This document shows, in pieces, positions 1-64,000 of a stretch of 64,000 nucleotides of DNA. The first letter of the stretch is position 1. Every line of letters starts with the position of its first letter. The position numbers were made by a program, and so were the translations under genes. A model generated the notes under the pieces. That model had not been told where the DNA came from. It saw nothing but the letters and a program-made list of their open reading frames with translations, and made no database searches. Origin of the DNA: an uncultured Alphaproteobacteria bacterium (lineage in GTDB: Bacteria > Pseudomonadota > Alphaproteobacteria > RF32 > CAG-239); the NCBI GenBank assembly GCA_949297415.1, contig CASFSV010000014.1, positions 71,030 to 135,029 on the forward strand, read 5' to 3'.

Positions 1-175
1 CATCTTCAGGATTGGCAAGAGGAGGCGGAAGTTTATCAATATGGCAAAACTTCCGAATCTCATCATATCCACAAGCACGATTTTTCAAAATAGTTTGATT
101 TTTTGCCAAACTGTTTTGTAAATCAGAGACTTGTGCCATATCATCTTTTAATAATATGGCTGTATGACAAACCAT
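1..175 (-). CDS. Hypothetical protein, C-terminus cut by window edge
   Basis: An open frame of 58 codons starts at the ATG read leftward from 175 and runs off the window. A GAGGG ribosome-binding sequence sits just upstream. The visible part is a soluble N-terminus with a helical Gln/Asn-rich stretch and several Cys residues. I do not recognise the family. It is oriented like the other genes of the integrated element, so it is probably element cargo. Confidence 0.5.
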   Translation of the reverse strand, partial: MVCHTAILLKDDMAQVSDLQNSLAKNQTILKNRACGYDEIRKFCHIDKLPPPLANPED

Positions 176-293
176 TTCACCCTCTTGTATCTATTTTAAG
201 GAAGGTAAAATTTATGATGTGGTTTGTTGAAATATTTTTGTTGAATTTACTTATATTAACAGTATTATGAGATGAGTTTATTCTATCGTTCGT

Positions 294-899
294 TTAAATC
301 GAACTCTGTAGCCGTTCTAAAAACCGATTTAATGTCGCAACGGTTACATTTAGTTTTTTAGCGAGTTTTCTTTTAGATATTCCGTTTTCTAGTTCCTGAA
401 GAATAAATGTTTTTTTATCATCAAGCTTGTATTTATTATTTTTGCTGCCAAATTCTCTGCCTAATTTTCTTCCTTTTTGTTTTCTTAAAGCCAAAGCTTC
501 TTTGGTGCGCATTGAAATTAGATCTCTTTCCATTTCCGCAAAGGCTGACATTATGGCTAACATCATTTTGCCCATGGGGGATTGGTCTAAACCAATATTT
601 TGTTTTACAAACCAGACATTTATGCCTTTTTGTGCCAAAATACCGCAAGTTTCCAAAACATCTACGGTTGAACGTCCGAGCCTAGACAGTTCCGATGTAA
701 TAAGCCAATCTCCCTGTTTGCCTTGTTTTACAATTTTCCAAAGATTTCTCTTTTTTGCCTTAACTGTTCCAGAAACACCGGCATCTTCGATGTATTTATC
801 AACACTACATCCTAAAGATTTTGCTTTTTGTTCAATACCTAACTTTTGATTTTTACAATCTTGTTTATCTGTACTAACTCTGACATATCCATAAATCAT
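294..899 (-). CDS. Serine recombinase (resolvase/invertase family)
   Basis: A site-specific DNA recombinase of the resolvase/DNA-invertase type, about 201 residues, the usual size for a small serine recombinase. The N-terminus reads YGYVRVSTDKQ, containing the nucleophilic Ser. ELSRLGRS and the MGKMMLAIMSAFAEMERDLI helix region follow, as in Pin/Tn3 resolvases. The C-terminal 45 residues form a HTH_7-like domain (ISKRKLAKKLNVTVATLNRFL). I chose the ATG at 899 rather than 929 because AGGGATAGG precedes it and it lies after the stop of the upstream gene. It is the last full gene of the element operon and may act on element dimers or DNA inversion. The target site is not visible. Confidence 0.92.
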   Translation of the reverse strand: MIYGYVRVSTDKQDCKNQKLGIEQKAKSLGCSVDKYIEDAGVSGTVKAKKRNLWKIVKQGKQGDWLITSELSRLGRSTVDVLETCGILAQKGINVWFVKQNIGLDQSPMGKMMLAIMSAFAEMERDLISMRTKEALALRKQKGRKLGREFGSKNNKYKLDDKKTFILQELENGISKRKLAKKLNVTVATLNRFLERLQSSI

Positions 900-909
900 T
901 TTCCTATCC

Positions 910-1323
910 CTATTTACTATTAAACTCACTTAGATTTTTTTGATAATCATCTAATGATATGCTCTTTCCATCTTCTGTCAGTACTTTTATTTGGATAGTT
1001 TTTCTTTTATCATCTTTTACTTGGTTATTCTGAAAATCCTCTTTACAGTATTTTTCAAGATACCAGCGCGCAGTCGCTTTGTCCCCCTCAAAAAGCGCCT
1101 TTTCTACTACAGCTCTTGCTAATAACACCATTCTCTTCTTTAATGCTTCCTTTCGGTTGCAAAAGGTCTTGTTCTTCTCTTGGTAACGGTATAAACTTGC
1201 CTTGTTAATACCCGCAAAAAAGCACGCTTCCGCATCACTGCACCCTAACGAAAATGCTTGTTCTAATTTTGCGACTACCTCTGCAGTCATAACACTTTTG
1301 CGCCCTATTATATTGCTATGCAT
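910..1323 (-). CDS. HTH protein resembling phage terminase small subunit
   Basis: A 137-residue basic protein. Its N-terminal third reads like the homeodomain-type HTH of phage small terminases (GCSDAEACFFAGINKASLYRY). A helical segment ending in ATARWYLEKYCKEDF follows, also typical of those proteins. The start overlaps the end of the upstream Rep-like gene by 8 bases, and AGGAG sits 8 bases before the ATG, so the two are translationally coupled. A DNA-binding or packaging role is inferred. No large terminase is seen in the window, so it may instead be a regulator. Confidence 0.6.
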   Translation of the reverse strand: MHSNIIGRKSVMTAEVVAKLEQAFSLGCSDAEACFFAGINKASLYRYQEKNKTFCNRKEALKKRMVLLARAVVEKALFEGDKATARWYLEKYCKEDFQNNQVKDDKRKTIQIKVLTEDGKSISLDDYQKNLSEFNSK

Positions 1324-1999
1324 CTACTTTTCTCCTCTTTCTTTGTGAATTTCGTAAATTTTCGTATAACCTTTGAATTTCTTGCAGAAGTTCTTGGTGT
1401 ATGTAAATATCCTGCTCATCCTTTTGCATATAGTTACACCAACCTATCTTGTCGTATATACGCTTAAATTTTATTTTTATTGATGTTGGTATTTCATTAT
1501 CCCTATATTTACGCCCAAAAGCTGTGATCAGTATTGCTTTACGTATTTCATCATATCTATCATCCACCTTTATTATCCCATGTAGATGAAATATATTGGG
1601 ATTATCATATTCAAGAACAAAAGCGAACATAGGATAATATCCCAGCATATTTTTAAGATTTGCTCTCATTCGACGAGATATATATGTGTTTATGCTTTCT
1701 CTACAATTCTGTAATAATGACCGTTTAATAAACTCTATTGAGAATCGTGTTGTAACAGCCTCCCATGTGTTATCCACTATTAGGATAGAGACTAAAAACA
1801 GCTTCTCTGCCTTACTCAAACTTCTCCACGCGTGCATGCGCGGTTTATTGCTTGTATATATATTATTAATATTATAAACTAAAGGCTGATTTCCTTTTAG
1901 GGCAGCTAAAACCATCTGTACAAACTGATTTGTCTCGGCTTTTCCTGTTTTCGTGTTTAACCGATTTTTTTCCATTTTTGTATTTTTATCTTTCGTCAT
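1316..1999 (-). CDS. HUH-type replication/relaxase-like protein
   Basis: A 227-residue protein with the signature of an HUH endonuclease. A metal-binding His-hydrophobic-His motif lies in IFHLHGII (His138 and His140). Downstream is a candidate catalytic tyrosine in a YxxK context, WCNYMQKD (Tyr190, Lys193). This arrangement fits rolling-circle replication initiators of small phages and mobile elements. The N-terminal 90 residues are less conserved. The start has AGGGG 8 bases upstream and overlaps the preceding gene by 14 bases. It probably nicks the excised element to start replication or transfer. The alternative is a minimal relaxase. Assignment rests on motifs only. Confidence 0.6.
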   Translation of the reverse strand: MTKDKNTKMEKNRLNTKTGKAETNQFVQMVLAALKGNQPLVYNINNIYTSNKPRMHAWRSLSKAEKLFLVSILIVDNTWEAVTTRFSIEFIKRSLLQNCRESINTYISRRMRANLKNMLGYYPMFAFVLEYDNPNIFHLHGIIKVDDRYDEIRKAILITAFGRKYRDNEIPTSIKIKFKRIYDKIGWCNYMQKDEQDIYIHQELLQEIQRLYENLRNSQRKRRKVDA

Positions 2000-2528
2000 G
2001 GTGTTTCCCCTGTAAGTTTTTTAATAACTTGTTTTTTATTTCTATGCTCACACGCTTGCGGATGATTGTTGTATTCTTACCTAATCTAAAGGGATATAAT
2101 GGACATTTTTCCTCCCAACATACCCGCGGGGAAATATCACCTGAACAACTTTTACAATATTCTTTGATTGCTTGTAGATTAGTTAGGCTATCAAATATCG
2201 TTTTTACGCTCTCGTTTTCCCTATTTTTATCGGAATAATTTTTGGAATCTTGTTTTTGCGTATCATTTATCGTTAAAATATTTTCTTGAAAATTTTTGCC
2301 ACTTTTTTTGGGAAATAATGGACATAAAATGCTTCCGCAGCTCCTTTGAGGATTTTGACCATTACAACATGCACGGCAATAAACTTTTATGGCTATACCA
2401 GCTCTTAACTTTTTATTACTAGCTGATGTGGCTATGGTTGTTTGTCTGGAAGTTGGATTTTCTCCCCCCATCCCCCCTTGTTCGAAAAAAGAGGGGGCGG
2501 GGGTATGTCTTTCTATATTATTACTCAT
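1986..2528 (-). CDS. Duplicated Cys-cluster (putative zinc-binding) mobile-element protein
   Basis: A 180-residue protein containing the same Cys module twice. The first is around residues 50-75 (YCRACCNGQNPQRSCGSI then LCPLFPKK). The second is around 123-150 (YCKSCSGDISPRVCWEE then KCPLYPFRLGK). The pattern AIK.YC..C..........C....CPL.P is, to my knowledge, common in short phage and conjugative-element proteins and probably binds zinc. The ATG at 2528 is chosen because AAGGAG lies 6 bases upstream. A GTG six bases earlier sits on the ribosome-binding site. The linker is hydrophilic and low in complexity. Function is unknown. Confidence 0.65.
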   Translation of the reverse strand: MSNNIERHTPAPSFFEQGGMGGENPTSRQTTIATSASNKKLRAGIAIKVYCRACCNGQNPQRSCGSILCPLFPKKSGKNFQENILTINDTQKQDSKNYSDKNRENESVKTIFDSLTNLQAIKEYCKSCSGDISPRVCWEEKCPLYPFRLGKNTTIIRKRVSIEIKNKLLKNLQGKHHDER

Positions 2529-2766
2529 GCTCACCTCCTTGCTCTTTTTTATACTCAGAGGTTGAGCGAACTTTTTGTGCGTGATTTTTTAACCAATCTA
2601 GCACATCTTGTTTTTTATATAGGCGACGGTTTCCTATTTTTATGTATGGAATTCCACCACCGCTTACCGCTTTGCAGTGAAACCATGCTATTGATAGGTT
2701 TAAATATGCAGCCACATCTTTTGTTGTAAGCAGCGCTTCTTCTTCTGCCGCAATAAATTTATTCAT
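2521..2766 (-). CDS. AlpA/excisionase-family HTH protein
   Basis: An 81-residue protein with a MerR-like winged HTH of the HTH_17/AlpA class. LLTTKDVAAYLNLS is followed by GGGIPYIKIGNRRLYKKQDVL and a DWLKNH end. Such proteins act as excisionases or as activators of the integrase gene in integrated elements. AAGGAG precedes the ATG, and the stop overlaps the next gene by 8 bases, so it heads the operon Xis, Cys-cluster protein, Rep, HTH, resolvase. The palindromic stretch just upstream (2841-2877) is a candidate operator. Confidence 0.8.
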   Translation of the reverse strand: MNKFIAAEEEALLTTKDVAAYLNLSIAWFHCKAVSGGGIPYIKIGNRRLYKKQDVLDWLKNHAQKVRSTSEYKKEQGGEHE

Positions 2767-2840
2767 AGGGTCTTCTCCTTGAATATAATGTTAACGAGTT
2801 TGTTCTCGTATCGTTTAGGAGATTAGAAGCGGCTATAACA

Positions 2841-2877
2841 GTTTGCATTATTATAAAGTTGCAAACTTTATTGCAAA
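2841..2877. promoter_or_regulatory. Palindromic operator-like region
   Basis: A perfect palindrome AAAGTT-gca-AACTTT lies at 2855-2869. It is embedded among GTTTGCA (2841-2847) and two TGCAAA copies (2860-2865 and 2872-2877). It sits about 75 bases upstream of the excisionase-like gene in the spacer between that gene and the next. The arrangement fits a repressor/Xis operator, or iteron-like sites for the Rep protein. Function is inferred. Confidence 0.4.
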
Positions 2878-2906
2878 ATTATAATAATTTATTTTCAATA
2901 TCTTAT

Positions 2907-3635
2907 CTATTTATTTTGTTTTCCTCTTTTCTGAATAGGAATGACACATTCTATTATATGTCTCAAGGTACTCAATGAAGGATATTGACCATCCTTTACC
3001 TTTAACTCTTTCCTAATGAGGCATGCGGCTGCATAGTTTGTTATGTTTGGATTATCCTGCTTTAGTTTCTTTGCCTTTGCTATGGCTCGTTCATTGATTT
3101 CTTTTTTTAAGCATTGATTTTCCGTGGTTGGTTGATTGAGCAATTTTTCAATATCTTCTTTTTCTATTTCTACATCTAAATAACGTGTTTCGATTTTGGG
3201 GTTATCTATTAAGAACAAATCGTACTCGCTCTTGTTGCTATGTTCAGGATCTGCATAGTACTCCACATCTTCGGCCGCATGTAAACGCAAAATATGGGAT
3301 TTTTTGACATATATTTTATGTCTCTTCACTTTTTTATCAATATACAGCATCACATACTCTGGATAAGCTTTACTAGTGTCTGGATTATCAGGATCATGTA
3401 TGTATCTGTACGAGTCTTCATATCCATAACAGCTGACGTTTCCGTCATTTATCGATTTTTCAAGGTGAATTTTAGCTCGTTTGATTTTGAATAAGGCCTC
3501 TGGATTCTCTAAAATCTTTTTACGATTTATTCCTGCCAAAATTTCCTCATCATAATCATCAAAGGTAGGCCAGTTAAAGGCTAGCATTTCTATTGCTTGA
3601 CGTATGTTAATTCTGCTCATATTTTTGTTTTTCAT
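2907..3635 (-). CDS. Hypothetical protein of the integrated element
   Basis: A 242-residue soluble, charged protein with no family I recognise. The N-terminal part contains aromatic and acidic stretches. The middle has a predicted beta-rich section (YVMLYIDKKVKRHKIYVKKS). The last 60 residues look like a helical DNA-binding tail (NITNYAAACLIRKELK, then PSLSTLRHII). AAGGAG lies 8 bases before the ATG at 3635. It lies between integrase and excisionase genes, so a regulatory or replication role in the element is plausible. Confidence 0.6.
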   Translation of the reverse strand: MKNKNMSRINIRQAIEMLAFNWPTFDDYDEEILAGINRKKILENPEALFKIKRAKIHLEKSINDGNVSCYGYEDSYRYIHDPDNPDTSKAYPEYVMLYIDKKVKRHKIYVKKSHILRLHAAEDVEYYADPEHSNKSEYDLFLIDNPKIETRYLDVEIEKEDIEKLLNQPTTENQCLKKEINERAIAKAKKLKQDNPNITNYAAACLIRKELKVKDGQYPSLSTLRHIIECVIPIQKRGKQNK

Positions 3636-3869
3636 GTTTATTCTCCTTACTAGGTTATTAATGTTTTTTTGTTTTGCTAGTCCTTTCTGATACTTTATTA
3701 TCTACTCTCTTTTTTATGATCGCAAACTATTTTTTAAAAATTTATAGTTTTAGGGAATTTATAAGCAATGTCTATTATCACAGTAGGAGGGAAATAACTA
3801 AAACTTATGCAGCCGTAATTATCCGGCTAGTGCGATGTCTGCTGTATTGTTGGTAAAAAATATCTCTTT

Positions 3870-5069
3870 TTATATATCTCTATTGCCCCCAGCTTTTTTC
3901 AGAATAAAATCTTCTATCTCTTGCATAGGTTTACGTAATTGTTCTGGTTCAAACTGGATATACCCTGCTGTCACATCATCTTCAGCGTGATTTAAGAGTT
4001 TTTTTAGAGTATATTGCGTCATTCCTGAAATATGATTATTGGCAATGCTTGCAAATGTTCTACGCAAATCGTGTAAACTAAAGTCTATTCCGCATTCTTG
4101 AGATATACTCTTAATGAGCTTTCGATGATCTTTTAAGTGCCCGCACCTATTGTCGGCAGAAAAAATATATTCGTCAGGAGACAAGCCTCGGCACATATCC
4201 TCTAAAATTTCACCGAGCCATGTTCCATATGGTAAAATATGTTTATGATGATTTTTGGTATTTTCTATACAGATACTTTTTCTTTTTAAATCAATATCTT
4301 TTCTTTTTAAGCTGGCAATTTCTTGATCTCGACATCCCGTAAATAAAGTAATTAGACATTGCTTTTTTGCTAAAATTTTTCTTTGACTATCTGTTGGCTT
4401 TATTTCTAATCCTTTCAAAAAATCTTGTAGTTGCTCAGACTGAATATATCGTGTTCTTCTTTCTGTTCGGTTCCATATTTTTAATTTGTTTATTTTAAGG
4501 CAGGGATTATATGGCAGAATTGGCATATCGTTTACACTGTAATTCTCCATAGCAAAATTAAATACAGCTCTAAGGCAGCGAAAATATAAATTGGCAGAAT
4601 ATGGTGCTTCTGCACTTTTTTGCTTAAATTTTTTCACCACCATATCTCCGGTTATGGATATTAATGGTTTATTTTGCCATTCTTTAAATATGGTATTCAT
4701 TGCTGTATCATAGCCTACGATGGTACTAGCTGTCAGCGAACGCATTTTTTTAAAGTCTTTATAAGCCTTTGAGAGTGTTATTTGTTTTACTTTTTCCTTT
4801 TTCTCTTCTTCGACAATATTTATTCCTTTTGCCATTTCCCCTAAAAGTACTTTAGCTTGCTTTCTTGCCTCGTCTGGTGAAAGTGTTCCTACAAGAGCTA
4901 TGTTTTTACGAATCGTCTTGCCATTGATTTGATCTTCCGCAAAGTAGACTATTCTGGTGGCACTCGCTTTTATCCCAAAACCGATTAAGTCTGTGTCATA
5001 ATAAAATACCGGCTTTTCTTTTGAATATTTAATTTTATCTACATTAGACTTATTTAATTTTAGCTTCAT
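3870..5069 (-). CDS. Tyrosine integrase of the element
   Basis: A 399-residue phage-type tyrosine recombinase that integrates and excises the element at tRNA-Lys. The N-terminal 80 residues match the arm-binding DUF4102-like domain of P4-type integrases (DTDLIGFGIKASATR, then SPDEARKQA). A SAM-like core-binding domain spans about 95-200. The catalytic set is complete: Arg247 (TGCRDQEI), Lys272, His333-x-x-Arg336 (HDLRRT), His361 (LNHA) and Tyr370 (AGYIQ). The start is preceded by AGGATAAG and by three 11-base repeats. Lying about 160 bases from the att site and reading away from it is the usual layout. Confidence 0.95.
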   Translation of the reverse strand: MKLKLNKSNVDKIKYSKEKPVFYYDTDLIGFGIKASATRIVYFAEDQINGKTIRKNIALVGTLSPDEARKQAKVLLGEMAKGINIVEEEKKEKVKQITLSKAYKDFKKMRSLTASTIVGYDTAMNTIFKEWQNKPLISITGDMVVKKFKQKSAEAPYSANLYFRCLRAVFNFAMENYSVNDMPILPYNPCLKINKLKIWNRTERRTRYIQSEQLQDFLKGLEIKPTDSQRKILAKKQCLITLFTGCRDQEIASLKRKDIDLKRKSICIENTKNHHKHILPYGTWLGEILEDMCRGLSPDEYIFSADNRCGHLKDHRKLIKSISQECGIDFSLHDLRRTFASIANNHISGMTQYTLKKLLNHAEDDVTAGYIQFEPEQLRKPMQEIEDFILKKAGGNRDI

Positions 5070-5083
5070 TCTTATCCTCTATC

Positions 5084-5113
5084 AGTAGTGAATTAGTAGT
5101 GAAATAGTAGTGA
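5084..5113. repeat. Three direct repeats of AGTAGTGA, 11-base period
   Basis: Copies start at 5084, 5095 and 5106, one helical turn apart, between the integrase start and the attachment site. Evenly phased short repeats here resemble arm-type binding sites for the integrase, which would also let it repress its own gene. They could instead be part of the int promoter region. Confidence 0.45.
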
Positions 5114-5229
5114 CTTTTTCTAAAACTAACAAAATTTCTTTATAAGCTCATATAACATCAAAACCCTTGAAAATCAAGTAAAAATATAGTATTTTATAAG
5201 AAATTATAATTTAATAAACCCCCTATTTT

Positions 5230-5280
5230 CTTTGACTTTTAATCAAAGGGTCATGGGTTCGAATCCCGTCGGGCTCACCA
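5230..5280 (+). other. Displaced 3' fragment of tRNA-Lys(UUU): element attachment site
   Basis: The sequence contains a complete anticodon arm with loop CTTTTAA (anticodon TTT), variable loop, T arm (GGGTTCGAATCCC), acceptor 3' strand and encoded CCA. There is no D arm and no 5' acceptor strand upstream; the DNA there is AT-rich spacer. This is the fragment expected when an element inserts into the 3' half of a tRNA gene and supplies a replacement 3' end. The intact tRNA-Lys and the other att copy should lie left of the window. The exact left edge of the repeated core cannot be fixed without the other copy. Confidence 0.85.
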
Positions 5281-5287
5281 GTAAAAC

Positions 5288-5320
5288 AAAGGCTTTGAGG
5301 GAAATCTTAAAGCCTTTTAC
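5288..5320 (+). terminator. Terminator after tRNA-Lys fragment
   Basis: A 9-bp inverted repeat AAAGGCTTT/AAAGCCTTT (5288-5296 and 5309-5317) ends in a T-rich stretch 8 bases after the CCA. It is probably the original tRNA-Lys terminator, now separated from its promoter. Confidence 0.65.
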
Positions 5321-5471
5321 TTTTATCCTTTTACTGACGTAAAGAATCTGCAATTATTTTCATTGCATTAGCCTTTTGGGATGATTTGAAATTCATTTTT
5401 GCAAAATACTCCCTTTCTTATTGAAAATTTTGGTATTTGATTTTATGCTTCTTTTGTTGATGGGAGAAAAT

Positions 5472-5807
5472 ATGATGAAATTTCTTACAATATTTCTTGG
5501 CTGTATTTTTTTATCAGGTTGTGTTGCGCCCGCCGATACGAAAGAAGTACAAGGTATTTTAACAATTGGACACGAAGTCCGTTCCTTTAGAGATTATAAA
5601 ACAAATAAAGAATATTGGATTATTGATAGATCTGGAACCTTGCTCCCAAAATATTATCAAGAGGTCGGTCCGAATGCTGTTATTTATCAGCCTATTTTTG
5701 CTGTTCTGAAAGTTACTGAAACAGCTAAACCGCAAGATGGTTTCGGAAGTGAATACGATGGCTGTTATGAACTTCAGGAAATTATTTTATTATCTAATAG
5801 CAAATAG
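5472..5807 (+). CDS. Small lipoprotein of unknown function
   Basis: About 111 residues. A lipoprotein signal (MMKFLTIFLGCIFLSGC, lipobox LSGC) predicts lipid anchoring to the outer or inner membrane. The mature part (EVRSFRDY, then YWIID) looks like a small beta-barrel domain of the kind found in NlpE/META-type envelope lipoproteins, but I cannot assign a family. GGGAG lies upstream of the paired ATGs at 5472/5475, favouring these over an earlier in-frame ATG at 5421. It is the first chromosomal gene beyond the attachment site. Confidence 0.7.
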   Translation: MMKFLTIFLGCIFLSGCVAPADTKEVQGILTIGHEVRSFRDYKTNKEYWIIDRSGTLLPKYYQEVGPNAVIYQPIFAVLKVTETAKPQDGFGSEYDGCYELQEIILLSNSK

Positions 5808-5960
5808 CCCCTTGTATTCATCTAAAACTTTCTGAGCTTTCACAATTTTTATCATTAACGTGTTATAAATATCATGAGCTACATTTTAGCCTTGATTAAA
5901 TTGCAGCTTTCTTATAGTTTGTAATTGGTTTTGGTAATTTATATTGAAGAAAGAATAGAT

Positions 5961-6497
5961 ATGTATTTGATTGAAGCGCTTAATCAGAATCGTTTAAATA
6001 AAATTCAAGATTTATATATTGAGGCTTTTCCTCAAGCGGAAAGAAAGCCTTTTGATTTGTTACTTAAAACCAGAGATAGCGGGCAAGCTGAGATTTTATC
6101 TGTTGAAAATGAAAACAACGACTTCTTAGGCTTGGCTATTACCGCTCAATATCAAGACATGATCTTACTAGATTACTTTGCCATTTCTCCTAATCAGAGA
6201 AGCTCCGGCGTAGGCTCAAAAGTCTTCCAGCTTTTGAAACAACGTTATGCTGACAAACGTTTCTTTCTTGAAATTGAGCGAACAGATATTGTTGCAGACA
6301 ACCAGCTTCAACGTCAAAGACGAAAAGCATTTTATATAAAAAATGGTATGAAAAATATGCCTTTTAGAGTTAATCTCTGTGGCGTAGAAATGGAAATTTT
6401 AGCACATGATTGCTATTTAAGTTTTCAAGATTATTTCAATCTTTATCATAGCTTGTTTGGAGAACATATCTCTCGGCATATTTCTTTGGCAAAATAA
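5961..6497 (+). CDS. GNAT-family N-acetyltransferase
   Basis: A 178-residue acetyl-CoA-dependent acyltransferase. The acetyl-CoA loop is visible as NQRSSGVGSKVFQLL (motif A, Q/R-x-x-G-x-G), preceded by the beta strand ILLDYFAISP. The substrate cannot be deduced. The C-terminal 40 residues extend the usual fold. The ATG at 5961 has GAAGAAAG upstream and gives a normal GNAT N-terminus, whereas the upstream in-frame ATG adds 12 odd residues. It lies 24 bases before another GNAT gene in the same direction. Confidence 0.82.
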   Translation: MYLIEALNQNRLNKIQDLYIEAFPQAERKPFDLLLKTRDSGQAEILSVENENNDFLGLAITAQYQDMILLDYFAISPNQRSSGVGSKVFQLLKQRYADKRFFLEIERTDIVADNQLQRQRRKAFYIKNGMKNMPFRVNLCGVEMEILAHDCYLSFQDYFNLYHSLFGEHISRHISLAK

Positions 6498-6521
6498 TAA
6501 TATTGCGGAGATTTAGCTTAT

Positions 6522-6983
6522 ATGATTGATAATTATGAAATTGTCCCTGCAAATGTTGCTGATTGGCCTGATTTACTTTATATTTTTGATAAATCACTCA
6601 GAACTACGGACAATCTATCTGATGATGATTGGAAAGCTCTGTACAAGAATCTTATATCTTTTTCCTATCCTACTTATGACACATATGTTTTCAAAAAAGA
6701 GGGTAAAAACGTTGCTTATATCAGTTATTGGCGCGAAAAAAAACTTATTAAAATGCTTTATGTCCTTCCTGAATATATGAATCAGGGAATTGCTAACCTT
6801 CTTATTCAACACATCTTAAGCACATATCATGAAACGATGACTATTGGTGTCAAAAAAAATAACGAAGTCGCTATGCATCTTTATACAAAGTATGGTTTTA
6901 AAATACATAGTTCTGAAGATTATGATACCTCTGGTATATATTATCCTCATTATGTTTTAATAAGGGAATCTACTCAATCTTAG
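6522..6983 (+). CDS. GNAT-family N-acetyltransferase
   Basis: A 153-residue acetyltransferase with the motif A strand and loop MLYVLPEYMNQGIANLLIQH and a C-terminal NEVAMHLYTKYGFK segment typical of the family. This is a complete small GNAT domain with no extra domain. The substrate is unknown. It follows the previous acetyltransferase closely and they probably share a transcript. Sequence similarity between the two is low, so this does not look like a recent duplication. Confidence 0.85.
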   Translation: MIDNYEIVPANVADWPDLLYIFDKSLRTTDNLSDDDWKALYKNLISFSYPTYDTYVFKKEGKNVAYISYWREKKLIKMLYVLPEYMNQGIANLLIQHILSTYHETMTIGVKKNNEVAMHLYTKYGFKIHSSEDYDTSGIYYPHYVLIRESTQS

Positions 6984-7009
6984 ATTTCTTTAGCTTTTAA
7001 TTAAATATC

Positions 7010-7507
7010 TTATCCTTTTTCATAAATAATCGGATATCCTTCTGATTCCGATATAGATTCATAGCGTTTTAACAGTTCATTGAAGCACTTTTCATCAATC
7101 CAAAGTTCTTCCGAATTATTTTTTGTTCTGGCTAATACTCGTTGCTTTGCTACTTCCATATCGCAAAGCAGTGCATAAAAAATGACATTTGGTGTCAGAG
7201 CTTTACTCCATTCATAATATAACTGTCTTTGTTCTCTTGTCCAAAAGCCATAGTCTAATATTATATTTTTACCTTGCTTTATGGCTTTTTCTGCTTCTTT
7301 ACGGATAAATTTATCTACTTCTTTATATTTTTCTTCAAAATTATCTGGATTTCTCCCATACCTCTTTAACATAATTTCATCATGAGTTAAACGTAGTGCC
7401 GGCAACTCTTTTTCTAACTTTTTCGCTATTGTTGTTTTTCCAAAACCTAAAAAGCCGCATATCAAATAAATTGTCGGATGATTGGTAATTTTATTCTCGT
7501 TTATCAT
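7010..7507 (-). CDS. P-loop ATPase/kinase (AAA_33 or zeta-toxin-like)
   Basis: A 165-residue soluble P-loop protein: the Walker A loop GFLGFGKTT (residues 18-26) is followed by LTHDEIM and RYGR. This is the layout of small-molecule kinases related to zeta toxin and chloramphenicol phosphotransferase. VIFYALLCDMEVAKQRVLARTK fits the lid/sensor region. The substrate is unknown. No antitoxin-like partner is adjacent, so a stand-alone kinase is more likely than a toxin. It lies 13 bases downstream of the esterase gene on the same strand. Confidence 0.75.
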   Translation of the reverse strand: MINENKITNHPTIYLICGFLGFGKTTIAKKLEKELPALRLTHDEIMLKRYGRNPDNFEEKYKEVDKFIRKEAEKAIKQGKNIILDYGFWTREQRQLYYEWSKALTPNVIFYALLCDMEVAKQRVLARTKNNSEELWIDEKCFNELLKRYESISESEGYPIIYEKG

Positions 7508-7520
7508 TGTGTTCTTTTTT

Positions 7521-8231
7521 CTATAGCAGAAATTCTATCATCTTTTGTTGTACTTGGGGATTTATTTCATGCCCCATTCCTCGTATTGTTTCTGCTTGTG
7601 GTTGAAAGCCTAGTCCTTCCAGCGTTTGATTTGTCATAAATATACTATTAATTGGAATAACCTGATCATTATCTCCTTGTATTAACAAAATATCCGGCTC
7701 TGATACAATCATATCTTCTCCAAAGTCTTCTGTCAGCAACAATGGTACACCCGACAGTGATACTACTCTTCCGATGTGATTCGGATTGGTTAAACCTGTC
7801 AGTAAAGCCATCAATCCTCCTTGCGAAAAGCCGGCTACATCTATATTTTCATAGGGAATTTGCAAATCATTATGGATTTCATCGACTAAATCATGCAACA
7901 CCACAACATTATCCACTGCATCATTTAGCATTCGTTCATACATCTTCATATCAGCCATTTCGGCTCCAAACACCGGAATTACAAACCACTGGTACCCTCT
8001 ATGCGGCGCTCTGTCTGGGGCTGTCGGATAATAAAATGCGGTATCTTTTAATTCATTTTTTAATCTATTCGTCATCCATTGTAATTTATCTCCGCTTTGC
8101 CCATATCCATGGATGATAATCAAAGCTTTCTCTGGATTTTCTGGAATATATGATAGCGTTTCTGCCGCTACTGCATTTGTATTGATTATAAAAGCAAAAG
8201 CAATTAATAAACTTCTTAAAATTTTTCTCAT
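7521..8231 (-). CDS. Exported phospholipase/carboxylesterase-type alpha/beta hydrolase
   Basis: A 236-residue serine hydrolase of the LysoPL/carboxylesterase class. A Sec signal peptide (to about residue 22, VAA) sends it to the periplasm. The oxyanion region is IIHGYGQSGDKLQW, the nucleophile elbow GFSQGG (Ser136), the acid GDNDQVIP (Asp189) and the histidine GMGHEI (His221). Cytosolic homologues cleave acyl esters or thioesters. The exported form may act on lipids or xenobiotic esters. CAGGAGAAG precedes the start. Confidence 0.88.
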   Translation of the reverse strand: MRKILRSLLIAFAFIINTNAVAAETLSYIPENPEKALIIIHGYGQSGDKLQWMTNRLKNELKDTAFYYPTAPDRAPHRGYQWFVIPVFGAEMADMKMYERMLNDAVDNVVVLHDLVDEIHNDLQIPYENIDVAGFSQGGLMALLTGLTNPNHIGRVVSLSGVPLLLTEDFGEDMIVSEPDILLIQGDNDQVIPINSIFMTNQTLEGLGFQPQAETIRGMGHEINPQVQQKMIEFLL

Positions 8232-8279
8232 TTTCTTCTCCTGGCTTACTTTTGTATATCTAATCTTTTTTTCTTAATA

Positions 8280-9287
8280 TCATCTTAAATTTTGAACATT
8301 CCTATGGTGTGAGCCATAACCTTTTCCGATACAACGGCCAATACTCTCTATTTTTTTCACAATATCACTTTGGGAAAAGCCTTGTGTCGGCTTATGCGGA
8401 TACAATTCATACAACTTCATATATTCACTATTATTCACATTCGGCATAACGACATTTGCACCGGCTTGAAGCGCTTTTATTCGCCCGTCTGGATGTAAGC
8501 TTTCCATTGCTGTTGTCGCAGGAATATTAATATCCGGCATCAATAAGCGCATTACAGCCATTGTACGCAGTGATAATTCCAACGTTCCTCCGGCTTCTTT
8601 TGCTAAGGGGGTTTGTGGGTGTGGGATAAAAGGACCAATTCCGGCCATATCCACGCCAATATCCTTTAAAAATAACAAATCTTCCGCTATACTCTCTATA
8701 CTTTGCGTCGGCAACCCTACCATAATTCCCGAGCCTAATTCATATCCTAGTTCTTTTATCATCAGTAAGCATTCATAACGATGTTGCCAACTCATATTCG
8801 GATCTAATTTATGATACAACTCCTTATCAGTTGTTTCTATGCGCATTAAATATCTATCAGCTCCAGCTTCACGAAAAGCCTTATATTCATCGTAGTTGCG
8901 TTCACCTATGCTTAAAGTTATCGCAACATCAAATTTTTTGATTTTTTCTATTATACGACACAGGCGTTCTTTATTATAATACAAATCTTCACCAGATTGC
9001 ATCACTATCGTCTTAAATCCCATTTGTGCAGCTTTTTCTGCCGTTGATACTAATTCATCTTCACTCATTCGATAGCGACAGACTGATTTGTTGTCTTTTC
9101 TTATCCCGCAGTACAGGCAATTATTACGACAAATATTGGAAAACTCTATCAGGGCTCGCAAATGTACCTCATCGCCTACATTCTTTTGGCGTACTCTATC
9201 TGCTTGTTGCCAAAGCTTTTCTTCATTGCCTTTATCTGACAACAAGCGAATAATTGCATCTTTATTCAGCTGCATCGGTTGCGACAT
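8280..9287 (-). CDS. hydE: [FeFe]-hydrogenase H-cluster maturase HydE-like radical SAM enzyme
   Basis: A 335-residue radical-SAM enzyme with the cluster motif CRNNCLYCG (Cys53, Cys57, Cys60), followed by GIRKDNK and RYRMSEDE as in HydE. HydE takes part in building the dithiolate-bridged diiron subcluster of [FeFe]-hydrogenase in the cytoplasm. PylB and BioB are relatives, but the GIRKDN/RYRM pattern and MQSGED strand favour HydE. hydF, hydG and hydA are not in this window. The start overlaps the 3' end of mnmA by 26 bases; an internal Met at 9275 is an alternative start. This implies anaerobic hydrogen metabolism. Confidence 0.83.
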   Translation of the reverse strand: MSQPMQLNKDAIIRLLSDKGNEEKLWQQADRVRQKNVGDEVHLRALIEFSNICRNNCLYCGIRKDNKSVCRYRMSEDELVSTAEKAAQMGFKTIVMQSGEDLYYNKERLCRIIEKIKKFDVAITLSIGERNYDEYKAFREAGADRYLMRIETTDKELYHKLDPNMSWQHRYECLLMIKELGYELGSGIMVGLPTQSIESIAEDLLFLKDIGVDMAGIGPFIPHPQTPLAKEAGGTLELSLRTMAVMRLLMPDINIPATTAMESLHPDGRIKALQAGANVVMPNVNNSEYMKLYELYPHKPTQGFSQSDIVKKIESIGRCIGKGYGSHHRNVQNLR

Positions 9288-10353
9288 CTATAAAACCACC
9301 ACCCAGTACATAACCATCATCATCATAAAATACAGCCGATTGTCCGGCCGCTACGGCTTTTTGTTTTTCAAAAAAACGAATATATGCGCTATCTTCCGTA
9401 TGAGGAATGAACTCTGCGGCTACCTGCGCTTGGGAAGATCTTAATCTTACTTTTATTTCAGTCTTCTCCTTTAATGGAGGGCAAGACAACCATGTTAAAT
9501 CTGTTGCAAGCAGGGCTTCTTTATAGCACTCTTCTTCATATCCCAACACAACTTCGTTTTTATCTTTGTTGAGTTTTATCACGTAAAGCGGACGATCCGC
9601 ACTTATGCCCAGACCTCGGCGTTGTCCAACCGTATAATTCCATATCCCTTTATGCTTACCTAAAACTTTACCTCTTGAATTTACAAAATTTCCTTCTTCA
9701 GGTTCTGTTTGCAATATATCGTTAATATCACCGGTATAAAAATCTTGGCTGTCCGGTTTATCGCTTACATTTATTCCATATTTGCGCGCGATGTCCCTTA
9801 CCTCTGCTTTGGTATATTCGCCCAATGGCATTAAAATTTTGGCAAGCTGCTCTTGTTGCAAGCGATATAGAAAATAACTTTGGTCTTTTTTCAAATCTAC
9901 AGCTTGTCGCAACTGATATCTCTGCAACTCTTCATTATATGACAATCGCGCATAATGACCGGTGGCAAACTTATCAAACTCTATACCTTGTGCTTTTGCA
10001 CTTCTGGGCAGAGCCTCGAACTTTATCGTCGCATTACAAATTACGCATGGATTGGGCGTTCTTCCCGATAAATATTCTTGCTTAAAGTTCTCGAGAACCA
10101 ATTTTTGATATTGTTGACTGCAATCTATCACATGATATGGAATCTCTAACTTTGCGCACAACTCTTTGGCTGCTCTTATATCTTCTTCTTCGTGGGGGGA
10201 AAAGCAGCCTTCTTTTTGAGTATTGATTTTGTAATTGAGGGCTTTATCCCATATGGACATGGTTGCTCCGATTACTTCGTGACCTTGGTCTTTTAGAATA
10301 CAAGCAACCGTGGAGGAATCTACGCCTCCACTCATCCCGACTAGTATCTTCAT
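9262..10353 (-). CDS. mnmA: MnmA-type tRNA 2-thiouridylase, variant lacking the second catalytic Cys motif
   Basis: A 363-residue ATP-pyrophosphatase-fold enzyme that thiolates U34 of Lys/Glu/Gln tRNAs. The PP-loop is GMSGGVDSS (residues 6-14), the first Cys pair NPCVIC (Cys103, Cys106), and the RNA-binding KDQSYFL and NYTVGQRRGLGI motifs are intact. The usual DSQDICF motif, which carries the persulfide Cys in classical MnmA, is DSQDFYTGD here (201-209), with no Cys. The length is normal and there is no frameshift. It may be a mechanistically distinct (for example Fe-S dependent) clade or a second paralogue. AGAGGAAA precedes the ATG. Confidence 0.9.
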   Translation of the reverse strand: MKILVGMSGGVDSSTVACILKDQGHEVIGATMSIWDKALNYKINTQKEGCFSPHEEEDIRAAKELCAKLEIPYHVIDCSQQYQKLVLENFKQEYLSGRTPNPCVICNATIKFEALPRSAKAQGIEFDKFATGHYARLSYNEELQRYQLRQAVDLKKDQSYFLYRLQQEQLAKILMPLGEYTKAEVRDIARKYGINVSDKPDSQDFYTGDINDILQTEPEEGNFVNSRGKVLGKHKGIWNYTVGQRRGLGISADRPLYVIKLNKDKNEVVLGYEEECYKEALLATDLTWLSCPPLKEKTEIKVRLRSSQAQVAAEFIPHTEDSAYIRFFEKQKAVAAGQSAVFYDDDGYVLGGGFIDVATDAAE

Positions 10354-10514
10354 CTATTTCCTCTTAGTGAAACGGTTAATATTTTTGTTCACCAAAGAAA
10401 TATAAAAATTCAAAGTTTTTATTTTCTTTGACCGTTTCAATATAATATGTCTTTCTTTTTTTGGCAACCGAAAAATCTTGTGTACCTTCAGTATACCTGT
10501 CCTTTTGTTTTTTA

Positions 10515-10542
10515 TTGACAAAAAAACATTTTTTACTATATT
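10515..10542 (+). promoter_or_regulatory. Sigma70-type promoter for the small membrane proteins
   Basis: TTGACA (10515-10520), a 16-base spacer, then TATATT (10537-10542), about 40 bases before the first ATG. It sits in the 227-base gap between the divergent mnmA start and this gene pair. Confidence 0.6.
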
Positions 10543-10580
10543 TAAAGTGTTTTATTTAAATTTATCTAAATTATTTGGTT

Positions 10581-10847
10581 ATGAGAATTTTATTATGTTT
10601 GTTGCTTTCGGTGTTTGTAACATCGTGCGACGGTGATTTGTTACGTGTACCGGACTCGCCTAAATTTGCTTTTCTCTTTTGCCTTTGTGTTATGGGAGGG
10701 GCTTTTTTAGGTTATTTGGCGACTTTTAGAATCAAAACCAACCTTGTGACGAATACTCGCTATGTGGTTAGAAAAAAAACTATTCCCTATCTTTGCGGAG
10801 GTGGAATTCTCGGAGCAATTTTTGCCTATTTTATTAGTTTAATTTAA
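10581..10847 (+). CDS. Small membrane protein with lipoprotein-like N-terminus
   Basis: About 88 residues: a hydrophobic start ending in VFVTSC, a candidate lipobox, then two transmembrane segments (CLCVMGGAFLGYLATF and GGGILGAIFAYFISLI) separated by a basic loop. No family is recognised. No clear Shine-Dalgarno sequence precedes the ATG. It shares topology and a glycine-rich GxxLGY motif with the next gene 12 bases downstream, suggesting tandem duplication. Confidence 0.6.
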   Translation: MRILLCLLLSVFVTSCDGDLLRVPDSPKFAFLFCLCVMGGAFLGYLATFRIKTNLVTNTRYVVRKKTIPYLCGGGILGAIFAYFISLI

Positions 10848-10859
10848 AAAATTTGATAT

Positions 10860-11144
10860 ATGAAAGCTTTCGTCTTTTTTCCGCTTATGTCTTCTTTGTT
10901 AACGGATGATGGTTGTTCTTGGTTCTTCCCTGAATACTTTGTTTCATACTTCCTCTTTGTATTGGGAGGATTTGTTGTTGGAGGTATCTTAGGTTACTTT
11001 TTTGCTAAAATGCCGAATTTTGATTATAAGGAAGAAGTTTTTACTCTTAAACAATTACTTCCTTGTATATTTATCTGGGGAATTATTTTCGCCGGCTTGG
11101 GATTTATGATAGCTCATTTGTTTATCTTGAGTTGGATATATTAA
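10860..11144 (+). CDS. Small membrane protein, probable paralogue of the preceding gene
   Basis: A 94-residue protein with two strong transmembrane segments (YFLFVLGGFVVGGILGYFF and LLPCIFIWGIIFAGLGFMIA) around a short acidic/basic loop. The layout and the GGxxLGY signature match the upstream protein, though overall identity is low. The two are probably co-transcribed from the promoter at 10515 to the terminator at 11156. Function is unknown. Confidence 0.6.
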   Translation: MKAFVFFPLMSSLLTDDGCSWFFPEYFVSYFLFVLGGFVVGGILGYFFAKMPNFDYKEEVFTLKQLLPCIFIWGIIFAGLGFMIAHLFILSWIY

Positions 11145-11155
11145 ATTCCTTTTTT

Positions 11156-11190
11156 AAAGAGTCAGAAGCTTTTTCTGACTCTTTATTTTT
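11156..11190 (+). terminator. Rho-independent terminator
   Basis: A 12-bp inverted repeat AAAGAGTCAGAA/TTCTGACTCTTT (11156-11167 and 11173-11184) is followed by a T-run. It closes the small membrane protein pair. Confidence 0.85.
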
Positions 11191-11203
11191 CTTAAACAAA
11201 ATA

Positions 11204-11232
11204 TTGACAAAATGCTTTTCTGGTGATATATA
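11204..11232 (+). promoter_or_regulatory. Sigma70-type promoter
   Basis: TTGACA (11204-11209), a 17-base spacer, then TATATA (11227-11232), about 37 bases before the ATG at 11269. It lies directly after the preceding terminator, so the next gene is its own transcription unit. Confidence 0.7.
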
Positions 11233-11268
11233 TGGTTTAAATTTGTTTTATTAAAAAGGTTAGATCAA

Positions 11269-12687
11269 ATGCCACAATCAAATAATACCCTGTTTTATGA
11301 CAGAGATTTACTTCAGACTATTGTTGCTTCTCAACAAGGTATTGATGTAAATTATGATGCAAAAAACGTTTTTGGCAGCTATGCACGTGCTGTTGAGGAT
11401 CAAAGTGCTGATTTCTTAGAGAACTATTTACGCGGTGATGTTATCCTCGAAGACGGAACAGAAGATTTAATGCAGAGCTTTTTGGCAACTCTTAAAAAAT
11501 CAAAATATCGCAGAATTTCCAGTATCCTCAAAAAGGCCGAAGATAAATTTAAACAAAATGCCATTCGTAGATTTAAATATAATGAAAAAGCTAAAGCTTT
11601 TAAAGATAGTCGTTTTAAAATTCTGAATAACAAAAAAGAAGCTGCTCGTCTCAGTTCCAAAGATATGCTTCTTATCAGCTCATTGCTTAAAGAAGACTTG
11701 GGATATTCTACTGCTAAACTACAAGATAAATTAAGAAGTTTTGCTGAAGAAAAAATTCGTAAAACCTTAAACGGCGAACTTCCTCAAGATGAGGATTTTG
11801 TTAAATTAACTGAAACTTTAGGAACCTATCAACAAAAACAAGCTTTACAAAATAAATCAAATCCTAAACCAGCTAAAAAAGAAACTATTAATATTGGTGG
11901 TCTTGAACTTAATCCGAAAATTGTTTCTCTGGATCAGAAAAGTAGTACTTCTAAAGCCCAACCTGTAGTTTCTTCTTCTAAAAAAGATAAAACAGAAACT
12001 AAACCTAAAACAATTAAAACTAAAACTGAAAAAAAGACTAATGGTTTATGGAAAAAAGTTTGGAAATGGACGAAGAGAACAGCTGTTGTCGCTGGGTTGG
12101 CAGCATTAGCTTTTTTTGGTGGAAAATTTGCAAAAAATCAATCTGGCAATACTTCTGATACTGCTAATAAAGAAAATACAGAAGTTCAAGTTAAAACTCC
12201 TGCTAAAACTCAAGATGTTAAACAAATTACTAAAACGGCTGATTTTTCTAAAGAGATGACTGCTCTTGAAAAAGCATACAAAAATCGTTTTGATACTTCT
12301 CTTGAAATTATCTTGGGTGCGCAAAAACGTGATCAACTCTATCAAAAAATTGATAATTTAGCAAAAAATGGAAAAATCCAATATAACGATGGAACAACAC
12401 GAGAATGGTATGCTCATGCCTTTACGATGTACAACCAGTTAGCGCCTTATTCTAAGGAAAATAAAGTTATTAAAGACTTGCTTGCCGGCAAAGATGTTGA
12501 TAAAGATTACATTAACTCTTTGGTGGTTAAGGCGGACCGCACCGGTAAAGGAATTAAGGCTTCAGGTACATACAGTTCCTTTGATAAAGCAGCTAAATCT
12601 TTGCAACAGAAGCATCTTAAAAATAGAAATGCTGTCAAAATGGCTGAAAAAGCTGCAAAGATGGCTAAAAATCAGCAAACAAGATAA
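11269..12687 (+). CDS. Large single-pass membrane protein of unknown function
   Basis: A 472-residue protein. The N-terminal 200 residues are highly charged and helical (many KKS, KAEDKF, KAKAF runs). A Lys/Thr-rich linker follows, then a basic patch WKKVWKWTKR leading into one transmembrane helix near residues 268-287 (TAVVAGLAALAFFGGKFA). The C-terminal 180 residues are again helical, with a conserved-looking YNDGTTREWYAHAFTMYNQL segment. No signal peptide or known domain is seen. The topology suggests an inner-membrane protein with cytoplasmic N-domain and periplasmic C-domain. It has its own promoter and terminator. Confidence 0.7.
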   Translation: MPQSNNTLFYDRDLLQTIVASQQGIDVNYDAKNVFGSYARAVEDQSADFLENYLRGDVILEDGTEDLMQSFLATLKKSKYRRISSILKKAEDKFKQNAIRRFKYNEKAKAFKDSRFKILNNKKEAARLSSKDMLLISSLLKEDLGYSTAKLQDKLRSFAEEKIRKTLNGELPQDEDFVKLTETLGTYQQKQALQNKSNPKPAKKETINIGGLELNPKIVSLDQKSSTSKAQPVVSSSKKDKTETKPKTIKTKTEKKTNGLWKKVWKWTKRTAVVAGLAALAFFGGKFAKNQSGNTSDTANKENTEVQVKTPAKTQDVKQITKTADFSKEMTALEKAYKNRFDTSLEIILGAQKRDQLYQKIDNLAKNGKIQYNDGTTREWYAHAFTMYNQLAPYSKENKVIKDLLAGKDVDKDYINSLVVKADRTGKGIKASGTYSSFDKAAKSLQQKHLKNRNAVKMAEKAAKMAKNQQTR

Positions 12688-12710
12688 TTCTAGCTTGCTT
12701 TCACAAAAAT

Positions 12711-12737
12711 CTCCCCTAAAAATGGGGAGTTTTTTTA
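12711..12737 (+). terminator. Rho-independent terminator
   Basis: CTCCCC/GGGGAG stem (12711-12716 and 12724-12729) with a 7-base loop and seven Ts. It lies 24 bases after the stop of the membrane protein gene. Confidence 0.85.
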
Positions 12738-12748
12738 TGTACTCTAAT

Positions 12749-13279
12749 CTAAATATTATTCATCGACAGTAATTCTTGAGCTAACTTTTTACCTATCTCT
12801 GTTTGAATATTTTTTAGAGCAGAAAGCTTGAATTCATCCAAATTTTTATCTGCGTATTTAATTTCATAATCCAAAGCTTGAGCCAGCATATCAAGTTTAT
12901 CTAAATCATTAGCTAATTTTGCTTCCGGTGTTTGTTTTTTTTCATATTCAGTAAATAGTTCCGTTAAAAGGGGGAAATCAGTTTCTTTTGCTATCAATTC
13001 CATTGCTTTTTGCTCTTTTTCCCCTTTTGTGGAGTAGGCGACATCAATAGGAGTAATGTCGCCAATCTTGCTTTCTGCCAAATCATGGCATATACATAAT
13101 TTGATAACATGATCCATATCATATTCTTCTTTTATTGAGGTTGTTGACAAATATAACGCAAGTAATGTCATTTGCCAACTATGCGCTCCTACTGTTTCAG
13201 GATTGTCAATGTTTTCTCTTAACCATCCCGTTCGCGGCAGATGTTTAATTCTTTCTGAATATTTCAATAATTGTTTCAT
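12749..13279 (-). CDS. HD-domain phosphohydrolase (YfbR/HDDC2-like)
   Basis: A 176-residue metal-dependent phosphohydrolase. The HD signature residues are His33 (ETVGAHSW), His65-Asp66 (CICHDLAE) and Asp125 (NDLDKLDM), in the spacing of the HDDC2/YfbR group. That group dephosphorylates deoxynucleoside 5'-monophosphates. The short length and lack of other domains fit a stand-alone nucleotidase. AAGGGG precedes the ATG. It sits 9 bases after a thioredoxin-fold gene, so the two probably share a transcript. Confidence 0.85.
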   Translation of the reverse strand: MKQLLKYSERIKHLPRTGWLRENIDNPETVGAHSWQMTLLALYLSTTSIKEEYDMDHVIKLCICHDLAESKIGDITPIDVAYSTKGEKEQKAMELIAKETDFPLLTELFTEYEKKQTPEAKLANDLDKLDMLAQALDYEIKYADKNLDEFKLSALKNIQTEIGKKLAQELLSMNNI

Positions 13280-13288
13280 TTTACCCCT

Positions 13289-13576
13289 TTACTCTTTTGG
13301 CGATATGCTAACTTTGTTATGTTTGTTAATCAAGTTCATTTTTTCTAATATTTGAAGTATTTCTTCCTTTAGAGGGCAGCGCCTATTGTAAACTATTCTT
13401 CCGTTAATCACTATTTGCGGAGGATATAAGATACGTAAGCGATATAAATCTTCCATTCTATTTATTCTTTCTATTATATATTTTATTTTCTGTTCCTGCA
13501 GAACCTTTTCTATAACTTGATAAGTTTCCTCATAATCAGGATGCGTTGTCGGACAGTATATTTTCACGTTTAGCAT
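13289..13576 (-). CDS. Thioredoxin-fold protein without a CxxC motif
   Basis: A 95-residue protein with the shape of a small thioredoxin/glutaredoxin domain. An N-terminal strand ends in YCPTTH, the helix VIEKVLQEQ follows, then a strand KYIIERI, then a cis-Pro-like PPQIVINGRIVY strand pair and a final helix. The usual CxxC is reduced to a single Cys (YCPTTHPDY), with another Cys near RRCPL. It may be a binding or single-Cys redox protein. AGGAG lies before the start. Confidence 0.55.
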   Translation of the reverse strand: MLNVKIYCPTTHPDYEETYQVIEKVLQEQKIKYIIERINRMEDLYRLRILYPPQIVINGRIVYNRRCPLKEEILQILEKMNLINKHNKVSISPKE

Positions 13577-13803
13577 TTGTATTCTCCTATTTGCTTCTTA
13601 TTATGCGTAAATAGGTGTTTTTGTGAATTATTTCTTATTTTAACATAACATTGTATATACTTTGTATTTTTTGAAATTTTTTTTGTGACTTATTTCTTAA
13701 GAATCGCTTCTTTTTGATATTTTTTGAAAAGACGTATTTTTACATATTTCGGTTTTGTTTTAACTTTTTATTTAATTTCTCACTCAGACATTTATTAATA
13801 CAA

Positions 13804-13835
13804 AAAGGAGGCACTTTTGTCTGCCTCCTTTAATC
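13804..13835 (-). terminator. Terminator of the Arg/His-rich secreted protein gene
   Basis: A 10-bp inverted repeat AAAGGAGGCA/TGCCTCCTTT (13804-13813 and 13822-13831). Read leftward it ends in a run of Ts, 19 bases past the stop codon at 13850. The remaining AT-rich gap to 13577 shows no gene. Confidence 0.8.
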
Positions 13836-13849
13836 TCGTATGTGCATTT

Positions 13850-14671
13850 CTACAATCGATATGTGGCTTCATTACCATATTCATCATAGAAACGAACCAA
13901 CGCACTACCATTCCCTGTGGAAACCTCTATGTAGGTATAACCGGAACGATACGTAGCCGTCTGATAGCGATACAAATCCAGATATGATACACTGCTACCT
14001 ATTTGTACCTTTAAGGTACTATTGTATCGCGTCAATGTCATATCTCCGATATCCAATCTGGCCGGGGCATCCAGTGCTCCCCAGATATAATATCCTAGCA
14101 GACTGTCAAAGAATCTGTTGTGATACAGCCTATGACAGATAAATCTGTTAGTGTATCCTCCCCATCTATACCAATACCAGTCATTAAAAATACAATTATA
14201 ATGATGGTGAAAAAGTCCATGATGGTGATGAAATATCGGTCGCCACGGACGATGCGGTGGTGGCGGAGGAGGAAGATGACGACGCGGTGCAGGGCCTACA
14301 TGTCGGCTTGGAGCCGGTGCATGACGAGATACTGCCCCACTGCGTGTTTTATCTCTTCGCTCATCGCGCTGTGCAATACCTGAACGAGTTGAGGTTGGGG
14401 TTCTGTCTACACGTTCATAACGCCAGCTGTTGCTTGAGCTTCTCACGCTACTACGGTTAATCGTTGTGGTGCGAGAAATCGTTGTTCGCGTAGTGGTACG
14501 CGATGGTGTTGTGTATGTTCTGGTTCTCGGTGCTGCACTGCGACTTACTGTCGAACTGTGGCGTTCCACTCTTGTACTTGAGCGTCCGCCTCCTCTTTCT
14601 CTCTGCGCGTAAACTTGAACTGCAGAAAGAATCATAACCAAAATAGTTATGATAAAAATTTTTCTTTTCAT
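13850..14671 (-). CDS. Secreted low-complexity Arg/Ser/Thr-, Pro- and His-rich protein
   Basis: A 273-residue exported protein. A Sec signal peptide ends at about residue 22 (VYAQ). An RS/RT-rich basic region (about 25-110) follows, then an HAPAPSRH/PPPPPPHRP proline stretch, a His cluster (HHHHGLFHHHY, about 150-160) and an aromatic segment (NDWYWYRWGGYTNRF). The C-terminal 80 residues look beta-rich (IGDMTLTRYNSTLKVQIG). It may bind metals or a polyanion at the cell surface. The family is not recognised. Local GC is higher than in its neighbours because of Arg codons. Confidence 0.7.
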   Translation of the reverse strand: MKRKIFIITILVMILSAVQVYAQRERGGGRSSTRVERHSSTVSRSAAPRTRTYTTPSRTTTRTTISRTTTINRSSVRSSSNSWRYERVDRTPTSTRSGIAQRDERRDKTRSGAVSRHAPAPSRHVGPAPRRHLPPPPPPHRPWRPIFHHHHGLFHHHYNCIFNDWYWYRWGGYTNRFICHRLYHNRFFDSLLGYYIWGALDAPARLDIGDMTLTRYNSTLKVQIGSSVSYLDLYRYQTATYRSGYTYIEVSTGNGSALVRFYDEYGNEATYRL

Positions 14672-14741
14672 ATATATATGTATTTAATAGTTTTCTGCTA
14701 TTAAAGTAACATATATTTTTGCCAGAGTCCAGACTTTTTTG

Positions 14742-15476
14742 TCAAATTAGCACCTTGAGCAGTAAATCACTCCACTTTGTTACACCGGCTTGCATATCAT
14801 TAAATTCTGTATCTTTGATTTCAATCACAGCATTTTCAAGCCCAATATCCTCTCCGCAAATTGCTGCGGCACCTGTATTGTATTGGCGCATATCGTAAGG
14901 AACATTCGCATCTACTTTCAATCCCTCATGATTTTGTAAGCCCTTCAATAATTTTTCTGTTAAATTATTTGGAGTTACATACAAAATACCGGCATTCCAA
15001 GGACGATATGTGCCACCGCGTAACTGTGGCGTAAAACCGTGAATCGAAAAGATTTGTGGCTTTATCCCCTTATTTTGCAACTCGGCTATCTTATTCTTTA
15101 TCGCCTGATAATATGGGCGATGATAGTTTTCTATACGATATTTACGCTCTGTTTCGCTCAAATTCTGATTACCGGGAATAAGTACTTTATCGCTTTCATC
15201 CAAAATCAAACTATCTTCATTTTCTCGACGATTGTAATCAATAAAAAGTCTTGAATATCCGGCAATAAAAGCTGTGCATCCTAACTTTTGTGCCAAAGCT
15301 TCCGTTAGTTCTTTGCAACCTTTATCGCGTGCGATATGAGTGTCTAATTTATCTGCCGATAGTCCCAGATTGTTATAAACATCCGGTATTCGTGATGACG
15401 CATGTTCACAAGTTAATATCAAACCGCTTGTGCTTCTTGGATTAATTACATCAAATACTTTATCTTGCTCTTGCAT
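14742..15476 (-). CDS. N-formylglutamate amidohydrolase-family protein
   Basis: A 244-residue zinc-type hydrolase of the FGase (HutG-like) family. Visible signatures are ILTCEHASSRIP (residues 20-31), DTHIARDKG, IDYNRREN, YHRPYYQ and SIHGFTPQLRGG. Classical members release formate from N-formyl-L-glutamate. Others act on unknown N-acyl or amide substrates. The start lies inside the 3' end of the amidoligase gene (17-base overlap), so the two are translationally coupled. No histidine-utilisation genes are nearby, which argues against a role in Hut. Confidence 0.85.
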   Translation of the reverse strand: MQEQDKVFDVINPRSTSGLILTCEHASSRIPDVYNNLGLSADKLDTHIARDKGCKELTEALAQKLGCTAFIAGYSRLFIDYNRRENEDSLILDESDKVLIPGNQNLSETERKYRIENYHRPYYQAIKNKIAELQNKGIKPQIFSIHGFTPQLRGGTYRPWNAGILYVTPNNLTEKLLKGLQNHEGLKVDANVPYDMRQYNTGAAAICGEDIGLENAVIEIKDTEFNDMQAGVTKWSDLLLKVLI

Positions 15477-17169
15477 CTCTTACCCTCTTTAAGAACCAAC
15501 TGTTATAGTATCCAAATTTTCCGGTTGCATTGATTGCATCCGCTACATGACGCGCATATACATTTTCTTCATAAATTGTGTGCGCATCAACTGTTTTTTC
15601 AGGACGATATTGGTCATATGGCTTTTGATAGTAGTAGCTCAATTTGCCCAATACTGTCTTATTATCTTCAACTTGATTTTGCATCCAGTTAAATTTATTG
15701 GCTATCGGACGATTAATGTGTGTTCCCTCATTGTTTACCGCACTGTTTACAAAATCTCGATTGAATTGCAAAAATGCTTCCACATATCTGGCATTGAAAT
15801 TCGCATTCATATAACGGAACTCAACGGTCTTTGACGGCATTATGTTTAAGGTTTTGTATTTATGTCCGAATCCGACCATTTCTCTTAATTCTGTTAAATC
15901 ATCGCACATATCGGTCATCACACACAAAAACGGATAGTCGCGTTTGCCGTTTGAACTTAAATTACGGCTTATATATGTGGCATACAATAAATTATTGTTA
16001 CGACGCTCAGGTGCTGCAAAATTTCCGACAATCATATCTTCATGTTGCATCATGCGTTTTACTAATCTTTTATATGTATTTAAATCAAAACCTTCGGCTG
16101 AAACATGTTGGTGCAATGAGCAATGCACATTGGCGTGACCTTTATCAAAAGAATCCATAATGCGTAAGCATTCTTTTTCATCTTCTTTAGATTTCATAAT
16201 ACGAGAAGCGTATTCTACCGGAGCTAAGCCTTTCATTGCGGCCAAACTTTCATCTCGTTCAATCACTCCAGCTGCTTCGTTGTCCGTATAAACTTCCGGA
16301 TTTTTGCTGCTTGTATATACCTTTTTCCATCCATGTTTTTGTTTTAAGTATTCTATTAATTCGGCATAGTTTCCATATTCTTCCGGAACGTAAAATTCTA
16401 ATTCGAATCCATTTGGACGGTATTTTCCGTAACTCATGCCTGATTTTGTTTCTATCTGGAATTTTTCTTTATAGTCACGATATTGTCCGGTTTTATACTC
16501 TTCACTCATGCGATTGCGTAACTCTACAAATCTTTTGGTAGATTGCTTTCTATACTTATAACTGTATCTTTCGTTATAACGATAATCTTTTGCCATATAT
16601 GAACGCAAATAGTTATCGGTTACATAACGTGTTTTTTCTGCAACTTTATCATTGTTAAAAGAAGCGTAATGTTCGGAAATTTTGTTTAAGATATCAACGG
16701 AAATGGCTAGGCCATGCATATGGGAATAAGGATAATTCGGCTTAAAAGTCCAGTTACCAAACTCGGCAACATAATCGTGTTCACTCATAAAACTATAAGC
16801 GAATTGGCGAAATTCAAAACTAAACGTTTCTATTTTATCAATAATTTTTGATAATTCTGCGTCTTTGTGTAAAATTCCTGATTTTACAGAACAGAACTTT
16901 TCACAATCAATATTATAAGTATTTACGCTATCGGCATATTCTTTTACAAAATTATCAAAATGCTCACTCGTATTTTCAGGATAATGACGATTAAAGTATT
17001 CTGCTAATTCTGCAAAAGGCTCTATCATTGCATCGATATGCCAATCATAATAGAACTGCTTAAAACTTTTACGTCCTGCTGTTTCAAAGTAATCGGCAAA
17101 GGCTTTTTCTGCTGCGGTAACGACTTCTGGTTCTTTACTCGGCTTATTTTCATTTGACTTATTTGACAT
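15460..17169 (-). CDS. Putative GS-fold amidoligase (COOH-NH2 ligase) with large N-terminal extension
   Basis: A 569-residue cytoplasmic protein. The C-terminal half carries amidoligase-like motifs: FELEFY (255-260, the metal/ATP-binding GxExE strand), a His motif ANVHCSLHQHV (346-356) and KTVEFRYMNANFNARYVEAF (447-466, the EFR strand and helix). This glutamine-synthetase-like fold joins carboxylates to amines using ATP. The first 240 residues are helical, basic and aromatic, and unfamiliar. ATG 17169 has GAGGA 6 bases upstream; the ATG at 17181 lacks one. It overlaps the amidohydrolase gene, suggesting linked synthesis and hydrolysis of one amide. The substrate is unknown. Confidence 0.6.
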   Translation of the reverse strand: MSNKSNENKPSKEPEVVTAAEKAFADYFETAGRKSFKQFYYDWHIDAMIEPFAELAEYFNRHYPENTSEHFDNFVKEYADSVNTYNIDCEKFCSVKSGILHKDAELSKIIDKIETFSFEFRQFAYSFMSEHDYVAEFGNWTFKPNYPYSHMHGLAISVDILNKISEHYASFNNDKVAEKTRYVTDNYLRSYMAKDYRYNERYSYKYRKQSTKRFVELRNRMSEEYKTGQYRDYKEKFQIETKSGMSYGKYRPNGFELEFYVPEEYGNYAELIEYLKQKHGWKKVYTSSKNPEVYTDNEAAGVIERDESLAAMKGLAPVEYASRIMKSKEDEKECLRIMDSFDKGHANVHCSLHQHVSAEGFDLNTYKRLVKRMMQHEDMIVGNFAAPERRNNNLLYATYISRNLSSNGKRDYPFLCVMTDMCDDLTELREMVGFGHKYKTLNIMPSKTVEFRYMNANFNARYVEAFLQFNRDFVNSAVNNEGTHINRPIANKFNWMQNQVEDNKTVLGKLSYYYQKPYDQYRPEKTVDAHTIYEENVYARHVADAINATGKFGYYNSWFLKRVRDARAR

Positions 17170-17216
17170 TTTATTCCTCATCTTATGATTTTTAATTAAA
17201 TATTCCCTATTGATAT

Positions 17217-17280
17217 CTTAAAGCCCTCGTTTTATCCTCTAAGTGTCCGGGCTTTAAGCTTGAGCGAAAAGCACTTAGAG
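17217..17280 (-). ncRNA. Interlocked inverted repeats: candidate H-type pseudoknot leader element
   Basis: Two perfect inverted repeats interleave: CACTTAGAG/CTCTAAGTG (17272-17280 with 17237-17245) and a 10-bp CTTAAAGCCC/GGGCTTTAAG (17217-17226 with 17249-17258). In the leftward transcript the order is stem 1 5', stem 2 5', stem 1 3', stem 2 3', an H-type pseudoknot. The connecting loops are about 13, 3 and 10 bases. Its first strand overlaps the stop codon of a 41-codon ORF, and it ends about 40 bases before the amidoligase ribosome-binding site. No T-run follows, so translational control is likelier than termination. It matches no riboswitch I know. Confidence 0.5.
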
Positions 17281-17400
17281 CAAGTAGCTAATAAGGAGAG
17301 CAATCATAATGAGGGGAAGAATGCGCAACAAAGAAGATGCTTGCAAACGCAATGCGCTTAAAGCTCCTTCTAATCTGATATTGTTGCTAACGGCTGTCAT
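17275..17400 (-). CDS. 41-codon hydrophobic small ORF (leader peptide or microprotein)
   Basis: An ATG with AAAAGG 8 bases upstream opens a 41-residue frame. The N-terminus is amphipathic (MTAVSNNIRLEG) and the C-terminus is a transmembrane-like Leu/Ile run (LLRILPLIMIALLISYLL). A promoter lies about 40 bases upstream and the amidoligase gene about 100 bases downstream. The Leu/Ile-rich end recalls ilv/leu attenuation peptides. A small membrane protein or a substrate for the amidoligase are alternatives. Coding status rests on the frame, the ribosome-binding site and position only. Confidence 0.4.
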   Translation of the reverse strand: MTAVSNNIRLEGALSALRLQASSLLRILPLIMIALLISYLL

Positions 17401-17440
17401 CTAATTAGCCTTTTCTTCCTTTTTGTTCAAACTAATGGAT

Positions 17441-17470
17441 AGTTTAGAGAAAAAGCAGGCTATTTGTCAA
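17441..17470 (-). promoter_or_regulatory. Sigma70-type promoter of the leader-amidoligase operon
   Basis: Read leftward: TTGACA (17470-17465), an 18-base spacer, then TAAACT (17446-17441), directly after the apt stop codon. It would start transcription about 35 bases before the small ORF. Confidence 0.5.
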
Positions 17471-17498
17471 TACTTTATTTTATCTGTTGAAAAAAAAT

Positions 17499-18017
17499 TT
17501 AACATTTAATCAAACTTATAATTGGAGCATTGAGTTCTAATCCATGAGATAACTCTGTCAACTCAATTAAAAATAAGTATCCCGCAACCTTACCACCTGC
17601 CTTTTCAATGATTTTATCTGCCGCTTTGATTGTTCCTCCGGTCGCCAGTAAATCATCCACAATTAAAACTCTTTTACCTTTTTCTATCGCATCTTTATGC
17701 ATTTCTAACGCATCCATACCATATTCCAGCGCATATTCTTCTCGGATGACTTCTGCCGGTAATTTACCCGGCTTACGCATGATGATTAGTCCGGCTCCTT
17801 TTTGATATGCCAATGGAGCTCCGATTAAATACCCCCTACTCTCAATGGCTGCTATGTAATCTATATCCATATCTTTTATTTGTTCATATAGATTATCTAT
17901 GATTGCTTTATATGTTTTTGCATCTTTAAGAGCTGTGGTGATATCCTTGAATATAATACCTTTTTTAGGAAAATCTTTAACATTACGAATATGTGATAAT
18001 ATTTCTTCTGGCATCAT
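17499..18017 (-). CDS. apt: Adenine phosphoribosyltransferase
   Basis: A 172-residue cytoplasmic enzyme of purine salvage that makes AMP from adenine and PRPP. The PRPP-binding loop VLIVDDLLATGGT is intact. The N-terminal FPKKGIIFKDITT and the AIESRGYLIGAPLAYQKGAG segment are characteristic of Apt rather than other phosphoribosyltransferases. The length is standard. It is a single gene, separated from the operon downstream by its own promoter and from tRNA-Thr by a divergent promoter region. Confidence 0.97.
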   Translation of the reverse strand: MMPEEILSHIRNVKDFPKKGIIFKDITTALKDAKTYKAIIDNLYEQIKDMDIDYIAAIESRGYLIGAPLAYQKGAGLIIMRKPGKLPAEVIREEYALEYGMDALEMHKDAIEKGKRVLIVDDLLATGGTIKAADKIIEKAGGKVAGYLFLIELTELSHGLELNAPIISLIKC

Positions 18018-18097
18018 GTTTCCTCGCTTTCTTATTTATTTTATTCAAATTATCCAAAAGCTAAATAAAAAAATGTGAAAAAATTAAAATTAAATTG

Positions 18098-18126
18098 TTG
18101 ACAATCAAAAAAGGCTCGTATATAAG
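18098..18126 (+). promoter_or_regulatory. Promoter of tRNA-Thr
   Basis: TTGACA (18098-18103), a 17-base spacer, then TATAAG (18121-18126), 16 bases before the tRNA 5' end. The near-consensus boxes fit a stable RNA promoter. Confidence 0.75.
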
Positions 18127-18142
18127 TTTTTTCGTTGACGAT

Positions 18143-18218
18143 GCCGACATAGCTCAGTTGGTAGAGCTACTGATTTGTAATCAGTGGGTCCGCGGTTCGA
18201 GTCCGTGTGTCGGCACCA
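18143..18218 (+). tRNA. tRNA-Thr(UGU)
   Basis: A complete cloverleaf of 76 bases with encoded CCA. The acceptor pair is GCCGACA/TGTCGGC, the D arm AGCTCAGTTGGTAGAGCT, the anticodon loop TTTGTAA (anticodon TGT) and the T arm GCGGTTCGAGTCCGT. A strong promoter precedes it and a terminator follows. Confidence 0.97.
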
Positions 18219-18225
18219 GTTTCAG

Positions 18226-18248
18226 GCCTCCTTTGTGGAGGCTTTTTT
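18226..18248 (+). terminator. Terminator of tRNA-Thr
   Basis: GCCTCC/GGAGGC stem (18226-18231 and 18237-18242) with a 5-base loop followed by six Ts, 8 bases after the CCA. Confidence 0.85.
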
Positions 18249-18266
18249 CATTTGGATATCCCTTCT

Positions 18267-19505
18267 TTATCCTTCAAATGTTTTAGCAATTTCTTTCATC
18301 CATTTGCTGATTTCTATGTGCTGCGGACAATGTCTTTCACACATTTTGCACCCCACACAAGATGATGCTTTTCCATGTGTTTTTATCAAATTAGCGTAAT
18401 ACATCCGCTGAGCATTGAACGGCTTATCTTTGCGCTCTTGTTTCTCTGCATTATACAAAGCGAAATAATCCGGTATCGCAATTTTCATCGGGCAAAATTC
18501 TACACAATATTTGCATGCCGTACAGGGTATCGTTACCGCGGCATGCAAAGCCTTTACTGCTTCTTCTATTACTTTCATCTCTTTATCGTCAAGCGGTTTA
18601 AAGTTTTGCATATATGACGTGTTGTCTTCCAATTGCTCCATATTGCTCATGCCACTGAGCACCATCATCACTCCATCTAAACTTGCCGCATAACGAATCG
18701 CCCATGATGCAACCGACATATTCGGCTCGGCTTGTTTAAATATCTTTTCCACACTTTCGGGAACGAGAGCCAAACTTCCCCCCTTTACCGGCTCCATAAC
18801 AATTACTGGCTTATTATATTTCTGCGCAACTTCATAACACTTGCGCGACTGAATACTAACATTATCCCAGTCTATGTAGTTGATTTGCAACTGAACAAAA
18901 TCTACTTCTGGATGCTCTTTCAACACTTCTTCTAGCAATTCTGGTTTATCATGAAATGAAAAACCGATTTTCTTTATCTTGCCTGCTTTTTTCTTATCCT
19001 CTATAAACTTAAATGTTTGATATTTGCGTGCATTATCAATCGTATTGGCGTTTACATTATGCACCAGATAATAATCAAAATAGTCCAAGCCGGTTTTCTC
19101 CAGCTGTTTATTAAATATTTCCTCTTGGTCTTCTTGCTTTTTCAAATATCCTATCGGCATTTTGCTGGCTACCGTATATTTATTTCTCGGATGACGTTCT
19201 ACCAGAGATTTCTTGATGGCAACTTCACTCTCGTACCCCATATACATCCATGCTGTATCGAAATATGTAAATCCTCTCTCTAAAAATGTATCAACCATTT
19301 TATTTAATTCTGCATAATCTATAGATGTTTGATCTTCCTTATTTTTCAGAGGCAAACGCATAAAACCGAATCCTAATTTATTTGTTGGATTTATTTGTGC
19401 TTTTACAGACTCAGATACTGCAATTTTTTCTGCCAGTGTCAACTTTGGTAGTGCCGACAAAGCAAATACAGCCAAGGTACTCATCAAAAACTCTCTTCTA
19501 TTCAT
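18267..19505 (-). CDS. Tat-exported aldo/keto reductase with two 4Fe-4S clusters
   Basis: A 412-residue oxidoreductase. It begins NRREFLMS then a hydrophobic stretch and TLAE, a twin-arginine signal, so it should fold with cofactors before export. The aldo/keto reductase barrel shows YFDTAWMY (Asp, Tyr), VASKMP (Lys) and YYLVHN (His). Two ferredoxin-like clusters follow, [12 protein letters not shown] and [12 protein letters not shown]. The family accepts electrons through the Fe-S tail; its substrate is not known. It fits an anaerobic periplasmic redox chain. It reads convergently with tRNA-Thr. Confidence 0.9.
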
Positions 19506-19660
19506 CTTTATATCTCCTCTTGGTATCTTATTTGTTTGTAGTATATTTTTTAGAGGCCACTCTAAGTCAAGCTCTTTTTTATCACATTAACAAAATCTTA
19601 GCTTATATAATTTTATTCTATATTTATGTTGTATTTTCTTCTTTATGTGGGGTTTATTTC

Positions 19661-20098
19661 ATGACAGAACGAGTTAAATTTAACACCAGTGTTAGTTTTA
19701 TTATCAAACAAGACACTAAAATTCTTCTCTTTTACAGAACTGACGGTTATTTTAAAGATGGATGGTGGGTTCTTCCTGCCGGTCATGTTGAAGAAGGCGA
19801 AACAGCTACTGAAGCCGTTATTCGTGAATGCAAAGAAGAATTAAATATTGGAGTTTCTGCATCTTCCGTACATTTTGCTCATATCGTCTATAATCTATCC
19901 GGTGAAAATAAACGAATGGATTTCTATTTTTATGTACAAAATTATAATGGGATTTTACGTAATTTAGAACCTGATAAATGTGAAAAAATGGCGTTTTTTG
20001 ATTTAGATAATCTGCCACCCATTGATAAAATTGCCCCCACTACTTTGCTCGCTTTGCAGAGTATTCAACAAAATATTCCTTATTCAGAAAGAAAATAA
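19661..20098 (+). CDS. Nudix hydrolase
   Basis: A 145-residue pyrophosphohydrolase. The Nudix box GHVEEGETATEAVIRECKEE matches GX5EX7REUXEE, preceded by WWVLPAG. Nudix enzymes hydrolyse nucleoside diphosphates linked to another moiety, and this one resembles nucleotide-pool sanitisers of the MutT/NUDT type. The frame is open further upstream to 19382, overlapping the divergent reductase gene. The ATG at 19661 gives the normal N-terminus and has GTGGGG before it. Confidence 0.88.
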   Translation: MTERVKFNTSVSFIIKQDTKILLFYRTDGYFKDGWWVLPAGHVEEGETATEAVIRECKEELNIGVSASSVHFAHIVYNLSGENKRMDFYFYVQNYNGILRNLEPDKCEKMAFFDLDNLPPIDKIAPTTLLALQSIQQNIPYSERK

Positions 20099-20180
20099 TA
20101 CGTCCTTTGTTAGAAATACGCCTTTTTAATTTATTTTTTACACTCTTTCTGTATTTTTAATCTATACTGAAAGGATTTAT

Positions 20181-21494
20181 ATGTCTGATTTTACTGTTAC
20201 AGAATTACTCTTATTACAACTTTTTTTGATTATTCTTAATGCTGTTTTTGCTTGTGCTGAGATTGCCGTAATTTCCATTAATGATACGAAACTTAAGCGT
20301 TTGGCTGAAGGGGGCGATAAACGCGCGCAAAGACTCGTTTCTCTTACATCTCAACCGGCAAAGTTTTTAGCGACTATTCAAGTTGGCATTACTCTTGCCG
20401 GTTTTCTCGGAAGTGCTTTTGCTGCAGATAACTTTTCGGATAGAGTTGTTGATTGGATGATTGCTCATGGCTCGACCATCTCTCCGGCGAAGTTAGACGT
20501 TTTAGCCGTTATCGGTATTACTTTGGTTTTGTCTTACGTAACGTTGATTTTAGGTGAGCTTGTTCCGAAGCGTATTGCCATGCAACATGCCGAAAAAATC
20601 GGTCTTACTATGTCTGGTATGATTTACGTTATCGCCAAAATTTTTGCACCTCTTGTTTGGTTACTCACAGCTTCAACAAATATTGTCCTTAAAGCTTTAG
20701 GAATTAATCCCGATGCCAATCAGGAAAATGTTACAGAAGAAGAAATCCGTATCATGGTCGATGTCGGTAGTGAAAATGGTGCTATTGACGATATGGAAAA
20801 AGAAATCATCCATAATGTTTTTGAATTTGACGATAAGACTGCCGAAAAAGTTATGACGCATCGACTCGATATTACTTTTTTAAATACCGAATCCTCTCCT
20901 GATGAATGGGAAAAAATTATGATTAATTCGCGTTTTTCCGTTTATCCTGTCTGCGACAAAAATATTGATGGTATTCTTGGAACGCTTAGTATTAAAGATT
21001 ATTTTAAATTTAAACACGAAGGACGTGATGCCTTATTACAAAAAGCTATGAAGCCGGCTCAATTTATTCGAGGTACACTTCATATTGATGAACTCTTTGC
21101 GTTGATGCAAAAAAGCAGAAATCACTTTGCTGTTGTTGTTGATGAATACGGCGGTGTCGAAGGTATTGCGACTATGAATGATTTACTTGAGGAAATCGTC
21201 GGCGAACTTGAAGATGATAGTTCTTTACCTCCGTCTTGTCCTGATATTACTCAAAAGGATGAAAAGACTTGGATTATTCGAGGAAACACTCCGATTGAAG
21301 ATGCTGAGGAAAGCCTTAAAGTTCATTTGCCCGAAGGTGATTATGATACCTTTGCTGGTTTTGTTCTTTCTCTTTCAAATGAATTTCCGTCTGAAAAGAA
21401 AAATATGGAACTCACTTTTCAAAACCTTTCCATAAAAGTGCTCAGCATTAAACGGAGAAAAATAGAAGAGGTTTTAGTTAAATTGGTTGATTAG
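20181..21494 (+). CDS. CNNM/CorC-type membrane protein with CBS pair
   Basis: A 437-residue inner-membrane protein. The N-terminal DUF21/CNNM region (about 1-190) has four hydrophobic segments and the ISINDTKLKRLAEGGDKRAQ motif. A pair of CBS domains spans about 205-335 (DEYGGVEGIATMNDLLEEIVGE). A CorC_HlyC domain ends the protein (DYDTFAGFVLSLSNEFP). Members are linked to Mg or other divalent-cation efflux and are often annotated as haemolysins. AAGGATTT precedes the ATG. The DUF4186 gene follows 5 bases after the stop. Confidence 0.92.
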   Translation: MSDFTVTELLLLQLFLIILNAVFACAEIAVISINDTKLKRLAEGGDKRAQRLVSLTSQPAKFLATIQVGITLAGFLGSAFAADNFSDRVVDWMIAHGSTISPAKLDVLAVIGITLVLSYVTLILGELVPKRIAMQHAEKIGLTMSGMIYVIAKIFAPLVWLLTASTNIVLKALGINPDANQENVTEEEIRIMVDVGSENGAIDDMEKEIIHNVFEFDDKTAEKVMTHRLDITFLNTESSPDEWEKIMINSRFSVYPVCDKNIDGILGTLSIKDYFKFKHEGRDALLQKAMKPAQFIRGTLHIDELFALMQKSRNHFAVVVDEYGGVEGIATMNDLLEEIVGELEDDSSLPPSCPDITQKDEKTWIIRGNTPIEDAEESLKVHLPEGDYDTFAGFVLSLSNEFPSEKKNMELTFQNLSIKVLSIKRRKIEEVLVKLVD

Positions 21495-21499
21495 GACTT

Positions 21500-21850
21500 A
21501 TGATGCAAAATGATCCTTTAGCTAAATTTGCAAATTCACCTTTTCGTAGTCGTTTTAAGCTCTCTTTGCAAGATAAAGCTTATATTCAGCAAAAGGGATT
21601 GGATACTATCCGCCTACATGCTCAAGATTTTATTAAAACTCGGTTAGCTCCGGCGGATATACCCAATGATGGGAAACAGACACCTATGCGCCATCATCCC
21701 GTTTTTGTTGCACAACATGCTACGGCAACTTGCTGTCGAGGTTGTTTATCTAAATGGCATCACATTCCCGCCGGAACACAACTCACTGATGCTCAACAAG
21801 AGTATATTGTCAATCTCATTATGCTTTGGATTGAAAAACAACTTCTTTAG
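21500..21850 (+). CDS. DUF4186 family protein
   Basis: A 116-residue protein that matches the DUF4186 pattern along its length: DTIRLHAQDFIKTRLAP, NDGKQTPMRHHPVF, AQHATATCCRGCLSKWH and a C-terminal EYIVNLIMLWIE helix. The conserved His and Cys cluster (HHP, CCRGC, KWHHIP) suggests metal binding. The family has no established function as far as I know. It is probably translated from the CorC transcript. Confidence 0.88.
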   Translation: MMQNDPLAKFANSPFRSRFKLSLQDKAYIQQKGLDTIRLHAQDFIKTRLAPADIPNDGKQTPMRHHPVFVAQHATATCCRGCLSKWHHIPAGTQLTDAQQEYIVNLIMLWIEKQLL

Positions 21851-21912
21851 TTTTCCCTTTAAAAAGTCTTTTTGATAATTATATATCTCTTTAAATATCT
21901 TGGGAGGTTGGC

Positions 21913-22347
21913 TTGATAAAAACTTGGTTTAATATTGATGAGAGAATTCGTTTTGCTTTTTTGGCTTCTGTTAATATGACTTTGCGATTTCTGATTTTTG
22001 CTTTGCTTTGTTTTTTATTTTCTGCTCATAATTATCAACTGCTTTTAGCTTTTACTTGGTTTGTTTCTTCTTTTATCGCTTTTGCTTCTTATAAATTTTT
22101 GGTATTTTCTGCGCAAGGCAATCATTTACATCAATATCTAAAATCTTTGCTTATTTGGATTTTTAGCTATTTGGTCAATGTGCTTATTCTACAATATCTT
22201 ATTGAAACTTTAGCTTGGTCTCCTTATTATGCGCAGGCTTTGGCTATCTCTTTTTTACTTGCAACAAATTATTTGTTGTTCAAATATTTTGCTTTTCATC
22301 ATCATCCTAAATCATTTTTAGCTCGTCTCTTTGATTTTTTTGATTAA
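21913..22347 (+). CDS. GtrA-like four-helix membrane protein
   Basis: A 144-residue protein with four transmembrane helices in the GtrA/DPMS arrangement and the family landmark SFIAFASYKFLVFS between helices 2 and 3. GtrA proteins are thought to flip lipid-linked sugars or support cell-surface glycosylation. No partner glycosyltransferase is adjacent, though GT-C enzymes occur elsewhere in the window. The start is a TTG at 21913 with GGGAGG 5 bases upstream; no better ATG lies in frame before the first helix. Confidence 0.78.
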   Translation: MIKTWFNIDERIRFAFLASVNMTLRFLIFALLCFLFSAHNYQLLLAFTWFVSSFIAFASYKFLVFSAQGNHLHQYLKSLLIWIFSYLVNVLILQYLIETLAWSPYYAQALAISFLLATNYLLFKYFAFHHHPKSFLARLFDFFD

Positions 22348-22414
22348 AAATGTTGAAGTCCCTTAATTTTTATGATAAACTTATCTTAAATAGAAAGTTA
22401 TCGGGAGATGTGCT

Positions 22415-23326
22415 ATGGAAAATAATGAATTGCATAACAAAACACCAGAAGAACGCAGAGCTGCTTTGGAAGAAGCTTTAAAACGTGTGCGTCCCGTTGT
22501 ACTCGGACATAATGAACCTGTCAGTAAGCGCTTGGAACAGTTTGCTAATCGTCCTACAAATGAAGATTCTTTATCTAATGATGCTCTCAAAAAAGAGAAA
22601 AAACCTCTTTCTTTGGATGAATTGGCTAGAAAAGGTGCTGAACTTGAGAAAAAGGCTGAAAAAGCCGGTATTGATTTAAAATCTCCTGTTTCTTCTAAAG
22701 ATATAGAGGAGAAAAATAAAGAAAAAGAAAAGGAGAAGGAAAAAGATAAAGACAAAGAATTGTCTCCTGAAAGACAAGAACAAAAAATGAAAGAAATGTT
22801 CTCTAAGGTTACTCTCCCAAGTGGTCTGGAAATTCATCAAGAAGGACCTAGTTGGGTTTTGGTTAGCAAAGACGGAAAAGAGCGTACTGATGTTACCGAT
22901 GTCATGAATACTATTGATAAATATAACAAGAGTGTGGATGTTGCTAATGAAGAAAACAGAATGCAAAATGCAGCACAAAGCGGCGTAGATAAAGCTGCTG
23001 GTGAACATAATAAAAATATGGAAGCTAAAGGAGTTGATGCCATTCACGAGGATAAAGTTTCTTCTGTTGAACAAGCTTTGCCTTCTGTTAAAGATGTTAA
23101 CGGAAATGATGTCTTTAAACCTGAGGATATCAGAGCAGTTGCCGAAACTGCCGTTAGTTTTGCAGAAGAAAAGTCTATGCTCGAGAAACTTAAAGATCCG
23201 AAGGCTTTGGAACAAATGCGCAAACGCGAAAAAGATAATGAAGAAAAAGCTGAAGCTCGCCTTAAAGCTATGCAAATGTATAATGCTCGTCAACAATCTC
23301 GAGGCGGGAGAGAGATGGGACAATAA
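22415..23326 (+). CDS. Charged coiled-coil protein of unknown function
   Basis: A 303-residue cytoplasmic protein very rich in Lys and Glu. An EKEKEKEKDKDKE run lies near residues 105-118, with predicted coiled coils on either side. There is a short ordered-looking region in the middle (TLPSGLEIHQEGPSWVLVSK). No signal or membrane segment is seen. The N-terminal KTPEERRAALEEALKRVRP looks like a short helical domain. The end is RGGREMGQ. It is a single transcription unit with a terminator at 23345. Family unknown; scaffold-like by composition only. Confidence 0.7.
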   Translation: MENNELHNKTPEERRAALEEALKRVRPVVLGHNEPVSKRLEQFANRPTNEDSLSNDALKKEKKPLSLDELARKGAELEKKAEKAGIDLKSPVSSKDIEEKNKEKEKEKEKDKDKELSPERQEQKMKEMFSKVTLPSGLEIHQEGPSWVLVSKDGKERTDVTDVMNTIDKYNKSVDVANEENRMQNAAQSGVDKAAGEHNKNMEAKGVDAIHEDKVSSVEQALPSVKDVNGNDVFKPEDIRAVAETAVSFAEEKSMLEKLKDPKALEQMRKREKDNEEKAEARLKAMQMYNARQQSRGGREMGQ

Positions 23327-23344
23327 TTTTATTTCATCTTTAAT

Positions 23345-23377
23345 AAAAAACTCATCTGACCAGATGAGTTTTTTATT
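23345..23377 (+). terminator. Rho-independent terminator
   Basis: A near-continuous hairpin AAAACTCATCT/AGATGAGTTTT centred at 23359, followed by Ts, 20 bases after the coiled-coil protein stop. Confidence 0.85.
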
Positions 23378-23444
23378 GTATTTAGAAGTATACATTAAAA
23401 ATTTTTCTTATGATATTTTGTTTCAATCAAACCTTTTGTATCGT

Positions 23445-23476
23445 ATAAAAAAAGACCGGTGGTTAGCCGGTCTTAA
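23445..23476 (-). terminator. Terminator of the phosphoribosyltransferase-like gene
   Basis: AAGACCGG/CCGGTCTT (23452-23459 and 23467-23474) with a 7-base loop. Read leftward it runs into seven Ts (23451-23445). It serves the leftward gene ending at 23529. Confidence 0.75.
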
Positions 23477-23528
23477 ATGTGTTTTTTTCGGTGTTTTTCT
23501 TCGTTAACAATGTTAATCGGTTGGGGCA

Positions 23529-24017
23529 TCAAATGTAGTTGATTTCGTCCGTGTAGACAAGAGCTTCTACAGTCACATCATTTTCATGAGCAAAAGCTTC
23601 TACCTTTGCACCGGAATGTGCAATCAGACAAATTACGCTAACTTTGCACCCCTGCGCCTTGATTTGTTCAATCTGTTCTTTCAGTTTCTTTCCGCTGCGG
23701 AACGAATGCTTGATGAGTATGACATTTTCTGCCGGCATTCGTAAGCTTTTGATTTGTTCCAGATTTCCGGTTACCAGGGATTCAAACTGGAGAGTTAAAG
23801 CGAGCTCATTGATGAGACTTCCAAGTGAATTGTCACTTTCTCCACTTTTGAATGACGGAAAAAAGATACATGCATGAGGTATCTTGGCTACCCTCTTGAC
23901 AACTTCTTTGACTACTTCACTACGGAACTTCTTGTCCTGAGACAATCTTTCCAAATCAATTTCAACACCTTTTTCGTTTCTTGCTGCATAATGCGCAACA
24001 ATGTTTTTTAAGTCCAT
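23529..24017 (-). CDS. Phosphoribosyltransferase-fold protein with altered PRPP loop
   Basis: A 162-residue protein whose C-terminal half follows the type I phosphoribosyltransferase pattern: a hydrophobic strand, a loop and a helix (NVILIKHSFRSGKKLKEQIE), then KVSVICLIAHSG. The acidic DD pair of the PRPP loop is replaced by KHSFRSG, so PRPP catalysis is doubtful and a binding or regulatory role is more likely. The N-terminal half is helical. Its leader shares the TTGACA/TATG-box plan of the repeat-protein genes at 52.8-60.2 kb. No ribosome-binding sequence is visible. Confidence 0.55.
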   Translation of the reverse strand: MDLKNIVAHYAARNEKGVEIDLERLSQDKKFRSEVVKEVVKRVAKIPHACIFFPSFKSGESDNSLGSLINELALTLQFESLVTGNLEQIKSLRMPAENVILIKHSFRSGKKLKEQIEQIKAQGCKVSVICLIAHSGAKVEAFAHENDVTVEALVYTDEINYI

Positions 24018-24099
24018 AATTGTAATGGTTTTTAAAATTATTAAACATAGATTTATTTATCACGCCGCTTAATTTGACAGAAAATATTCAATTTGTCAA
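24018..24099 (-). promoter_or_regulatory. Promoter-leader resembling the repeat-protein family leaders
   Basis: Read leftward: TTGACA (24099-24094), then CTATGTTTAATAATTTT with its TATG at 24049-24046, then AT-rich sequence to the ATG at 24017. TTGACA to ATG is 82 bases and the TATG box to ATG about 32 bases. These are close to the 76-80 and 29-32 of the five repeat-protein leaders. No Shine-Dalgarno sequence is present. Confidence 0.45.
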
Positions 24100-24124
24100 G
24101 TTGTTTTTTATCAATTTTTATATA

Positions 24125-24167
24125 AAAAAGCAGGCGGGAAAACGGTTTGTTTTTTCCTGCCTGTTTT
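24125..24167. terminator. Bidirectional terminator-like hairpin
   Basis: CAGGCGGGAAAA pairs with TTTTCCTGCCTG (24131-24142 with 24152-24163; one G-U pair). T-runs lie on both sides, so it can terminate in either direction. Leftward it would end transcripts coming from radC or from an RNA within 24170-24502, just before the leader of the next gene. Confidence 0.65.
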
Positions 24168-24169
24168 GA

Positions 24170-24502
24170 GTTTATAACAAAGCCTCCCTGCACGCTTCTT
24201 ATAATCTCACAATTCATAAAATTTTACGCTGTTACGCGCCTCTTTATACCCTGATGTTAACCTTTAGAGTTATTCCGGTATAATAACAATATTTTAGCTT
24301 GAGGATAGCTAAAACGCCATTTAATATGGTATAATTGTATGTAAATAATTCTTACTTTTTCGTTAATTACGACACCACAAAATTTCTTGTAACTCAAGCA
24401 AAAAAACAACTTATGAAAAACTATTTTTTTTACATTTTTTAAACAACTGATTTTTGATAAAAAACTTTTTATAATCCTGTTTAAAAATTTCTTTTCAAAA
24501 TT
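24170..24502. other. 333-base intergenic region without a clear gene
   Basis: No ORF of note. It contains two TATAAT boxes, within CCGGTATAATAAC (near 24280) and ATGGTATAATTG (near 24330). It also contains a TTTTAGC/GCTAAAA hairpin (24292-24314) and mixed-composition sequence with more GC than typical spacers here. It could be a long radC 3' UTR or hold a small RNA. I recognise no known RNA family. Confidence 0.35.
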
Positions 24503-25261
24503 TTATACACGTTTTGTACTTAATACATATGGAGCTCGCTCTCGCATACTAAAATAACCATTCGTTGTAATTATCAAATGATCTTCTAACTTTATTCCTA
24601 CAACATCTAAGGCTTGTGCAAGCTGTTTTGTCATATCTACATCGGCATTTGACGGTGTTGTATTTCCTGATGGATGATTATGCGCTATAATTATAGACAG
24701 TGCATTATTTTTTAATGACTTTGCTACAATGTCTCGCGGACTTATCATTACTGCATCTACCGTGCCTACTTGCTCTATATTTTTTGTAATAAAACGACCT
24801 GCCTTGTTCAGATATATTATCAGTAAGTTCTCTTGCTTTGAATAGCCTATACAACTTCGACAATATTCTACTATTGCTTCCTTATTCGTTAACATCGGAG
24901 CATCTTTATTCTCTAAATTCTCCCAACATATTTTATTGCAACAGGCATGGATAAGACTGAAAAGAACCGCTGTATTATTGCTTACGCCTCCATCTTCTAT
25001 TACATCGCTTGCAGGAGCAACCAATACGTTTACTAAATTTGAATATTTTCGAATAAGCTCTTTTGCTATCGGTTTTACATCGCGTCTTGGAATCGAATAT
25101 GTCAATATCAATTCCAATAACTCATAATCCGGCATACTCTTACCTAAGTCTGCTAAAAAACGCGCTTTTAGGCGTTGGCGATGGCCGAGATAATCTGGCT
25201 CACTATTTTCTTCTTGCTTCGTTATTTTCTTTTTAGTCTTCTTGATATCGTCCATCGTCAC
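24503..25261 (-). CDS. radC: RadC/JAB-domain protein
   Basis: A 252-residue protein of the RadC family. An HhH-like N-terminal region (YELLELILTYSIPRRDVKPIA) is followed by the JAMM metal-binding motif IIAHNHPSGNTTPSNADVD. The family was once tied to recombinational repair, but its role is unsettled. The N-terminal KKTKKKITKQEE tail is basic. It begins 9 bases after the map stop, the map-radC pair familiar from alphaproteobacteria. Confidence 0.92.
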   Translation of the reverse strand: MTMDDIKKTKKKITKQEENSEPDYLGHRQRLKARFLADLGKSMPDYELLELILTYSIPRRDVKPIAKELIRKYSNLVNVLVAPASDVIEDGGVSNNTAVLFSLIHACCNKICWENLENKDAPMLTNKEAIVEYCRSCIGYSKQENLLIIYLNKAGRFITKNIEQVGTVDAVMISPRDIVAKSLKNNALSIIIAHNHPSGNTTPSNADVDMTKQLAQALDVVGIKLEDHLIITTNGYFSMRERAPYVLSTKRV

Positions 25262-25270
25262 GTTCCTTCA

Positions 25271-26092
25271 TTATTTCTTATACGGAGGTTTATCCAGTCC
25301 CTTTGGCGAATATGTAAATACCTCGCATCCGTCTTTGGTTACGCCTAATGAATGTTCAAATTGGGCTGATAAAGTTCTATCTTTAGTGACTGCTGTCCAA
25401 CCATTAGAGAGAATCGTCCCATCCGGTTTACCGATGTTTATCATAGGTTCAATTGTGAAAAACATGCCTTCTTTAATAACCGGACCGGTTCCTTTGCGTC
25501 CAAAGTGTAAAACATTCGGTTCATCATGGAAAACTCGCCCCAAACCATGACCGCAAAACATTTCTACGACCGAATATCCGTATTTATGTGCATACTCTTC
25601 AATAACTGCACCGATATCTCCAAAGTGTGCTCCCGGTTTTACAACATCTATACCGCGCATTAAGCATTCATAAGTTACTTCGCACAAGCGTGTTGCTTTC
25701 AATTTTGGTTTGCCAATATAATACATCCTTGACGTATCCCCAAACCATCCATCTAATGTTACGGTAACATCTATATTCACAATATCGCCGTCAGCTAATT
25801 TTCTGTCATCTGGAATACCATGACAAATCACATGATTGATTGATGTACAGATTGTTTTGGGATATCCGTGATAGCCTAAACAAGATGGAATCGCGTTGTG
25901 AGAGATAATAAATTCGCGACACAAATCATCCAAATGCTCTGTGCTCACTCCGACATCTACAAAATCCGTTATATAATCCAAGCACTCAGCTGCCAATTTT
26001 CCGGCACGACGCATTCCTTCAAAATCTTCTGGACTATATAATTTAATCCCATTCTCGTCCGTTTTGATTTTTCTTTCTTCCTGCTTTGACAA
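25271..26092 (-). CDS. map: Methionine aminopeptidase, type I
   Basis: A 273-residue enzyme that removes the N-terminal Met from nascent proteins. Metal ligands are visible in DGDIVNIDVTVTLDGWFGDTSRM (two Asp), GHGLGRVFHDEP (His), FTIEPMI (Glu) and AQFEHSLGVT (Glu). A CHGIPDDR segment marks the substrate pocket. The short N-terminal extension (EERKIKTDENGIKLYSPEDFEGM) is typical for the alphaproteobacterial form. It heads the map-radC operon. Confidence 0.96.
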   Translation of the reverse strand: MSKQEERKIKTDENGIKLYSPEDFEGMRRAGKLAAECLDYITDFVDVGVSTEHLDDLCREFIISHNAIPSCLGYHGYPKTICTSINHVICHGIPDDRKLADGDIVNIDVTVTLDGWFGDTSRMYYIGKPKLKATRLCEVTYECLMRGIDVVKPGAHFGDIGAVIEEYAHKYGYSVVEMFCGHGLGRVFHDEPNVLHFGRKGTGPVIKEGMFFTIEPMINIGKPDGTILSNGWTAVTKDRTLSAQFEHSLGVTKDGCEVFTYSPKGLDKPPYKK

Positions 26093-26233
26093 TGTTTTAC
26101 TCCTTAACTTTTTGTTCTACTTTTGTTTATATATCTCATTATTTAAAATTGCAATTTTTTTTTAATTTTATTTCTTCCCTCTTTTTTTTATTTATTGTAT
26201 GAATATATATCAACATTATCAGAGGAGGTTGTT

Positions 26234-26710
26234 ATGTTTGGTAAACTATCTAATATTCTTTATAGTTTTTTTCTTGTTCTTATTACAGCTTTAGTGGCTA
26301 AGTATTTTACTTCTCAAGGCATGAGTGTATTTTACGAAACTTTAGATATTCCGGCAACAACGCCTGAAAATCATTATTTTTCATATGCATGGCGCGGATT
26401 ATATTTTTTACTGTTCCTCAGCTTTTGTTTAATCCTAGAATCGAGTAAAGATAAAGAACAACTTTTAGATGCTAAACTTCTTTTTATCTGCCAGCTTTTT
26501 ATGCAGATTTTGTGGACCTTCAGTTTCTTTTACATGGAACAGTTAATTGCCTCTGCCGTGGTTATTATCTTGCTTGATATTGTGGTGGCTCTTATGATGC
26601 ATACGTTCTTCTTTATCAATAAATGGGCTTTTGCTCTTACTATTCCATATATCGTATGGCTCCTATTTGCTACTTACTTAAATGTTGCCATCCTTTTTCT
26701 GAATTTTTAA
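26234..26710 (+). CDS. TspO/MBR family membrane protein
   Basis: A 158-residue inner-membrane protein with five predicted helices. The family landmarks are the SYAWRGLYFLLFLSF helix, the LFMQILWTFSFFYM helix and the C-terminal PYIVWLLFATYLNVAILFLN. TspO proteins bind porphyrins and have roles in oxygen- or stress-linked regulation. The WxPP loop is diverged. The start at 26234 follows GAGGAGG 4 bases upstream; an earlier in-frame ATG at 26195 lacks a site. Confidence 0.72.
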   Translation: MFGKLSNILYSFFLVLITALVAKYFTSQGMSVFYETLDIPATTPENHYFSYAWRGLYFLLFLSFCLILESSKDKEQLLDAKLLFICQLFMQILWTFSFFYMEQLIASAVVIILLDIVVALMMHTFFFINKWAFALTIPYIVWLLFATYLNVAILFLNF

Positions 26711-26812
26711 GAGAATCGTATCTTCCTTTTAAATTTAAACTAGACATTCGAAAAAATGTGCTGTAATTTTGTGCGGTTAAAAGTTTAATTTAATTTTTTT
26801 GGGAAGAAAAAA

Positions 26813-29440
26813 ATGACAACGAGTGTAAATCAAATAAGAAAAACTTTCTTAGATTATTTTGAGAAGAATGGACATAAAATTGTTCCTGCTTCTTCTCTTG
26901 TTCCTGACAATGATCCGACTTTAATGTTTACAAATTCGGGTATGGTACAATTTAAAAATATTCTAGCCGGTAACGAAACCAGAGATTACACTCGAGCCGC
27001 CACTTCCCAAAAAAGCGTTCGAGCCGGCGGAAAGCACAATGACTTAGATAGCGTTGGCTATGACGTTCGTCACCATACATTTTTTGAGATGCTCGGAAAC
27101 TTCTCGTTTGGAGATTACTTCAAAGAAGAAGCTATTTACTACGCTTGGGAATTACTCACAAAAGAATTTATGATTCCTAAGGAAAAATTGGCTGTTACTA
27201 TTTTTCATACTGATGATGAGGCTTATAATATTTGGAAAAAAGTTTCCGGTCTTTCTGATGAGCGTATTATTAGAATCGCTACAAAAGATAACTTCTGGCA
27301 AATGGGTGATACTGGTCCTTGCGGCCCTTGCTCCGAAATCTTTTATGACCATGGTCCGGAAGTTTGGGGTGGATTGCCGGGAACGCCTGAAGAGGACGGC
27401 GACCGTTTCATTGAAATTTGGAACTTGGTATTTGACCAATATGAAGATCTACCGGATGGTTCTCGCATTAACTTAAAGAAACCTTCTATTGATACAGGTA
27501 TGGGGTTGGAAAGAATTGCCGCTATTTTGCAAGGGGTTCACTCTAACTTTGATACAGATACTTTCCAACATATCATTAAGGCGATTGCTGACATTGCCAA
27601 TACAGATCCGAAAGGTCCGTTGCAGGCTTCTCACAATGTTGTTGCCGACCACTTGCGTGCAATGAGCTTTTTAATTGCAGACGGTGTTTTGCCATCTAAC
27701 GAAGGACGCGGTTATGTTTTGCGCCGTATTATGCGTCGCGCGATGAGACACGCATATTTGCTCGGAGTTAAAGAGCCGATGATGTATAAACTTCTTCCGG
27801 TTTTACAAAAAGAAATGGGCGATGCTTATCCTGAATTGTACCGTTTTGAAAAACTCATTACCGAAACTATTAAAGCAGAAGAAACTCGTTTTGGTAGAAC
27901 TCTTGATAAAGGTATGCGTTTGTTAGACGAAGAAACTTCTCATCTTAACAAGGGCGACACTCTTAATGGTGAAACCGCATTCAAACTTTATGACACCTAT
28001 GGTTTCCCACTTGACTTAACACAAGATGCTTTGAAGAATAAAGGCATTAATGTTGACGTTGAAGGCTTTGATGCAGCAATGGCTAAGCAAAAAGAAGAAG
28101 CTCGTAAAAATTGGGCTGGCTCTGGCGATGCCGGTACAGAAAAAATTTGGTTTGAAGTTAAAGAAAATATCGGCGGAACCGAATTTTTAGGCTATAACAC
28201 CACAAAAAGCGATGGCATCATCAAAGCTTTGGTTCAAGACGGTAAACAAGTTGCTTCCGTTAAAGGTGGAGAATTTTATTTAGTTGCAAACCAAACTCCT
28301 TTCTATGGTGAATGTGGTGGTCAAGTTGGAGATACCGGTATTATCGTTTCTAAAAACTTTAAGGCTGAAGTTTATGATACCAAACGCAAACTTGATACCG
28401 TATTTGTTCACTGTTGCAAATTGATTGAAGGTGAAGCTAAGTTAGAAGATTTTGCGTCTTTTGAAGTTAATGAGCAAAATCGTAAGCAGATTTGCGCTAA
28501 CCACTCGGTTACACACCTTGTTCATAAGGCATTACGCACAATCTTGGGCGAACATGTTACTCAAAAAGGTTCTTTGGTGGCTGCGGATAGAATGCGCTTT
28601 GATATTTCTCATCCAAAGCAAATTACTGCTGAAGAATTAAAACTTGCCGAAGATATGGTTAATGACGCTATTCGTAAAAACTATCATGTTAATACGGTTT
28701 TGATGAATCAAGACGAAGCTATTAAAACCGGCGCTATGGCTTTGTTCGGTGAAAAATACGGTGACGAAGTTCGTGTGGTTATGATGGAAAAAGACGGCGA
28801 AGTTTACTCTCGTGAACTCTGTGGCGGTACGCATGTTTCTGATACCGGCGAAATCGGATACTTCAATATTCTTTCAGAATCCGCTGTTTCTGCAGGTGTT
28901 CGTCGTATTGAGTGTGTTACCGGTAGAGGAGCTGAACAATATGTTGATGCTATGGAAGATAAAATCCATTCCGTATGCAACACCCTTAAAACTAATGTTA
29001 ATGATTTAGAAGCTCGCATTTCTAATTTGCTTGAAGAAAGAAAGAAACTTGAAGCAGAAGTCTTTAATTTGAAAAAAACACTGGCAAGCAGCGGCGCTTC
29101 TAAAAATAGCGAAGTTGAGATGGTTAATGGGGTTAAATTCATTGGTAAAGTTATCCCTGATGTTCATCCAAAAGAGCTAAAAGCCTTTATAGATGAAATG
29201 AGCCAGAATATCGGTTCCGGCGTTATGGTTTTGGCTACCGATAAAGACGGTAAAGCATCTATTGTCGTTGGCGTTACCAAAGACTTAACCAATAAGTATT
29301 CCGCTGTTGATTTGGTTCGCATTGCTTCCGGTGTTGTTGGAGGTCAAGGCGGCGGAGGCAGACCGGATATGGCGCAAGCCGGTGGTCCTGATGCAAGCAA
29401 ATTAACTCTTGCATTTGAAGAAGTTAAAAAGGCCATTTAA
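26813..29440 (+). CDS. alaS: Alanyl-tRNA synthetase
   Basis: An 875-residue class II synthetase of normal length. The catalytic core includes [15 protein letters not shown] and [17 protein letters not shown]. The editing domain has [11 protein letters not shown] and [14 protein letters not shown] coiled linker and the C-Ala domain [16 protein letters not shown] end the protein. It charges tRNA-Ala and clears Ser/Gly mischarging. TAGACA/TAATTT boxes (26741-26769, 17-base spacer) are a plausible promoter. GGGAAG precedes the ATG. Confidence 0.98.
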
Positions 29441-29448
29441 TCCGTTTT

Positions 29449-29480
29449 AGAGAAGTGTCACTATGGCACTTCTCTTTTTA
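29449..29480 (+). terminator. Terminator of alaS
   Basis: AGAGAAGTG/CACTTCTCT stem (29449-29457 and 29467-29475) with a T-run, 9 bases after the stop. Confidence 0.85.
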
Positions 29481-29524
29481 TGTTTCTTTCCTGTTTTATT
29501 GATTAAATTTTGAGGAGCTTTTAT

Positions 29525-29728
29525 ATGAAAGTCGGTATTAGAAAGCCATCTCTAAAAAAAATGATTGCCGCGCGTACGTCTGTTAAACGTATTGTTCGCC
29601 ATAATCTGGGTATCAAAGCACCTCGTGGATTTGGATGGCTTACGAATCCGAAAAAAGCGCTTTATAACCGTATATATAATCGGACAACTATTGATGTATT
29701 TTCGCTATTCAAGAAATTGTTTAAGTGA
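29525..29728 (+). CDS. Small basic conserved protein
   Basis: A 67-residue, strongly basic protein with the pattern VGIRKPSLKKMIAARTSVKR and GFGWLTNPKKALYNRIYNRTT. I recall short proteins of this type across several phyla, without an assigned function; that recollection is unverified. GAGGAG lies 7 bases before the ATG at 29525, preferred over 29510. The high charge suggests nucleic-acid binding. Confidence 0.65.
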   Translation: MKVGIRKPSLKKMIAARTSVKRIVRHNLGIKAPRGFGWLTNPKKALYNRIYNRTTIDVFSLFKKLFK

Positions 29729-29734
29729 TTTGAT

Positions 29735-30199
29735 TTATAAATCTTTTTTTTCTTGCATTTGATATTCAATTTCTGCAGCTCTTTTTTCGATTTCATTCTG
29801 TCCTTTTTCTGTGCAAAGCAGATATGCCGGAGCAAAAGTCAATATAGCATTTCCGCAAAGGATATAAAAATATTTTTCAAATATTTTTAAATTATTATAA
29901 TCTTTTATTGTAATATCTATTGCGAAAAACATTATCCACATGGCAATTGGAACTATATTTCCTATAAAAATGAGCCACAAGGGGATTTTTACTTTTCGGA
30001 TGGGTGTTGAAGGGATCATCTTTTCGGCAATCCAATAAAAACCTGCAGCGGTTCCTAACATATATGTTAATTGGCTCAATGTCCAATCACGCATTCCTAT
30101 TGGTGTAAAATATCTTTCCAACCATGACAATATACACCCACCAATGTATGATATTGGAATAAAAAATATCCAACGGACAATATTAAAAATTTTCCTCAT
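29735..30199 (-). CDS. Hypothetical membrane protein
   Basis: About 154 residues with three to four hydrophobic helices (RWIFFIPISYIGGCILSW, YMLGTAAGFYWIAE, LWLIFIGNIVPIAMWIMFF, FYILCGNAILTFAPAYLL) and a charged C-terminal helix (EKGQNEIEKRAAEIEYQMQE). No known family. AAGGA 8 bases before the ATG at 30199 decides the start. It is convergent with the preceding small basic protein. Confidence 0.6.
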   Translation of the reverse strand: MRKIFNIVRWIFFIPISYIGGCILSWLERYFTPIGMRDWTLSQLTYMLGTAAGFYWIAEKMIPSTPIRKVKIPLWLIFIGNIVPIAMWIMFFAIDITIKDYNNLKIFEKYFYILCGNAILTFAPAYLLCTEKGQNEIEKRAAEIEYQMQEKKDL

Positions 30200-30224
30200 T
30201 ACTAACATCCTTGTTATTTCGTTC

Positions 30225-30425
30225 AAACAAAAACCCGCTTTAGAACATCTAAAGGCGGGCGGATGCTAGAAAACCGTATACAACTTAAGACGGCTCGGCT
30301 TATTGGGGCAGAGCCTTATTCGCCGACATCCACCCCAAATTGAGGTATGACATCGGCACATTTTTTAAAGTCATGTGCACTGACTAAGTTGTATTTTCCA
30401 AGGGTTTTCTAGGCCCTAAGTTTTA
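30225..30425 (-). ncRNA. Highly structured non-coding RNA candidate (6S-like?)
   Basis: A 320-base gap holds nested complementary arms: CTAGAAAACC/GGTTTTCTAG (30266-30275 with 30403-30412), enclosing ATACAACTTA/TAAGTTGTAT (30278-30287 with 30385-30394). Inside lie a GCCGA/TCGGC hairpin (30322-30326 with 30353-30357) and GGCTC/GAGCC (30292-30296 with 30311-30315). Leftward, it ends in a strong terminator, the CCCGC(C)TTTAGA hairpin plus a T-run (30259-30225). A long closing stem, central bubble and apical stem recall 6S RNA, and the apical GCCGAUGUCAUACC resembles part of enterobacterial 6S. This identity is tentative. Confidence 0.55.
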
Positions 30426-30546
30426 CACTTTTCTAGAGAATAAAACTTGTTGTTAAATTAACTCTTTTTTTGAATAACGCAAGAATTTTATTGCCTTTCT
30501 TCTATTTTTCAGACATTGTGACGTTGTTTTTGAAAGGATTTTAAAA

Positions 30547-30918
30547 ATGGCTTTTGTTTTTAATCATTTTAATTTTAATGTTGCAGACTTGCAAACTAGT
30601 CTTGATTTTTATGAAAAAGCATTGGGCTTTCATGAAGTCGGACGCATTGAAGCTGAAGACGGGGCTTATGTTATTGTTTATCTCGGAGACGGAAAATCCG
30701 ATTTTCGCTTAGAATTAACTTGGCTCAGGGATCATCCGCAAAAATATGATTTGGGTGAATGTGAATTTCATCTGGCGCTCACTACTGATAATTATCAAAC
30801 ATCTTTTGACTTTCATCAACAAAATGGTTGGGTATGCTTTGTTAATGACGCTATGGGTATCTATTTTATTGAAGATCCTGATGGCTATTGGATTGAAATT
30901 TTACCACCGCAAAAATAA
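30547..30918 (+). CDS. Glyoxalase I/VOC-family protein
   Basis: A 123-residue vicinal-oxygen-chelate protein with both beta-alpha-beta-beta-beta modules. Candidate metal ligands are His in FNHFNFNV, Glu in RLELTW, His in EFHLALTT and Glu in WIEILPP, the H/E/H/E set of glyoxalase I. It probably condenses methylglyoxal-glutathione hemithioacetal to lactoylglutathione, although other VOC activities are possible. It lies after a GAAAGGAT ribosome-binding region and ends at a strong terminator. Confidence 0.82.
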   Translation: MAFVFNHFNFNVADLQTSLDFYEKALGFHEVGRIEAEDGAYVIVYLGDGKSDFRLELTWLRDHPQKYDLGECEFHLALTTDNYQTSFDFHQQNGWVCFVNDAMGIYFIEDPDGYWIEILPPQK

Positions 30919-30946
30919 AAGAGGGAAGTTTCTTCCCTCTTTTTAT
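30919..30946 (+). terminator. Terminator of the glyoxalase gene
   Basis: GAGGGAA/TTCCCTC stem (30921-30927 and 30933-30939) with a T-run. The flanking As would also allow leftward termination for the beta-barrel gene ending at 30964. Confidence 0.85.
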
Positions 30947-30963
30947 TTGCTTTACGGATTGAC

Positions 30964-31488
30964 TTAAAAGAAATAATATCTGATACCAACCGTAAATTCT
31001 TGAATATTTTTCTTGAAGGTATCATCTTCCGGAAATACATAGCGATACATAGCACGAATGCCTATGTTATCTGTCGGATTGAATTGAGCACCGATACCGG
31101 CTCTGTATACTTCTCCTTCAAAATCACTCATCTTTTTATCTAAATTGCCACCATCTAAAGTGTATTTTCCGTAGCCCACGGTTGTTAATAATTCAACAAC
31201 GCCTAAATTTAATGTGTCTGATACTAAATCAATACCATAAGCTGCCGGTTTTGTTTTACTGCCACCAAAGGCATCTGTGGACGCATATTGTTGATAGAAA
31301 CCTTCAACAGACAAGAAACCTAAAACTTTTACACCGGCACTGACAGCTCCACCGTTAAAACTGTCAAAATCGCCATATCCGTTTGGTGTTGATGATACAT
31401 AATCTATACCGACATGCGGAGAGATTATAAAAGCATGCGCATTAAACGAAATCATTGTAGCCAATAGAGCTAAATATAATTTTTTCAT
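30964..31488 (-). CDS. Small outer-membrane beta-barrel protein
   Basis: A 174-residue exported protein. The signal peptide ends at AHA (residue 19). The mature chain alternates polar and hydrophobic residues in eight-strand-like segments (ISPHVGIDYVSS, GGAVSAGVKVLGF, AGIGAQFNPTDNIGIRAMYRYVF) and ends in a terminal Phe (TVGIRYYFF), the beta-barrel assembly signal. It resembles OmpA/OmpW-like small porin-fold proteins. It supports a Gram-negative envelope. It is 23 bases downstream of rnd on the same strand. Confidence 0.82.
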   Translation of the reverse strand: MKKLYLALLATMISFNAHAFIISPHVGIDYVSSTPNGYGDFDSFNGGAVSAGVKVLGFLSVEGFYQQYASTDAFGGSKTKPAAYGIDLVSDTLNLGVVELLTTVGYGKYTLDGGNLDKKMSDFEGEVYRAGIGAQFNPTDNIGIRAMYRYVFPEDDTFKKNIQEFTVGIRYYFF

Positions 31489-31511
31489 GAAAATATTCCT
31501 TTTCTTTCTGG

Positions 31512-32678
31512 TTATGCCAATTCTTTTATCACAATATCTCGGGAATCGGCATCATAGACTATACATAATTTTCCTTTGCGAAATTCTTCCGCTGTTTTGC
31601 CGAATACGTCATAACGCCAGCCTTTTAATATGTGATTTTTGGCTTTCGGATTTTTGATGTATTCCCGCAGATTTTTCTCGCTGGTTATTAATCTCGACAC
31701 TACTCCAAATTCGTTGCTCTTTATTTTTAGCAATAATTTCAGAACTTCACATAATGAATGTTGACTTGGAGGAATTGTTACATCTCTTTCTCGGTCAAAT
31801 CGTCCTAAGGCTTTATCAAATTTATCTCCCGTTAAAGAGGCTAATAGTTCAACCATTTCTTTGGCTAATTTACTCTTGGCCACATCAGGACGAATCCCTC
31901 TTACCTGTTTCATCTCTTCCATATCTTTGGGAAAGGCGGTCGCAATATTTATCAGAGTTTCGTCCTTAATTATGGTCTGGCGCGAAACGTTCTTTTCTTT
32001 TGCCATCTTTTCACGCCATTCGGCTAATACTTTTAATGCATTTAAAAACGTCAGAGAATGTCCGTTATGTCTAATACGCAACCATGCATCTGCCGGATTT
32101 TGCTCATAGTGCGAAGTATCGACTAAATCCAGCATATCTTCCTCTATCCAGCTTTCTCGATTATTTTCTTTCAGATAGGCGGCGATTTGTTTATAACATT
32201 TTATCAAATGTGTCACGTCTCCGGCGGCATATTCCAATTGCTCGTCACTTAACGGACGCAACTGCCAATTTGTTAAACGGCAGGATTTGTCCAATTCTAT
32301 CCCGCAATATACTTTGACCAAATTTTCATAACTCACAGCCTCCCCTAAACCGCAGGCTTGCGCTGCTATTTGTGTGTCAAACACCGGTGTTGGTACTTTG
32401 CCCGATAAATTGTACAGTATCTCAATATCCTGGCGGCCGGAGTGAAACACTTTTAAAATCTTTTTATTTTGTAAAATGGCAAAGAAACTCTCATAATCCA
32501 TTTCTTTTGCCAAAGGATCTATCAAATACGCCCCGTTCTCATATCCGACTTGGATTAAACAGGGTATCGGATAATACGTTTTTTCACGGATAAACTCGCA
32601 GTCTATGGCGATGATTTTTTGCTTTTTTAATGTCTTGCAGGCGTTTTGCAGCTCTTTTGTGTTATCGATTAAATTCAT
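31512..32678 (-). CDS. rnd: Ribonuclease D
   Basis: A 388-residue 3'-5' exoribonuclease that trims tRNA precursors. The DEDDy catalytic residues are visible in IAIDCEFIREKTYYP (Asp25, Glu27), VFHSGRQDIEIL (Asp) and LEYAAGDVTHL (Tyr, Asp). An HRDC domain follows at about 205-285. The C-terminal GWRYDVFGKTAEEFRKGKL is the second helical domain. The length is typical for alphaproteobacteria. It is divergent from aspS across a 134-base promoter region. Confidence 0.95.
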   Translation of the reverse strand: MNLIDNTKELQNACKTLKKQKIIAIDCEFIREKTYYPIPCLIQVGYENGAYLIDPLAKEMDYESFFAILQNKKILKVFHSGRQDIEILYNLSGKVPTPVFDTQIAAQACGLGEAVSYENLVKVYCGIELDKSCRLTNWQLRPLSDEQLEYAAGDVTHLIKCYKQIAAYLKENNRESWIEEDMLDLVDTSHYEQNPADAWLRIRHNGHSLTFLNALKVLAEWREKMAKEKNVSRQTIIKDETLINIATAFPKDMEEMKQVRGIRPDVAKSKLAKEMVELLASLTGDKFDKALGRFDRERDVTIPPSQHSLCEVLKLLLKIKSNEFGVVSRLITSEKNLREYIKNPKAKNHILKGWRYDVFGKTAEEFRKGKLCIVYDADSRDIVIKELA

Positions 32679-32812
32679 TGGGCTGATTCCTTTTCTTTTT
32701 TTAAGATTTTATGAGGGATTGTTTAAGATTTTTTTAATTTTAGCTTGCATTTATGCTATTTTAGAGTAAAAATGGCGGCATTGACGTTGTAATACTTATT
32801 CAGAGGAACATC

Positions 32813-34576
32813 ATGTTAGAATACAGAACGCATACCTGCGGTGAGCTTAGAGCTGCCGAAGCAGGGAAAAAAGTAAAACTCTCCGGTTGGATACATCGTA
32901 AACGTAATTTGGGTAATTTGTGCTTTGTCGATTTACGCGACCACTATGGCATTACTCAATGCGTGGTTGATAGTTCCAGCGATTTGTTCAAACAACTTGA
33001 AGATATTCGTGTGGAAAGTGTTATTACAATTGATGGCGATGTTGTTTTACGTGAAAGCGTTAATAAAAATATGCCGACTGGTGATGTGGAAGTTAAAGTT
33101 ACACACGTTGAACTTCACTCTATGGCTGACGTACTGCCGATTCAAGTTTTTGGTGAAGATAATTCTCCCGAAGAAATGCGCTTGAAATATCGTTTCTTGG
33201 ATTTGCGTAGAGAGAAAATTCACAACAACATTATTTTGCGCTGCAATGTTATCAAAAGAATGCGTGAATTAATGAATGAACAAGGTTTTTTGGAATACCA
33301 AACTCCAATTTTGACAGCTTCTTCTCCTGAAGGAGCAAGAGACTTTTTGGTACCATCTCGTTTGAATCCGGGACGCTTTTACGCTCTTCCACAATCTCCG
33401 CAACAATTCAAACAATTGTTGATGGTTTCTGGTTTTGATAAATATTTCCAAATTGCACCGTGTTTTCGTGATGAAGATCCTCGTGCTGACCGTAGTCCGG
33501 GTGAATTTTATCAACTTGATATGGAAATGTCTTTCGCTACTCAAGAAGATGTTTTTGCCGTTATGGAAAAAACAATGGGAACGATTTTTAATGAATTTGG
33601 TAATGGTAAAAAAGTTGACCAAGCACCGTTTATGAGAATCGCTTTCAAAGAAGCTATGCTTAAATATGGTTCTGACAAACCGGATTTGAGAAACCCGCTA
33701 ATCATTCAAGACGCAACTGCGTTCTTTAATAATTCAGGATTTGGCGTATATGACACTAAAGCTGCAAACGGAGAACAATTACGCGCCATTGTTATTCCTA
33801 GTGCCGGAGAAAAGCCTCGTTCTTTCTTTGATAAATTAGATGGTTTTGCTAAGGAAGAAGGTTTTGGCGGTATGGCTTATGTTGCTTTATCTACTAATGG
33901 GGCTAAAGGTATTGCCAAATTCTTTTCTGAAGAAAAGATGGCTGAACTCAAAAGTCTATTCGGTCTTAAAGATGGAGACGCTATCGTCTTTATGGGCGGT
34001 AATAAAAAGCTCATCAACAAATTCGCGGGTAAAGTTCGTACTAAATTAGGTGAAGAACTTAATTTGATAGAAAAAGACGCTTTCAGAATTTGTTGGATTG
34101 TTGACTTCCCATTTTATGAAGAAAATGAAGAAACCGGCGCTGTTGAATTTTCTCACAATCCGTTTTCTATGCCACAAGGTGGAATGGACGCTCTCTTAAA
34201 CATGAACCCGTTTGATATTTTGGCTTATCAATATGATATGGTTTGCAATGGCGTGGAGCTTGCATCCGGTGCCGTTCGTAACCATAAGCCGGAAATCATG
34301 TATAAGGCTTTTGAACTTGCAGGTTATGACAATAGTGTCGTTGATAGTAAATTCGGCGGTATGATTAACGCGTTCAAATATGGAGCTCCTCCACACGCCG
34401 GTTGCGCTCCGGGAATTGACCGTACGGTTATGTTACTTCTTGATGAGCCGATTATTCGTGATGTTATATTGTTCCCGCTTAACGGTAAAGCACAAGATTT
34501 ATTGATGCAGGCTCCGAATACGGTATCGGAACAACAGCTTAAAGATTTGCACATCGAAATCAAAGCTGATGCGTAG
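32813..34576 (+). CDS. aspS: Aspartyl-tRNA synthetase
   Basis: A 587-residue class IIb synthetase with an N-terminal OB-fold anticodon-binding domain ([20 protein letters not shown]), class II motif 2 ([19 protein letters not shown]), the bacterial GAD insertion (about 290-420) and motif 3 ([13 protein letters not shown]). The RRRD loop is RKRN here. Without asparagine synthetase data I cannot say whether it is discriminating. CAGAGGA precedes the ATG. It is followed by a strong terminator. Confidence 0.98.
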
Positions 34577-34588
34577 TTCAAACAAAAT

Positions 34589-34621
34589 AAGGCAGTCAAA
34601 TCTCTGACTGCCTTAGCTTTT
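34589..34621 (+). terminator. Terminator of aspS
   Basis: A 10-bp perfect stem AAGGCAGTCA/TGACTGCCTT (34589-34598 and 34605-34614) followed by AGCTTTT. It abuts the next gene. Confidence 0.85.
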
Positions 34622-34636
34622 ATGACGGATTATTAT

Positions 34637-36097
34637 ATGGTTAAAGATTTTTCGCTATCATTCTCTAATAAAATTATATACGGTTTGATATGGTGTATTT
34701 TTGTTGCTTTATCCATGTATATTGCGCCTTATCACGAATTGTGGGCTGATGAAGTTCAGGCTTTTTTGATTGCTCGTGATGCCCCTGTTTCTGATATCTT
34801 ATCGGTTATTCCTCATCAAGAAGGACAACCTTCGCTTTGGCATTTACTCCTCAAAGGTCTTATTTTCTTATTCGGAGAGAATCTTAATATTACTTACGTT
34901 TCCATAGCTGTCATGGCGTTAGCTGTCGGTATCTTTTTATTTGGATACGATGTTCCTATTATTTATAAAATTCTTATTCCGTTCGGGCACTATTTTCTTT
35001 ATCAATACAACATTATTTCTCGCAACTACTGTTTGGCTTATTTAGCGTTAGCTTTTTTGGGATATATCTATCCGTTACGACATAAATATATTTGGCGGTA
35101 TTGCCTCACCCTTTTGTTACTTGCCGAATCGACCTCGTTTTTAGCTCCTGTTGCGGCGATTTTGAGCGGACTATGGTTTTACGAAGCTCTGCTTGCTCAT
35201 AAGCTTAATTTAAAAAAATATTATGCACCTTTGGGAATCTTATGCTGTTTCGGGCTTTTATTACTGTGGCAAATTCTTCCTATTAATACCGTGCAATATA
35301 GTATCCGCGTTGAAGATATAAAAAACTATCCGTACAACGTTATTGCCCACTTTCCCGAAGCCTTTTTTGCCGGTAAAAATCTTGGTATCAATTTATTATT
35401 CTTAACTGCATTAGCTTGGTTAATCTTGAAATACGTTTTTTCTTCTGCCTTTGATAATACTCTAAATCGTCATAAAAATTCTATCGTTTATATGCTCTTG
35501 GTGTGGCTTATTTTTATTGTCGTTTATTTTGCCGTTCGTCCGATGTTTTATCATCAGGGGCTTATTTGGGGGCTTTTCCTTTGTTCCGTATATATGTTTT
35601 TTCCTCATTATATCCAAAACAAACGCCATTACCTTTTTATCGCTTGCTTGTTGATGCAAATTTATTGGAGCTTTGTTAGTATTTCTTTTGACTTCAAACA
35701 TCCCTATTCCGCGCAATTTGAAGTCCTAAAAATTTTGCAGAAACAAAATCTTTTACAACACAAAATTCAGACAATCGGTTTTCATACTTTACCCTTTCAA
35801 GCCTTGCTTTCAAGAGAAAATCTTTATCTTACTTACGATACTCCCTTGTATTGGCTATGGACGCAAGAGGACATAAAACTTAGATATACGGATATTCAAA
35901 AAGCTGTTGATGAACATCGTGACATTCTTGTTGTTGACGCTTTTGAAGCTCCGCGAATCGACCTTTCTTATTATGAAAATCCTGATATTTTTTATATCTA
36001 CAAAATTCCGGCAGCGGCTGTTTATAAAGGTTATCTTTTTTATGAACAGGGATTAAATTTATACATCAAAAAATCTCTTATTTCGCAAACTTTTTAA
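34637..36097 (+). CDS. GT-C-type multi-spanning membrane glycosyltransferase
   Basis: About 486 residues with some ten transmembrane helices. The first periplasmic loop carries HELWADEVQAFLIARD, the acidic Asp-Glu signature of GT-C enzymes that use lipid-linked sugars. A C-terminal soluble part (about 400-486) follows. It probably transfers a sugar from a polyprenyl carrier to a cell-surface glycan or protein. The ATG at 34637 has ACGGA 7 bases before it; an ATG at 34622 touches the aspS terminator. It sits where infC would often precede rpmI. Confidence 0.72.
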   Translation: MVKDFSLSFSNKIIYGLIWCIFVALSMYIAPYHELWADEVQAFLIARDAPVSDILSVIPHQEGQPSLWHLLLKGLIFLFGENLNITYVSIAVMALAVGIFLFGYDVPIIYKILIPFGHYFLYQYNIISRNYCLAYLALAFLGYIYPLRHKYIWRYCLTLLLLAESTSFLAPVAAILSGLWFYEALLAHKLNLKKYYAPLGILCCFGLLLLWQILPINTVQYSIRVEDIKNYPYNVIAHFPEAFFAGKNLGINLLFLTALAWLILKYVFSSAFDNTLNRHKNSIVYMLLVWLIFIVVYFAVRPMFYHQGLIWGLFLCSVYMFFPHYIQNKRHYLFIACLLMQIYWSFVSISFDFKHPYSAQFEVLKILQKQNLLQHKIQTIGFHTLPFQALLSRENLYLTYDTPLYWLWTQEDIKLRYTDIQKAVDEHRDILVVDAFEAPRIDLSYYENPDIFYIYKIPAAAVYKGYLFYEQGLNLYIKKSLISQTF

Positions 36098-36229
36098 TTC
36101 TTAATTTTAAATTAAAAAACACTTTACTTTTTAAAATATTGGTGTATAAACTATTGCGAATAACAGAGAGGGCTAATGGCATGCCTTACTGTTATCTTGA
36201 ATCCAACTTAATTTTTGAAAGGGATTGAA

Positions 36230-36427
36230 ATGCCTAAATTAAAAACTAAAAGTTCTGCTAAAAAACGTTTTAGCGTTACCGGTACCGGTAAATTGAAAAG
36301 AAATTTTGCGAAAAAGAGACACTGCCTCTTCTGCAAAACTCAGAAAATGAAAAGACAAGCTCGCGGCACAACTTTGTTGTCAGAAGTTGATGTTCAGATT
36401 GTTAAAAAGTTTTTACCTTATTTGTAG
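36230..36427 (+). CDS. rpmI: 50S ribosomal protein L35
   Basis: A 65-residue basic protein, [14 protein letters not shown] then [17 protein letters not shown], a full-length L35. GAAAGGGATTG precedes the ATG at 36230; an in-frame ATG at 36215 is part of the ribosome-binding region. It is followed 18 bases later by rplT. The 132-base leader contains a TTTACT and TATAAA promoter-like pair. infC is not next to it. Confidence 0.97.
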
Positions 36428-36445
36428 TTGTAGGAGGATTTGTAA

Positions 36446-36805
36446 ATGTCTCGTGTTAAAAGAGGTGTAACAGCTCACGCTCGCCATAAGAAAATTATCG
36501 ATATGGCTAAAGGTTATAGAGGACGTAATAAAAACGTTTTCAGAGTTGCTGTTGAAAAAGTTGAAAAAGGTTTGCAGTATGCTTATCGTGATAGAAAAGC
36601 AAAGAAGAGAAACTTCCGCTCTTTGTGGATCCAACGTATCAATGCTGCTACTCGTTTGAATGATATGACTTATTCTCGATTTATTAGCGGGCTCGTTAAG
36701 GCAGGTATTGAGCTTGACCGTAAAGTGCTGGCTGATATCGCTTACAGAGAGCCCCAAGCTTTTGCTAAGTTAGTAGAAACTGCCAAAGCGGCTCTGGCTA
36801 AATAA
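36446..36805 (+). CDS. rplT: 50S ribosomal protein L20
   Basis: A 119-residue L20: [51 protein letters not shown] and [16 protein letters not shown] are all standard. It binds 23S rRNA early in 50S assembly and usually represses its own operon. AGGAGG lies upstream. A terminator separates it from pheS. Confidence 0.98.
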
Positions 36806-36834
36806 TTTTTTTAGTATAGTTTATATCAGTTTTT

Positions 36835-36869
36835 AAGAGTCGTCTTGGGCAACCAAGAGGACTCTTTTG
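36835..36869 (+). terminator. Terminator of rpmI-rplT
   Basis: A long stem AAGAGTC-g-TCTTGG/CCAAGA-g-GACTCTT (36835-36866) with a GCAA loop and trailing Ts. The 210 bases that follow to pheS form an AT-rich leader with no clear attenuator. Confidence 0.88.
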
Positions 36870-37077
36870 TATTTAAAATTCTTTTGCAACTTGGCTTTGC
36901 TTTTGTCGACTTGATTGCAGAAGAAATTTCTAAAGAGTGCTTTAGGAGATATTATTGGAAACTTGGGCTAATTGAAAAATTTTACATACGCTAAATGTTA
37001 TGTGCTTGTGTTTTTTATTTTAGCTACGATGAGGATTGAGGAGATTGTGGCTCTTAACCATATGTTAGGATGATGAA

Positions 37078-38187
37078 ATGAGTGATATTGATAGTATAAA
37101 AAATAGTATTATTGAGCAGATTAACTGTGCTGACAGTGCTAAAGCTCTAGACGACGCCAGAGTGGCCGCATTGGGTAAAAAAGGTCAAATTACCGAGCTT
37201 TTGAAAACTCTTGGTTCAATGCCTTTAGAGGAGAGAATTGCTTTTGGTAAACAAATCAATGTTGTGAAAGCTGAATTAGAAGCAAAAATTGCCGAAAAAA
37301 AGCAAGCGTTAGAAATTCAACTTCTTAATGAAAAGCTCAAAAAAGAAGTTGTTGATGTAACTCTTCCTTGTCGTCCGGAAGTACAAGGACGCTTACACCC
37401 TGTTTCTAAAGTCTATGAAGAAATTGTTGCTATTTTTGCTCAAATGGGGTTTGAAGTTGCAGAAGGTCCGGATATTGAAGACCAATTCCATAACTTTAAT
37501 GCCTTAAATATGCCGCCTAACCATCCTGCTCGTCAAATGCAAGATACTTTCTATATCAACAACGATGTTAACAATGCTTTTGATATGGATAATGCTTATG
37601 TGGTCAGAACCCATACTTCCGGCGTACAAATCCGTACTATGGAGAAAAAACAGCCGCCTATTCGTATCATTGCTCCCGGTAGAACGTATCGTTCCGACTA
37701 TGATGCTACTCATACACCGATGTTCCATCAAGTTGAAGGTTTAGTCATTGATAAAAAAACAACTATGGCAGACCTTAAAGGCTGTTTGTATGACTTTATG
37801 AAAGCATTCTTTGAAGTTGATGAATTGCCTATTCGTTTTCGTCCCTCTTACTTTCCGTTTACCGAACCGTCTGCCGAAGTTGATATCGGTTGCTTGAAGA
37901 CTAAAACAGATTTGATTATCGGCGCTGGTACAGATTGGTTGGAAGTTCTTGGTTGTGGTATGGTTCATCCGAATGTTTTGCGCGCCGGCGGTATTGATCC
38001 TGATGAATATCAAGGATTTGCATTTGGTGCCGGTATTGATAGATTGGCGATGTTAAAATATGGTATCCCTGACTTGAGAACATTCTTTGAATCTGATGTT
38101 CGTTGGATTAAAAATTATGGTTTTACACCACTTGACTTTTCGGCAATGACAAGCGGTCTTAGCAATAATGGAGGATTGGCTCGATGA
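37078..38187 (+). CDS. pheS: Phenylalanyl-tRNA synthetase alpha subunit
   Basis: A 369-residue alpha chain of the alpha2beta2 enzyme. An N-terminal coiled coil (1-90) is followed by the class II core: HPVSKVYEEIVAIFAQMGF, FNALNMPPNHPARQMQDTF, VVRTHTSGVQIRTM, FHQVEGLVID and GFAFGAGIDRLAMLKYGI. The length is normal. It overlaps pheT by four bases (ATGA), so the subunits are translationally coupled. Confidence 0.98.
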   Translation: MSDIDSIKNSIIEQINCADSAKALDDARVAALGKKGQITELLKTLGSMPLEERIAFGKQINVVKAELEAKIAEKKQALEIQLLNEKLKKEVVDVTLPCRPEVQGRLHPVSKVYEEIVAIFAQMGFEVAEGPDIEDQFHNFNALNMPPNHPARQMQDTFYINNDVNNAFDMDNAYVVRTHTSGVQIRTMEKKQPPIRIIAPGRTYRSDYDATHTPMFHQVEGLVIDKKTTMADLKGCLYDFMKAFFEVDELPIRFRPSYFPFTEPSAEVDIGCLKTKTDLIIGAGTDWLEVLGCGMVHPNVLRAGGIDPDEYQGFAFGAGIDRLAMLKYGIPDLRTFFESDVRWIKNYGFTPLDFSAMTSGLSNNGGLAR

Positions 38188-40568
38188 AATTTACACTTTC
38201 TTGGTTAAAAGAACATTTAGATACTGATGCCAGTGTTGATGAAATTAGCGAAACACTGACACGTATCGGTTTGGAAGTAGAAGAAGTTATCAATCCTGCT
38301 GCAGCTCTCAACGATTTCATTACGGCTAAAATTGAAAAAGTTGAAATGCACCCTGACTCTGACCATCTTCACGTTCTTGCCGTTAATACAGGTAAAGAAA
38401 CCTTGCAGGTTGTTTGTGGCGCTCCTAATGTTCACGAAGGACTTGTCGGTATTTATGCCCCAACAGGTGCCCTTATTCCTGCTTACGGCGAACGCCTTAA
38501 GGTTGCAAAAATTCGTGGCGTTGAAAGTATGGGCATGATGTGCTCCGAGAAGGAACTTTTAGTAGGCGACGACCATAGCGGTATTATCGAATTGTCTGCA
38601 AATACTCCTATCGGAAAACCAGCTGCGGAAGTATTGAATATTGATCCGGTTATTGAAGTTTCCATTACTCCAAACCGTGCAGAATGCCTTGGTGTTCGTG
38701 GTATTGCAAGAGATTTAGCCGCTTCCGGCTTAGGTAAACTTAAACCGCTTAGCATTCCTGAAATCAAAGGCTCTTTTAAAAGTCCTATTACCGTTTCTGT
38801 TGACTGTCCCGAATCTTGCCCAACTTATACGGCTCGTTATATCAAAGGTGTTAATAACAAAGCTGAAACTCCTAAATGGATGAAGGATAGATTAACGGCT
38901 ATCGGTTTACGTCCGATTTCTGCTCTGGTTGATATCACTAACTACATCAACTATGATTTAGCTCGTCCTTTACATGTTTTTGATGCAGACAAACTTAAAG
39001 GTAACATTAAGGTTCGTATGGCTCATAATGGTGAAGAATTTTTAGCCCTAAACGAAAAGAGCTATACTCTTGATGATAAATGTTTGGGTATTTGTGATGA
39101 CGAAGGTGTTCAGTGTCTTGGTGGTATTATGGGCGGCTTAAATAAGGGAAGTTATGAAGATACAACCAATGTTCTTCTTGAATGCGCTTTATTTACACCG
39201 ATATGTATTGCTCGTACAGGTCGTAAATTACAAATTGACTCAGACTCTCGCGCTCGTTATGAACGTTGGGTTGACCCAATGTCTAACATTTCAGGCAACA
39301 ATTACGCCACCCAGATGATTTTGGATATTTGTGGCGGAGAAGCTTCTGAAATGGAAATTGCCGGAGCTGAAAAAAATGATGCGAAACCTGTATATCTTCG
39401 TCCTGAAAGACTTAAAACATTTATCGGTATGGAGGTTTCTAAAGAAAAATGTGAAGAAATTCTTTCTCATTTAGGCTTTGCTCTTGCGGAAGAAGATGGC
39501 AAAATTAAAGCCGTTTCTCCTTCTTGGCGTGGCGACATTGAATGTGAACAAGATTTAATTGAAGAAGTTGTTCGTATGATTGGTTTGGATAATATTCCGG
39601 CTACGTCTATGAAAACTGCCGATTTTCCAAAACCGGTTTTGACACCTCTTCAAAACAATATTGTTATGGTTAAGCATGAACTTGCTTCTCGCGGTATGTT
39701 TGAATCTGTTACTTTCAGCTTTACCGATAGTGATATTGCGCAATATTTCCGTCGCGGGCAAGAACCGATTTTATTACAAAATCCTATTATCAAAGAACTT
39801 GATGAAATGCGTCCATCGTTATTGCCAAATTTACTTATCGGTGCTAAAAACAATATTGCCAGAGGTTATGCTGATTTAGCAATATTTGAAGTTGCACCAG
39901 AATTTTATGGCAGAAATCCCGGCGAGCAGAAAGCTGTTGCTTCCGGTATCCGTGTTGGCAAAACGTCTAAGAAAGATTGGACGGGCTCAATGCGTGCTTA
40001 TGATGTGTTTGATGCTAAAGCGGATGCTCTTGCAGCTATTGCTGCGGCAAAAGGACCGATTGAAGCTCCGCAAATTACAACCGATGCTCCGTCTTATTAT
40101 CATCCTGGTAGAAGCGGCGCTATCCGTTTGGGTAAAAATGTTTTGGCTTATTTTGGCGAATTGCATCCAGCTGTTTTAAAAGCGCTTGATATTAAATCTA
40201 ATGTGGTTGCTTTTGAAGTATTCTTGGATAACATTCCATTACCGAGAGATGCTAAATCTAAAGCGAAGAAGAAACTTGAACTATCTCAGTTGCAAGCAGT
40301 TGATAAAGATTTAGCCTTTGTGGTAGCTCGCAATGTTTCAGCTATCAATATTGTCGCTGCGGCTAAAAATGCTGATAGAAATAATATCGCTGATGTTCGC
40401 GTTTTTGACGTGTACGAAGGGGATAATTTACCGGAAGATAAAAAATCTGTGGCTATTTCCGTTACTTTCCAACCAAAAGAAAAAACTTATACAGATGCCG
40501 AACTTGAGGCTTTGATGAATAAGGTTATTCTTGAAGTTGGCAAGAAAACAGGTGCAACATTGCGATAA
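38184..40568 (+). CDS. pheT: Phenylalanyl-tRNA synthetase beta subunit
   Basis: A 794-residue beta chain with the full bacterial domain order: an EMAP/OB domain (ITAKIEKVEMHPDSDHLHVL), B3/B4 editing (RDLAASGLGKL, LVDITNYINYDLARPLHVFDADKL), B5 (about 400-470), a degenerate class II core and a C-terminal FDX-ACB anticodon-binding domain (VAISVTFQPKEKTYTDAELE). It ends before a strong terminator. Confidence 0.98.
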   Translation: MKFTLSWLKEHLDTDASVDEISETLTRIGLEVEEVINPAAALNDFITAKIEKVEMHPDSDHLHVLAVNTGKETLQVVCGAPNVHEGLVGIYAPTGALIPAYGERLKVAKIRGVESMGMMCSEKELLVGDDHSGIIELSANTPIGKPAAEVLNIDPVIEVSITPNRAECLGVRGIARDLAASGLGKLKPLSIPEIKGSFKSPITVSVDCPESCPTYTARYIKGVNNKAETPKWMKDRLTAIGLRPISALVDITNYINYDLARPLHVFDADKLKGNIKVRMAHNGEEFLALNEKSYTLDDKCLGICDDEGVQCLGGIMGGLNKGSYEDTTNVLLECALFTPICIARTGRKLQIDSDSRARYERWVDPMSNISGNNYATQMILDICGGEASEMEIAGAEKNDAKPVYLRPERLKTFIGMEVSKEKCEEILSHLGFALAEEDGKIKAVSPSWRGDIECEQDLIEEVVRMIGLDNIPATSMKTADFPKPVLTPLQNNIVMVKHELASRGMFESVTFSFTDSDIAQYFRRGQEPILLQNPIIKELDEMRPSLLPNLLIGAKNNIARGYADLAIFEVAPEFYGRNPGEQKAVASGIRVGKTSKKDWTGSMRAYDVFDAKADALAAIAAAKGPIEAPQITTDAPSYYHPGRSGAIRLGKNVLAYFGELHPAVLKALDIKSNVVAFEVFLDNIPLPRDAKSKAKKKLELSQLQAVDKDLAFVVARNVSAINIVAAAKNADRNNIADVRVFDVYEGDNLPEDKKSVAISVTFQPKEKTYTDAELEALMNKVILEVGKKTGATLR

Positions 40569-40591
40569 TTTTATCCAATAACCACTAAAAC

Positions 40592-40622
40592 AAAAGCCGC
40601 AGAAAAATCTGCGGCTTTTCTA
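40592..40622 (+). terminator. Terminator of pheST
   Basis: A 12-bp perfect stem AAAAGCCGCAGA/TCTGCGGCTTTT (40592-40603 and 40608-40619). It is symmetrical enough to serve the convergent lipoprotein gene as well. Confidence 0.88.
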
Positions 40623-40640
40623 TTTTATAATATCAGAAAA

Positions 40641-41009
40641 TTATTTTTCTTGATATTTCAAACTTACACCATTTCCGCTTAATTCCAAAACCTTATCCTT
40701 CAGGCTAAAGGTTGTAACTTTGCTCAAATCTTGGAAATAAGTTTGTTCTTTTTTCATTTCAGCCTCTGGACCTGCCATCATTGTAGAAGCTGTTGGACCG
40801 AACTTAATGTTATTTTTTTCAATTGTGTATGAACCGAAATAATTATTCAGCACTTTGCCGTAATACTTATTTTCTTTCGCATCAAATGACAAAGTTATTG
40901 TATTATCATTTGCCAATACAAAATTTTTCCCGTTCAAAGACACAGGTTTAGACTCACTACAAGCATTTAGCATAAGGGCTGCAACCATCGTTAATAAAAT
41001 CTTTTTCAT
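40641..41009 (-). CDS. META-domain (HslJ-like) lipoprotein
   Basis: A 122-residue lipoprotein: the signal MKKILLTMVAALMLNAC ends in a lipobox (LNAC). A single META domain follows, seen as FVLANDNTITLSFDAKENKYYGKVLNNYFGSY broken by a KFGPTASTMMAGPEAEMKKEQTYFQDL core and LELSGNGVSLKYQ. META lipoproteins are linked to envelope stress and heat resistance (HslJ). The Cys of the usual MACP motif is replaced (MMAGP). It is monocistronic. Confidence 0.8.
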   Translation of the reverse strand: MKKILLTMVAALMLNACSESKPVSLNGKNFVLANDNTITLSFDAKENKYYGKVLNNYFGSYTIEKNNIKFGPTASTMMAGPEAEMKKEQTYFQDLSKVTTFSLKDKVLELSGNGVSLKYQEK

Positions 41010-41095
41010 AACATCTCTCCTTCGTATTTATCCTAGCCTCGGTATATATATTACACAAAATTACTTATATCAATATTTTTTATTTGAAAAATATC

Positions 41096-41124
41096 TTGAC
41101 TTTTTAATACATATCATTTATTAT
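41096..41124 (+). promoter_or_regulatory. Promoter of the thiol cassette
   Basis: TTGACT (41096-41101), a 17-base spacer, then TATTAT (41119-41124), about 37 bases before the ATG at 41162. Confidence 0.6.
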
Positions 41125-41161
41125 ATATATTGTATTTAATATATATTTATGGAGCTATAAT

Positions 41162-41665
41162 ATGAAATTTTTGATATTGCTATTCTTATCCTTATTCGCC
41201 AATGTTACTGTGGCTTTTGCTAACCCTGCTTGTGTGGTTTGTACAGTTGCTATCGGGGCATCTCTTGAAATTGCACGAAAACTCGGTATCAGCGATAATA
41301 TTGTCGGCTTATGGGCTGGTGCATTATTTGCACTTTTAGGATACTGGCTTATTCTTTGGTTTGATAAAAAAAATTGGTATTTTCGTGGACGTGACTCTAT
41401 CTTAATGCTTTCCAGTATTGCTATGATTGGATTTATTTATATGGGGGAACTAATTTATTCTCCTCAAATTATTGGTTTTCTTTATATTGATCAATTTCTG
41501 TTGGCTTCTCTTTGTGGCGCGGGTTTATATATTTTTTCACAAAAATTTTATGCTTTTATGAAAAAGCGCAATAATGGACATGCACACTTTCCTTTTGAAA
41601 AAGTCGTATTGCCATTAGCCCTTTTATTTGTTGTTAGTTTTATTTTAGATTTTTATTCTTTATAA
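41162..41665 (+). CDS. Membrane protein with N-terminal periplasmic CxxC
   Basis: A 167-residue protein. A signal peptide-like helix ends at AFAN, followed at once by PACVVCTVAIGASLEIARKLG, a CxxC placed at the periplasmic face. Four further hydrophobic helices follow, ending in a LPLALLFVVSFILDF helix. The position of the Cys pair suggests thiol-disulfide exchange, perhaps in place of DsbB/DsbD. It is the first gene of a three-gene cluster whose third member is an exported CPYC protein. Function is inferred. Confidence 0.65.
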   Translation: MKFLILLFLSLFANVTVAFANPACVVCTVAIGASLEIARKLGISDNIVGLWAGALFALLGYWLILWFDKKNWYFRGRDSILMLSSIAMIGFIYMGELIYSPQIIGFLYIDQFLLASLCGAGLYIFSQKFYAFMKKRNNGHAHFPFEKVVLPLALLFVVSFILDFYSL

Positions 41666-41686
41666 TTTTTACGAGGGAGACTTAAG

Positions 41687-42295
41687 ATGAAAAAAGCTGA
41701 AAATGTTAAAGAATTTGTGGAACGCATTGATGCGACTAAAAAAGTTAATCCGAAAGATTTATCTTCCGATCAAGATTTAACTATTGCTATTATGAACCTT
41801 ATTTCTATTGAGGAACATTTGGTCTTTTCAGGTGCTAAAACAAGCAAAACCTCTTTTTACGATTTAATTGAAGATGTTCGTGAAACTCGTAAAAAACTTA
41901 TGATGAAGATTATTCCCAGTTATGAAGGGGAAGTTTGGTGCATCTCCAAACATTTACTCGCTAGTTCCATGCGCTTGATGGAAGTGGGAACTAAACAACA
42001 AAGTTTAGGGAATAAAGAACAAGCATATGATCTTTTTAACAAAGCTTATGATTTGTATTGCCTGTTCTGGGGGCTTAATATGAATATGCTTGATGTCAGT
42101 AATGTTAAATGGATTGAAAATAGCGTTAAAGATATCAAAAAAATCAGTGAAAAGATTGATGCTGTCGGTGTAGTTACGACAACATCTTCAGAAGATACTG
42201 TTGCTTCAGAGCCTGTTGCCGATGCGGAACAAAAAACAGCTTTTGCCAAAATGAAAACATTTGTGCGCAAGGCTGTTGACTGTTGCATTGAGTAG
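41687..42295 (+). CDS. Helical protein of the thiol cassette, unknown function
   Basis: A 202-residue soluble helical protein with a conserved-looking core (LISIEEHLVFSGAKT, EVWCISKHLLASSMRLMEVG, AYDLFNKAYDLYCLFWGLN). The C-terminus is an acidic Ser/Thr/Val linker, then a basic helix ending DCCIE. It lacks a signal peptide. It lies 21 bases after the CxxC membrane gene and 26 bases before the glutaredoxin-like gene, so co-transcription is likely. I recall similar proteins in candidate-phylum genomes but cannot verify this. Confidence 0.6.
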   Translation: MKKAENVKEFVERIDATKKVNPKDLSSDQDLTIAIMNLISIEEHLVFSGAKTSKTSFYDLIEDVRETRKKLMMKIIPSYEGEVWCISKHLLASSMRLMEVGTKQQSLGNKEQAYDLFNKAYDLYCLFWGLNMNMLDVSNVKWIENSVKDIKKISEKIDAVGVVTTTSSEDTVASEPVADAEQKTAFAKMKTFVRKAVDCCIE

Positions 42296-42321
42296 AATTA
42301 TTTAGTTTACGGAGGTATTTT

Positions 42322-42672
42322 ATGAAAAAATTTTTCTATTTGTTAATTGTTTCTTTTCTTACCATTGTAGGGCAAGTTAGAGCAGAAGATGAAATCTCTG
42401 CCGATAAAATTTATTTCTTTACCTATGATGGTTGTCCTTATTGCAAAATGGCAGATGACCATATCAATAAAAAGCATACCAATCTCAAGATTGAAAAAAT
42501 TGATATCTATAAACCAGGGGGAATGTATTTATTCAAAAAATGTGCAGAGAAATTTAATCTCGGACGTAATATAGGAACTCCGCTCTTCTGCATGGGAAGC
42601 GATTATATTATGGGGTGGTCTGAAGACAATCAAAAACGTTTTGATGAATTAAGTGTCCACTTCAAAAAATAA
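42322..42672 (+). CDS. Exported glutaredoxin-like protein
   Basis: A 116-residue thioredoxin-fold protein with a signal peptide (cleavage near VRAE, residue 21) and the active site TYDGCPYCKMADDHI (CPYC). The cis-Pro region IGTPLFCMGSDYIMGW is intact. A glutaredoxin motif exported to the periplasm is uncommon. With the CxxC membrane protein two genes upstream it may form an electron relay for disulfide reduction. It ends before a terminator at 42692. Confidence 0.75.
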   Translation: MKKFFYLLIVSFLTIVGQVRAEDEISADKIYFFTYDGCPYCKMADDHINKKHTNLKIEKIDIYKPGGMYLFKKCAEKFNLGRNIGTPLFCMGSDYIMGWSEDNQKRFDELSVHFKK

Positions 42673-42691
42673 TTTTCCTTTCCCATCCTTG

Positions 42692-42724
42692 AAAATCGCC
42701 TCTATCATCGGGGCGATTTTGTTT
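42692..42724 (+). terminator. Terminator of the thiol cassette
   Basis: AAAATCGCC/GGCGATTTT stem (42692-42700 and 42712-42720) followed by GTTT. Confidence 0.75.
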
Positions 42725-42779
42725 AAGTTGACTATTGAGACTTTTTTATTTAAGCTTCATTTATATAAGGAGTTTTGCT

Positions 42780-43265
42780 ATGAAATTTACAACTATTTTT
42801 GGAGAACTGATTGATACCCCATGCGTCGGATGTATCGTCGCTGATAAAAGTAAATTCAAAGAAGGACGTATTTTTCAAACCAAATTATGGGATATAAGTC
42901 AAGATTTTGAAATTCCATATCCGGGAATGATTGTTATTTCACCCTTGCGACATGTTTCCAATTATATGGACCTTTCTAATGAGGAACTGCAGGAACTTTA
43001 TCAGCTGACTGTTTTCTGCAAAAAAGCCATTACGGATATTTTTAACTGCCAAAAAATCGCCTATATGTTTTATGAAAAACCGAATGGACATGTTCATTTT
43101 GTAATTATTCCCCTACATGGTTTGGTTGAAATTAACGATAAATATGCGGTTTTGAGCGAACTCTTTGCTAAAGCCCCTTTTCTTCTTAAAAATGAACAAA
43201 ATATGCAACATGTTATCAAAGCCATTGATTATTTAAGAACTTATTTTCAGAATATTGTTCTTTAA
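42780..43265 (+). CDS. HIT-family protein
   Basis: A 161-residue member of the histidine-triad superfamily: the catalytic strand is NGHVHFVIIPLHG (His-x-His, with the third His lost or shifted to LHG). A Cys pair near the start (TPCVGCIVADK) may bind zinc as in other HIT proteins. Family members hydrolyse or transfer nucleoside phosphates. AAGGAG lies 8 bases before the ATG at 42780. The motif is HVHFV rather than HVHxHV, so activity should be tested rather than assumed. Confidence 0.7.
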   Translation: MKFTTIFGELIDTPCVGCIVADKSKFKEGRIFQTKLWDISQDFEIPYPGMIVISPLRHVSNYMDLSNEELQELYQLTVFCKKAITDIFNCQKIAYMFYEKPNGHVHFVIIPLHGLVEINDKYAVLSELFAKAPFLLKNEQNMQHVIKAIDYLRTYFQNIVL

Positions 43266-43306
43266 TTTCTTTCGTTTTTCTTTTGCTTCAAAAACAAGAA
43301 ATTTTG

Positions 43307-43334
43307 TTGCATTCGTTATTCTTTGAACTATACT
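43307..43334 (+). promoter_or_regulatory. Promoter of the double-HTH regulator
   Basis: TTGCAT (43307-43312), a 16-base spacer, then TATACT (43329-43334), about 25 bases before the ATG at 43360. Confidence 0.5.
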
Positions 43335-43359
43335 TAGTTTAGTTTTGAAGGAGTTTTTT

Positions 43360-44004
43360 ATGGATAAACCTTTACCCATTGAGATTATGAAAAAAGCAGT
43401 GCGAGGAATTACCTATATTTCTCATCCGCTGAGACTGCGTATTCTTGAATATCTTGATGTTCATGGAGCTTCTTCGGTTTCTGCCCTCACAAAGGCTCTT
43501 AATGCTGAACAGGCTATTATTTCGCAAAGTCTTAAAAAGATGCGCGAAAATAATTTGGTCAAAACAACTCGACGCGGAATTTTTATTTATTATGATATTT
43601 GTGAAGAGTATCCGGCGAGTATTTTCGTTTGTCTTCGCAAACTTTATGCTTATATGACAGATTGTTTTTTCTTTTTGCAAGATGGTGTTAAAGAAATGCT
43701 TCCTGCCGACTACACTATGATGACTGCTAATCGTATGAAACTTTTTGCTCATTTTGATAAAATGCGAATCTTGGAGTGGTTGACTCTTTATGGACGACAG
43801 AATGTTACGGAAATTGTTAACGGTATCGGTCTTGAGCAACTCAAGGTATCACAATTCTTAAAAAAACTTCGTGATGACGGCTTTGTTACTTCCGAACGAC
43901 AAGGGCGTTTTATTTTTTACAATATTACCGATGGTGTGCACAAAACTTGTATCCAATGTATTCACAAAAGATACAACGCTCTCAAAGACAAAAACGATTT
44001 TTAA
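43360..44004 (+). CDS. Regulator with two tandem ArsR-type winged-helix domains
   Basis: A 214-residue DNA-binding protein with two winged HTH domains of the ArsR class in one chain. The first spans about 20-80 (HPLRLRILEYLDVHG, ALNAEQAIISQSLKKMRENNLV, RRGIFIYYDI). The second spans about 128-190 (DKMRILEWLTLYG, GLEQLKVSQFLKKLRDDGFV, RQGRFIFYNI). ArsR proteins normally act as homodimers of about 100 residues, so this looks like a fused pseudo-dimer. Metal-binding Cys clusters typical of ArsR are not evident. GAAGGAG precedes the ATG. It overlaps the convergent beta-lactamase gene by four bases. Confidence 0.8.
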   Translation: MDKPLPIEIMKKAVRGITYISHPLRLRILEYLDVHGASSVSALTKALNAEQAIISQSLKKMRENNLVKTTRRGIFIYYDICEEYPASIFVCLRKLYAYMTDCFFFLQDGVKEMLPADYTMMTANRMKLFAHFDKMRILEWLTLYGRQNVTEIVNGIGLEQLKVSQFLKKLRDDGFVTSERQGRFIFYNITDGVHKTCIQCIHKRYNALKDKNDF

Positions 44005-44903
44005 TTAGAACAACTGTTTTTCATATAAATTTGTTGTGATATTTTCGCTATGATTTCGGCATTAGTTTCATCGGTTTCATAAGAATCGGATACCATAACT
44101 GCCAGATAATATTTTTTATTACCTTTGTTTATAATTGCGACATCATTATCGGCGATTTTCTTTCCGTCTTGCAGTCTTGATGAGGAACCGGTTTTATGCG
44201 CCACGTTTACAAATTGTGGTAAGTATCCTTTTATCTTATTGGCTCCGGTTACTGTGCTTTGCATAATTGACAACAATTCTCTATGCAATTCTTCAGAAAA
44301 TAATTTTTTCTCATCTATCTGTTTCAGTAACTCTAAAATTTCATAAAGCGGAGCCCTATTTTGATATTGAGTCATATCTGCTCTATTCATTATATCTTCG
44401 GTTACTTTTATTTCTGTTTCAGACAATCCTATTGCGTGAATGTATCTTTCTACCGAATCTATTCCTCCCACCCATTTGATTAAAATATCACAGGCATTGT
44501 TATCACTCTCAGCCACCATATAATATAAAAGTTCATACAGAGATAAGTTTAAATTTTTAATACCATATTTTTCACGAAGCGGGCTATATGTGTTTTCTTT
44601 TATATCTGCTGAAGAAATCTTTATTTTGTTTTCCAAATTTAATTTTTCACGATTGATTTTATCTAAAACCGTAACTGCAACATGCAACTTAAACACACTT
44701 AATAATGGATACTTTTGGGATTTATTTTCATAGGTTATTTTGTCGTCCGCATACCCTATTCCGATATTTGCTTTATAGCCTGCATATTGTTCGCTGATTT
44801 CTTTTAGTTTTTGCTCTGTTGCAGAACTGTTTTTTGTAGAAGGTATTTCCCAAACTAATACAACAGCTACTCCTATTAGCAATATTCCTAATATCTTTAA
44901 CAC
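44001..44903 (-). CDS. Class A beta-lactamase, subclass A2-like
   Basis: A 300-residue exported serine beta-lactamase. An N-terminal hydrophobic segment (1-18) serves as signal or anchor. Catalytic motifs are SVFK (Ser69, Lys72), SDN (133-135), a TEDIMNRAD segment carrying the likely omega-loop Glu169, and HKTGS (236-240). The TED.M pattern and a longer loop before KTG recall the CfxA/CepA/PER subclass common in Bacteroidetes. It may confer beta-lactam resistance; the spectrum cannot be told. No mobile-element genes flank it here. Confidence 0.85.
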   Translation of the reverse strand: MLKILGILLIGVAVVLVWEIPSTKNSSATEQKLKEISEQYAGYKANIGIGYADDKITYENKSQKYPLLSVFKLHVAVTVLDKINREKLNLENKIKISSADIKENTYSPLREKYGIKNLNLSLYELLYYMVAESDNNACDILIKWVGGIDSVERYIHAIGLSETEIKVTEDIMNRADMTQYQNRAPLYEILELLKQIDEKKLFSEELHRELLSIMQSTVTGANKIKGYLPQFVNVAHKTGSSSRLQDGKKIADNDVAIINKGNKKYYLAVMVSDSYETDETNAEIIAKISQQIYMKNSCSN

Positions 44904-44920
44904 TTCTTTTCCTTATAATT

Positions 44921-44955
44921 AAAAAACCGTTCCTTATTGCTAAGAAACGGTTTTT
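44921..44955 (-). terminator. Terminator of the tRNA-Cys/tRNA-Asn transcript
   Basis: AAAACCGTT-CCTTA/TAAGA-AACGGTTTT stem around 44922-44953 with T-runs on either side, 3 bases beyond the tRNA-Asn 3' end. It separates the tRNAs from the beta-lactamase gene. Confidence 0.8.
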
Positions 44956-44957
44956 AG

Positions 44958-45032
44958 TGGCTCCGACTGCTGGGCTCGAACCAGCGACCAATCGGTTAAC
45001 AGCCGATTGCTCTACCACTGAGCTAAGTCGGA
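44958..45032 (-). tRNA. tRNA-Asn(GUU)
   Basis: A full 75-base cloverleaf with encoded CCA. The acceptor pair is TCCGACT/AGTCGGA, the D arm AGCTCAGTGGTAGAGC, the anticodon loop CTGTTAA (GTT) and the T arm GCTGGTTCGAGCCCAGC. It follows tRNA-Cys by 11 bases on the same transcript. Confidence 0.97.
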
Positions 45033-45043
45033 ATAATCCTTAG

Positions 45044-45118
45044 TGGAGGCCGGTACCGGAATTGAACCGATGTACAAGGATTTGCAGTCCTCTGCATGAG
45101 CCACTCTGCCAACCGGCC
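45044..45118 (-). tRNA. tRNA-Cys(GCA)
   Basis: A full cloverleaf with encoded CCA and U discriminator. The acceptor pair is GGCCGGT/ACCGGCC, the anticodon loop CTGCAAA (GCA) and the T arm ATCGGTTCAATTCCGGT. It is the first tRNA of a two-tRNA transcript. Confidence 0.96.
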
Positions 45119-45153
45119 AACTCAAAGTACCAACGTCAACGTGGTGATTTGTA

Positions 45154-45181
45154 TTTATACATAAAAAATTTTCAACGTCAA
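45154..45181 (-). promoter_or_regulatory. Promoter of tRNA-Cys/tRNA-Asn
   Basis: Read leftward: TTGACG (45181-45176), a 16-base spacer, then TATAAA (45159-45154), about 36 bases before the tRNA-Cys 5' end. Confidence 0.6.
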
Positions 45182-45296
45182 TAGATTTTTTTTAAAAATG
45201 TGATTTTTTTTTATCCTGTGCATATCTTACAAAATAATTCCCTAAAATTCTTCATTTTGTTAAAACTTCAATAATATTTTTTGAGGAGTTATAAAT

Positions 45297-45725
45297 ATGA
45301 AAATTGCTGTTGCTTCTGATCATGCCGGTTTTGAAATGAAAGATTTTATTGCTAAATCTCTCTTGCAAAAAGGTTTTGATGTTTTTGACTTGGGAACCTC
45401 TGATTGTTCTTCCGTCGATTATCCTACTTATGCCGATAAAATGGCTGCTCATATTTTAGCCAGAAAAGCTGATTTGGGTATTTTGGTCTGTGGCACAGGT
45501 ATTGGTATTTCTATTCGCGCTAATCGTCACAAAGGTATTCGTGCAGCCCTGCTTTATTCCGATGAAGTTGCGCAAATGGCTAAACAACATAATAATGCTA
45601 ATGTGATTGTTTTTGGCGGACGTACAATGGATAAACATGATGTCTTACGCAGAATCGATATTTTCTTAGATACTCAGTTTGAAGGCGGAAGACACCAAAG
45701 AAGAATCGATTTACTTGATTTGTAA
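45297..45725 (+). CDS. rpiB: Ribose-5-phosphate isomerase B
   Basis: A 142-residue RpiB/LacAB-fold enzyme interconverting ribose 5-phosphate and ribulose 5-phosphate. Signatures are [25 protein letters not shown] and the catalytic Cys in [15 protein letters not shown]. The length is normal. GAGGAG precedes the ATG. It lies 23 bases before glyA, an arrangement typical of alphaproteobacteria. Confidence 0.96.
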
Positions 45726-45748
45726 TCAGATGTTATTTGAGGATTGAG

Positions 45749-47005
45749 ATGAATACTTTGGATTTGAAAGATTTTGATGCAGATATTTATGCTGCAATTA
45801 ACGATGAACTTGCTAGACAACAAAACAACGTCGAACTGATTGCTTCTGAAAATATTGTTTCTAAAGCTGTTTTGGAAGCACAAGGTTCTATCCTTACCAA
45901 TAAATATGCTGAAGGTTATCCTAATCATCGCTATTACGGTGGTTGTATCTTTGTGGATAAAATTGAACAACTGGCTATTGATAGATTAAAACAGTTGTTT
46001 AGTGCCCAATTTGCCAATGTTCAACCTCATTCCGGTTCACAAGCTAATATGGCAGTCTTTGGCGCACTCCTTAAACCCGGTGATACTATCCTCGGTATGA
46101 GCCTTGATGCCGGTGGACATTTAACTCATGGTGCAAAAGTTTCTTTTTCCGGTAAATGGTTCAACTCCATTCAATACGGTGTTGAAAAAGAATCTGGTTT
46201 AATTGATTATGAGCAGGTTCGCAGTTTGGCTCATCATCATAAACCGAAACTTATTATTGCCGGTTGTTCTTCTTATCCGCGACAAATCGATTTTGTTAAA
46301 TTTAGGGCTATTGCTAATGAGTGTGGAGCTTTCTTGATGGTCGACATGGCTCACTTTGCCGGTCTTGTTGCCAGTGGTCTTTATCCGAATCCTTTAACTT
46401 TTGCCGATGTTGTCACTACGACAACTCACAAAACATTGCGCGGTCCACGCGGCGGTGCTATCTTAACCAATAATGCTGATATTGCTAAAAAAATTAATTC
46501 CGCTATTTTTCCAGGAATGCAAGGTGGTCCTCTGGAACATGTTATTGCCGCTAAAGCTGTTTGCTTCAAAGAAGCCTTAAGTGACGAGTTCAAAGCTTAT
46601 TCTGCTCAAGTTATTAAAAATGCAAAAGTTTTAGGCGAAACCCTGTTGCAACGCGGCCTTAAACTTGTTACGGGCGGAACTGACACTCATTTGCTTTTGG
46701 TGGACTTAACACCTAAAGGAATTAACGGCAAAGAACTTACTGAGGCTCTTGAATTAGTTAATATCACTGCAAATAAAAACGCTATTCCGTTTGATCCGCT
46801 TCCACCATCAACAACTTCCGGCATTCGTCTTGGTACTCCTGCCGGTACAACTCGGGGTTTCAAAGAAGAAGAATTTAAGCTTATCGGTCATGCTATTGCC
46901 GATATTGTTGATGCACTGCACACATCTGATATTGGCGAAGTAACGAATAAAACAAAAGCAAAAATCTTAGAACTAACTTCTGCTTTTCCTATCTATAAAG
47001 ATTAG
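45749..47005 (+). CDS. glyA: Serine hydroxymethyltransferase
   Basis: A 418-residue PLP enzyme converting Ser plus tetrahydrofolate to Gly plus methylene-tetrahydrofolate. Typical segments are [63 protein letters not shown], the PLP lysine in [14 protein letters not shown] and [16 protein letters not shown]. The ATG at 45749 has GAGGATTGAG immediately before it; an earlier in-frame ATG at 45737 falls in that site. Confidence 0.98.
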
Positions 47006-47706
47006 TTGTTTTTAAGAGCTTTCTTTGAGGCTAAAGTTCTTAAGCGGATTTTAGCCTCTTTTGTCACTTGATACGAATCGCAAATCTTACTTATACTCTT
47101 CTTAAATACAAATTCATCTAAAGGAGTATTTAGTAAGAATTTTTCTGTTTCTTTAGGATACTTCACATACATCATCGATAAGAGCCACGCCACCGCCATT
47201 TTATCATAAAATCCTACATATTTTTGTTTCTGAATGAGTGAAAGTATTTTCTCCAAATATTCGTCATTTATAAAATAGCTCAAAGCCAATACATAGAAAA
47301 AACGTATTTCGTATTCCTTTGAACTCTGGGTATAAACATTAAAAGCATCCCAATATATTTGTTGCTGTTTTTTAGCATCCTTTAAACATGAACAAAATAT
47401 ATCACATACTGCCCAGCTATTTATATGTGGAACAAAATTTTTTATTCTTTCAATTTTATTTGTTTCTTTATTTTGTGCAACCAACAATGAATATAGCATT
47501 AACTCTTCTTGATACTCCAATTCGCACACAGGAATTCGCAGATATTCTTCTGCCAGCTTTTCTTTCAGCATTTGTTTTGCTAATTGTCGTAATTTAGGTA
47601 TGCGTACGCCTAACAACTTAATATTTGGTGGTAAAAGTTTAGCGGAGAATTTTTGATATTCACTCTCCGCTTCTTGTTGTAATTTTGCTAAAATATCAGT
47701 ACGCAT
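47002..47706 (-). CDS. AlkD-like DNA alkylation repair protein
   Basis: A 234-residue all-helical HEAT-like protein of the AlkC/AlkD glycosylase family. [18 protein letters not shown] and the central [14 protein letters not shown] helix, with the DNA-contacting Trp/Asp pair, mark the group; WAVCD matches WD of AlkD. The C-terminal region includes [18 protein letters not shown]. It would remove alkylated purines by DNA-backbone contacts. It begins 11 bases inside the end of nagB on the same strand and converges with glyA. Confidence 0.82.
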
Positions 47707-48487
47707 TGCGTTCTATGTCTTTTAAATAAAGTACGGTGTCTTGTTCTAACTTAGAAGCCGCATCTTCATCACAAACATATATACCGTGACGGTGCATCTG
47801 CAATGCACTTACCGCCCAACGATGATTGACACTTCCTTCTATTGCTGCTTTTGTCGCTTCTGCCTTCGTTTCTCCCGTTGCCAAAATCATTACCTCTTTG
47901 GCATCCATTATCGTTCCCGTACCGACGGTTAAAACCGTATGTGGAACTTTATTTATATCATTATCAAATAATTTTGCTTTGGCTTTCATCGTTTCCGTTG
48001 TTAATGTTTTTACACGGGTGTGAGAATCTAATGATGAAAAAGGTTCATTAAACGCAATATGACCATCGGCTCCTACACCCCCGACAAATAAATCTATTCC
48101 TCCTTTTTGACGAATTGCCAATTCAAAATTTGCACACTCTTTTTCATAATTTTTTGTTCGCCCATCCAAAATATAAATATTTGCTTCTTTGGTATCCACA
48201 TGCTTTAATAAATATTCATCCATGTAACTACGGCAACTTTGCGGTGCATTCTTTTCTAATCCGATAAATTCATTCATGCAAAATATAACAACATTGGCAA
48301 ACGATAATTTTCCGGCGCGATTTAATTCTACCAATTTTTTATACATCCCTTTAGGGGTATCTCCCATCGGCAACCCTAATACAAAAGGTTTCGTTGATGT
48401 AGGGCGTGCTCGCTTAATACGATAGGCTATATACGTTGCAGCCCAATCGGTTACTTCTTCATAGTCTGATTTTATTATGACGCGCAT
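47696..48487 (-). CDS. nagB: Glucosamine-6-phosphate deaminase
   Basis: A 263-residue NagB/6PGL-fold enzyme releasing ammonia from glucosamine 6-phosphate to give fructose 6-phosphate. Visible landmarks are VLGLPMGDTPKGMYKKL, FCMNEFIGL (canonical catalytic Asp in this strand appears as Asn), GGIDLFVGGVGADGHIAFNEP and VLTVGTGTIMDAKEVMIL. It lies before an alkD-like gene. No nagA or NAG transporter is in the window, so a link to amino-sugar use is inferred. Confidence 0.92.
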   Translation of the reverse strand: MRVIIKSDYEEVTDWAATYIAYRIKRARPTSTKPFVLGLPMGDTPKGMYKKLVELNRAGKLSFANVVIFCMNEFIGLEKNAPQSCRSYMDEYLLKHVDTKEANIYILDGRTKNYEKECANFELAIRQKGGIDLFVGGVGADGHIAFNEPFSSLDSHTRVKTLTTETMKAKAKLFDNDINKVPHTVLTVGTGTIMDAKEVMILATGETKAEATKAAIEGSVNHRWAVSALQMHRHGIYVCDEDAASKLEQDTVLYLKDIERNAY

Positions 48488-48560
48488 GGCTCTTCTCCCC
48501 TACATATTCTTTTGTTTTATCGGTATGCTTTAATATATAAAAAAATTAGTAAACTTTTTG

Positions 48561-50060
48561 CTAATGTTTATCTACATACTCAAATGTTTTTGTGCGTACA
48601 TTATATCGGCAATCATAGCTCTGATACTCGGGTTTTAAGATATACAAATCATCTCGATTTAGAGGTATATACATTTCTTCCAACAGATGACTACTTATCC
48701 AGTGTATGGGGTGAACACCAATCTCTCCACGGTACTCGCGGTATGTATCATAGTAATTTTTACCATAAATGATTTTCGGGCGATACTTTCTAATCAAACT
48801 TTCTAAATCTGAGGTCGGACGAATACCTATTGTCGCTGCAATAACATCTATTTGTCCCTTTAAATTCCAGATAAAATCAATATCTTTATTGAATAAATTG
48901 TACCCTATTCTATATCCGTTTACAACATAATCACACGGATTGGTTAGCCTTAATACAAATCCTGATGCACCATATTTATAATCATCGCCAACCGTGATGC
49001 GTTGTCTGTATATATTGGCATATATCCCGCCTAAAATGATAAAGTAGCTTAGAAATATATATAAAAACCATGACTTCTTTTTTATTATTTCTGCAACAGC
49101 AACTCCGGCCAATGTTGATGCTAACGCATGCAATAATGCAAAATAGTACACAAACGGCGTGAAGTAATACATGCGTATCAAATATTCCATAATAAAAATT
49201 ATCGCGAAAGTTTTGATGTATATGTTCCCCTCATAAACATTTTTTACCAATGCATATATCGCAAATAATATCGGCACCGTCATTTCTAAACTCGGATGAA
49301 TAAAACGTCTGGTGTAAAATACATCAGGAATATGGGAATTTAGCTCGAAGTTTGCTTTTATGTACATTGTTAATACATCTTCGTAGTATAAAAATGCTAA
49401 AAACACAACAAATATAAGTAGTGGAATACTACCACTTATGACACAATCTTCTATTTGTACCTTCTTTTCTCTTATCAGCCACAAAATGATGATACCTATC
49501 CCTATGACAATTAAGGCTGCTTTTTGGGTAAACATAAATGAAGCAAAAAACAGCATAAATGAGATAAATAAAGCTAGCACCCGTTTGTTACGCATATAGC
49601 AAAACAGATAATATATTCCGGCTATAATTGCTGTAGCCATAAAATTGTCCGGTTTAAAATCTTTATTATATAAACTCTCTTGCGGCAGCGCACAAAACGC
49701 TGCTGCAACTAATCCGCCAATCTTATTCGATAAAAAATCTTTATGCAGACGATACATATACCATAACATTAGAAGAAAAACAGTTACGGTCAATATATTA
49801 ACTGCATCTACCGCTCGTAGGCTATATTCATAATACCCAACTAATGGTGCTCCGATATACCATAATAATGGATTATGATGTTGAAAGAAATCTTTATACG
49901 GTAATTTTCCACTCCAGACTAACCATGATGTATGCACGTGCTCTAAAGTATCTCCATCTCCCGATCCACTATATATTACCGTCCAGTACAGCAGACCTCC
50001 GCAAAAGACTAAATATAATCCTAAAATTGCTTTTATTATGTTTTCCTTACTAAAAAGCAT
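48561..50060 (-). CDS. GT-C membrane glycosyltransferase, paralogue 2
   Basis: A 499-residue protein with about ten transmembrane helices. The first outer loop holds GDGDTLEHVHTSWLVWSG and DFFQHHNPLLWYIGAPL, the acidic and His-rich catalytic loop of PMT/ArnT-like GT-C enzymes. A C-terminal soluble domain of about 110 residues ends in PVHWISSHLLEE-like sequence (HPIHWISSHLL). It is clearly homologous to the upstream gene and overlaps it by 11 bases. It probably uses a polyprenyl-phosphate sugar. The acceptor is unknown. Confidence 0.8.
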   Translation of the reverse strand: MLFSKENIIKAILGLYLVFCGGLLYWTVIYSGSGDGDTLEHVHTSWLVWSGKLPYKDFFQHHNPLLWYIGAPLVGYYEYSLRAVDAVNILTVTVFLLMLWYMYRLHKDFLSNKIGGLVAAAFCALPQESLYNKDFKPDNFMATAIIAGIYYLFCYMRNKRVLALFISFMLFFASFMFTQKAALIVIGIGIIILWLIREKKVQIEDCVISGSIPLLIFVVFLAFLYYEDVLTMYIKANFELNSHIPDVFYTRRFIHPSLEMTVPILFAIYALVKNVYEGNIYIKTFAIIFIMEYLIRMYYFTPFVYYFALLHALASTLAGVAVAEIIKKKSWFLYIFLSYFIILGGIYANIYRQRITVGDDYKYGASGFVLRLTNPCDYVVNGYRIGYNLFNKDIDFIWNLKGQIDVIAATIGIRPTSDLESLIRKYRPKIIYGKNYYDTYREYRGEIGVHPIHWISSHLLEEMYIPLNRDDLYILKPEYQSYDCRYNVRTKTFEYVDKH

Positions 50061-51591
50061 TACGTATCGGTTCCTTATAAAAATATTCCCAAGTATCTTT
50101 TAGTGCATTATATTGGCAACGGCGTTTGGCTTGATATTCTGGTTTTAGAATAAATATATCTACAAAAGGCGATTGCATATAGTATTTATCTCTTAATGAA
50201 CTATCTACCCAGTGAACCGGAACTTCTATATGTTTTTGACGTAGTTTTTCATCCCAATAAGGCCCTGTATATATAATCCGAGGAAAATGTTTTATGACTA
50301 CTTGATTTAAATTCGGCAATGGAGCTAAACCTATTTTATTCCCTATTACATCCAGTTGTCCATTTAAATTCCAATAATATGTGATGTCTTTAGTAAAAAT
50401 GCCGTAAGTTAGTCCATAGCCATTTAATACTGAATCACAGCGATTGGTTTGTTCTATTACATATTTTGGAGTTACATATCTAAAATAGTTCGGTGGCAAT
50501 TTTTTTGCTGTACAATATGAGCAAAACGCATACATTCCCATCAGCGATAAAGCTACAAAAATATATGCTGTCCAGTTCCGTTGGTTAATTAATTTTCCAG
50601 CAAACGCACCAACCATTATGCCATTTAGTATTTGTAACTGATAATAGTAATGCCTATCCAACGAGAAATAAAAAAAACGTTGTACTGCCTCTGCTATCCA
50701 GAGTAAGCATATTATTTTAACGCTGGTATTTCCTTTGTACAAAAAGTACCCGCAAGATATAAAAGCTATTGCACTTACAACATAAAATTCGACTCTTGTT
50801 TTTTCAACCAAACCACCATATACATCAGGTATGTATAGATTGAAAATATAGTTTGCCAACCAGTATTGCTTAATCATATCATGGTATAGTAGCCATGACA
50901 GAAAGAGTATACATCCTATTAAAGGTAAAACCAGTGCTTTAATAAAATCTTTGATTTCTATATTTTTCGCGTACAGTTGATATATGACAACAGCACCTAC
51001 AAATGCTAACAGAAAAATAACTTTTTGCATAAACAGAAACGATATAAATAAGCCCCCAAACGAATATACTAAATCTTTGGTTTGCTTCTTTTCCAAATAT
51101 GACAACAGGTAATATATGCCTACCATAAAGGTAAATACCATATAGTTATCCGGGCGAAAGTCTTCTCCGCTAAATATAACATATGATGGGAAAATAGATG
51201 CTATACCGATTATGGCGGCATACCAACTTTGTGCCATAAAACGTTTTACAATCAAGCCACTTATCAATAGACTCCCAAACATCACCAGAGTGGAAATTAC
51301 GCGTACAACATCAAATAGAAATATGTCATAAGCCAAATATCCCGCTAATGGTGCAAATAGATACCACAATAAAGGATTATGATGTTGAAAAAAATCTATA
51401 TACGGAATCTGTCCGCCATACACCAACCAAGTAGAATGCATATGCTCTATGTCATCCCCTGTTTCTGGTTGATGATTATACAGAACCCAAAATGCCGCCC
51501 CTATACCGAATAAAATTTGTAATAGAAAATACACTTTCGGTAGTAACTTTGATACCGTATTAAGTGAATTTTCCTCAATCGGTTCAGACAT
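50050..51591 (-). CDS. GT-C membrane glycosyltransferase, paralogue 1
   Basis: A 513-residue protein with the same design as its downstream neighbour: one helix, then a loop with ETGDDIEHMHSTWLVYGG and DFFQHHNPLLWYLFAPL, about nine more helices and a soluble tail with VPVHWVDSSLRDKYY. The two copies share loops and tail motifs but differ in the helices, so the duplication is not recent. It lies 40 bases after a TPR gene on the same strand, making a TPR-GT-GT operon for surface glycosylation. Confidence 0.8.
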   Translation of the reverse strand: MSEPIEENSLNTVSKLLPKVYFLLQILFGIGAAFWVLYNHQPETGDDIEHMHSTWLVYGGQIPYIDFFQHHNPLLWYLFAPLAGYLAYDIFLFDVVRVISTLVMFGSLLISGLIVKRFMAQSWYAAIIGIASIFPSYVIFSGEDFRPDNYMVFTFMVGIYYLLSYLEKKQTKDLVYSFGGLFISFLFMQKVIFLLAFVGAVVIYQLYAKNIEIKDFIKALVLPLIGCILFLSWLLYHDMIKQYWLANYIFNLYIPDVYGGLVEKTRVEFYVVSAIAFISCGYFLYKGNTSVKIICLLWIAEAVQRFFYFSLDRHYYYQLQILNGIMVGAFAGKLINQRNWTAYIFVALSLMGMYAFCSYCTAKKLPPNYFRYVTPKYVIEQTNRCDSVLNGYGLTYGIFTKDITYYWNLNGQLDVIGNKIGLAPLPNLNQVVIKHFPRIIYTGPYWDEKLRQKHIEVPVHWVDSSLRDKYYMQSPFVDIFILKPEYQAKRRCQYNALKDTWEYFYKEPIRNAF

Positions 51592-51631
51592 GCATCCTCC
51601 CTTGAGCTTATTATTTTATAAATAGTATATA

Positions 51632-52603
51632 TTAAGCTTCGTCTGATGACGTATCGCTACTTGATGGATTTTCTTCAGCAGGAATAACATCTGGCAACAT
51701 TCCTATTGCTTTTTTACGCTTCAATTTATTTACAAATTTAATTGAGCGTTGAGCATCCCACTTCTTTTTTCCTTCTTCACGTTGGAAAATATGCTTATAT
51801 ATCTCTATTGCTTGATCAAATTCAGATAATTTCGTTAAGCATGACGCTAGTCCATCATAAAGTTTATGATGATAACGGCCGTCTACCAAATTTTTAGCTT
51901 TATTATAGCACTTTAGCGCATCTTTGAACTTAAACATCTTTTGATACACAAAACCAATACTTATCCATGCTTGGATTTCTGTGCTATCTATATTCAATAT
52001 TTTGGTAAAACATTTTAAAGCCGAATCGTTATCTCCCATCAACTGATAGGTTACTCCAATACCGTTCCATGCTTTTACATTTGATTTATCTAATGCTAAA
52101 ACTTTCTTAAAATACCCGATTGCACGTTCATATTGTTTCAATTTCTGTAGGGTTACCGCAATACTTAACAATGTTTGCGGATGTTTCGGGTCTATCTGAT
52201 AAGCTTGTTGTAAAACATCCAGAGCTTCCTTAAACAAGAACATATGTTGCAAAGCGATTGCTTTACCATTTAAAGCTTCCAAAGAGGTTGGATCGTTTGC
52301 ATAAGCTTCTTCAAAGCAAGTTATTGCCTCTTTGTAACGACCGCGCATACTTAATGTTACGCCTTTATTGTTAAGCACTTCTACGGATTTCGGATTGATT
52401 GCTAAGGCCTTATCGAAACAGTCTACCGCTTCTGTATATTTACTCATCTTTTGATAAGCAAAACCCTTTGAATTTATTGCTTTCCATGAATCGGGCTGTT
52501 GGGCTAAAAACTCATCAAACTGAGCTATTGCCTCTCTACACATTCCTGAATCTAAAAGTTCCTGACCTCTCTTGTAGGCATTATTGTCACTTAACTTAAC
52601 CAT
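51632..52603 (-). CDS. TPR-repeat protein
   Basis: A 323-residue soluble protein made of about eight tetratricopeptide repeats (for example AINSKGFAYQKMSKYTEAVD and AWNGIGVTYQLMGDNDSALK), ending in a basic stretch and an acidic Ser-rich tail (SSSDTSSDEA). TPR solenoids bind partner proteins. OGT-like glycosyltransferases also begin with such repeats, but no catalytic domain is attached. As the first gene of the GT-C operon it could scaffold or regulate those enzymes. No signal peptide is seen. Confidence 0.88.
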   Translation of the reverse strand: MVKLSDNNAYKRGQELLDSGMCREAIAQFDEFLAQQPDSWKAINSKGFAYQKMSKYTEAVDCFDKALAINPKSVEVLNNKGVTLSMRGRYKEAITCFEEAYANDPTSLEALNGKAIALQHMFLFKEALDVLQQAYQIDPKHPQTLLSIAVTLQKLKQYERAIGYFKKVLALDKSNVKAWNGIGVTYQLMGDNDSALKCFTKILNIDSTEIQAWISIGFVYQKMFKFKDALKCYNKAKNLVDGRYHHKLYDGLASCLTKLSEFDQAIEIYKHIFQREEGKKKWDAQRSIKFVNKLKRKKAIGMLPDVIPAEENPSSSDTSSDEA

Positions 52604-52753
52604 ATTCTTTCTCTACATAGTTTTACAAAATAATTCATTGCGCATTATATGGTTACTTTTTTTCTTTTGTCAAGACAAAAAATACAGATTTTGTTTTTTA
52701 CTGCCCTTTTTTCCTCTTTTTATTTGTTAAAATTTAGTTCTCCTACTTTATTG

Positions 52754-52833
52754 TTGACAAAAAAAGTTTTTGACTATATGTTGGATTTCACTATAATTAA
52801 TCTTATGTTTCATTATTAAATTTTTTTATCATT
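52754..52833 (+). promoter_or_regulatory. Family promoter-leader, copy 1
   Basis: TTGACA at 52754-52759; a weak -10 TATATG near 52775 (an alternative TTGACT-16-TATAAT pair is at 52770-52797). The TTATGTTTCATTATTAA box starts at 52803, followed by a T-rich tract and ATCATT to the ATG at 52834. There is no Shine-Dalgarno sequence. TTGACA to ATG is 80 bases; box to ATG is 31. Confidence 0.65.
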
Positions 52834-54666
52834 ATGGAAAAAACAAATGTGGGTAAACTTTCTTTTTGGAAGAAATTTACATTGTTGCGGCAATTGATTG
52901 AAGATCCTTCTTCTATTCCTCCTTATTATCAAGCTGCTTTGCTGAATGCTGTTTCTACGAAAACTTTTCGAAAATATTATTCGGAATTTTGTAGATTCAA
53001 TCCCGAAACTTTTGATGTTCTTTTAGAGCCTCGCAACCATGGGAAGTTTTCTGTTTGTAAACATCGTGAATTTTATCCCTTTGAGCTTGCAAATGAATTT
53101 GCTCAAAAGGGAACTGATGAACAGGTGCTTGATGTGTTGGAAGAACATTGCTCTTCGTTAGGACATATCCTGCTTGAACGTCATTCTGAACTATTTGAAA
53201 GATATGTTCGGCGGCATGGCTCTATCCCTCTTAATTTATGGAAGGAAATCATTAAACAAAAACGCGAAGATTTAGTTTTAATGTTTCTTAAATTTAGAGA
53301 CCAAGATTATGTCTTATCTGCACAGTATATTGATGTGCTTTTTGATTCTTCCTTGGAGAAAGGAATTAAAACTTATTTGGAACAAAATTCCGTTTTTGAA
53401 TTGTCCAAAGTACGCTTATATATCTTGAAATCAGGCGATGTTGCTCTTTGCAAGAAAATGCTTGAAAATAATCCTTTAATTTTTGAGGATGAATTTCTTG
53501 AGCTTTTTAAACTTAATCAACCCGAACTTATCTTGACTCTCGTTAAACGGATGATACAAGATGAATTCGCCGATGATTATACTGAAATTCCTGCAGGCTT
53601 TGAAAATTCTCTGATACACAGTAATGCTACTGAAGCAATTATGCTCTATATGCAAAAAAATGAACTTGATTACGGTGCTACTATTTGCCTCTTTGAAACC
53701 GGAAATGAGGAACTTATTCGGTTCTATTTGGAATCAGATCGCTTTAAAGAGTGTAAAAAATTTCCAGTTGATGTGGCGGCTATGTTTCTTTTTTCCGGAA
53801 ATAATGCCAGTCTGCAATGTTGCTACAAAAGTAAATTCGGTCTGCCTTATCAGTTGGAACGTAAGTTGATACTTTCTGAAAATGATAAACTCAATGCTTT
53901 TTTCAAAGATAAATATGCAACCTATATGCAAGATAACCTCATTAATTATATCGATACTAATGAGCTATATCCTTTGAACGCTGCACTGTTAATGGAAAAA
54001 GGTCCTATTGACGATGCTATTGATTATTTTCAAAAGTATCCGTTACCGGATATTGCTGTTGTTGCTCTGTTTAAAAACGGAAAAGACAATTTGCGGAAGG
54101 CGTACCTTAACTTCCTACTTGAAAACCATGCTATCGTTTGTGAAGCTGCGGAAAAGTATTTTGTTAAATTTGCTCCTCAAAAGAAATTGATGACTTATTT
54201 GCAAAATAATGCTCAATCTCCTCTTAAAAGTGTGGATGGTGAAATTGCTTTGTTAAAGCGAGAGGATGCTGAGTTGTGCCATTTTTATGTTGAAAAATTT
54301 GGTTTTAAAACTCAAGCGCTTGTTTCTTTTATTCAATGCGGTTCGGTTGATTTTATCAAATCTATTTTCAAAAATTATCTGCTGCCAGACGAAGTTTTAA
54401 GCGCCTTGATTGACAGCGGTAGAAACTCTTTGATGATTAAATTCTTCAAAGAATCTGACTTGGATAAAGAACTAGAACTCAAACTAATCCATTCCGATTT
54501 TTCTAAAAACGAAAGGGCCGTTTGTTTCTATCTGGATAAGTATGATTTGTTTGCTGATAATGAAGTTGAGTTAATTAAACTCAACAACAACAAAATGATT
54601 GATATATATTTGGCGAAACATTCTCTCTCTCAAAAGGCAGAAGAACTATACGCCTCTATGTATTAA
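52834..54666 (+). CDS. Helical-repeat family protein, member 1
   Basis: A 610-residue cytoplasmic-type protein with no signal or membrane helix. After an N-terminal module (Trp12, then IPPYYQAALLNAVS) it consists of two-helix repeats of roughly 26-28 residues with the pattern E..L[IL]......[LM]I..Y[LI]....L....; NEVELIKLNNNKMIDIYLAK near the end is a clear unit. I see no known domain (not TPR, ankyrin, Sel1 or HEAT by length). It is the longest of five paralogues in tandem and has its own promoter-leader and terminator. A solenoid for protein binding is inferred. Confidence 0.75.
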   Translation: MEKTNVGKLSFWKKFTLLRQLIEDPSSIPPYYQAALLNAVSTKTFRKYYSEFCRFNPETFDVLLEPRNHGKFSVCKHREFYPFELANEFAQKGTDEQVLDVLEEHCSSLGHILLERHSELFERYVRRHGSIPLNLWKEIIKQKREDLVLMFLKFRDQDYVLSAQYIDVLFDSSLEKGIKTYLEQNSVFELSKVRLYILKSGDVALCKKMLENNPLIFEDEFLELFKLNQPELILTLVKRMIQDEFADDYTEIPAGFENSLIHSNATEAIMLYMQKNELDYGATICLFETGNEELIRFYLESDRFKECKKFPVDVAAMFLFSGNNASLQCCYKSKFGLPYQLERKLILSENDKLNAFFKDKYATYMQDNLINYIDTNELYPLNAALLMEKGPIDDAIDYFQKYPLPDIAVVALFKNGKDNLRKAYLNFLLENHAIVCEAAEKYFVKFAPQKKLMTYLQNNAQSPLKSVDGEIALLKREDAELCHFYVEKFGFKTQALVSFIQCGSVDFIKSIFKNYLLPDEVLSALIDSGRNSLMIKFFKESDLDKELELKLIHSDFSKNERAVCFYLDKYDLFADNEVELIKLNNNKMIDIYLAKHSLSQKAEELYASMY

Positions 54667-54679
54667 TTTTTTTTACCAG

Positions 54680-54712
54680 AACTGCTTCCGATTTTTCGGA
54701 AGCAGTTTTTTT
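54680..54712 (+). terminator. Terminator of repeat-family member 1
   Basis: AACTGCTTCCGA/TCGGAAGCAGTT stem (54680-54691 and 54696-54707) with a T-run that leads directly into the next promoter. Confidence 0.88.
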
Positions 54713-54713
54713 G

Positions 54714-54791
54714 TTGACTCAAATGTTTTTTGGTTTACGATTTACCTAAATTATTAATTTTATGTCTTACTATTAATTTTTTTTATTTATT
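54714..54791 (+). promoter_or_regulatory. Family promoter-leader, copy 2
   Basis: TTGACT (54714-54719), 16 bases, TACGAT (54736-54741). The box TTATGTCTTACTATTAA starts at 54760, then a T-rich tract to the ATG at 54792 (32 bases). There is no Shine-Dalgarno sequence. Confidence 0.65.
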
Positions 54792-56567
54792 ATGCGTACC
54801 AATCAATTAAAAACACCTTCTCTCTTAGAAACTTGGAGACAGGTCTTGCTTTTTCTGATTTTTCACAAGGAAATTGCTCCTCAATATCATTCTCAAGTGG
54901 TTTTGCTTCACGGTTGTTCAAAGAAATCTCTTTTTCTGTATGTGAAACATTTTCCGCTAACTGATGAAGCTTTAATGCTCTTGTTTCAAAAAGCTGACAA
55001 AGGCTTTCTTCAAAATTTTTTATCTCATTATTTCTGGGATTTTCCACAAAATGGCGAACCAATTCTTTTTGACAGATTTGGACTCGATTTTCTGATAGAT
55101 AATTCAAAATGGACGTTATCTACAAAAACTGAGTTGACTTTACTGCAACTAGAAAATGCTGAGCTGATTGGAAAATACACTAATCAATGTACTTTTACTC
55201 CTGAGGCTGAGTTAGAATTTTTCAAGAAATCTTTTCCAGACTTGCAAAAAGCTTATGCCGAAAAAAATGATTTATGTGATAAGACAGAAAAATTTTTACT
55301 TGAAACGAAAAACTTTGATTTGCTCTCCACTCATCTTGTTAAATTTGGTTTGAAGGATGATGTGGTTGAAACTTTTTATCGTGATGCTCCTGATGATTTG
55401 GTTTTGACATACTTAAGTGAATTTGCCGGCTATCCTTCCGATAAAGAGTTTAAAACTCTTTTATCCAGATCCGTTACAGATTTTATCAAACAAATTGTCT
55501 TAAGATTTGATGATCTAATTCATCGTCATTTAAGGATGTTGTTAAAATCTAAATATGCTAATTTAGTGGGTGCATATTTAGAACAAAAAGCTGAACAAAA
55601 ATCTCCCCTATCCGATATGGTGTGGAGTAGTTTGTTTAATGTTCCAGAATTTCGGTGTTACCTCAAATTTGCATTAGACCATTTTGATTTGCCTGAAGAA
55701 TTTGAGGTCCGCTTATTTAAAACACAACTTTTGGATTTATTGGAATACTATACTCAAAATCATGCTTTTCAAAATTGGGGGTTTCCGATGTTGCTTGCTT
55801 TAGGTAAACGAGATCTTTTGTTGAACTATTTGACTTTTCATCAACTTTCTTGGAGTGATGAGTGCTTGTTAATTGAGCAAAATGACAAGGAACTAATTGA
55901 TTGTTATCTTAAGAAACATTCTTTTAGTTCGTATGCTCAAGCAATTAGAATAAAAACTGCGGGTTTTTCAAATGCTCTGGCTATCGTCAAAGCGCTTGAT
56001 AAGTTTGATGACTTTATTCTTGATGCTTTATTTTATCATAATGAAGAAGAATTCTGGGAAGTTTATCTCTCTCATTGTAACTACCAATTTAGAGAGGATT
56101 TGTTAATTAAATTTTGTAAACGTGCCAGTGTTGTTGTTATTATCAACTACCTTTCTTACTATTTAATTGACGGAAAACTTTCTTTAAAACTAGGTAACGA
56201 CAAATTGGAAAATGATCTCTATCTAACGTTGTACAAACGACAAGATGAAAGGATTACAACCTTTTTGTTACAACACTCATCTCTTACATCTATTCATGAT
56301 TGTTGGTTTATTCGTTATGCTTCTTATGATTTTATCAAGCAATTCTTAGAGAATTTGTTTAATGAGAATATTGAGCTTTCGATTCAAGCTGAAAAAGAAT
56401 TAATTTGCAGAGAATATAAAGATTTATTACGTCTTTATTTTTCTCATTATTCTTTATATCAAGAAAATCTTGTTTGCTTGGCGCATTTACTTTCTCCGGA
56501 ACTTATGAGAGATTATCTCTTAAGCCATAGAGAAGACAAAGATTTAATTCAAAAACTGTTATCTTAA
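54792..56567 (+). CDS. Helical-repeat family protein, member 2
   Basis: A 591-residue paralogue. The N-terminal module is best seen here: ETWRQVLLFLIFHKEIAPQYHSQ broken by Val-Val, then LLHGCSKKSLFLYV. About twenty short helical repeats follow, for example TELTLLQLENAELIGKYTNQ. A segment FEVRLFKTQLLDLLEYY aligns with FEVRLLECGNKDLIDLY of member 3, showing common descent. It is rich in Phe, Leu, Glu and Lys and has no catalytic motif that I can see. An antisense frame over the first 100 codons is a shadow. Confidence 0.75.
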   Translation: MRTNQLKTPSLLETWRQVLLFLIFHKEIAPQYHSQVVLLHGCSKKSLFLYVKHFPLTDEALMLLFQKADKGFLQNFLSHYFWDFPQNGEPILFDRFGLDFLIDNSKWTLSTKTELTLLQLENAELIGKYTNQCTFTPEAELEFFKKSFPDLQKAYAEKNDLCDKTEKFLLETKNFDLLSTHLVKFGLKDDVVETFYRDAPDDLVLTYLSEFAGYPSDKEFKTLLSRSVTDFIKQIVLRFDDLIHRHLRMLLKSKYANLVGAYLEQKAEQKSPLSDMVWSSLFNVPEFRCYLKFALDHFDLPEEFEVRLFKTQLLDLLEYYTQNHAFQNWGFPMLLALGKRDLLLNYLTFHQLSWSDECLLIEQNDKELIDCYLKKHSFSSYAQAIRIKTAGFSNALAIVKALDKFDDFILDALFYHNEEEFWEVYLSHCNYQFREDLLIKFCKRASVVVIINYLSYYLIDGKLSLKLGNDKLENDLYLTLYKRQDERITTFLLQHSSLTSIHDCWFIRYASYDFIKQFLENLFNENIELSIQAEKELICREYKDLLRLYFSHYSLYQENLVCLAHLLSPELMRDYLLSHREDKDLIQKLLS

Positions 56568-56576
56568 CCGTTTTAC

Positions 56577-56608
56577 AGCCTTTCCTTCGTCAAGGGAAGG
56601 CTTTTTTA
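56577..56608 (+). terminator. Terminator of repeat-family member 2
   Basis: AGCCTTTCCTT/AAGGGAAGGCT stem (56577-56587 and 56592-56602, one G-U pair) with a T-run. Confidence 0.85.
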
Positions 56609-56621
56609 TTTCTCTAAATTA

Positions 56622-56699
56622 TTGACAAAAAACTTTTTTGAATTTAGTTTGGAAAATCTATTAGTAATTTTATGTTTCACTATTAATTTTTTTATCATT
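56622..56699 (+). promoter_or_regulatory. Family promoter-leader, copy 3
   Basis: TTGACA (56622-56627) with a weak -10 (TTAGTT, 56644-56649). The box TTATGTTTCACTATTAA starts at 56670 and the ATG is at 56700 (30 bases). The last 30 bases are nearly identical to copy 1, ending TTTATCATTATGGAAAAA. There is no Shine-Dalgarno sequence. Confidence 0.65.
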
Positions 56700-58478
56700 A
56701 TGGAAAAAGAAGTAAAAAGATCTTCCGTTTGGGCTACCCGACTAGAAGTATGGAAATTTTTGCAAATGTATCACAGAAATCACTATTACGAAATTGATCC
56801 CAAACATCATTTGAACATGATGGAACTGAGAGGTTGTTCTAAAGATGCTTTAGCTAAATATTTAGAATGTAATCATTCAATTTCCGAGGATGTTATTCTG
56901 TTTTTATTGAAAAATAAAAATACGGAGATGCTTCAATTCTGGGCTGAACATGCAAAAAATGTTTCTCTGTCTCCGGAAACCGAGAAAGCTGTTGTTGCAA
57001 AATTCGGATTTGATGTATTGCTTAAAAACAATATTCATCTGTCTGAGAAATCTACATTAAAATTTTTACAGGGAAGAACCTTATCGCATCTTCCTGCATC
57101 GTATTTGCGTTGTTTGACATTTTCACCCGACACAGAAGAAACTCTGCTTAAGTTGAAAAATCCAGAACTTACTTGTTCCTATCTTTGTGATAACTTAGTT
57201 AATAACTGCAATCAACATCTCATTCTTCTTTATGATGATCCTGATGTGTATAAAGCTTTTGCTCGGCATAATTCCTTTGAAAATATCTTAGAGGATATTA
57301 TCAAGACAAAATCTTTGGAAATTTCCAAAATTGCTTTGCTGAATACACCATCTCTACCTTCAGAAATTGAGAAAATTTTAATTGATGCTAACAATTTAAC
57401 TCTGTTAGAGTTTTGTGTTGATCATATTAAATTTTCTGACGAAGTTGTTGATTATTTAGCGCAACATGCATCTGATGATTTTTTCGAAACTTATGTCAAA
57501 CATGAAGATTTCTCTTGCATTGGCTGTCGTGACAGCATTTATCAAAGACTTTTTGAGCCTCGTAATCTAGAACTTCTTAAAGAACATTTACAGGAATACT
57601 GTATTCCTGGTAAATTTGAAGTTCGTTTGCTTGAATGCGGCAACAAAGATTTAATTGATCTTTATTTTAAAGATAATTTTGAACTTTCTTCAGAAGCAAA
57701 AGCTTGGCTTATGGAACACCAACAATCTGAACATGCTGCCAAATTACTTGAGCACGTTGATGATTTGGGTTATTTGGGAGAAGTCGCCTTATTTAAATCT
57801 GGTGATGATGTAAAAATTAAACATTACATTGCTTCACATTCTCTTAATATTATCTCTGAGACCGCTTTGTTTAGATTTGCATCTGCGCAGGTGTTAAGAG
57901 AGCACTTAAATTCGTGGGTTCCTGGCTGCTTAGCTCAAATAGCTTTAATTAAGAGGCATGATTTTGAGCTTCTAAAATCTCTTTGGACTGATGACTTTGA
58001 GTTTGATGATGCCCCTTTGAGAATTTTCTTAAACGAAGCTGATGATGATACAATCTTGACGTATCTTCAGTATCTGGCCGCTAATTATGAAGATTGTTCT
58101 CTTGGTTCTGATACCGACGAGGCCGAAAATCCTTTGCCTTTAAGCGAAATTTTGCATCAAAGACACTTGGATAAATCCGCAATGTTCTTTGTTTCAAACA
58201 CTTCTCTTACAGAGGCTGATGAATGTGCTTTGGCTGTTTACGGTTCAAAAGAAGTTATTCTATCTTATCTTAAAGAACATGATTTGTGTTCGGAAGCTGA
58301 AAAATTATTGCTTTGTCGCGGAGATATTGATCTTGTTCGGCTATATATTTCTGAGAGAGAACTTTATAGCGACAATGAACAATATCTGTTTGTTTTTGAT
58401 GATTGGGATTTGATAAACTTCTATCAGGAGAAACATGGCTTTTCAGACTGTGATATTACTGAAGCTATGGATAATTAA
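56700..58478 (+). CDS. Helical-repeat family protein, member 3
   Basis: A 592-residue paralogue. The start at 56700 is set by the family leader and by the shared MEK/MEE N-terminus; the frame is open to 56622, but that would begin inside the promoter. The N-terminal module shows Trp18 and LRGCSKDALAKYL. Repeats are regular at the C-terminus: AEKLLLCRGDIDLVRLYISE then EQYLFVFDDWDLINFYQEKH, 27 residues apart. An acidic Ser/Asp/Glu insert (LGSDTDEAENP) breaks the array near residue 475. Function is unknown. Confidence 0.75.
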   Translation: MEKEVKRSSVWATRLEVWKFLQMYHRNHYYEIDPKHHLNMMELRGCSKDALAKYLECNHSISEDVILFLLKNKNTEMLQFWAEHAKNVSLSPETEKAVVAKFGFDVLLKNNIHLSEKSTLKFLQGRTLSHLPASYLRCLTFSPDTEETLLKLKNPELTCSYLCDNLVNNCNQHLILLYDDPDVYKAFARHNSFENILEDIIKTKSLEISKIALLNTPSLPSEIEKILIDANNLTLLEFCVDHIKFSDEVVDYLAQHASDDFFETYVKHEDFSCIGCRDSIYQRLFEPRNLELLKEHLQEYCIPGKFEVRLLECGNKDLIDLYFKDNFELSSEAKAWLMEHQQSEHAAKLLEHVDDLGYLGEVALFKSGDDVKIKHYIASHSLNIISETALFRFASAQVLREHLNSWVPGCLAQIALIKRHDFELLKSLWTDDFEFDDAPLRIFLNEADDDTILTYLQYLAANYEDCSLGSDTDEAENPLPLSEILHQRHLDKSAMFFVSNTSLTEADECALAVYGSKEVILSYLKEHDLCSEAEKLLLCRGDIDLVRLYISERELYSDNEQYLFVFDDWDLINFYQEKHGFSDCDITEAMDN

Positions 58479-58490
58479 ACTTCTTTTTTT

Positions 58491-58524
58491 AAGACTCCTC
58501 CTTTATCGGAAGGAGTCTTTTTTA
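58491..58524 (+). terminator. Terminator of repeat-family member 3
   Basis: AAGACTCCT/AGGAGTCTT stem (58491-58499 and 58511-58519) with a T-run abutting the next TTGACA. Confidence 0.85.
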
Positions 58525-58601
58525 TTGACAATCTCCCTTTTTGTCCCTACTCTTTTGCTCAATTAAATAATTTTATGTTTCATTATTAAAATTTTATATT
58601 T
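58525..58601 (+). promoter_or_regulatory. Family promoter-leader, copy 4
   Basis: TTGACA (58525-58530), 17 bases, TACTCT (58548-58553). The box TTATGTTTCATTATTAA starts at 58573 and the ATG is at 58602 (29 bases). There is no Shine-Dalgarno sequence. Confidence 0.65.
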
Positions 58602-59522
58602 ATGGAAGAAAAAGTTTGTCCCGATAGGACGCTGTTATTGAAAAAAGCCAAATGGGCTATTCGCAAATCTTATTGGCTCAATAGTTCGCTACCTGTTGAG
58701 TATCATTCTATTTTGATAAATCAAGAATGCTGTTCGGAATATTGTATGCGTATTTGCTTACAAAATTGTTCTTTATCCTCAGAAACTGAGGTACTTCTTT
58801 TTGATAAATATGAAGCTGATAAACCTGATATTCTTAAAGAATATATTAGTAAACATGGTGCTTCTGATGATTTACTTATTAAAATTATTGAGTGTAAAAA
58901 TCTTGAATTACTTAAATGCTTTATTGATTTAAGAATATCTCTATACTTTCGCAGTGATAGTATTTTACCGCAAAAAGTTCAGCAAGAACTTATTAAATCT
59001 AATGATTCTATTTTTTTTAAAAAAGTTCTTCATTTTGGTGTGTTGCTCAATTTTTCTGTTATTCTTGATTTACTTCAGCTTGGTAATTATGATATGATAG
59101 AGGTTTATTGCCAGTCTGGTTTCAAAAATAAAACAGGATCTTATTTATATGATACTTGGTTTTCGATGCTTGCACAACGTGATGACATAAAAAGTCTCAC
59201 TTTGATTTGCTACTACTTTAAACTGCCTTGTTCTGCTTTATTGAAATTGCTGGAAATGAAGCATTGTGATTTTGTTATGGAGTATTTTAAAACTCAAACT
59301 ATTGATGAAAAAGTACAGTACCATATCATACAGAGTCAGAATAAGAAACTTATTGCTCTTTATATCAGTGCTAAACCTTTTGTGAAAAAAGCTCAGATTG
59401 AATTGGTTAAGTCCGGTTTTAAAGATTTGCTTAAAATGCATTATCTTAAGTATGGTTTGGACGATGAAGCGGTTGTTTTTCAAGCCAGCCTTAATAACGT
59501 TAAGGCATATCTTGGCGTTTGA
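58602..59522 (+). CDS. Helical-repeat family protein, member 4
   Basis: A 306-residue, half-length paralogue. The N-terminal module is retained (MEEKVCPDR, Trp18, LPVEYHSILINQECCSEYC), followed by about nine helical repeats such as HIIQSQNKKLIALYISAKPF and IELVKSGFKDLLKMHYLKYG. It ends cleanly with a stop and terminator, so it is a short member rather than a truncated pseudogene. No signal peptide or catalytic motif is seen. Confidence 0.72.
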   Translation: MEEKVCPDRTLLLKKAKWAIRKSYWLNSSLPVEYHSILINQECCSEYCMRICLQNCSLSSETEVLLFDKYEADKPDILKEYISKHGASDDLLIKIIECKNLELLKCFIDLRISLYFRSDSILPQKVQQELIKSNDSIFFKKVLHFGVLLNFSVILDLLQLGNYDMIEVYCQSGFKNKTGSYLYDTWFSMLAQRDDIKSLTLICYYFKLPCSALLKLLEMKHCDFVMEYFKTQTIDEKVQYHIIQSQNKKLIALYISAKPFVKKAQIELVKSGFKDLLKMHYLKYGLDDEAVVFQASLNNVKAYLGV

Positions 59523-59537
59523 TATTTTATTACTTCT

Positions 59538-59566
59538 AAAGCCCCGATTTCTCGGGGCTTTTTTAC
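59538..59566 (+). terminator. Terminator of repeat-family member 4
   Basis: AAAGCCCCGA/TCGGGGCTTT stem (59538-59547 and 59552-59561) with a T-run. Confidence 0.88.
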
Positions 59567-60030
59567 TTAGCTATTTGTAACAGCGATGGCGTTAGTACAT
59601 AGCATCCTGATAAAACGTGATTATTTTGCTCAGCAAGAATATCTCCTTCTATATCATAGATACTATTTATGTTTTTCCTATATCCAAAAGGAGAATTCCC
59701 TGTATTGCGGATATTATCTAAAAACCAGTATAGCTCTAAAGAGACATGACCGCCGTAAATCTCTGATAACATCTTTGCTATTTGCTTACTTCCATGAAAA
59801 GCATATTTTCTTTTTCCTGAAGCAGTTGGATATTCAACCAAGACTTGTATTTCTTCTGGGTTAATTTTCGCAGCATCTTTTGCTCCTGCAATATATGCTG
59901 CTGCTCCTCCGTATTCGCAGCTCCCAGTATAGTGAAAATAGAAAATATTGTTTTTCTTTGATTTTAAACTTACCTGCATATTCTTTTCTATGTAGGAAAG
60001 AAACTTTTTTTCTTGTTCTAGGGTTATCAT
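59563..60030 (-). CDS. Hypothetical protein inside the repeat-family cluster
   Basis: A 155-residue soluble protein, unrelated to its neighbours and on the opposite strand. It shows a mixed alpha/beta pattern: IFYFHYTGSCEYGGAAAYIAG broken by Ala-Lys, EEIQVLVEYPTASGKRKYAF, and GHVSLELYWFLDNIRNTGNS. No known family. TTGACA (near 60104, leftward) stands 73 bases before the ATG, and there is no ribosome-binding sequence, as for the family. The TTATGT box is missing. Confidence 0.55.
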   Translation of the reverse strand: MITLEQEKKFLSYIEKNMQVSLKSKKNNIFYFHYTGSCEYGGAAAYIAGAKDAAKINPEEIQVLVEYPTASGKRKYAFHGSKQIAKMLSEIYGGHVSLELYWFLDNIRNTGNSPFGYRKNINSIYDIEGDILAEQNNHVLSGCYVLTPSLLQIAK

Positions 60031-60112
60031 ATGCGTATGTTTTTAATTGTTATAATAATTTTTTTACTGTTTTAAATTTTATATTCTTTCTATTTTTTGT
60101 CAATAACCTTTC

Positions 60113-60188
60113 TTGACAAATTCATTGTCCTCTTTATAATACGAGCATCAATTTAATTTTATGTCGTACTATTTTATTTTTTATAATT
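60113..60188 (+). promoter_or_regulatory. Family promoter-leader, copy 5
   Basis: The best promoter of the set: TTGACA (60113-60118), 16 bases, TATAAT (60135-60140). The box TTATGTCGTACTATTTTA starts at 60159 and the ATG is at 60189 (30 bases). There is no Shine-Dalgarno sequence. Confidence 0.7.
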
Positions 60189-60797
60189 ATGAAAGCTATT
60201 GAAATTTGGAACAATTTTCTTGCTGATAAGCAGCAGTTGTCTGATGATGACGAACTTATTTTTGTTCGTGAGGGCTTAGATGAATGGCTCTTAAAATATC
60301 TACAAGAGTTTTCCTTTGGCGAAAAAGCTGAACTGCTACTTATCAAATCTCGTTCTTTCCCTGTCGTTCTCGACTATATCTACTTTTCTGATGAGCCTTT
60401 TTTTATTCAATCCGAAAAAGCTCTGCTGGAACGAAAGGATACTGAACTTATTTTGAAGTATGCACATAAATTCTGTTTCGTACAGGAACTTCATCCCTTT
60501 ATGGTTGAAAACTCTAGCGATGATGTATTACTTGGGTATTTTCTTGAGGAAGAACTGTCGTCAGACGGAGAAATAAAACTTATTGAGCGATATTCTGAAA
60601 AACTTTTCAAAGCTTATGTTGAAGAATATGTTTTAACCGAAAATGCCGAACATTTTTTGATTGAGCAGAAAAAGTATGACTTTTTCAGAATCTATGTTTC
60701 CGAACATAATCGCATCGCTCAATCTTCTTTAACTTTACTGGCTAATTCTCATGATGAAAAAATGCTCGATATTTTTCGGGAATTTTGTTTGTGTTAG
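60189..60797 (+). CDS. Helical-repeat family protein, member 5
   Basis: The shortest member (202 residues), it lacks most of the N-terminal module and is almost pure repeats. Seven units of 26-28 residues can be laid out, beginning at DELIFVREG, ELLLIKSRS, EKALLERKD, HPFMVENSS, EIKLIERYS, EHFLIEQKK and SLTLLANSH. Each carries an aromatic Y or F about 16-17 residues in (LKYLQEF, LKYAHKF, KAYVEEY, RIYVSEH). This gives the clearest view of the repeat. It has its own terminator. Confidence 0.72.
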   Translation: MKAIEIWNNFLADKQQLSDDDELIFVREGLDEWLLKYLQEFSFGEKAELLLIKSRSFPVVLDYIYFSDEPFFIQSEKALLERKDTELILKYAHKFCFVQELHPFMVENSSDDVLLGYFLEEELSSDGEIKLIERYSEKLFKAYVEEYVLTENAEHFLIEQKKYDFFRIYVSEHNRIAQSSLTLLANSHDEKMLDIFREFCLC

Positions 60798-60810
60798 AAA
60801 TTTGCTCTTA

Positions 60811-60848
60811 AAAAAACTCTCTAACCTTTATGGCTAGAGAGTTTTTTA
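60811..60848 (+). terminator. Terminator of repeat-family member 5
   Basis: AACTCTCTA/TAGAGAGTT stem (60815-60823 and 60835-60843) with flanking As and Ts. It is usable in both directions for the convergent transporter gene. Confidence 0.85.
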
Positions 60849-60851
60849 TTC

Positions 60852-62237
60852 TTAAAATTCGGCTATAGCTTTTCCGCTTCGCCAATTCTGTTCTATCTGC
60901 TCTAACGACCGACCTTTAGTTTCTGGAATGTATTTCCATGTATAGAATAAACTGAAAATTCCGACTACTCCGAAAATACTAAAGGTTAATGCTTCGCCGA
61001 TTGTAGAAAGCAATGTCGGAAAGATTAAAGCAACAATAAAGTTAAATACAAAATTGGACATTGTTGCTATACTCATTGCCGTTCCTCTTATTGCCAACGG
61101 CATAATTTCTGAGATTAGTATCCATGCAATCGGACCTAATGAAAAAGCGAAACTAGCTATAAATGTGATAATACTACCTACGGCTATCCATTTGGTATCA
61201 TAGCCATAATTGCTGCTTAACCAGAAAGATATGGACAAAACAAATAAACTTACCGTAATACCGCTTAATCCTGCGTATAATAATGGTTTACGTCCTAATC
61301 TGTCTGTAAAAAATATAGCAACAAATGTCATTGCGAAATTAACAACACCTACTCCGACAGAGGCATATAGGGCGCCGATGTTATCTGTAAAACCTGCCGC
61401 TTTGAATATTGTTGCCGCATAGTAAATAATTGTATTAATTCCCGTACAAATCTGAATAAACATTATAAAAATTCCAACCAATACCGGTCGTAACATCCAT
61501 TGTTCAAACACTTTTCCTTGTTTCTTTTCACTACTTTTTAGGGTTGCTTGAATTTCTTTGACTTGTTTATCCGCATCTTCTTCCGGTTCGATTTTTTTGA
61601 AAATTTCTTTGGCTTCATTATAGCGGCGACGGCTTATCAACCAACGTGGCGTATCTCCGAGAAAACTAATACCTACAAGTAAAATAACTGCCGGTATCAA
61701 TCCTGCTCCCAGCATCCAACGCCAATTATATTCCGATAAGGCAAATATTCTGTTGATTAGATAGGAGAACAAAATTCCAGCCGTAATTGCTAATTGGTAC
61801 AAGGAAACCAACATTCCTCTTACCTTCTGAGGCGATAACTCCGATAAATATAAAGGAATAACAAAATTTACCATACCAATCGCCAAACCCAATATCATAC
61901 GACCGAACACTAACCATCCTACACTCGGGGCGAATCCGCAAATTAAAGATCCTATTGCGAAAATTGTTGCCGTGGCGATAATCACTTTTTTTCGACCATA
62001 AACATCTGCCAATACACCATTTACCGCAGCTCCAACAACGGCACCGACTAATGCGGAACTTACTACCCAACCTTGTTGCAATGTGCTTAGTGGCCAACTT
62101 TCGTTAATGTAGAGTAATGCGCCTGAAATTACGCCCGTATCAAATCCGGAAAGTAATCCTCCTAATGAGGCTATTCCTGCAATCACATATAATAAAAAGT
62201 GCTTTATACGTCCTTTGTTTTGAATTGTTGTATTCAT
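60852..62237 (-). CDS. MFS sugar:proton symporter (XylE/AraE/GalP type)
   Basis: A 461-residue inner-membrane transporter with twelve helices. Sugar-porter signatures are GGLLSGFDTGVISGAL, the loop DVYGRKKV after helix 2, PLYLSELSPQKVRGMLVSL, PRWLISRRRYNEA before the central loop, the second DRLGRKPLL and the C-terminal PETKGRSLEQIE. It probably imports a pentose or hexose with protons; the exact sugar cannot be told. It is a single gene, with no catabolic genes adjacent. It is divergent from the phosphatase-like gene. Confidence 0.93.
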   Translation of the reverse strand: MNTTIQNKGRIKHFLLYVIAGIASLGGLLSGFDTGVISGALLYINESWPLSTLQQGWVVSSALVGAVVGAAVNGVLADVYGRKKVIIATATIFAIGSLICGFAPSVGWLVFGRMILGLAIGMVNFVIPLYLSELSPQKVRGMLVSLYQLAITAGILFSYLINRIFALSEYNWRWMLGAGLIPAVILLVGISFLGDTPRWLISRRRYNEAKEIFKKIEPEEDADKQVKEIQATLKSSEKKQGKVFEQWMLRPVLVGIFIMFIQICTGINTIIYYAATIFKAAGFTDNIGALYASVGVGVVNFAMTFVAIFFTDRLGRKPLLYAGLSGITVSLFVLSISFWLSSNYGYDTKWIAVGSIITFIASFAFSLGPIAWILISEIMPLAIRGTAMSIATMSNFVFNFIVALIFPTLLSTIGEALTFSIFGVVGIFSLFYTWKYIPETKGRSLEQIEQNWRSGKAIAEF

Positions 62238-62380
62238 AGCGGATGTCCTTTCACTCTTTCGTTTTTATTTTATTTAGCAAAAATAGTTTTAAAATTGTTT
62301 AATGATTTTCTCTTTTTGATTGACAAAAATCGACAAACTTGCTACTTTATTTTTCGGTTAAATATAATTTAGTTACAGCT

Positions 62381-62938
62381 ATGAAACGATTAATTATTTT
62401 TAGGCATGGTAGTTATGACGAACACAAAAATTTAATTGAGACTTGTGCTCAAGATCTTTTTCGAAAAGCTCGTCACATACAAGAATTTGTCGGTCATCCC
62501 GCCGCTATTTTTGCTTCACCTATCAAAAGAGCATGGCAAACCGCTAATGTTCTTAATCTTGCGTTCGGCAATGTTCCTCTGTTTGCAAAAGACGAATTAC
62601 GAGATTTTAGCGCTCTCAGCATTCCTTATTTTGCCAAAAGATTTGCGGTTGAAGCACAACAAAATTTTGCCGATAAAGATGTGCTTGCTTGGGTTACACA
62701 CGAACCTTCCGTACACGAATTAGTCGGTATTACACTGGATACGTCTGAATGGATTGTGCTTGAAGCGCCTAAGTGGGAGATGATTTTTGAACCAAAGTTC
62801 AGAAAAATCTATCGTTCGATAAACTTTCTTACCGCACAAGGTTATTCAGCTAACGAAGCTTTCCACAAATTGGTGGAATGGACGATGGATGAACTTTCTG
62901 ATGAAGAAGCACAAAAAATCAGTTCTCTTCTGAAATGA
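62381..62938 (+). CDS. Histidine phosphatase superfamily protein (SixA-like)
   Basis: A 185-residue protein beginning KRLIIFRHGSYDE, the RHG catalytic motif of the histidine phosphatases, with FASPIKRAWQTANVL and VTHEPSVHEL supplying the second Arg and His. The C-terminal 50 residues are an extra helical region. The substrate, a phosphoprotein or small phosphoester, is unknown. A TTGACA-17-TACTTT promoter lies at 62321-62349. No ribosome-binding sequence precedes the ATG. The frame is open to 62339 inside the promoter. Confidence 0.78.
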   Translation: MKRLIIFRHGSYDEHKNLIETCAQDLFRKARHIQEFVGHPAAIFASPIKRAWQTANVLNLAFGNVPLFAKDELRDFSALSIPYFAKRFAVEAQQNFADKDVLAWVTHEPSVHELVGITLDTSEWIVLEAPKWEMIFEPKFRKIYRSINFLTAQGYSANEAFHKLVEWTMDELSDEEAQKISSLLK

Positions 62939-62954
62939 TTTTTCCTTTGTATTT

Positions 62955-62981
62955 AAACTCTCCTTTTCGGAGAGTTTTTTA
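62955..62981 (+). terminator. Rho-independent terminator
   Basis: AAACTCTCC/GGAGAGTTT stem (62955-62963 and 62969-62977) with a T-run, after the phosphatase-like gene. Confidence 0.88.
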
Positions 62982-63045
62982 TGTTTACTAATCTTTTTCT
63001 TTCGGTAATATATTCCTTGGTTTCATGATTTTAAGGTTTTGTAAA

Positions 63046-63624
63046 ATGGATTATTTAGCGCAATCTCACCTCAATACATCTATGGCTCAGAAAATTATTA
63101 ACGACAGCCGTATTATTCCTTTATGGCAGGCTATCGGAGCGCGTGTTAATCTGGTTGGTTCTCTTAGAATCGGTGTATTAGCCAAACACCTTGATATTGA
63201 TTTTCATATTTATACACCTGAACTTGATATTTCTCAAAGTTTTACAGTTATCTCGCATATCGCGCAAAATCCTTCCGTTAAAAAAATTGAATTTGTTAAT
63301 CTGGCGCAGAGTGATGAATGCTGTTTTGAGTGGCATGTTGGATATGAAGATAATGATGGGCGATTATGGCAAATTGATATTATCCAAATCAAAAGCGGTT
63401 CTTTTTACGATGGATATTTTGAACAGGTTGCCGATACTATTAAAGGTGCGTTAACTGATGACATGAAGCAAACTATTCTTAAACTCAAATTTGAAACGCC
63501 TGATCATCTCAAAATTTCCGGTATGGAATATTATAAAGCTGTTATTCAAGATGGAATTACAAATTTTAAAGATTTCTTAGTATGGCGTGCCAAGCATCCT
63601 TTTAATGGAATCATTGAATGGTAA
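63046..63624 (+). CDS. Nucleotidyltransferase-like protein
   Basis: A 192-residue soluble protein. VNLVGSLRIGVLAKHLDIDFHIYT carries a Gly-Ser followed about 14 residues later by D-x-D, as in the nucleotidyltransferase fold, and WQIDIIQIKSGSFYDGYF may supply a third acidic residue. The substrate is unknown. AAGG lies 9 bases before the ATG at 63046; an upstream ATG at 63025 has a poorer site. The fold call is tentative. Confidence 0.6.
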   Translation: MDYLAQSHLNTSMAQKIINDSRIIPLWQAIGARVNLVGSLRIGVLAKHLDIDFHIYTPELDISQSFTVISHIAQNPSVKKIEFVNLAQSDECCFEWHVGYEDNDGRLWQIDIIQIKSGSFYDGYFEQVADTIKGALTDDMKQTILKLKFETPDHLKISGMEYYKAVIQDGITNFKDFLVWRAKHPFNGIIEW

Positions 63625-63631
63625 TTCGTTC

Positions 63632-64000
63632 TTATATTGCTTGTTTGCAGACATCAATCCATGTGGAAGTCGGAATATAATTTTTTAGTTCTTCAGGTGT
63701 TACCTCTATTGCACTATTGGAACTGCCACAGGCGGGATATACACTTTGAAATCTTTTTAACGACTCGTCCAAATATATTTCAACATTTTCAGGTACACCA
63801 AAAGGGCAAACTCCGCCTATCGCATGACCTACGCGTTCTATTACTTCGTCTGCCGTCAACATCTTTGCTTTGATATGAAACGCGGCTTTATACTTAGCGT
63901 TATCTATTTTACAATCTCCTGCCATTACTATCAGTATTGTTTTCTCTTTTATTGCAAAAGATAATGTTTTTGCGATGCGACATGGTTCGCAACCTAACGC
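63632..64000 (-). CDS. YbaK/EbsC-family aminoacyl-tRNA deacylase, N-terminus beyond window
   Basis: The frame continues without a stop to the right edge: ALGCEPCRIAKTLSFAIKEK leads into MAGDCKIDNAKYKAAF. The C-terminal part AIGGVCPFGVPENVEIYLDESL and SSNSAIEVTPEELK is characteristic of YbaK/prolyl-tRNA editing domains, which hydrolyse mischarged tRNAs such as Cys-tRNA-Pro. The Met at 63925 is internal. About 123 residues are visible of an expected 155-165. Confidence 0.85.
   Translation of the reverse strand, partial: ALGCEPCRIAKTLSFAIKEKTILIVMAGDCKIDNAKYKAAFHIKAKMLTADEVIERVGHAIGGVCPFGVPENVEIYLDESLKRFQSVYPACGSSNSAIEVTPEELKNYIPTSTWIDVCKQAI

What the first reader, a model, noticed from the sequence alone, without database searches (positions are those of the whole stretch)
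52834..60797. Tandem family of five paralogous proteins built of an unfamiliar 26-28 residue helical repeat
Five genes (610, 591, 592, 306 and 202 residues) share an N-terminal module (Trp at 12-18, then P-x-Y/H-H and a GCSK-like turn in members 1-4) and a solenoid of short two-helix units. The units follow E..L[IL].......[LM][IL]..Y[LVI]....[LF]. The period is shorter than TPR, ankyrin, Sel1 or HEAT. Lengths differ by whole repeats, as in an expanding family. No signal peptides or catalytic motifs are visible. They could be interaction scaffolds, host-interaction effectors or components of an unnamed system.
Basis: partly seen in the sequence, partly recalled or inferred. Interest (0 to 1): 0.85.

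Follow-up and report, generated by a model that had tools for sequence, protein, structure and literature searches.

The report
New 26-residue helical-repeat protein family
Five neighbouring genes of an uncultured gut bacterium encode fast-evolving proteins built from a 26-residue helix-pair repeat that matches no catalogued repeat family, occurs (as far as searched) only in one bacterial family, and probably forms variable binding scaffolds, perhaps aimed at host or neighbouring cells.

Summary
Genes A-E (610, 591, 592, 306, 202 aa) are real and paralogous. They carry about 16, 16, 15, 9 and 7 units of a repeat whose period is 26 residues; some congeners repeat the DNA itself in 78-bp steps. 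AlphaFold2 models of E and C are all-helical two-helix solenoids. Pfam, NCBIfam, PHROGs and PDB sequences give no credible match; Foldseek finds no PDB match at E<=0.001; profile comparison with ankyrin and TPR is at noise level.

The repeat occurs in 74 of 153 genomes of the order, all in one family, and in none of 397 other genomes sampled across the phylum. The array sits at a fixed site between a TPR protein and a transporter. Protein-changing substitution in A-D is mostly three- to twenty-fold that of those neighbours, and alleles have crossed species recently (A is 98-100% identical to one congener, flanks 81-93%). Each gene looks like its own transcription unit, with an AU-only leader lacking Shine-Dalgarno, as in 80 of 81 repeat genes but a minority of others.

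Verdict: a new, lineage-restricted alpha-solenoid family, most likely diversifying binding scaffolds; a host-interaction role is plausible but unproven.

The parts
52834..54666 (+). gene A, 610 aa, about 16 units of 26 residues; allele nearly identical to that of a congener (L051/L072)
54792..56567 (+). gene B, 591 aa, about 16 units; absent from two congeners (L051, L052)
56700..58478 (+). gene C, 592 aa, about 15 units plus N-terminal cap; AlphaFold2 model all-helical (mean pLDDT 85.1)
58602..59522 (+). gene D, 306 aa, about 9 degenerate units
60189..60797 (+). gene E, 202 aa, 7 units; AlphaFold2 model of 7 two-helix units (best model pLDDT 92.8, pTM 0.84)
52801..52833 (+). Shine-Dalgarno-less AU-only leader of A
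54758..54791 (+). leader of B, same motif
56668..56699 (+). leader of C, same motif
58571..58601 (+). leader of D, same motif
60157..60188 (+). leader of E, same motif
60113..60140 (+). sigma-70-like promoter of E (TTGACA-16-TATAAT); A-D have TTGAC(A/T) boxes at the same place in the aligned upstream regions
54678..54709 (+). intrinsic terminator after A, directly before the B promoter
56577..56602 (+). intrinsic terminator after B
58498..58515 (+). terminator-like hairpin after C
59538..59561 (+). intrinsic terminator after D
59563..60030 (-). 155-aa gene of unknown family between D and E, kept in place and itself fast-evolving, with the same kind of leader; no 26-residue repeat seen
51632..52603 (-). 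left anchor: TPR protein, 91-98% identical between congeners
60852..62237 (-). right anchor: sugar-transporter-like protein (my reading of the sequence), 95-98% identical between congeners

Best explanation
A-E belong to a new, lineage-restricted family of alpha-solenoid proteins with a 26-residue two-helix unit, consensus LSEEAELLLLEKGSDDLIKAYLEKYG. SHOWN BY COMPUTATION: the units are real and stack as two-helix repeats in predicted models. Register positions 6, 9, 10, 17, 18, 21 and 22 are conserved between species while positions 3, 4, 7, 15, 16, 19, 20, 23, 24 and 26 vary. The genes sit at a fixed site, change far faster than their two immediate neighbours, stay under net purifying selection, and exchange alleles between species by recombination. 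Each has its own promoter-like box and leader, and A-D are followed by terminator hairpins. INFERRED: the conserved positions are the buried core and the variable ones the surface; the proteins carry no enzyme but are binding scaffolds; the repertoire is enlarged by unit duplication, gene duplication and allele exchange. The likeliest reason for such turnover in these small-genome gut bacteria, which also carry expanded ankyrin sets and type IV secretion genes, is interaction with changing partners: host or protist cells, or competing microbes.
For: Unit statistics. Models: E best model pLDDT 92.8, pTM 0.84, 15 helices, no strands; C mean pLDDT 85.1, five models 81.9-85.1, all helical. No credible Pfam, NCBIfam or PHROGs family. 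Fixed locus between conserved neighbours. dN/dS 0.15-0.33 for A-D and 0.04-0.11 for E, against 0.01-0.02 for the TPR and transporter neighbours. A is 98-100% identical to L072 over about 52650-54450 with flanks mostly 81-93%; dS 0.04 for A against 0.83 and 2.15 for the two genes to its left. 78-bp tandem DNA arrays in congeners. Confined to one family: 74/153 genomes in the order, 0/397 others in the phylum sample. Ankyrin matches in all 15 genus members tested, 154 in one genome. VirB4 in 14 of 17 genus genomes and VirB2-like genes next to it in the own genome.
Against: No ligand, localisation or secretion evidence exists. E is rather conserved (79-84% identical) and evolves more slowly than A-D. 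Fast evolution with dN/dS well below 1 can also reflect weak constraint. dS is saturated in several comparisons. Another neighbour (62381-62938) has dN/dS 0.07-0.11, overlapping E. VirB4 was not found in two genus genomes that have the array (G003, G012), and the type IV genes could be conjugative. The high-confidence E model was one of five; the other four had mean pLDDT 50-66, though the models of C agreed in confidence.
Confidence: 0.62

Rival explanations
1. They are intracellular scaffolds or regulators of the bacterium's own processes, not aimed at other organisms, and evolve fast because solenoid surfaces tolerate change.
For: No export signal was apparent and no surface or enzyme domain matched. 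E and F are conserved over several species. dN/dS stays below 1 everywhere. The leader class also precedes ordinary-looking genes.
Against: Copy number varies widely and about half of the order's genomes give no hit, odd for a housekeeping role. Alleles are exchanged between species while the left neighbours are not.
Confidence: 0.27
2. They are ankyrin repeats that lost the beta-hairpin loop (33 minus 7 = 26 residues): the helix-turn-helix part reads similarly (G13, E/D16, V/L17, I/V18, K19) and the same genomes carry many ankyrins.
For: Ankyrin-type chains head the structural lists for both models (HACE1 Z 9.7, DARPin Z 10.2). Ankyrins are expanded in the genus.
Against: Those Z values are close to ARM, PUF and TOG solenoids in the same lists and below the level the tool calls informative for repeats. 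Profile comparison with ankyrins from these genomes: probability 0.59%, no better than a column-shuffled control at 0.83%. No ankyrin model matched in Pfam at E<=1. Ankyrin genes mostly keep Shine-Dalgarno leaders, the repeat genes do not.
Confidence: 0.08
3. They are part of an anti-phage defence or an immunity array against rival toxins, diversified by arms races.
For: Tandem paralogs at a fixed site with allele exchange resemble such arrays.
Against: No credible PADLOC match for A-E, no effector or nuclease domain, no toxin-like neighbour recognised. No phage record or viral contig carried a relative of the members searched.
Confidence: 0.08

Closest known systems
Ankyrin repeats (Pfam Ank_2, PF12796)
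   Same: Two short helices per unit stacked in a solenoid; expansion in host-associated bacteria, where several are effectors, e.g. in Legionella and Rickettsia (review PMC11514114); ankyrins are also expanded in the same genus.
   Different: 26 instead of 33 residues, no beta-hairpin strands in the models, no TPLHLAA motif, no profile match.
HEAT/ARM, TPR, PPR, PUF and Sel1 solenoids
   Same: All-helical two- or three-helix units; middling structural scores for several.
   Different: Longer units (about 30-42 residues, general knowledge); no sequence-profile match; TPR profile comparison 0.09%.
Leucine-rich repeat variant (LRV; 1lrv)
   Same: Short unit (24 residues, general knowledge); 1lrv aligns with part of C at Z 6.8; the best viral-library match to E is annotated LRV (E 3.1e-3).
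   Different: LRV pairs an alpha- with a 3-10-helix (general knowledge); here both elements are alpha-helices and no LRV model matched.

Membership tests
Ankyrin repeat | 33-residue unit with TPLHLAA-type motif and Pfam match | tested here: not met
   Unit spacing 26; no Ank family at E<=1 in any scanned member
Ankyrin repeat | beta-hairpin loop between helix pairs | tested here: not met
   DSSP on the predicted E and C models lists only helices
Ankyrin repeat | ankyrin helix stacking | tested here: inconclusive
   Z 9.7 and 10.2, near ARM, PUF and TOG rows
TPR / PPR / Sel1 | 34-36+ residue unit and profile match | tested here: not met
   No such Pfam model for A-E or other members, while the neighbouring TPR protein scores E=1.8e-51 in the same scan
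HEAT / ARM / HEAT_PBS | Pfam profile match | tested here: not met
   No match at E<=1
HEAT / ARM / HEAT_PBS | fold and packing | tested here: inconclusive
   ARM and TOG rows at Z 7-9
LRV | 24-residue unit of alpha plus 3-10 helix, LRV profile | tested here: not met
   26-residue spacing and two alpha-helices per unit; no LRV model
Type IV secretion effector | translocation through the secretion system | not testable with these tools
   VirB2- and VirB4-like genes exist in the genome, but no translocation data
alpha-solenoid (fold class) | repeated antiparallel helix pairs in a superhelix | tested here: met
   AlphaFold2 models of E and C, predicted only

The most novel reading that the evidence does not exclude
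A further class of alpha-solenoid repeat, with one of the shortest regular two-helix units (26 residues), arose within one family of gut Alphaproteobacteria. There it supplies a large, recombining repertoire of secreted effectors aimed at host or protist cells, expressed through a Shine-Dalgarno-less leader that defines a regulon.
Probability: 0.25. Interest if true: 0.82.

Novelty: new variant of a known kind. Interest (0 to 1): 0.58.

Why it matters
A compact, regular 26-residue repeat that matches no library at hand adds a family to the short list of natural alpha-solenoids and could serve as a binder-design scaffold. The pattern of fixed site, variable surface and allele exchange between species suggests an interaction arms race in a poorly known group of gut bacteria. 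The shared leader offers a handle to find the rest of that repertoire without sequence similarity between the proteins.

Tried and rejected
Ankyrin ancestry: tempting by eye, but the profile test was no better than shuffled controls. Repeat consensus arrays written from memory (ANK, TPR, PPR, Sel1, HEAT_PBS, LRV, ARM) gave no score of note with the unit HMM. Weak Pfam, PHROGs and NCBIfam hits (MtrH, BibA_N, FrsA and the like) are partial matches, below cut-off or without a supporting stretch. Foldseek against the PDB and viral models: nothing at E<=0.001. PDB sequence profile search: only short chance-level matches, e.g. ATP synthase subunit k, E 0.012. Phage, plasmid and viral-contig searches with single members: no relatives. 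A small upstream ORF in the leader (ATG TTT CAT TAT TAA in A and D) was considered and dropped because orthologs do not keep its stop codon. Rfam: nothing. Literature on this lineage and on such a repeat: nothing relevant found. MAFFT on whole arrays slips register; ungapped three-unit blocks were used instead. A leader search in the own genome does not return only repeat genes, so the leader is not exclusive to the family.

Full report
OBSERVATION. The five ORFs exist as described. Hydropathy autocorrelation shows a 26-residue period above shuffled controls in C and E and borderline signals at 26 or at two units (52-53) in A, B and D. A unit HMM seeded from E and from a clean paralog (F, L010:7244-7846) gives 62 hits in the family set against 5 per shuffled set. 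After extension to relatives, 528 unit hits are spaced mostly by 26 residues (210), then 27 (43) and 28 (28); the consensus is LSEEAELLLLEKGSDDLIKAYLEKYG. Units mapped in register: A 16, B 16, C 15, D 9, E 7. In congeners the same unit is still visible as 78-bp tandem DNA repeats (TRF periods 78, 156 and 234-237 in L057 and L059), so the unit of duplication is one helix pair. The window's own genes no longer show it at the DNA level.

STRUCTURE. AlphaFold2 with only own and ortholog sequences gives for E a best model of mean pLDDT 92.8, pTM 0.84, with 15 helices and no strands: seven two-helix units after a first helix. The other four models of E scored 50-66, so this rests on one model. For C all five models score 81.9-85.1 and the protein is all-helical from end to end, with a long first helix. 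Foldseek finds no PDB match at E<=0.001 and no viral-model match at that level. The second-look aligner gives Z 9.7 (E) and 10.2 (C) with ankyrin-type chains, close behind them ARM, PUF and TOG chains, which the tool itself describes as possibly only a common arrangement. Pfam, NCBIfam, PHROGs and PDB sequences give nothing credible. Profile-profile comparison with ankyrin triples taken from the same genomes gives 0.59% probability, TPR 0.09%, column-shuffled controls up to 0.83%.

DISTRIBUTION. The genome is a 1.56-Mb MAG; named relatives are uncultured Alphaproteobacteria MAGs, one titled roe-deer colon. I suspect the GTDB order RF32, but that is from memory and no tool named it. The own genome holds 34 matches to the three-unit profile at E<=0.01, on nine contigs besides the window's. 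In the order 74 of 153 genomes match (11 of 17 genera), all in one family; in a phylum-wide draw of 398 genomes only the own genome matches. Other phyla were not searched by profile. Two genomes of another genus carry arrays of seven or more repeat genes (L136, L137).

LOCUS AND EVOLUTION. In five congeneric species the array lies at the same site, between the TPR protein 51632-52603 and the transporter 60852-62237; in more distant congeners with the same left neighbour (L053, L054, L056) two repeat genes were found there, the comparable ones 23-25% identical. Identity to the window is 91-98% for the TPR protein and 95-98% for the transporter, but 52-91% for A-D apart from the swapped allele below. 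dN is 0.013-0.033 for those two neighbours and 0.05-0.37 for A-D with the same exception; dN/dS is 0.01-0.02 against 0.15-0.33, with E at 0.04-0.11 and one further neighbour (62381-62938) at 0.07-0.11 (several dS values are saturated). The exception is A in L051/L072: 98% identical protein, dS 0.04, with a 97-100% identical tract from about 52650 to 54450 while the flanks are mostly 81-93%. Shorter near-identical tracts occur in A with L069 (97-99%) and in B with L068 (98-99%). This is best read as recent exchange of alleles between species. Between species, substitutions avoid register positions 9, 21, 18, 10, 22, 6 and 17 and concentrate at 3, 4, 7, 15, 16, 19, 20, 23, 24 and 26, the pattern expected of a fixed core with a changing surface.

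EXPRESSION. Each gene A-E has a TTGAC(A/T)-type promoter box and a common leader, and A-D are followed by terminator hairpins. The exact 16-nt leader core was searched in 18 genus genomes: 20 of 25 hits precede a repeat gene, 19 of them by 28-32 nt. More generally, 80 of 81 repeat-family genes lack a Shine-Dalgarno motif in the 18 nt before the start, against 76 of 225 other genes (Fisher p 2.6e-28; related genes are counted separately, so the p is too small) and 2 of 11 ankyrin genes. Restricted to genes with their own upstream gap: 79 of 80 against 69 of 165. The aligned leader reads AATTTTATTATTAAC-n4-AAAAnTTTATTATT-ATGGAA. A profile of it, run over the own genome, returns repeat and repeat-module genes together with other genes, and most hits end at a start codon. 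So the leader is a genome-wide alternative start signal that the repeat family uses almost exclusively. What regulates it is unknown.

CONTEXT FOR FUNCTION. The genus also has expanded ankyrin proteins (all 15 genus genomes tested, 154 matches in one) and VirB4 in 14 of 17; in the own genome VirB4 lies with two VirB2-like pilin genes and near secretin and TcpQ genes. These make delivery of proteins to other cells possible but do not show it.

JUDGEMENT. Fold class: very likely an alpha-solenoid (about 0.93). New repeat family by sequence: likely (about 0.85), limited by the libraries at hand and by the missing AlphaFold DB search. Binding scaffold: about 0.7, inferred from the architecture and the lack of enzyme domains. 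Aimed at host, protist or rival cells: about 0.4, inferred from turnover, allele exchange and genome context.

Noticed in passing
own genome; consensus: A Shine-Dalgarno-less AU-only leader (AATTTTATTATTAAC-n4-AAAAnTTTATTATT-ATG) precedes a set of genes genome-wide, including ones that look by eye like an adenylyltransferase (L180), an aspartate/glutamate racemase (L189) and a lipoprotein (L206). Regulator unknown.
   Followed up: partly
L011:6513-7649; L012:4758-7242; L057-L059; L203: A short module G[YF]PF.[VL]Y.[DN]G.CGK, in one or two copies, forms the N-terminus of many paralogs, also of some with hardly any 26-residue units; no Pfam match.
   Followed up: partly
L137:5537-6118 (-): A stand-alone gene for EF-Tu domains 2 and 3 without the GTPase domain (Pfam E 6e-19 and 1.2e-12) sits inside an array of repeat genes and has the same leader type.
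   Followed up: partly
L129 (own genome C16:28000-47000): Type IV secretion-like genes: VirB4 (E 1.1e-10), two VirB2/TrbC-like pilins, with TcpQ and secretin genes close by; VirB4 in most genus members.
   Followed up: partly
genome G010: 154 ankyrin matches in a 1.7-Mb genome of the same genus, an extreme expansion.
   Followed up: no
window 48561-51591 (-): Two adjacent paralogous membrane proteins of 499 and 513 aa, glycosyltransferase-like by eye, left of the TPR protein.
   Followed up: no
window 59563-60030 (-): 155-aa gene of no known family, kept between D and E in congeners, dN/dS 0.12-0.15, with the AU leader; a homolog (51% identical) lies beside the array in L053.
   Followed up: partly
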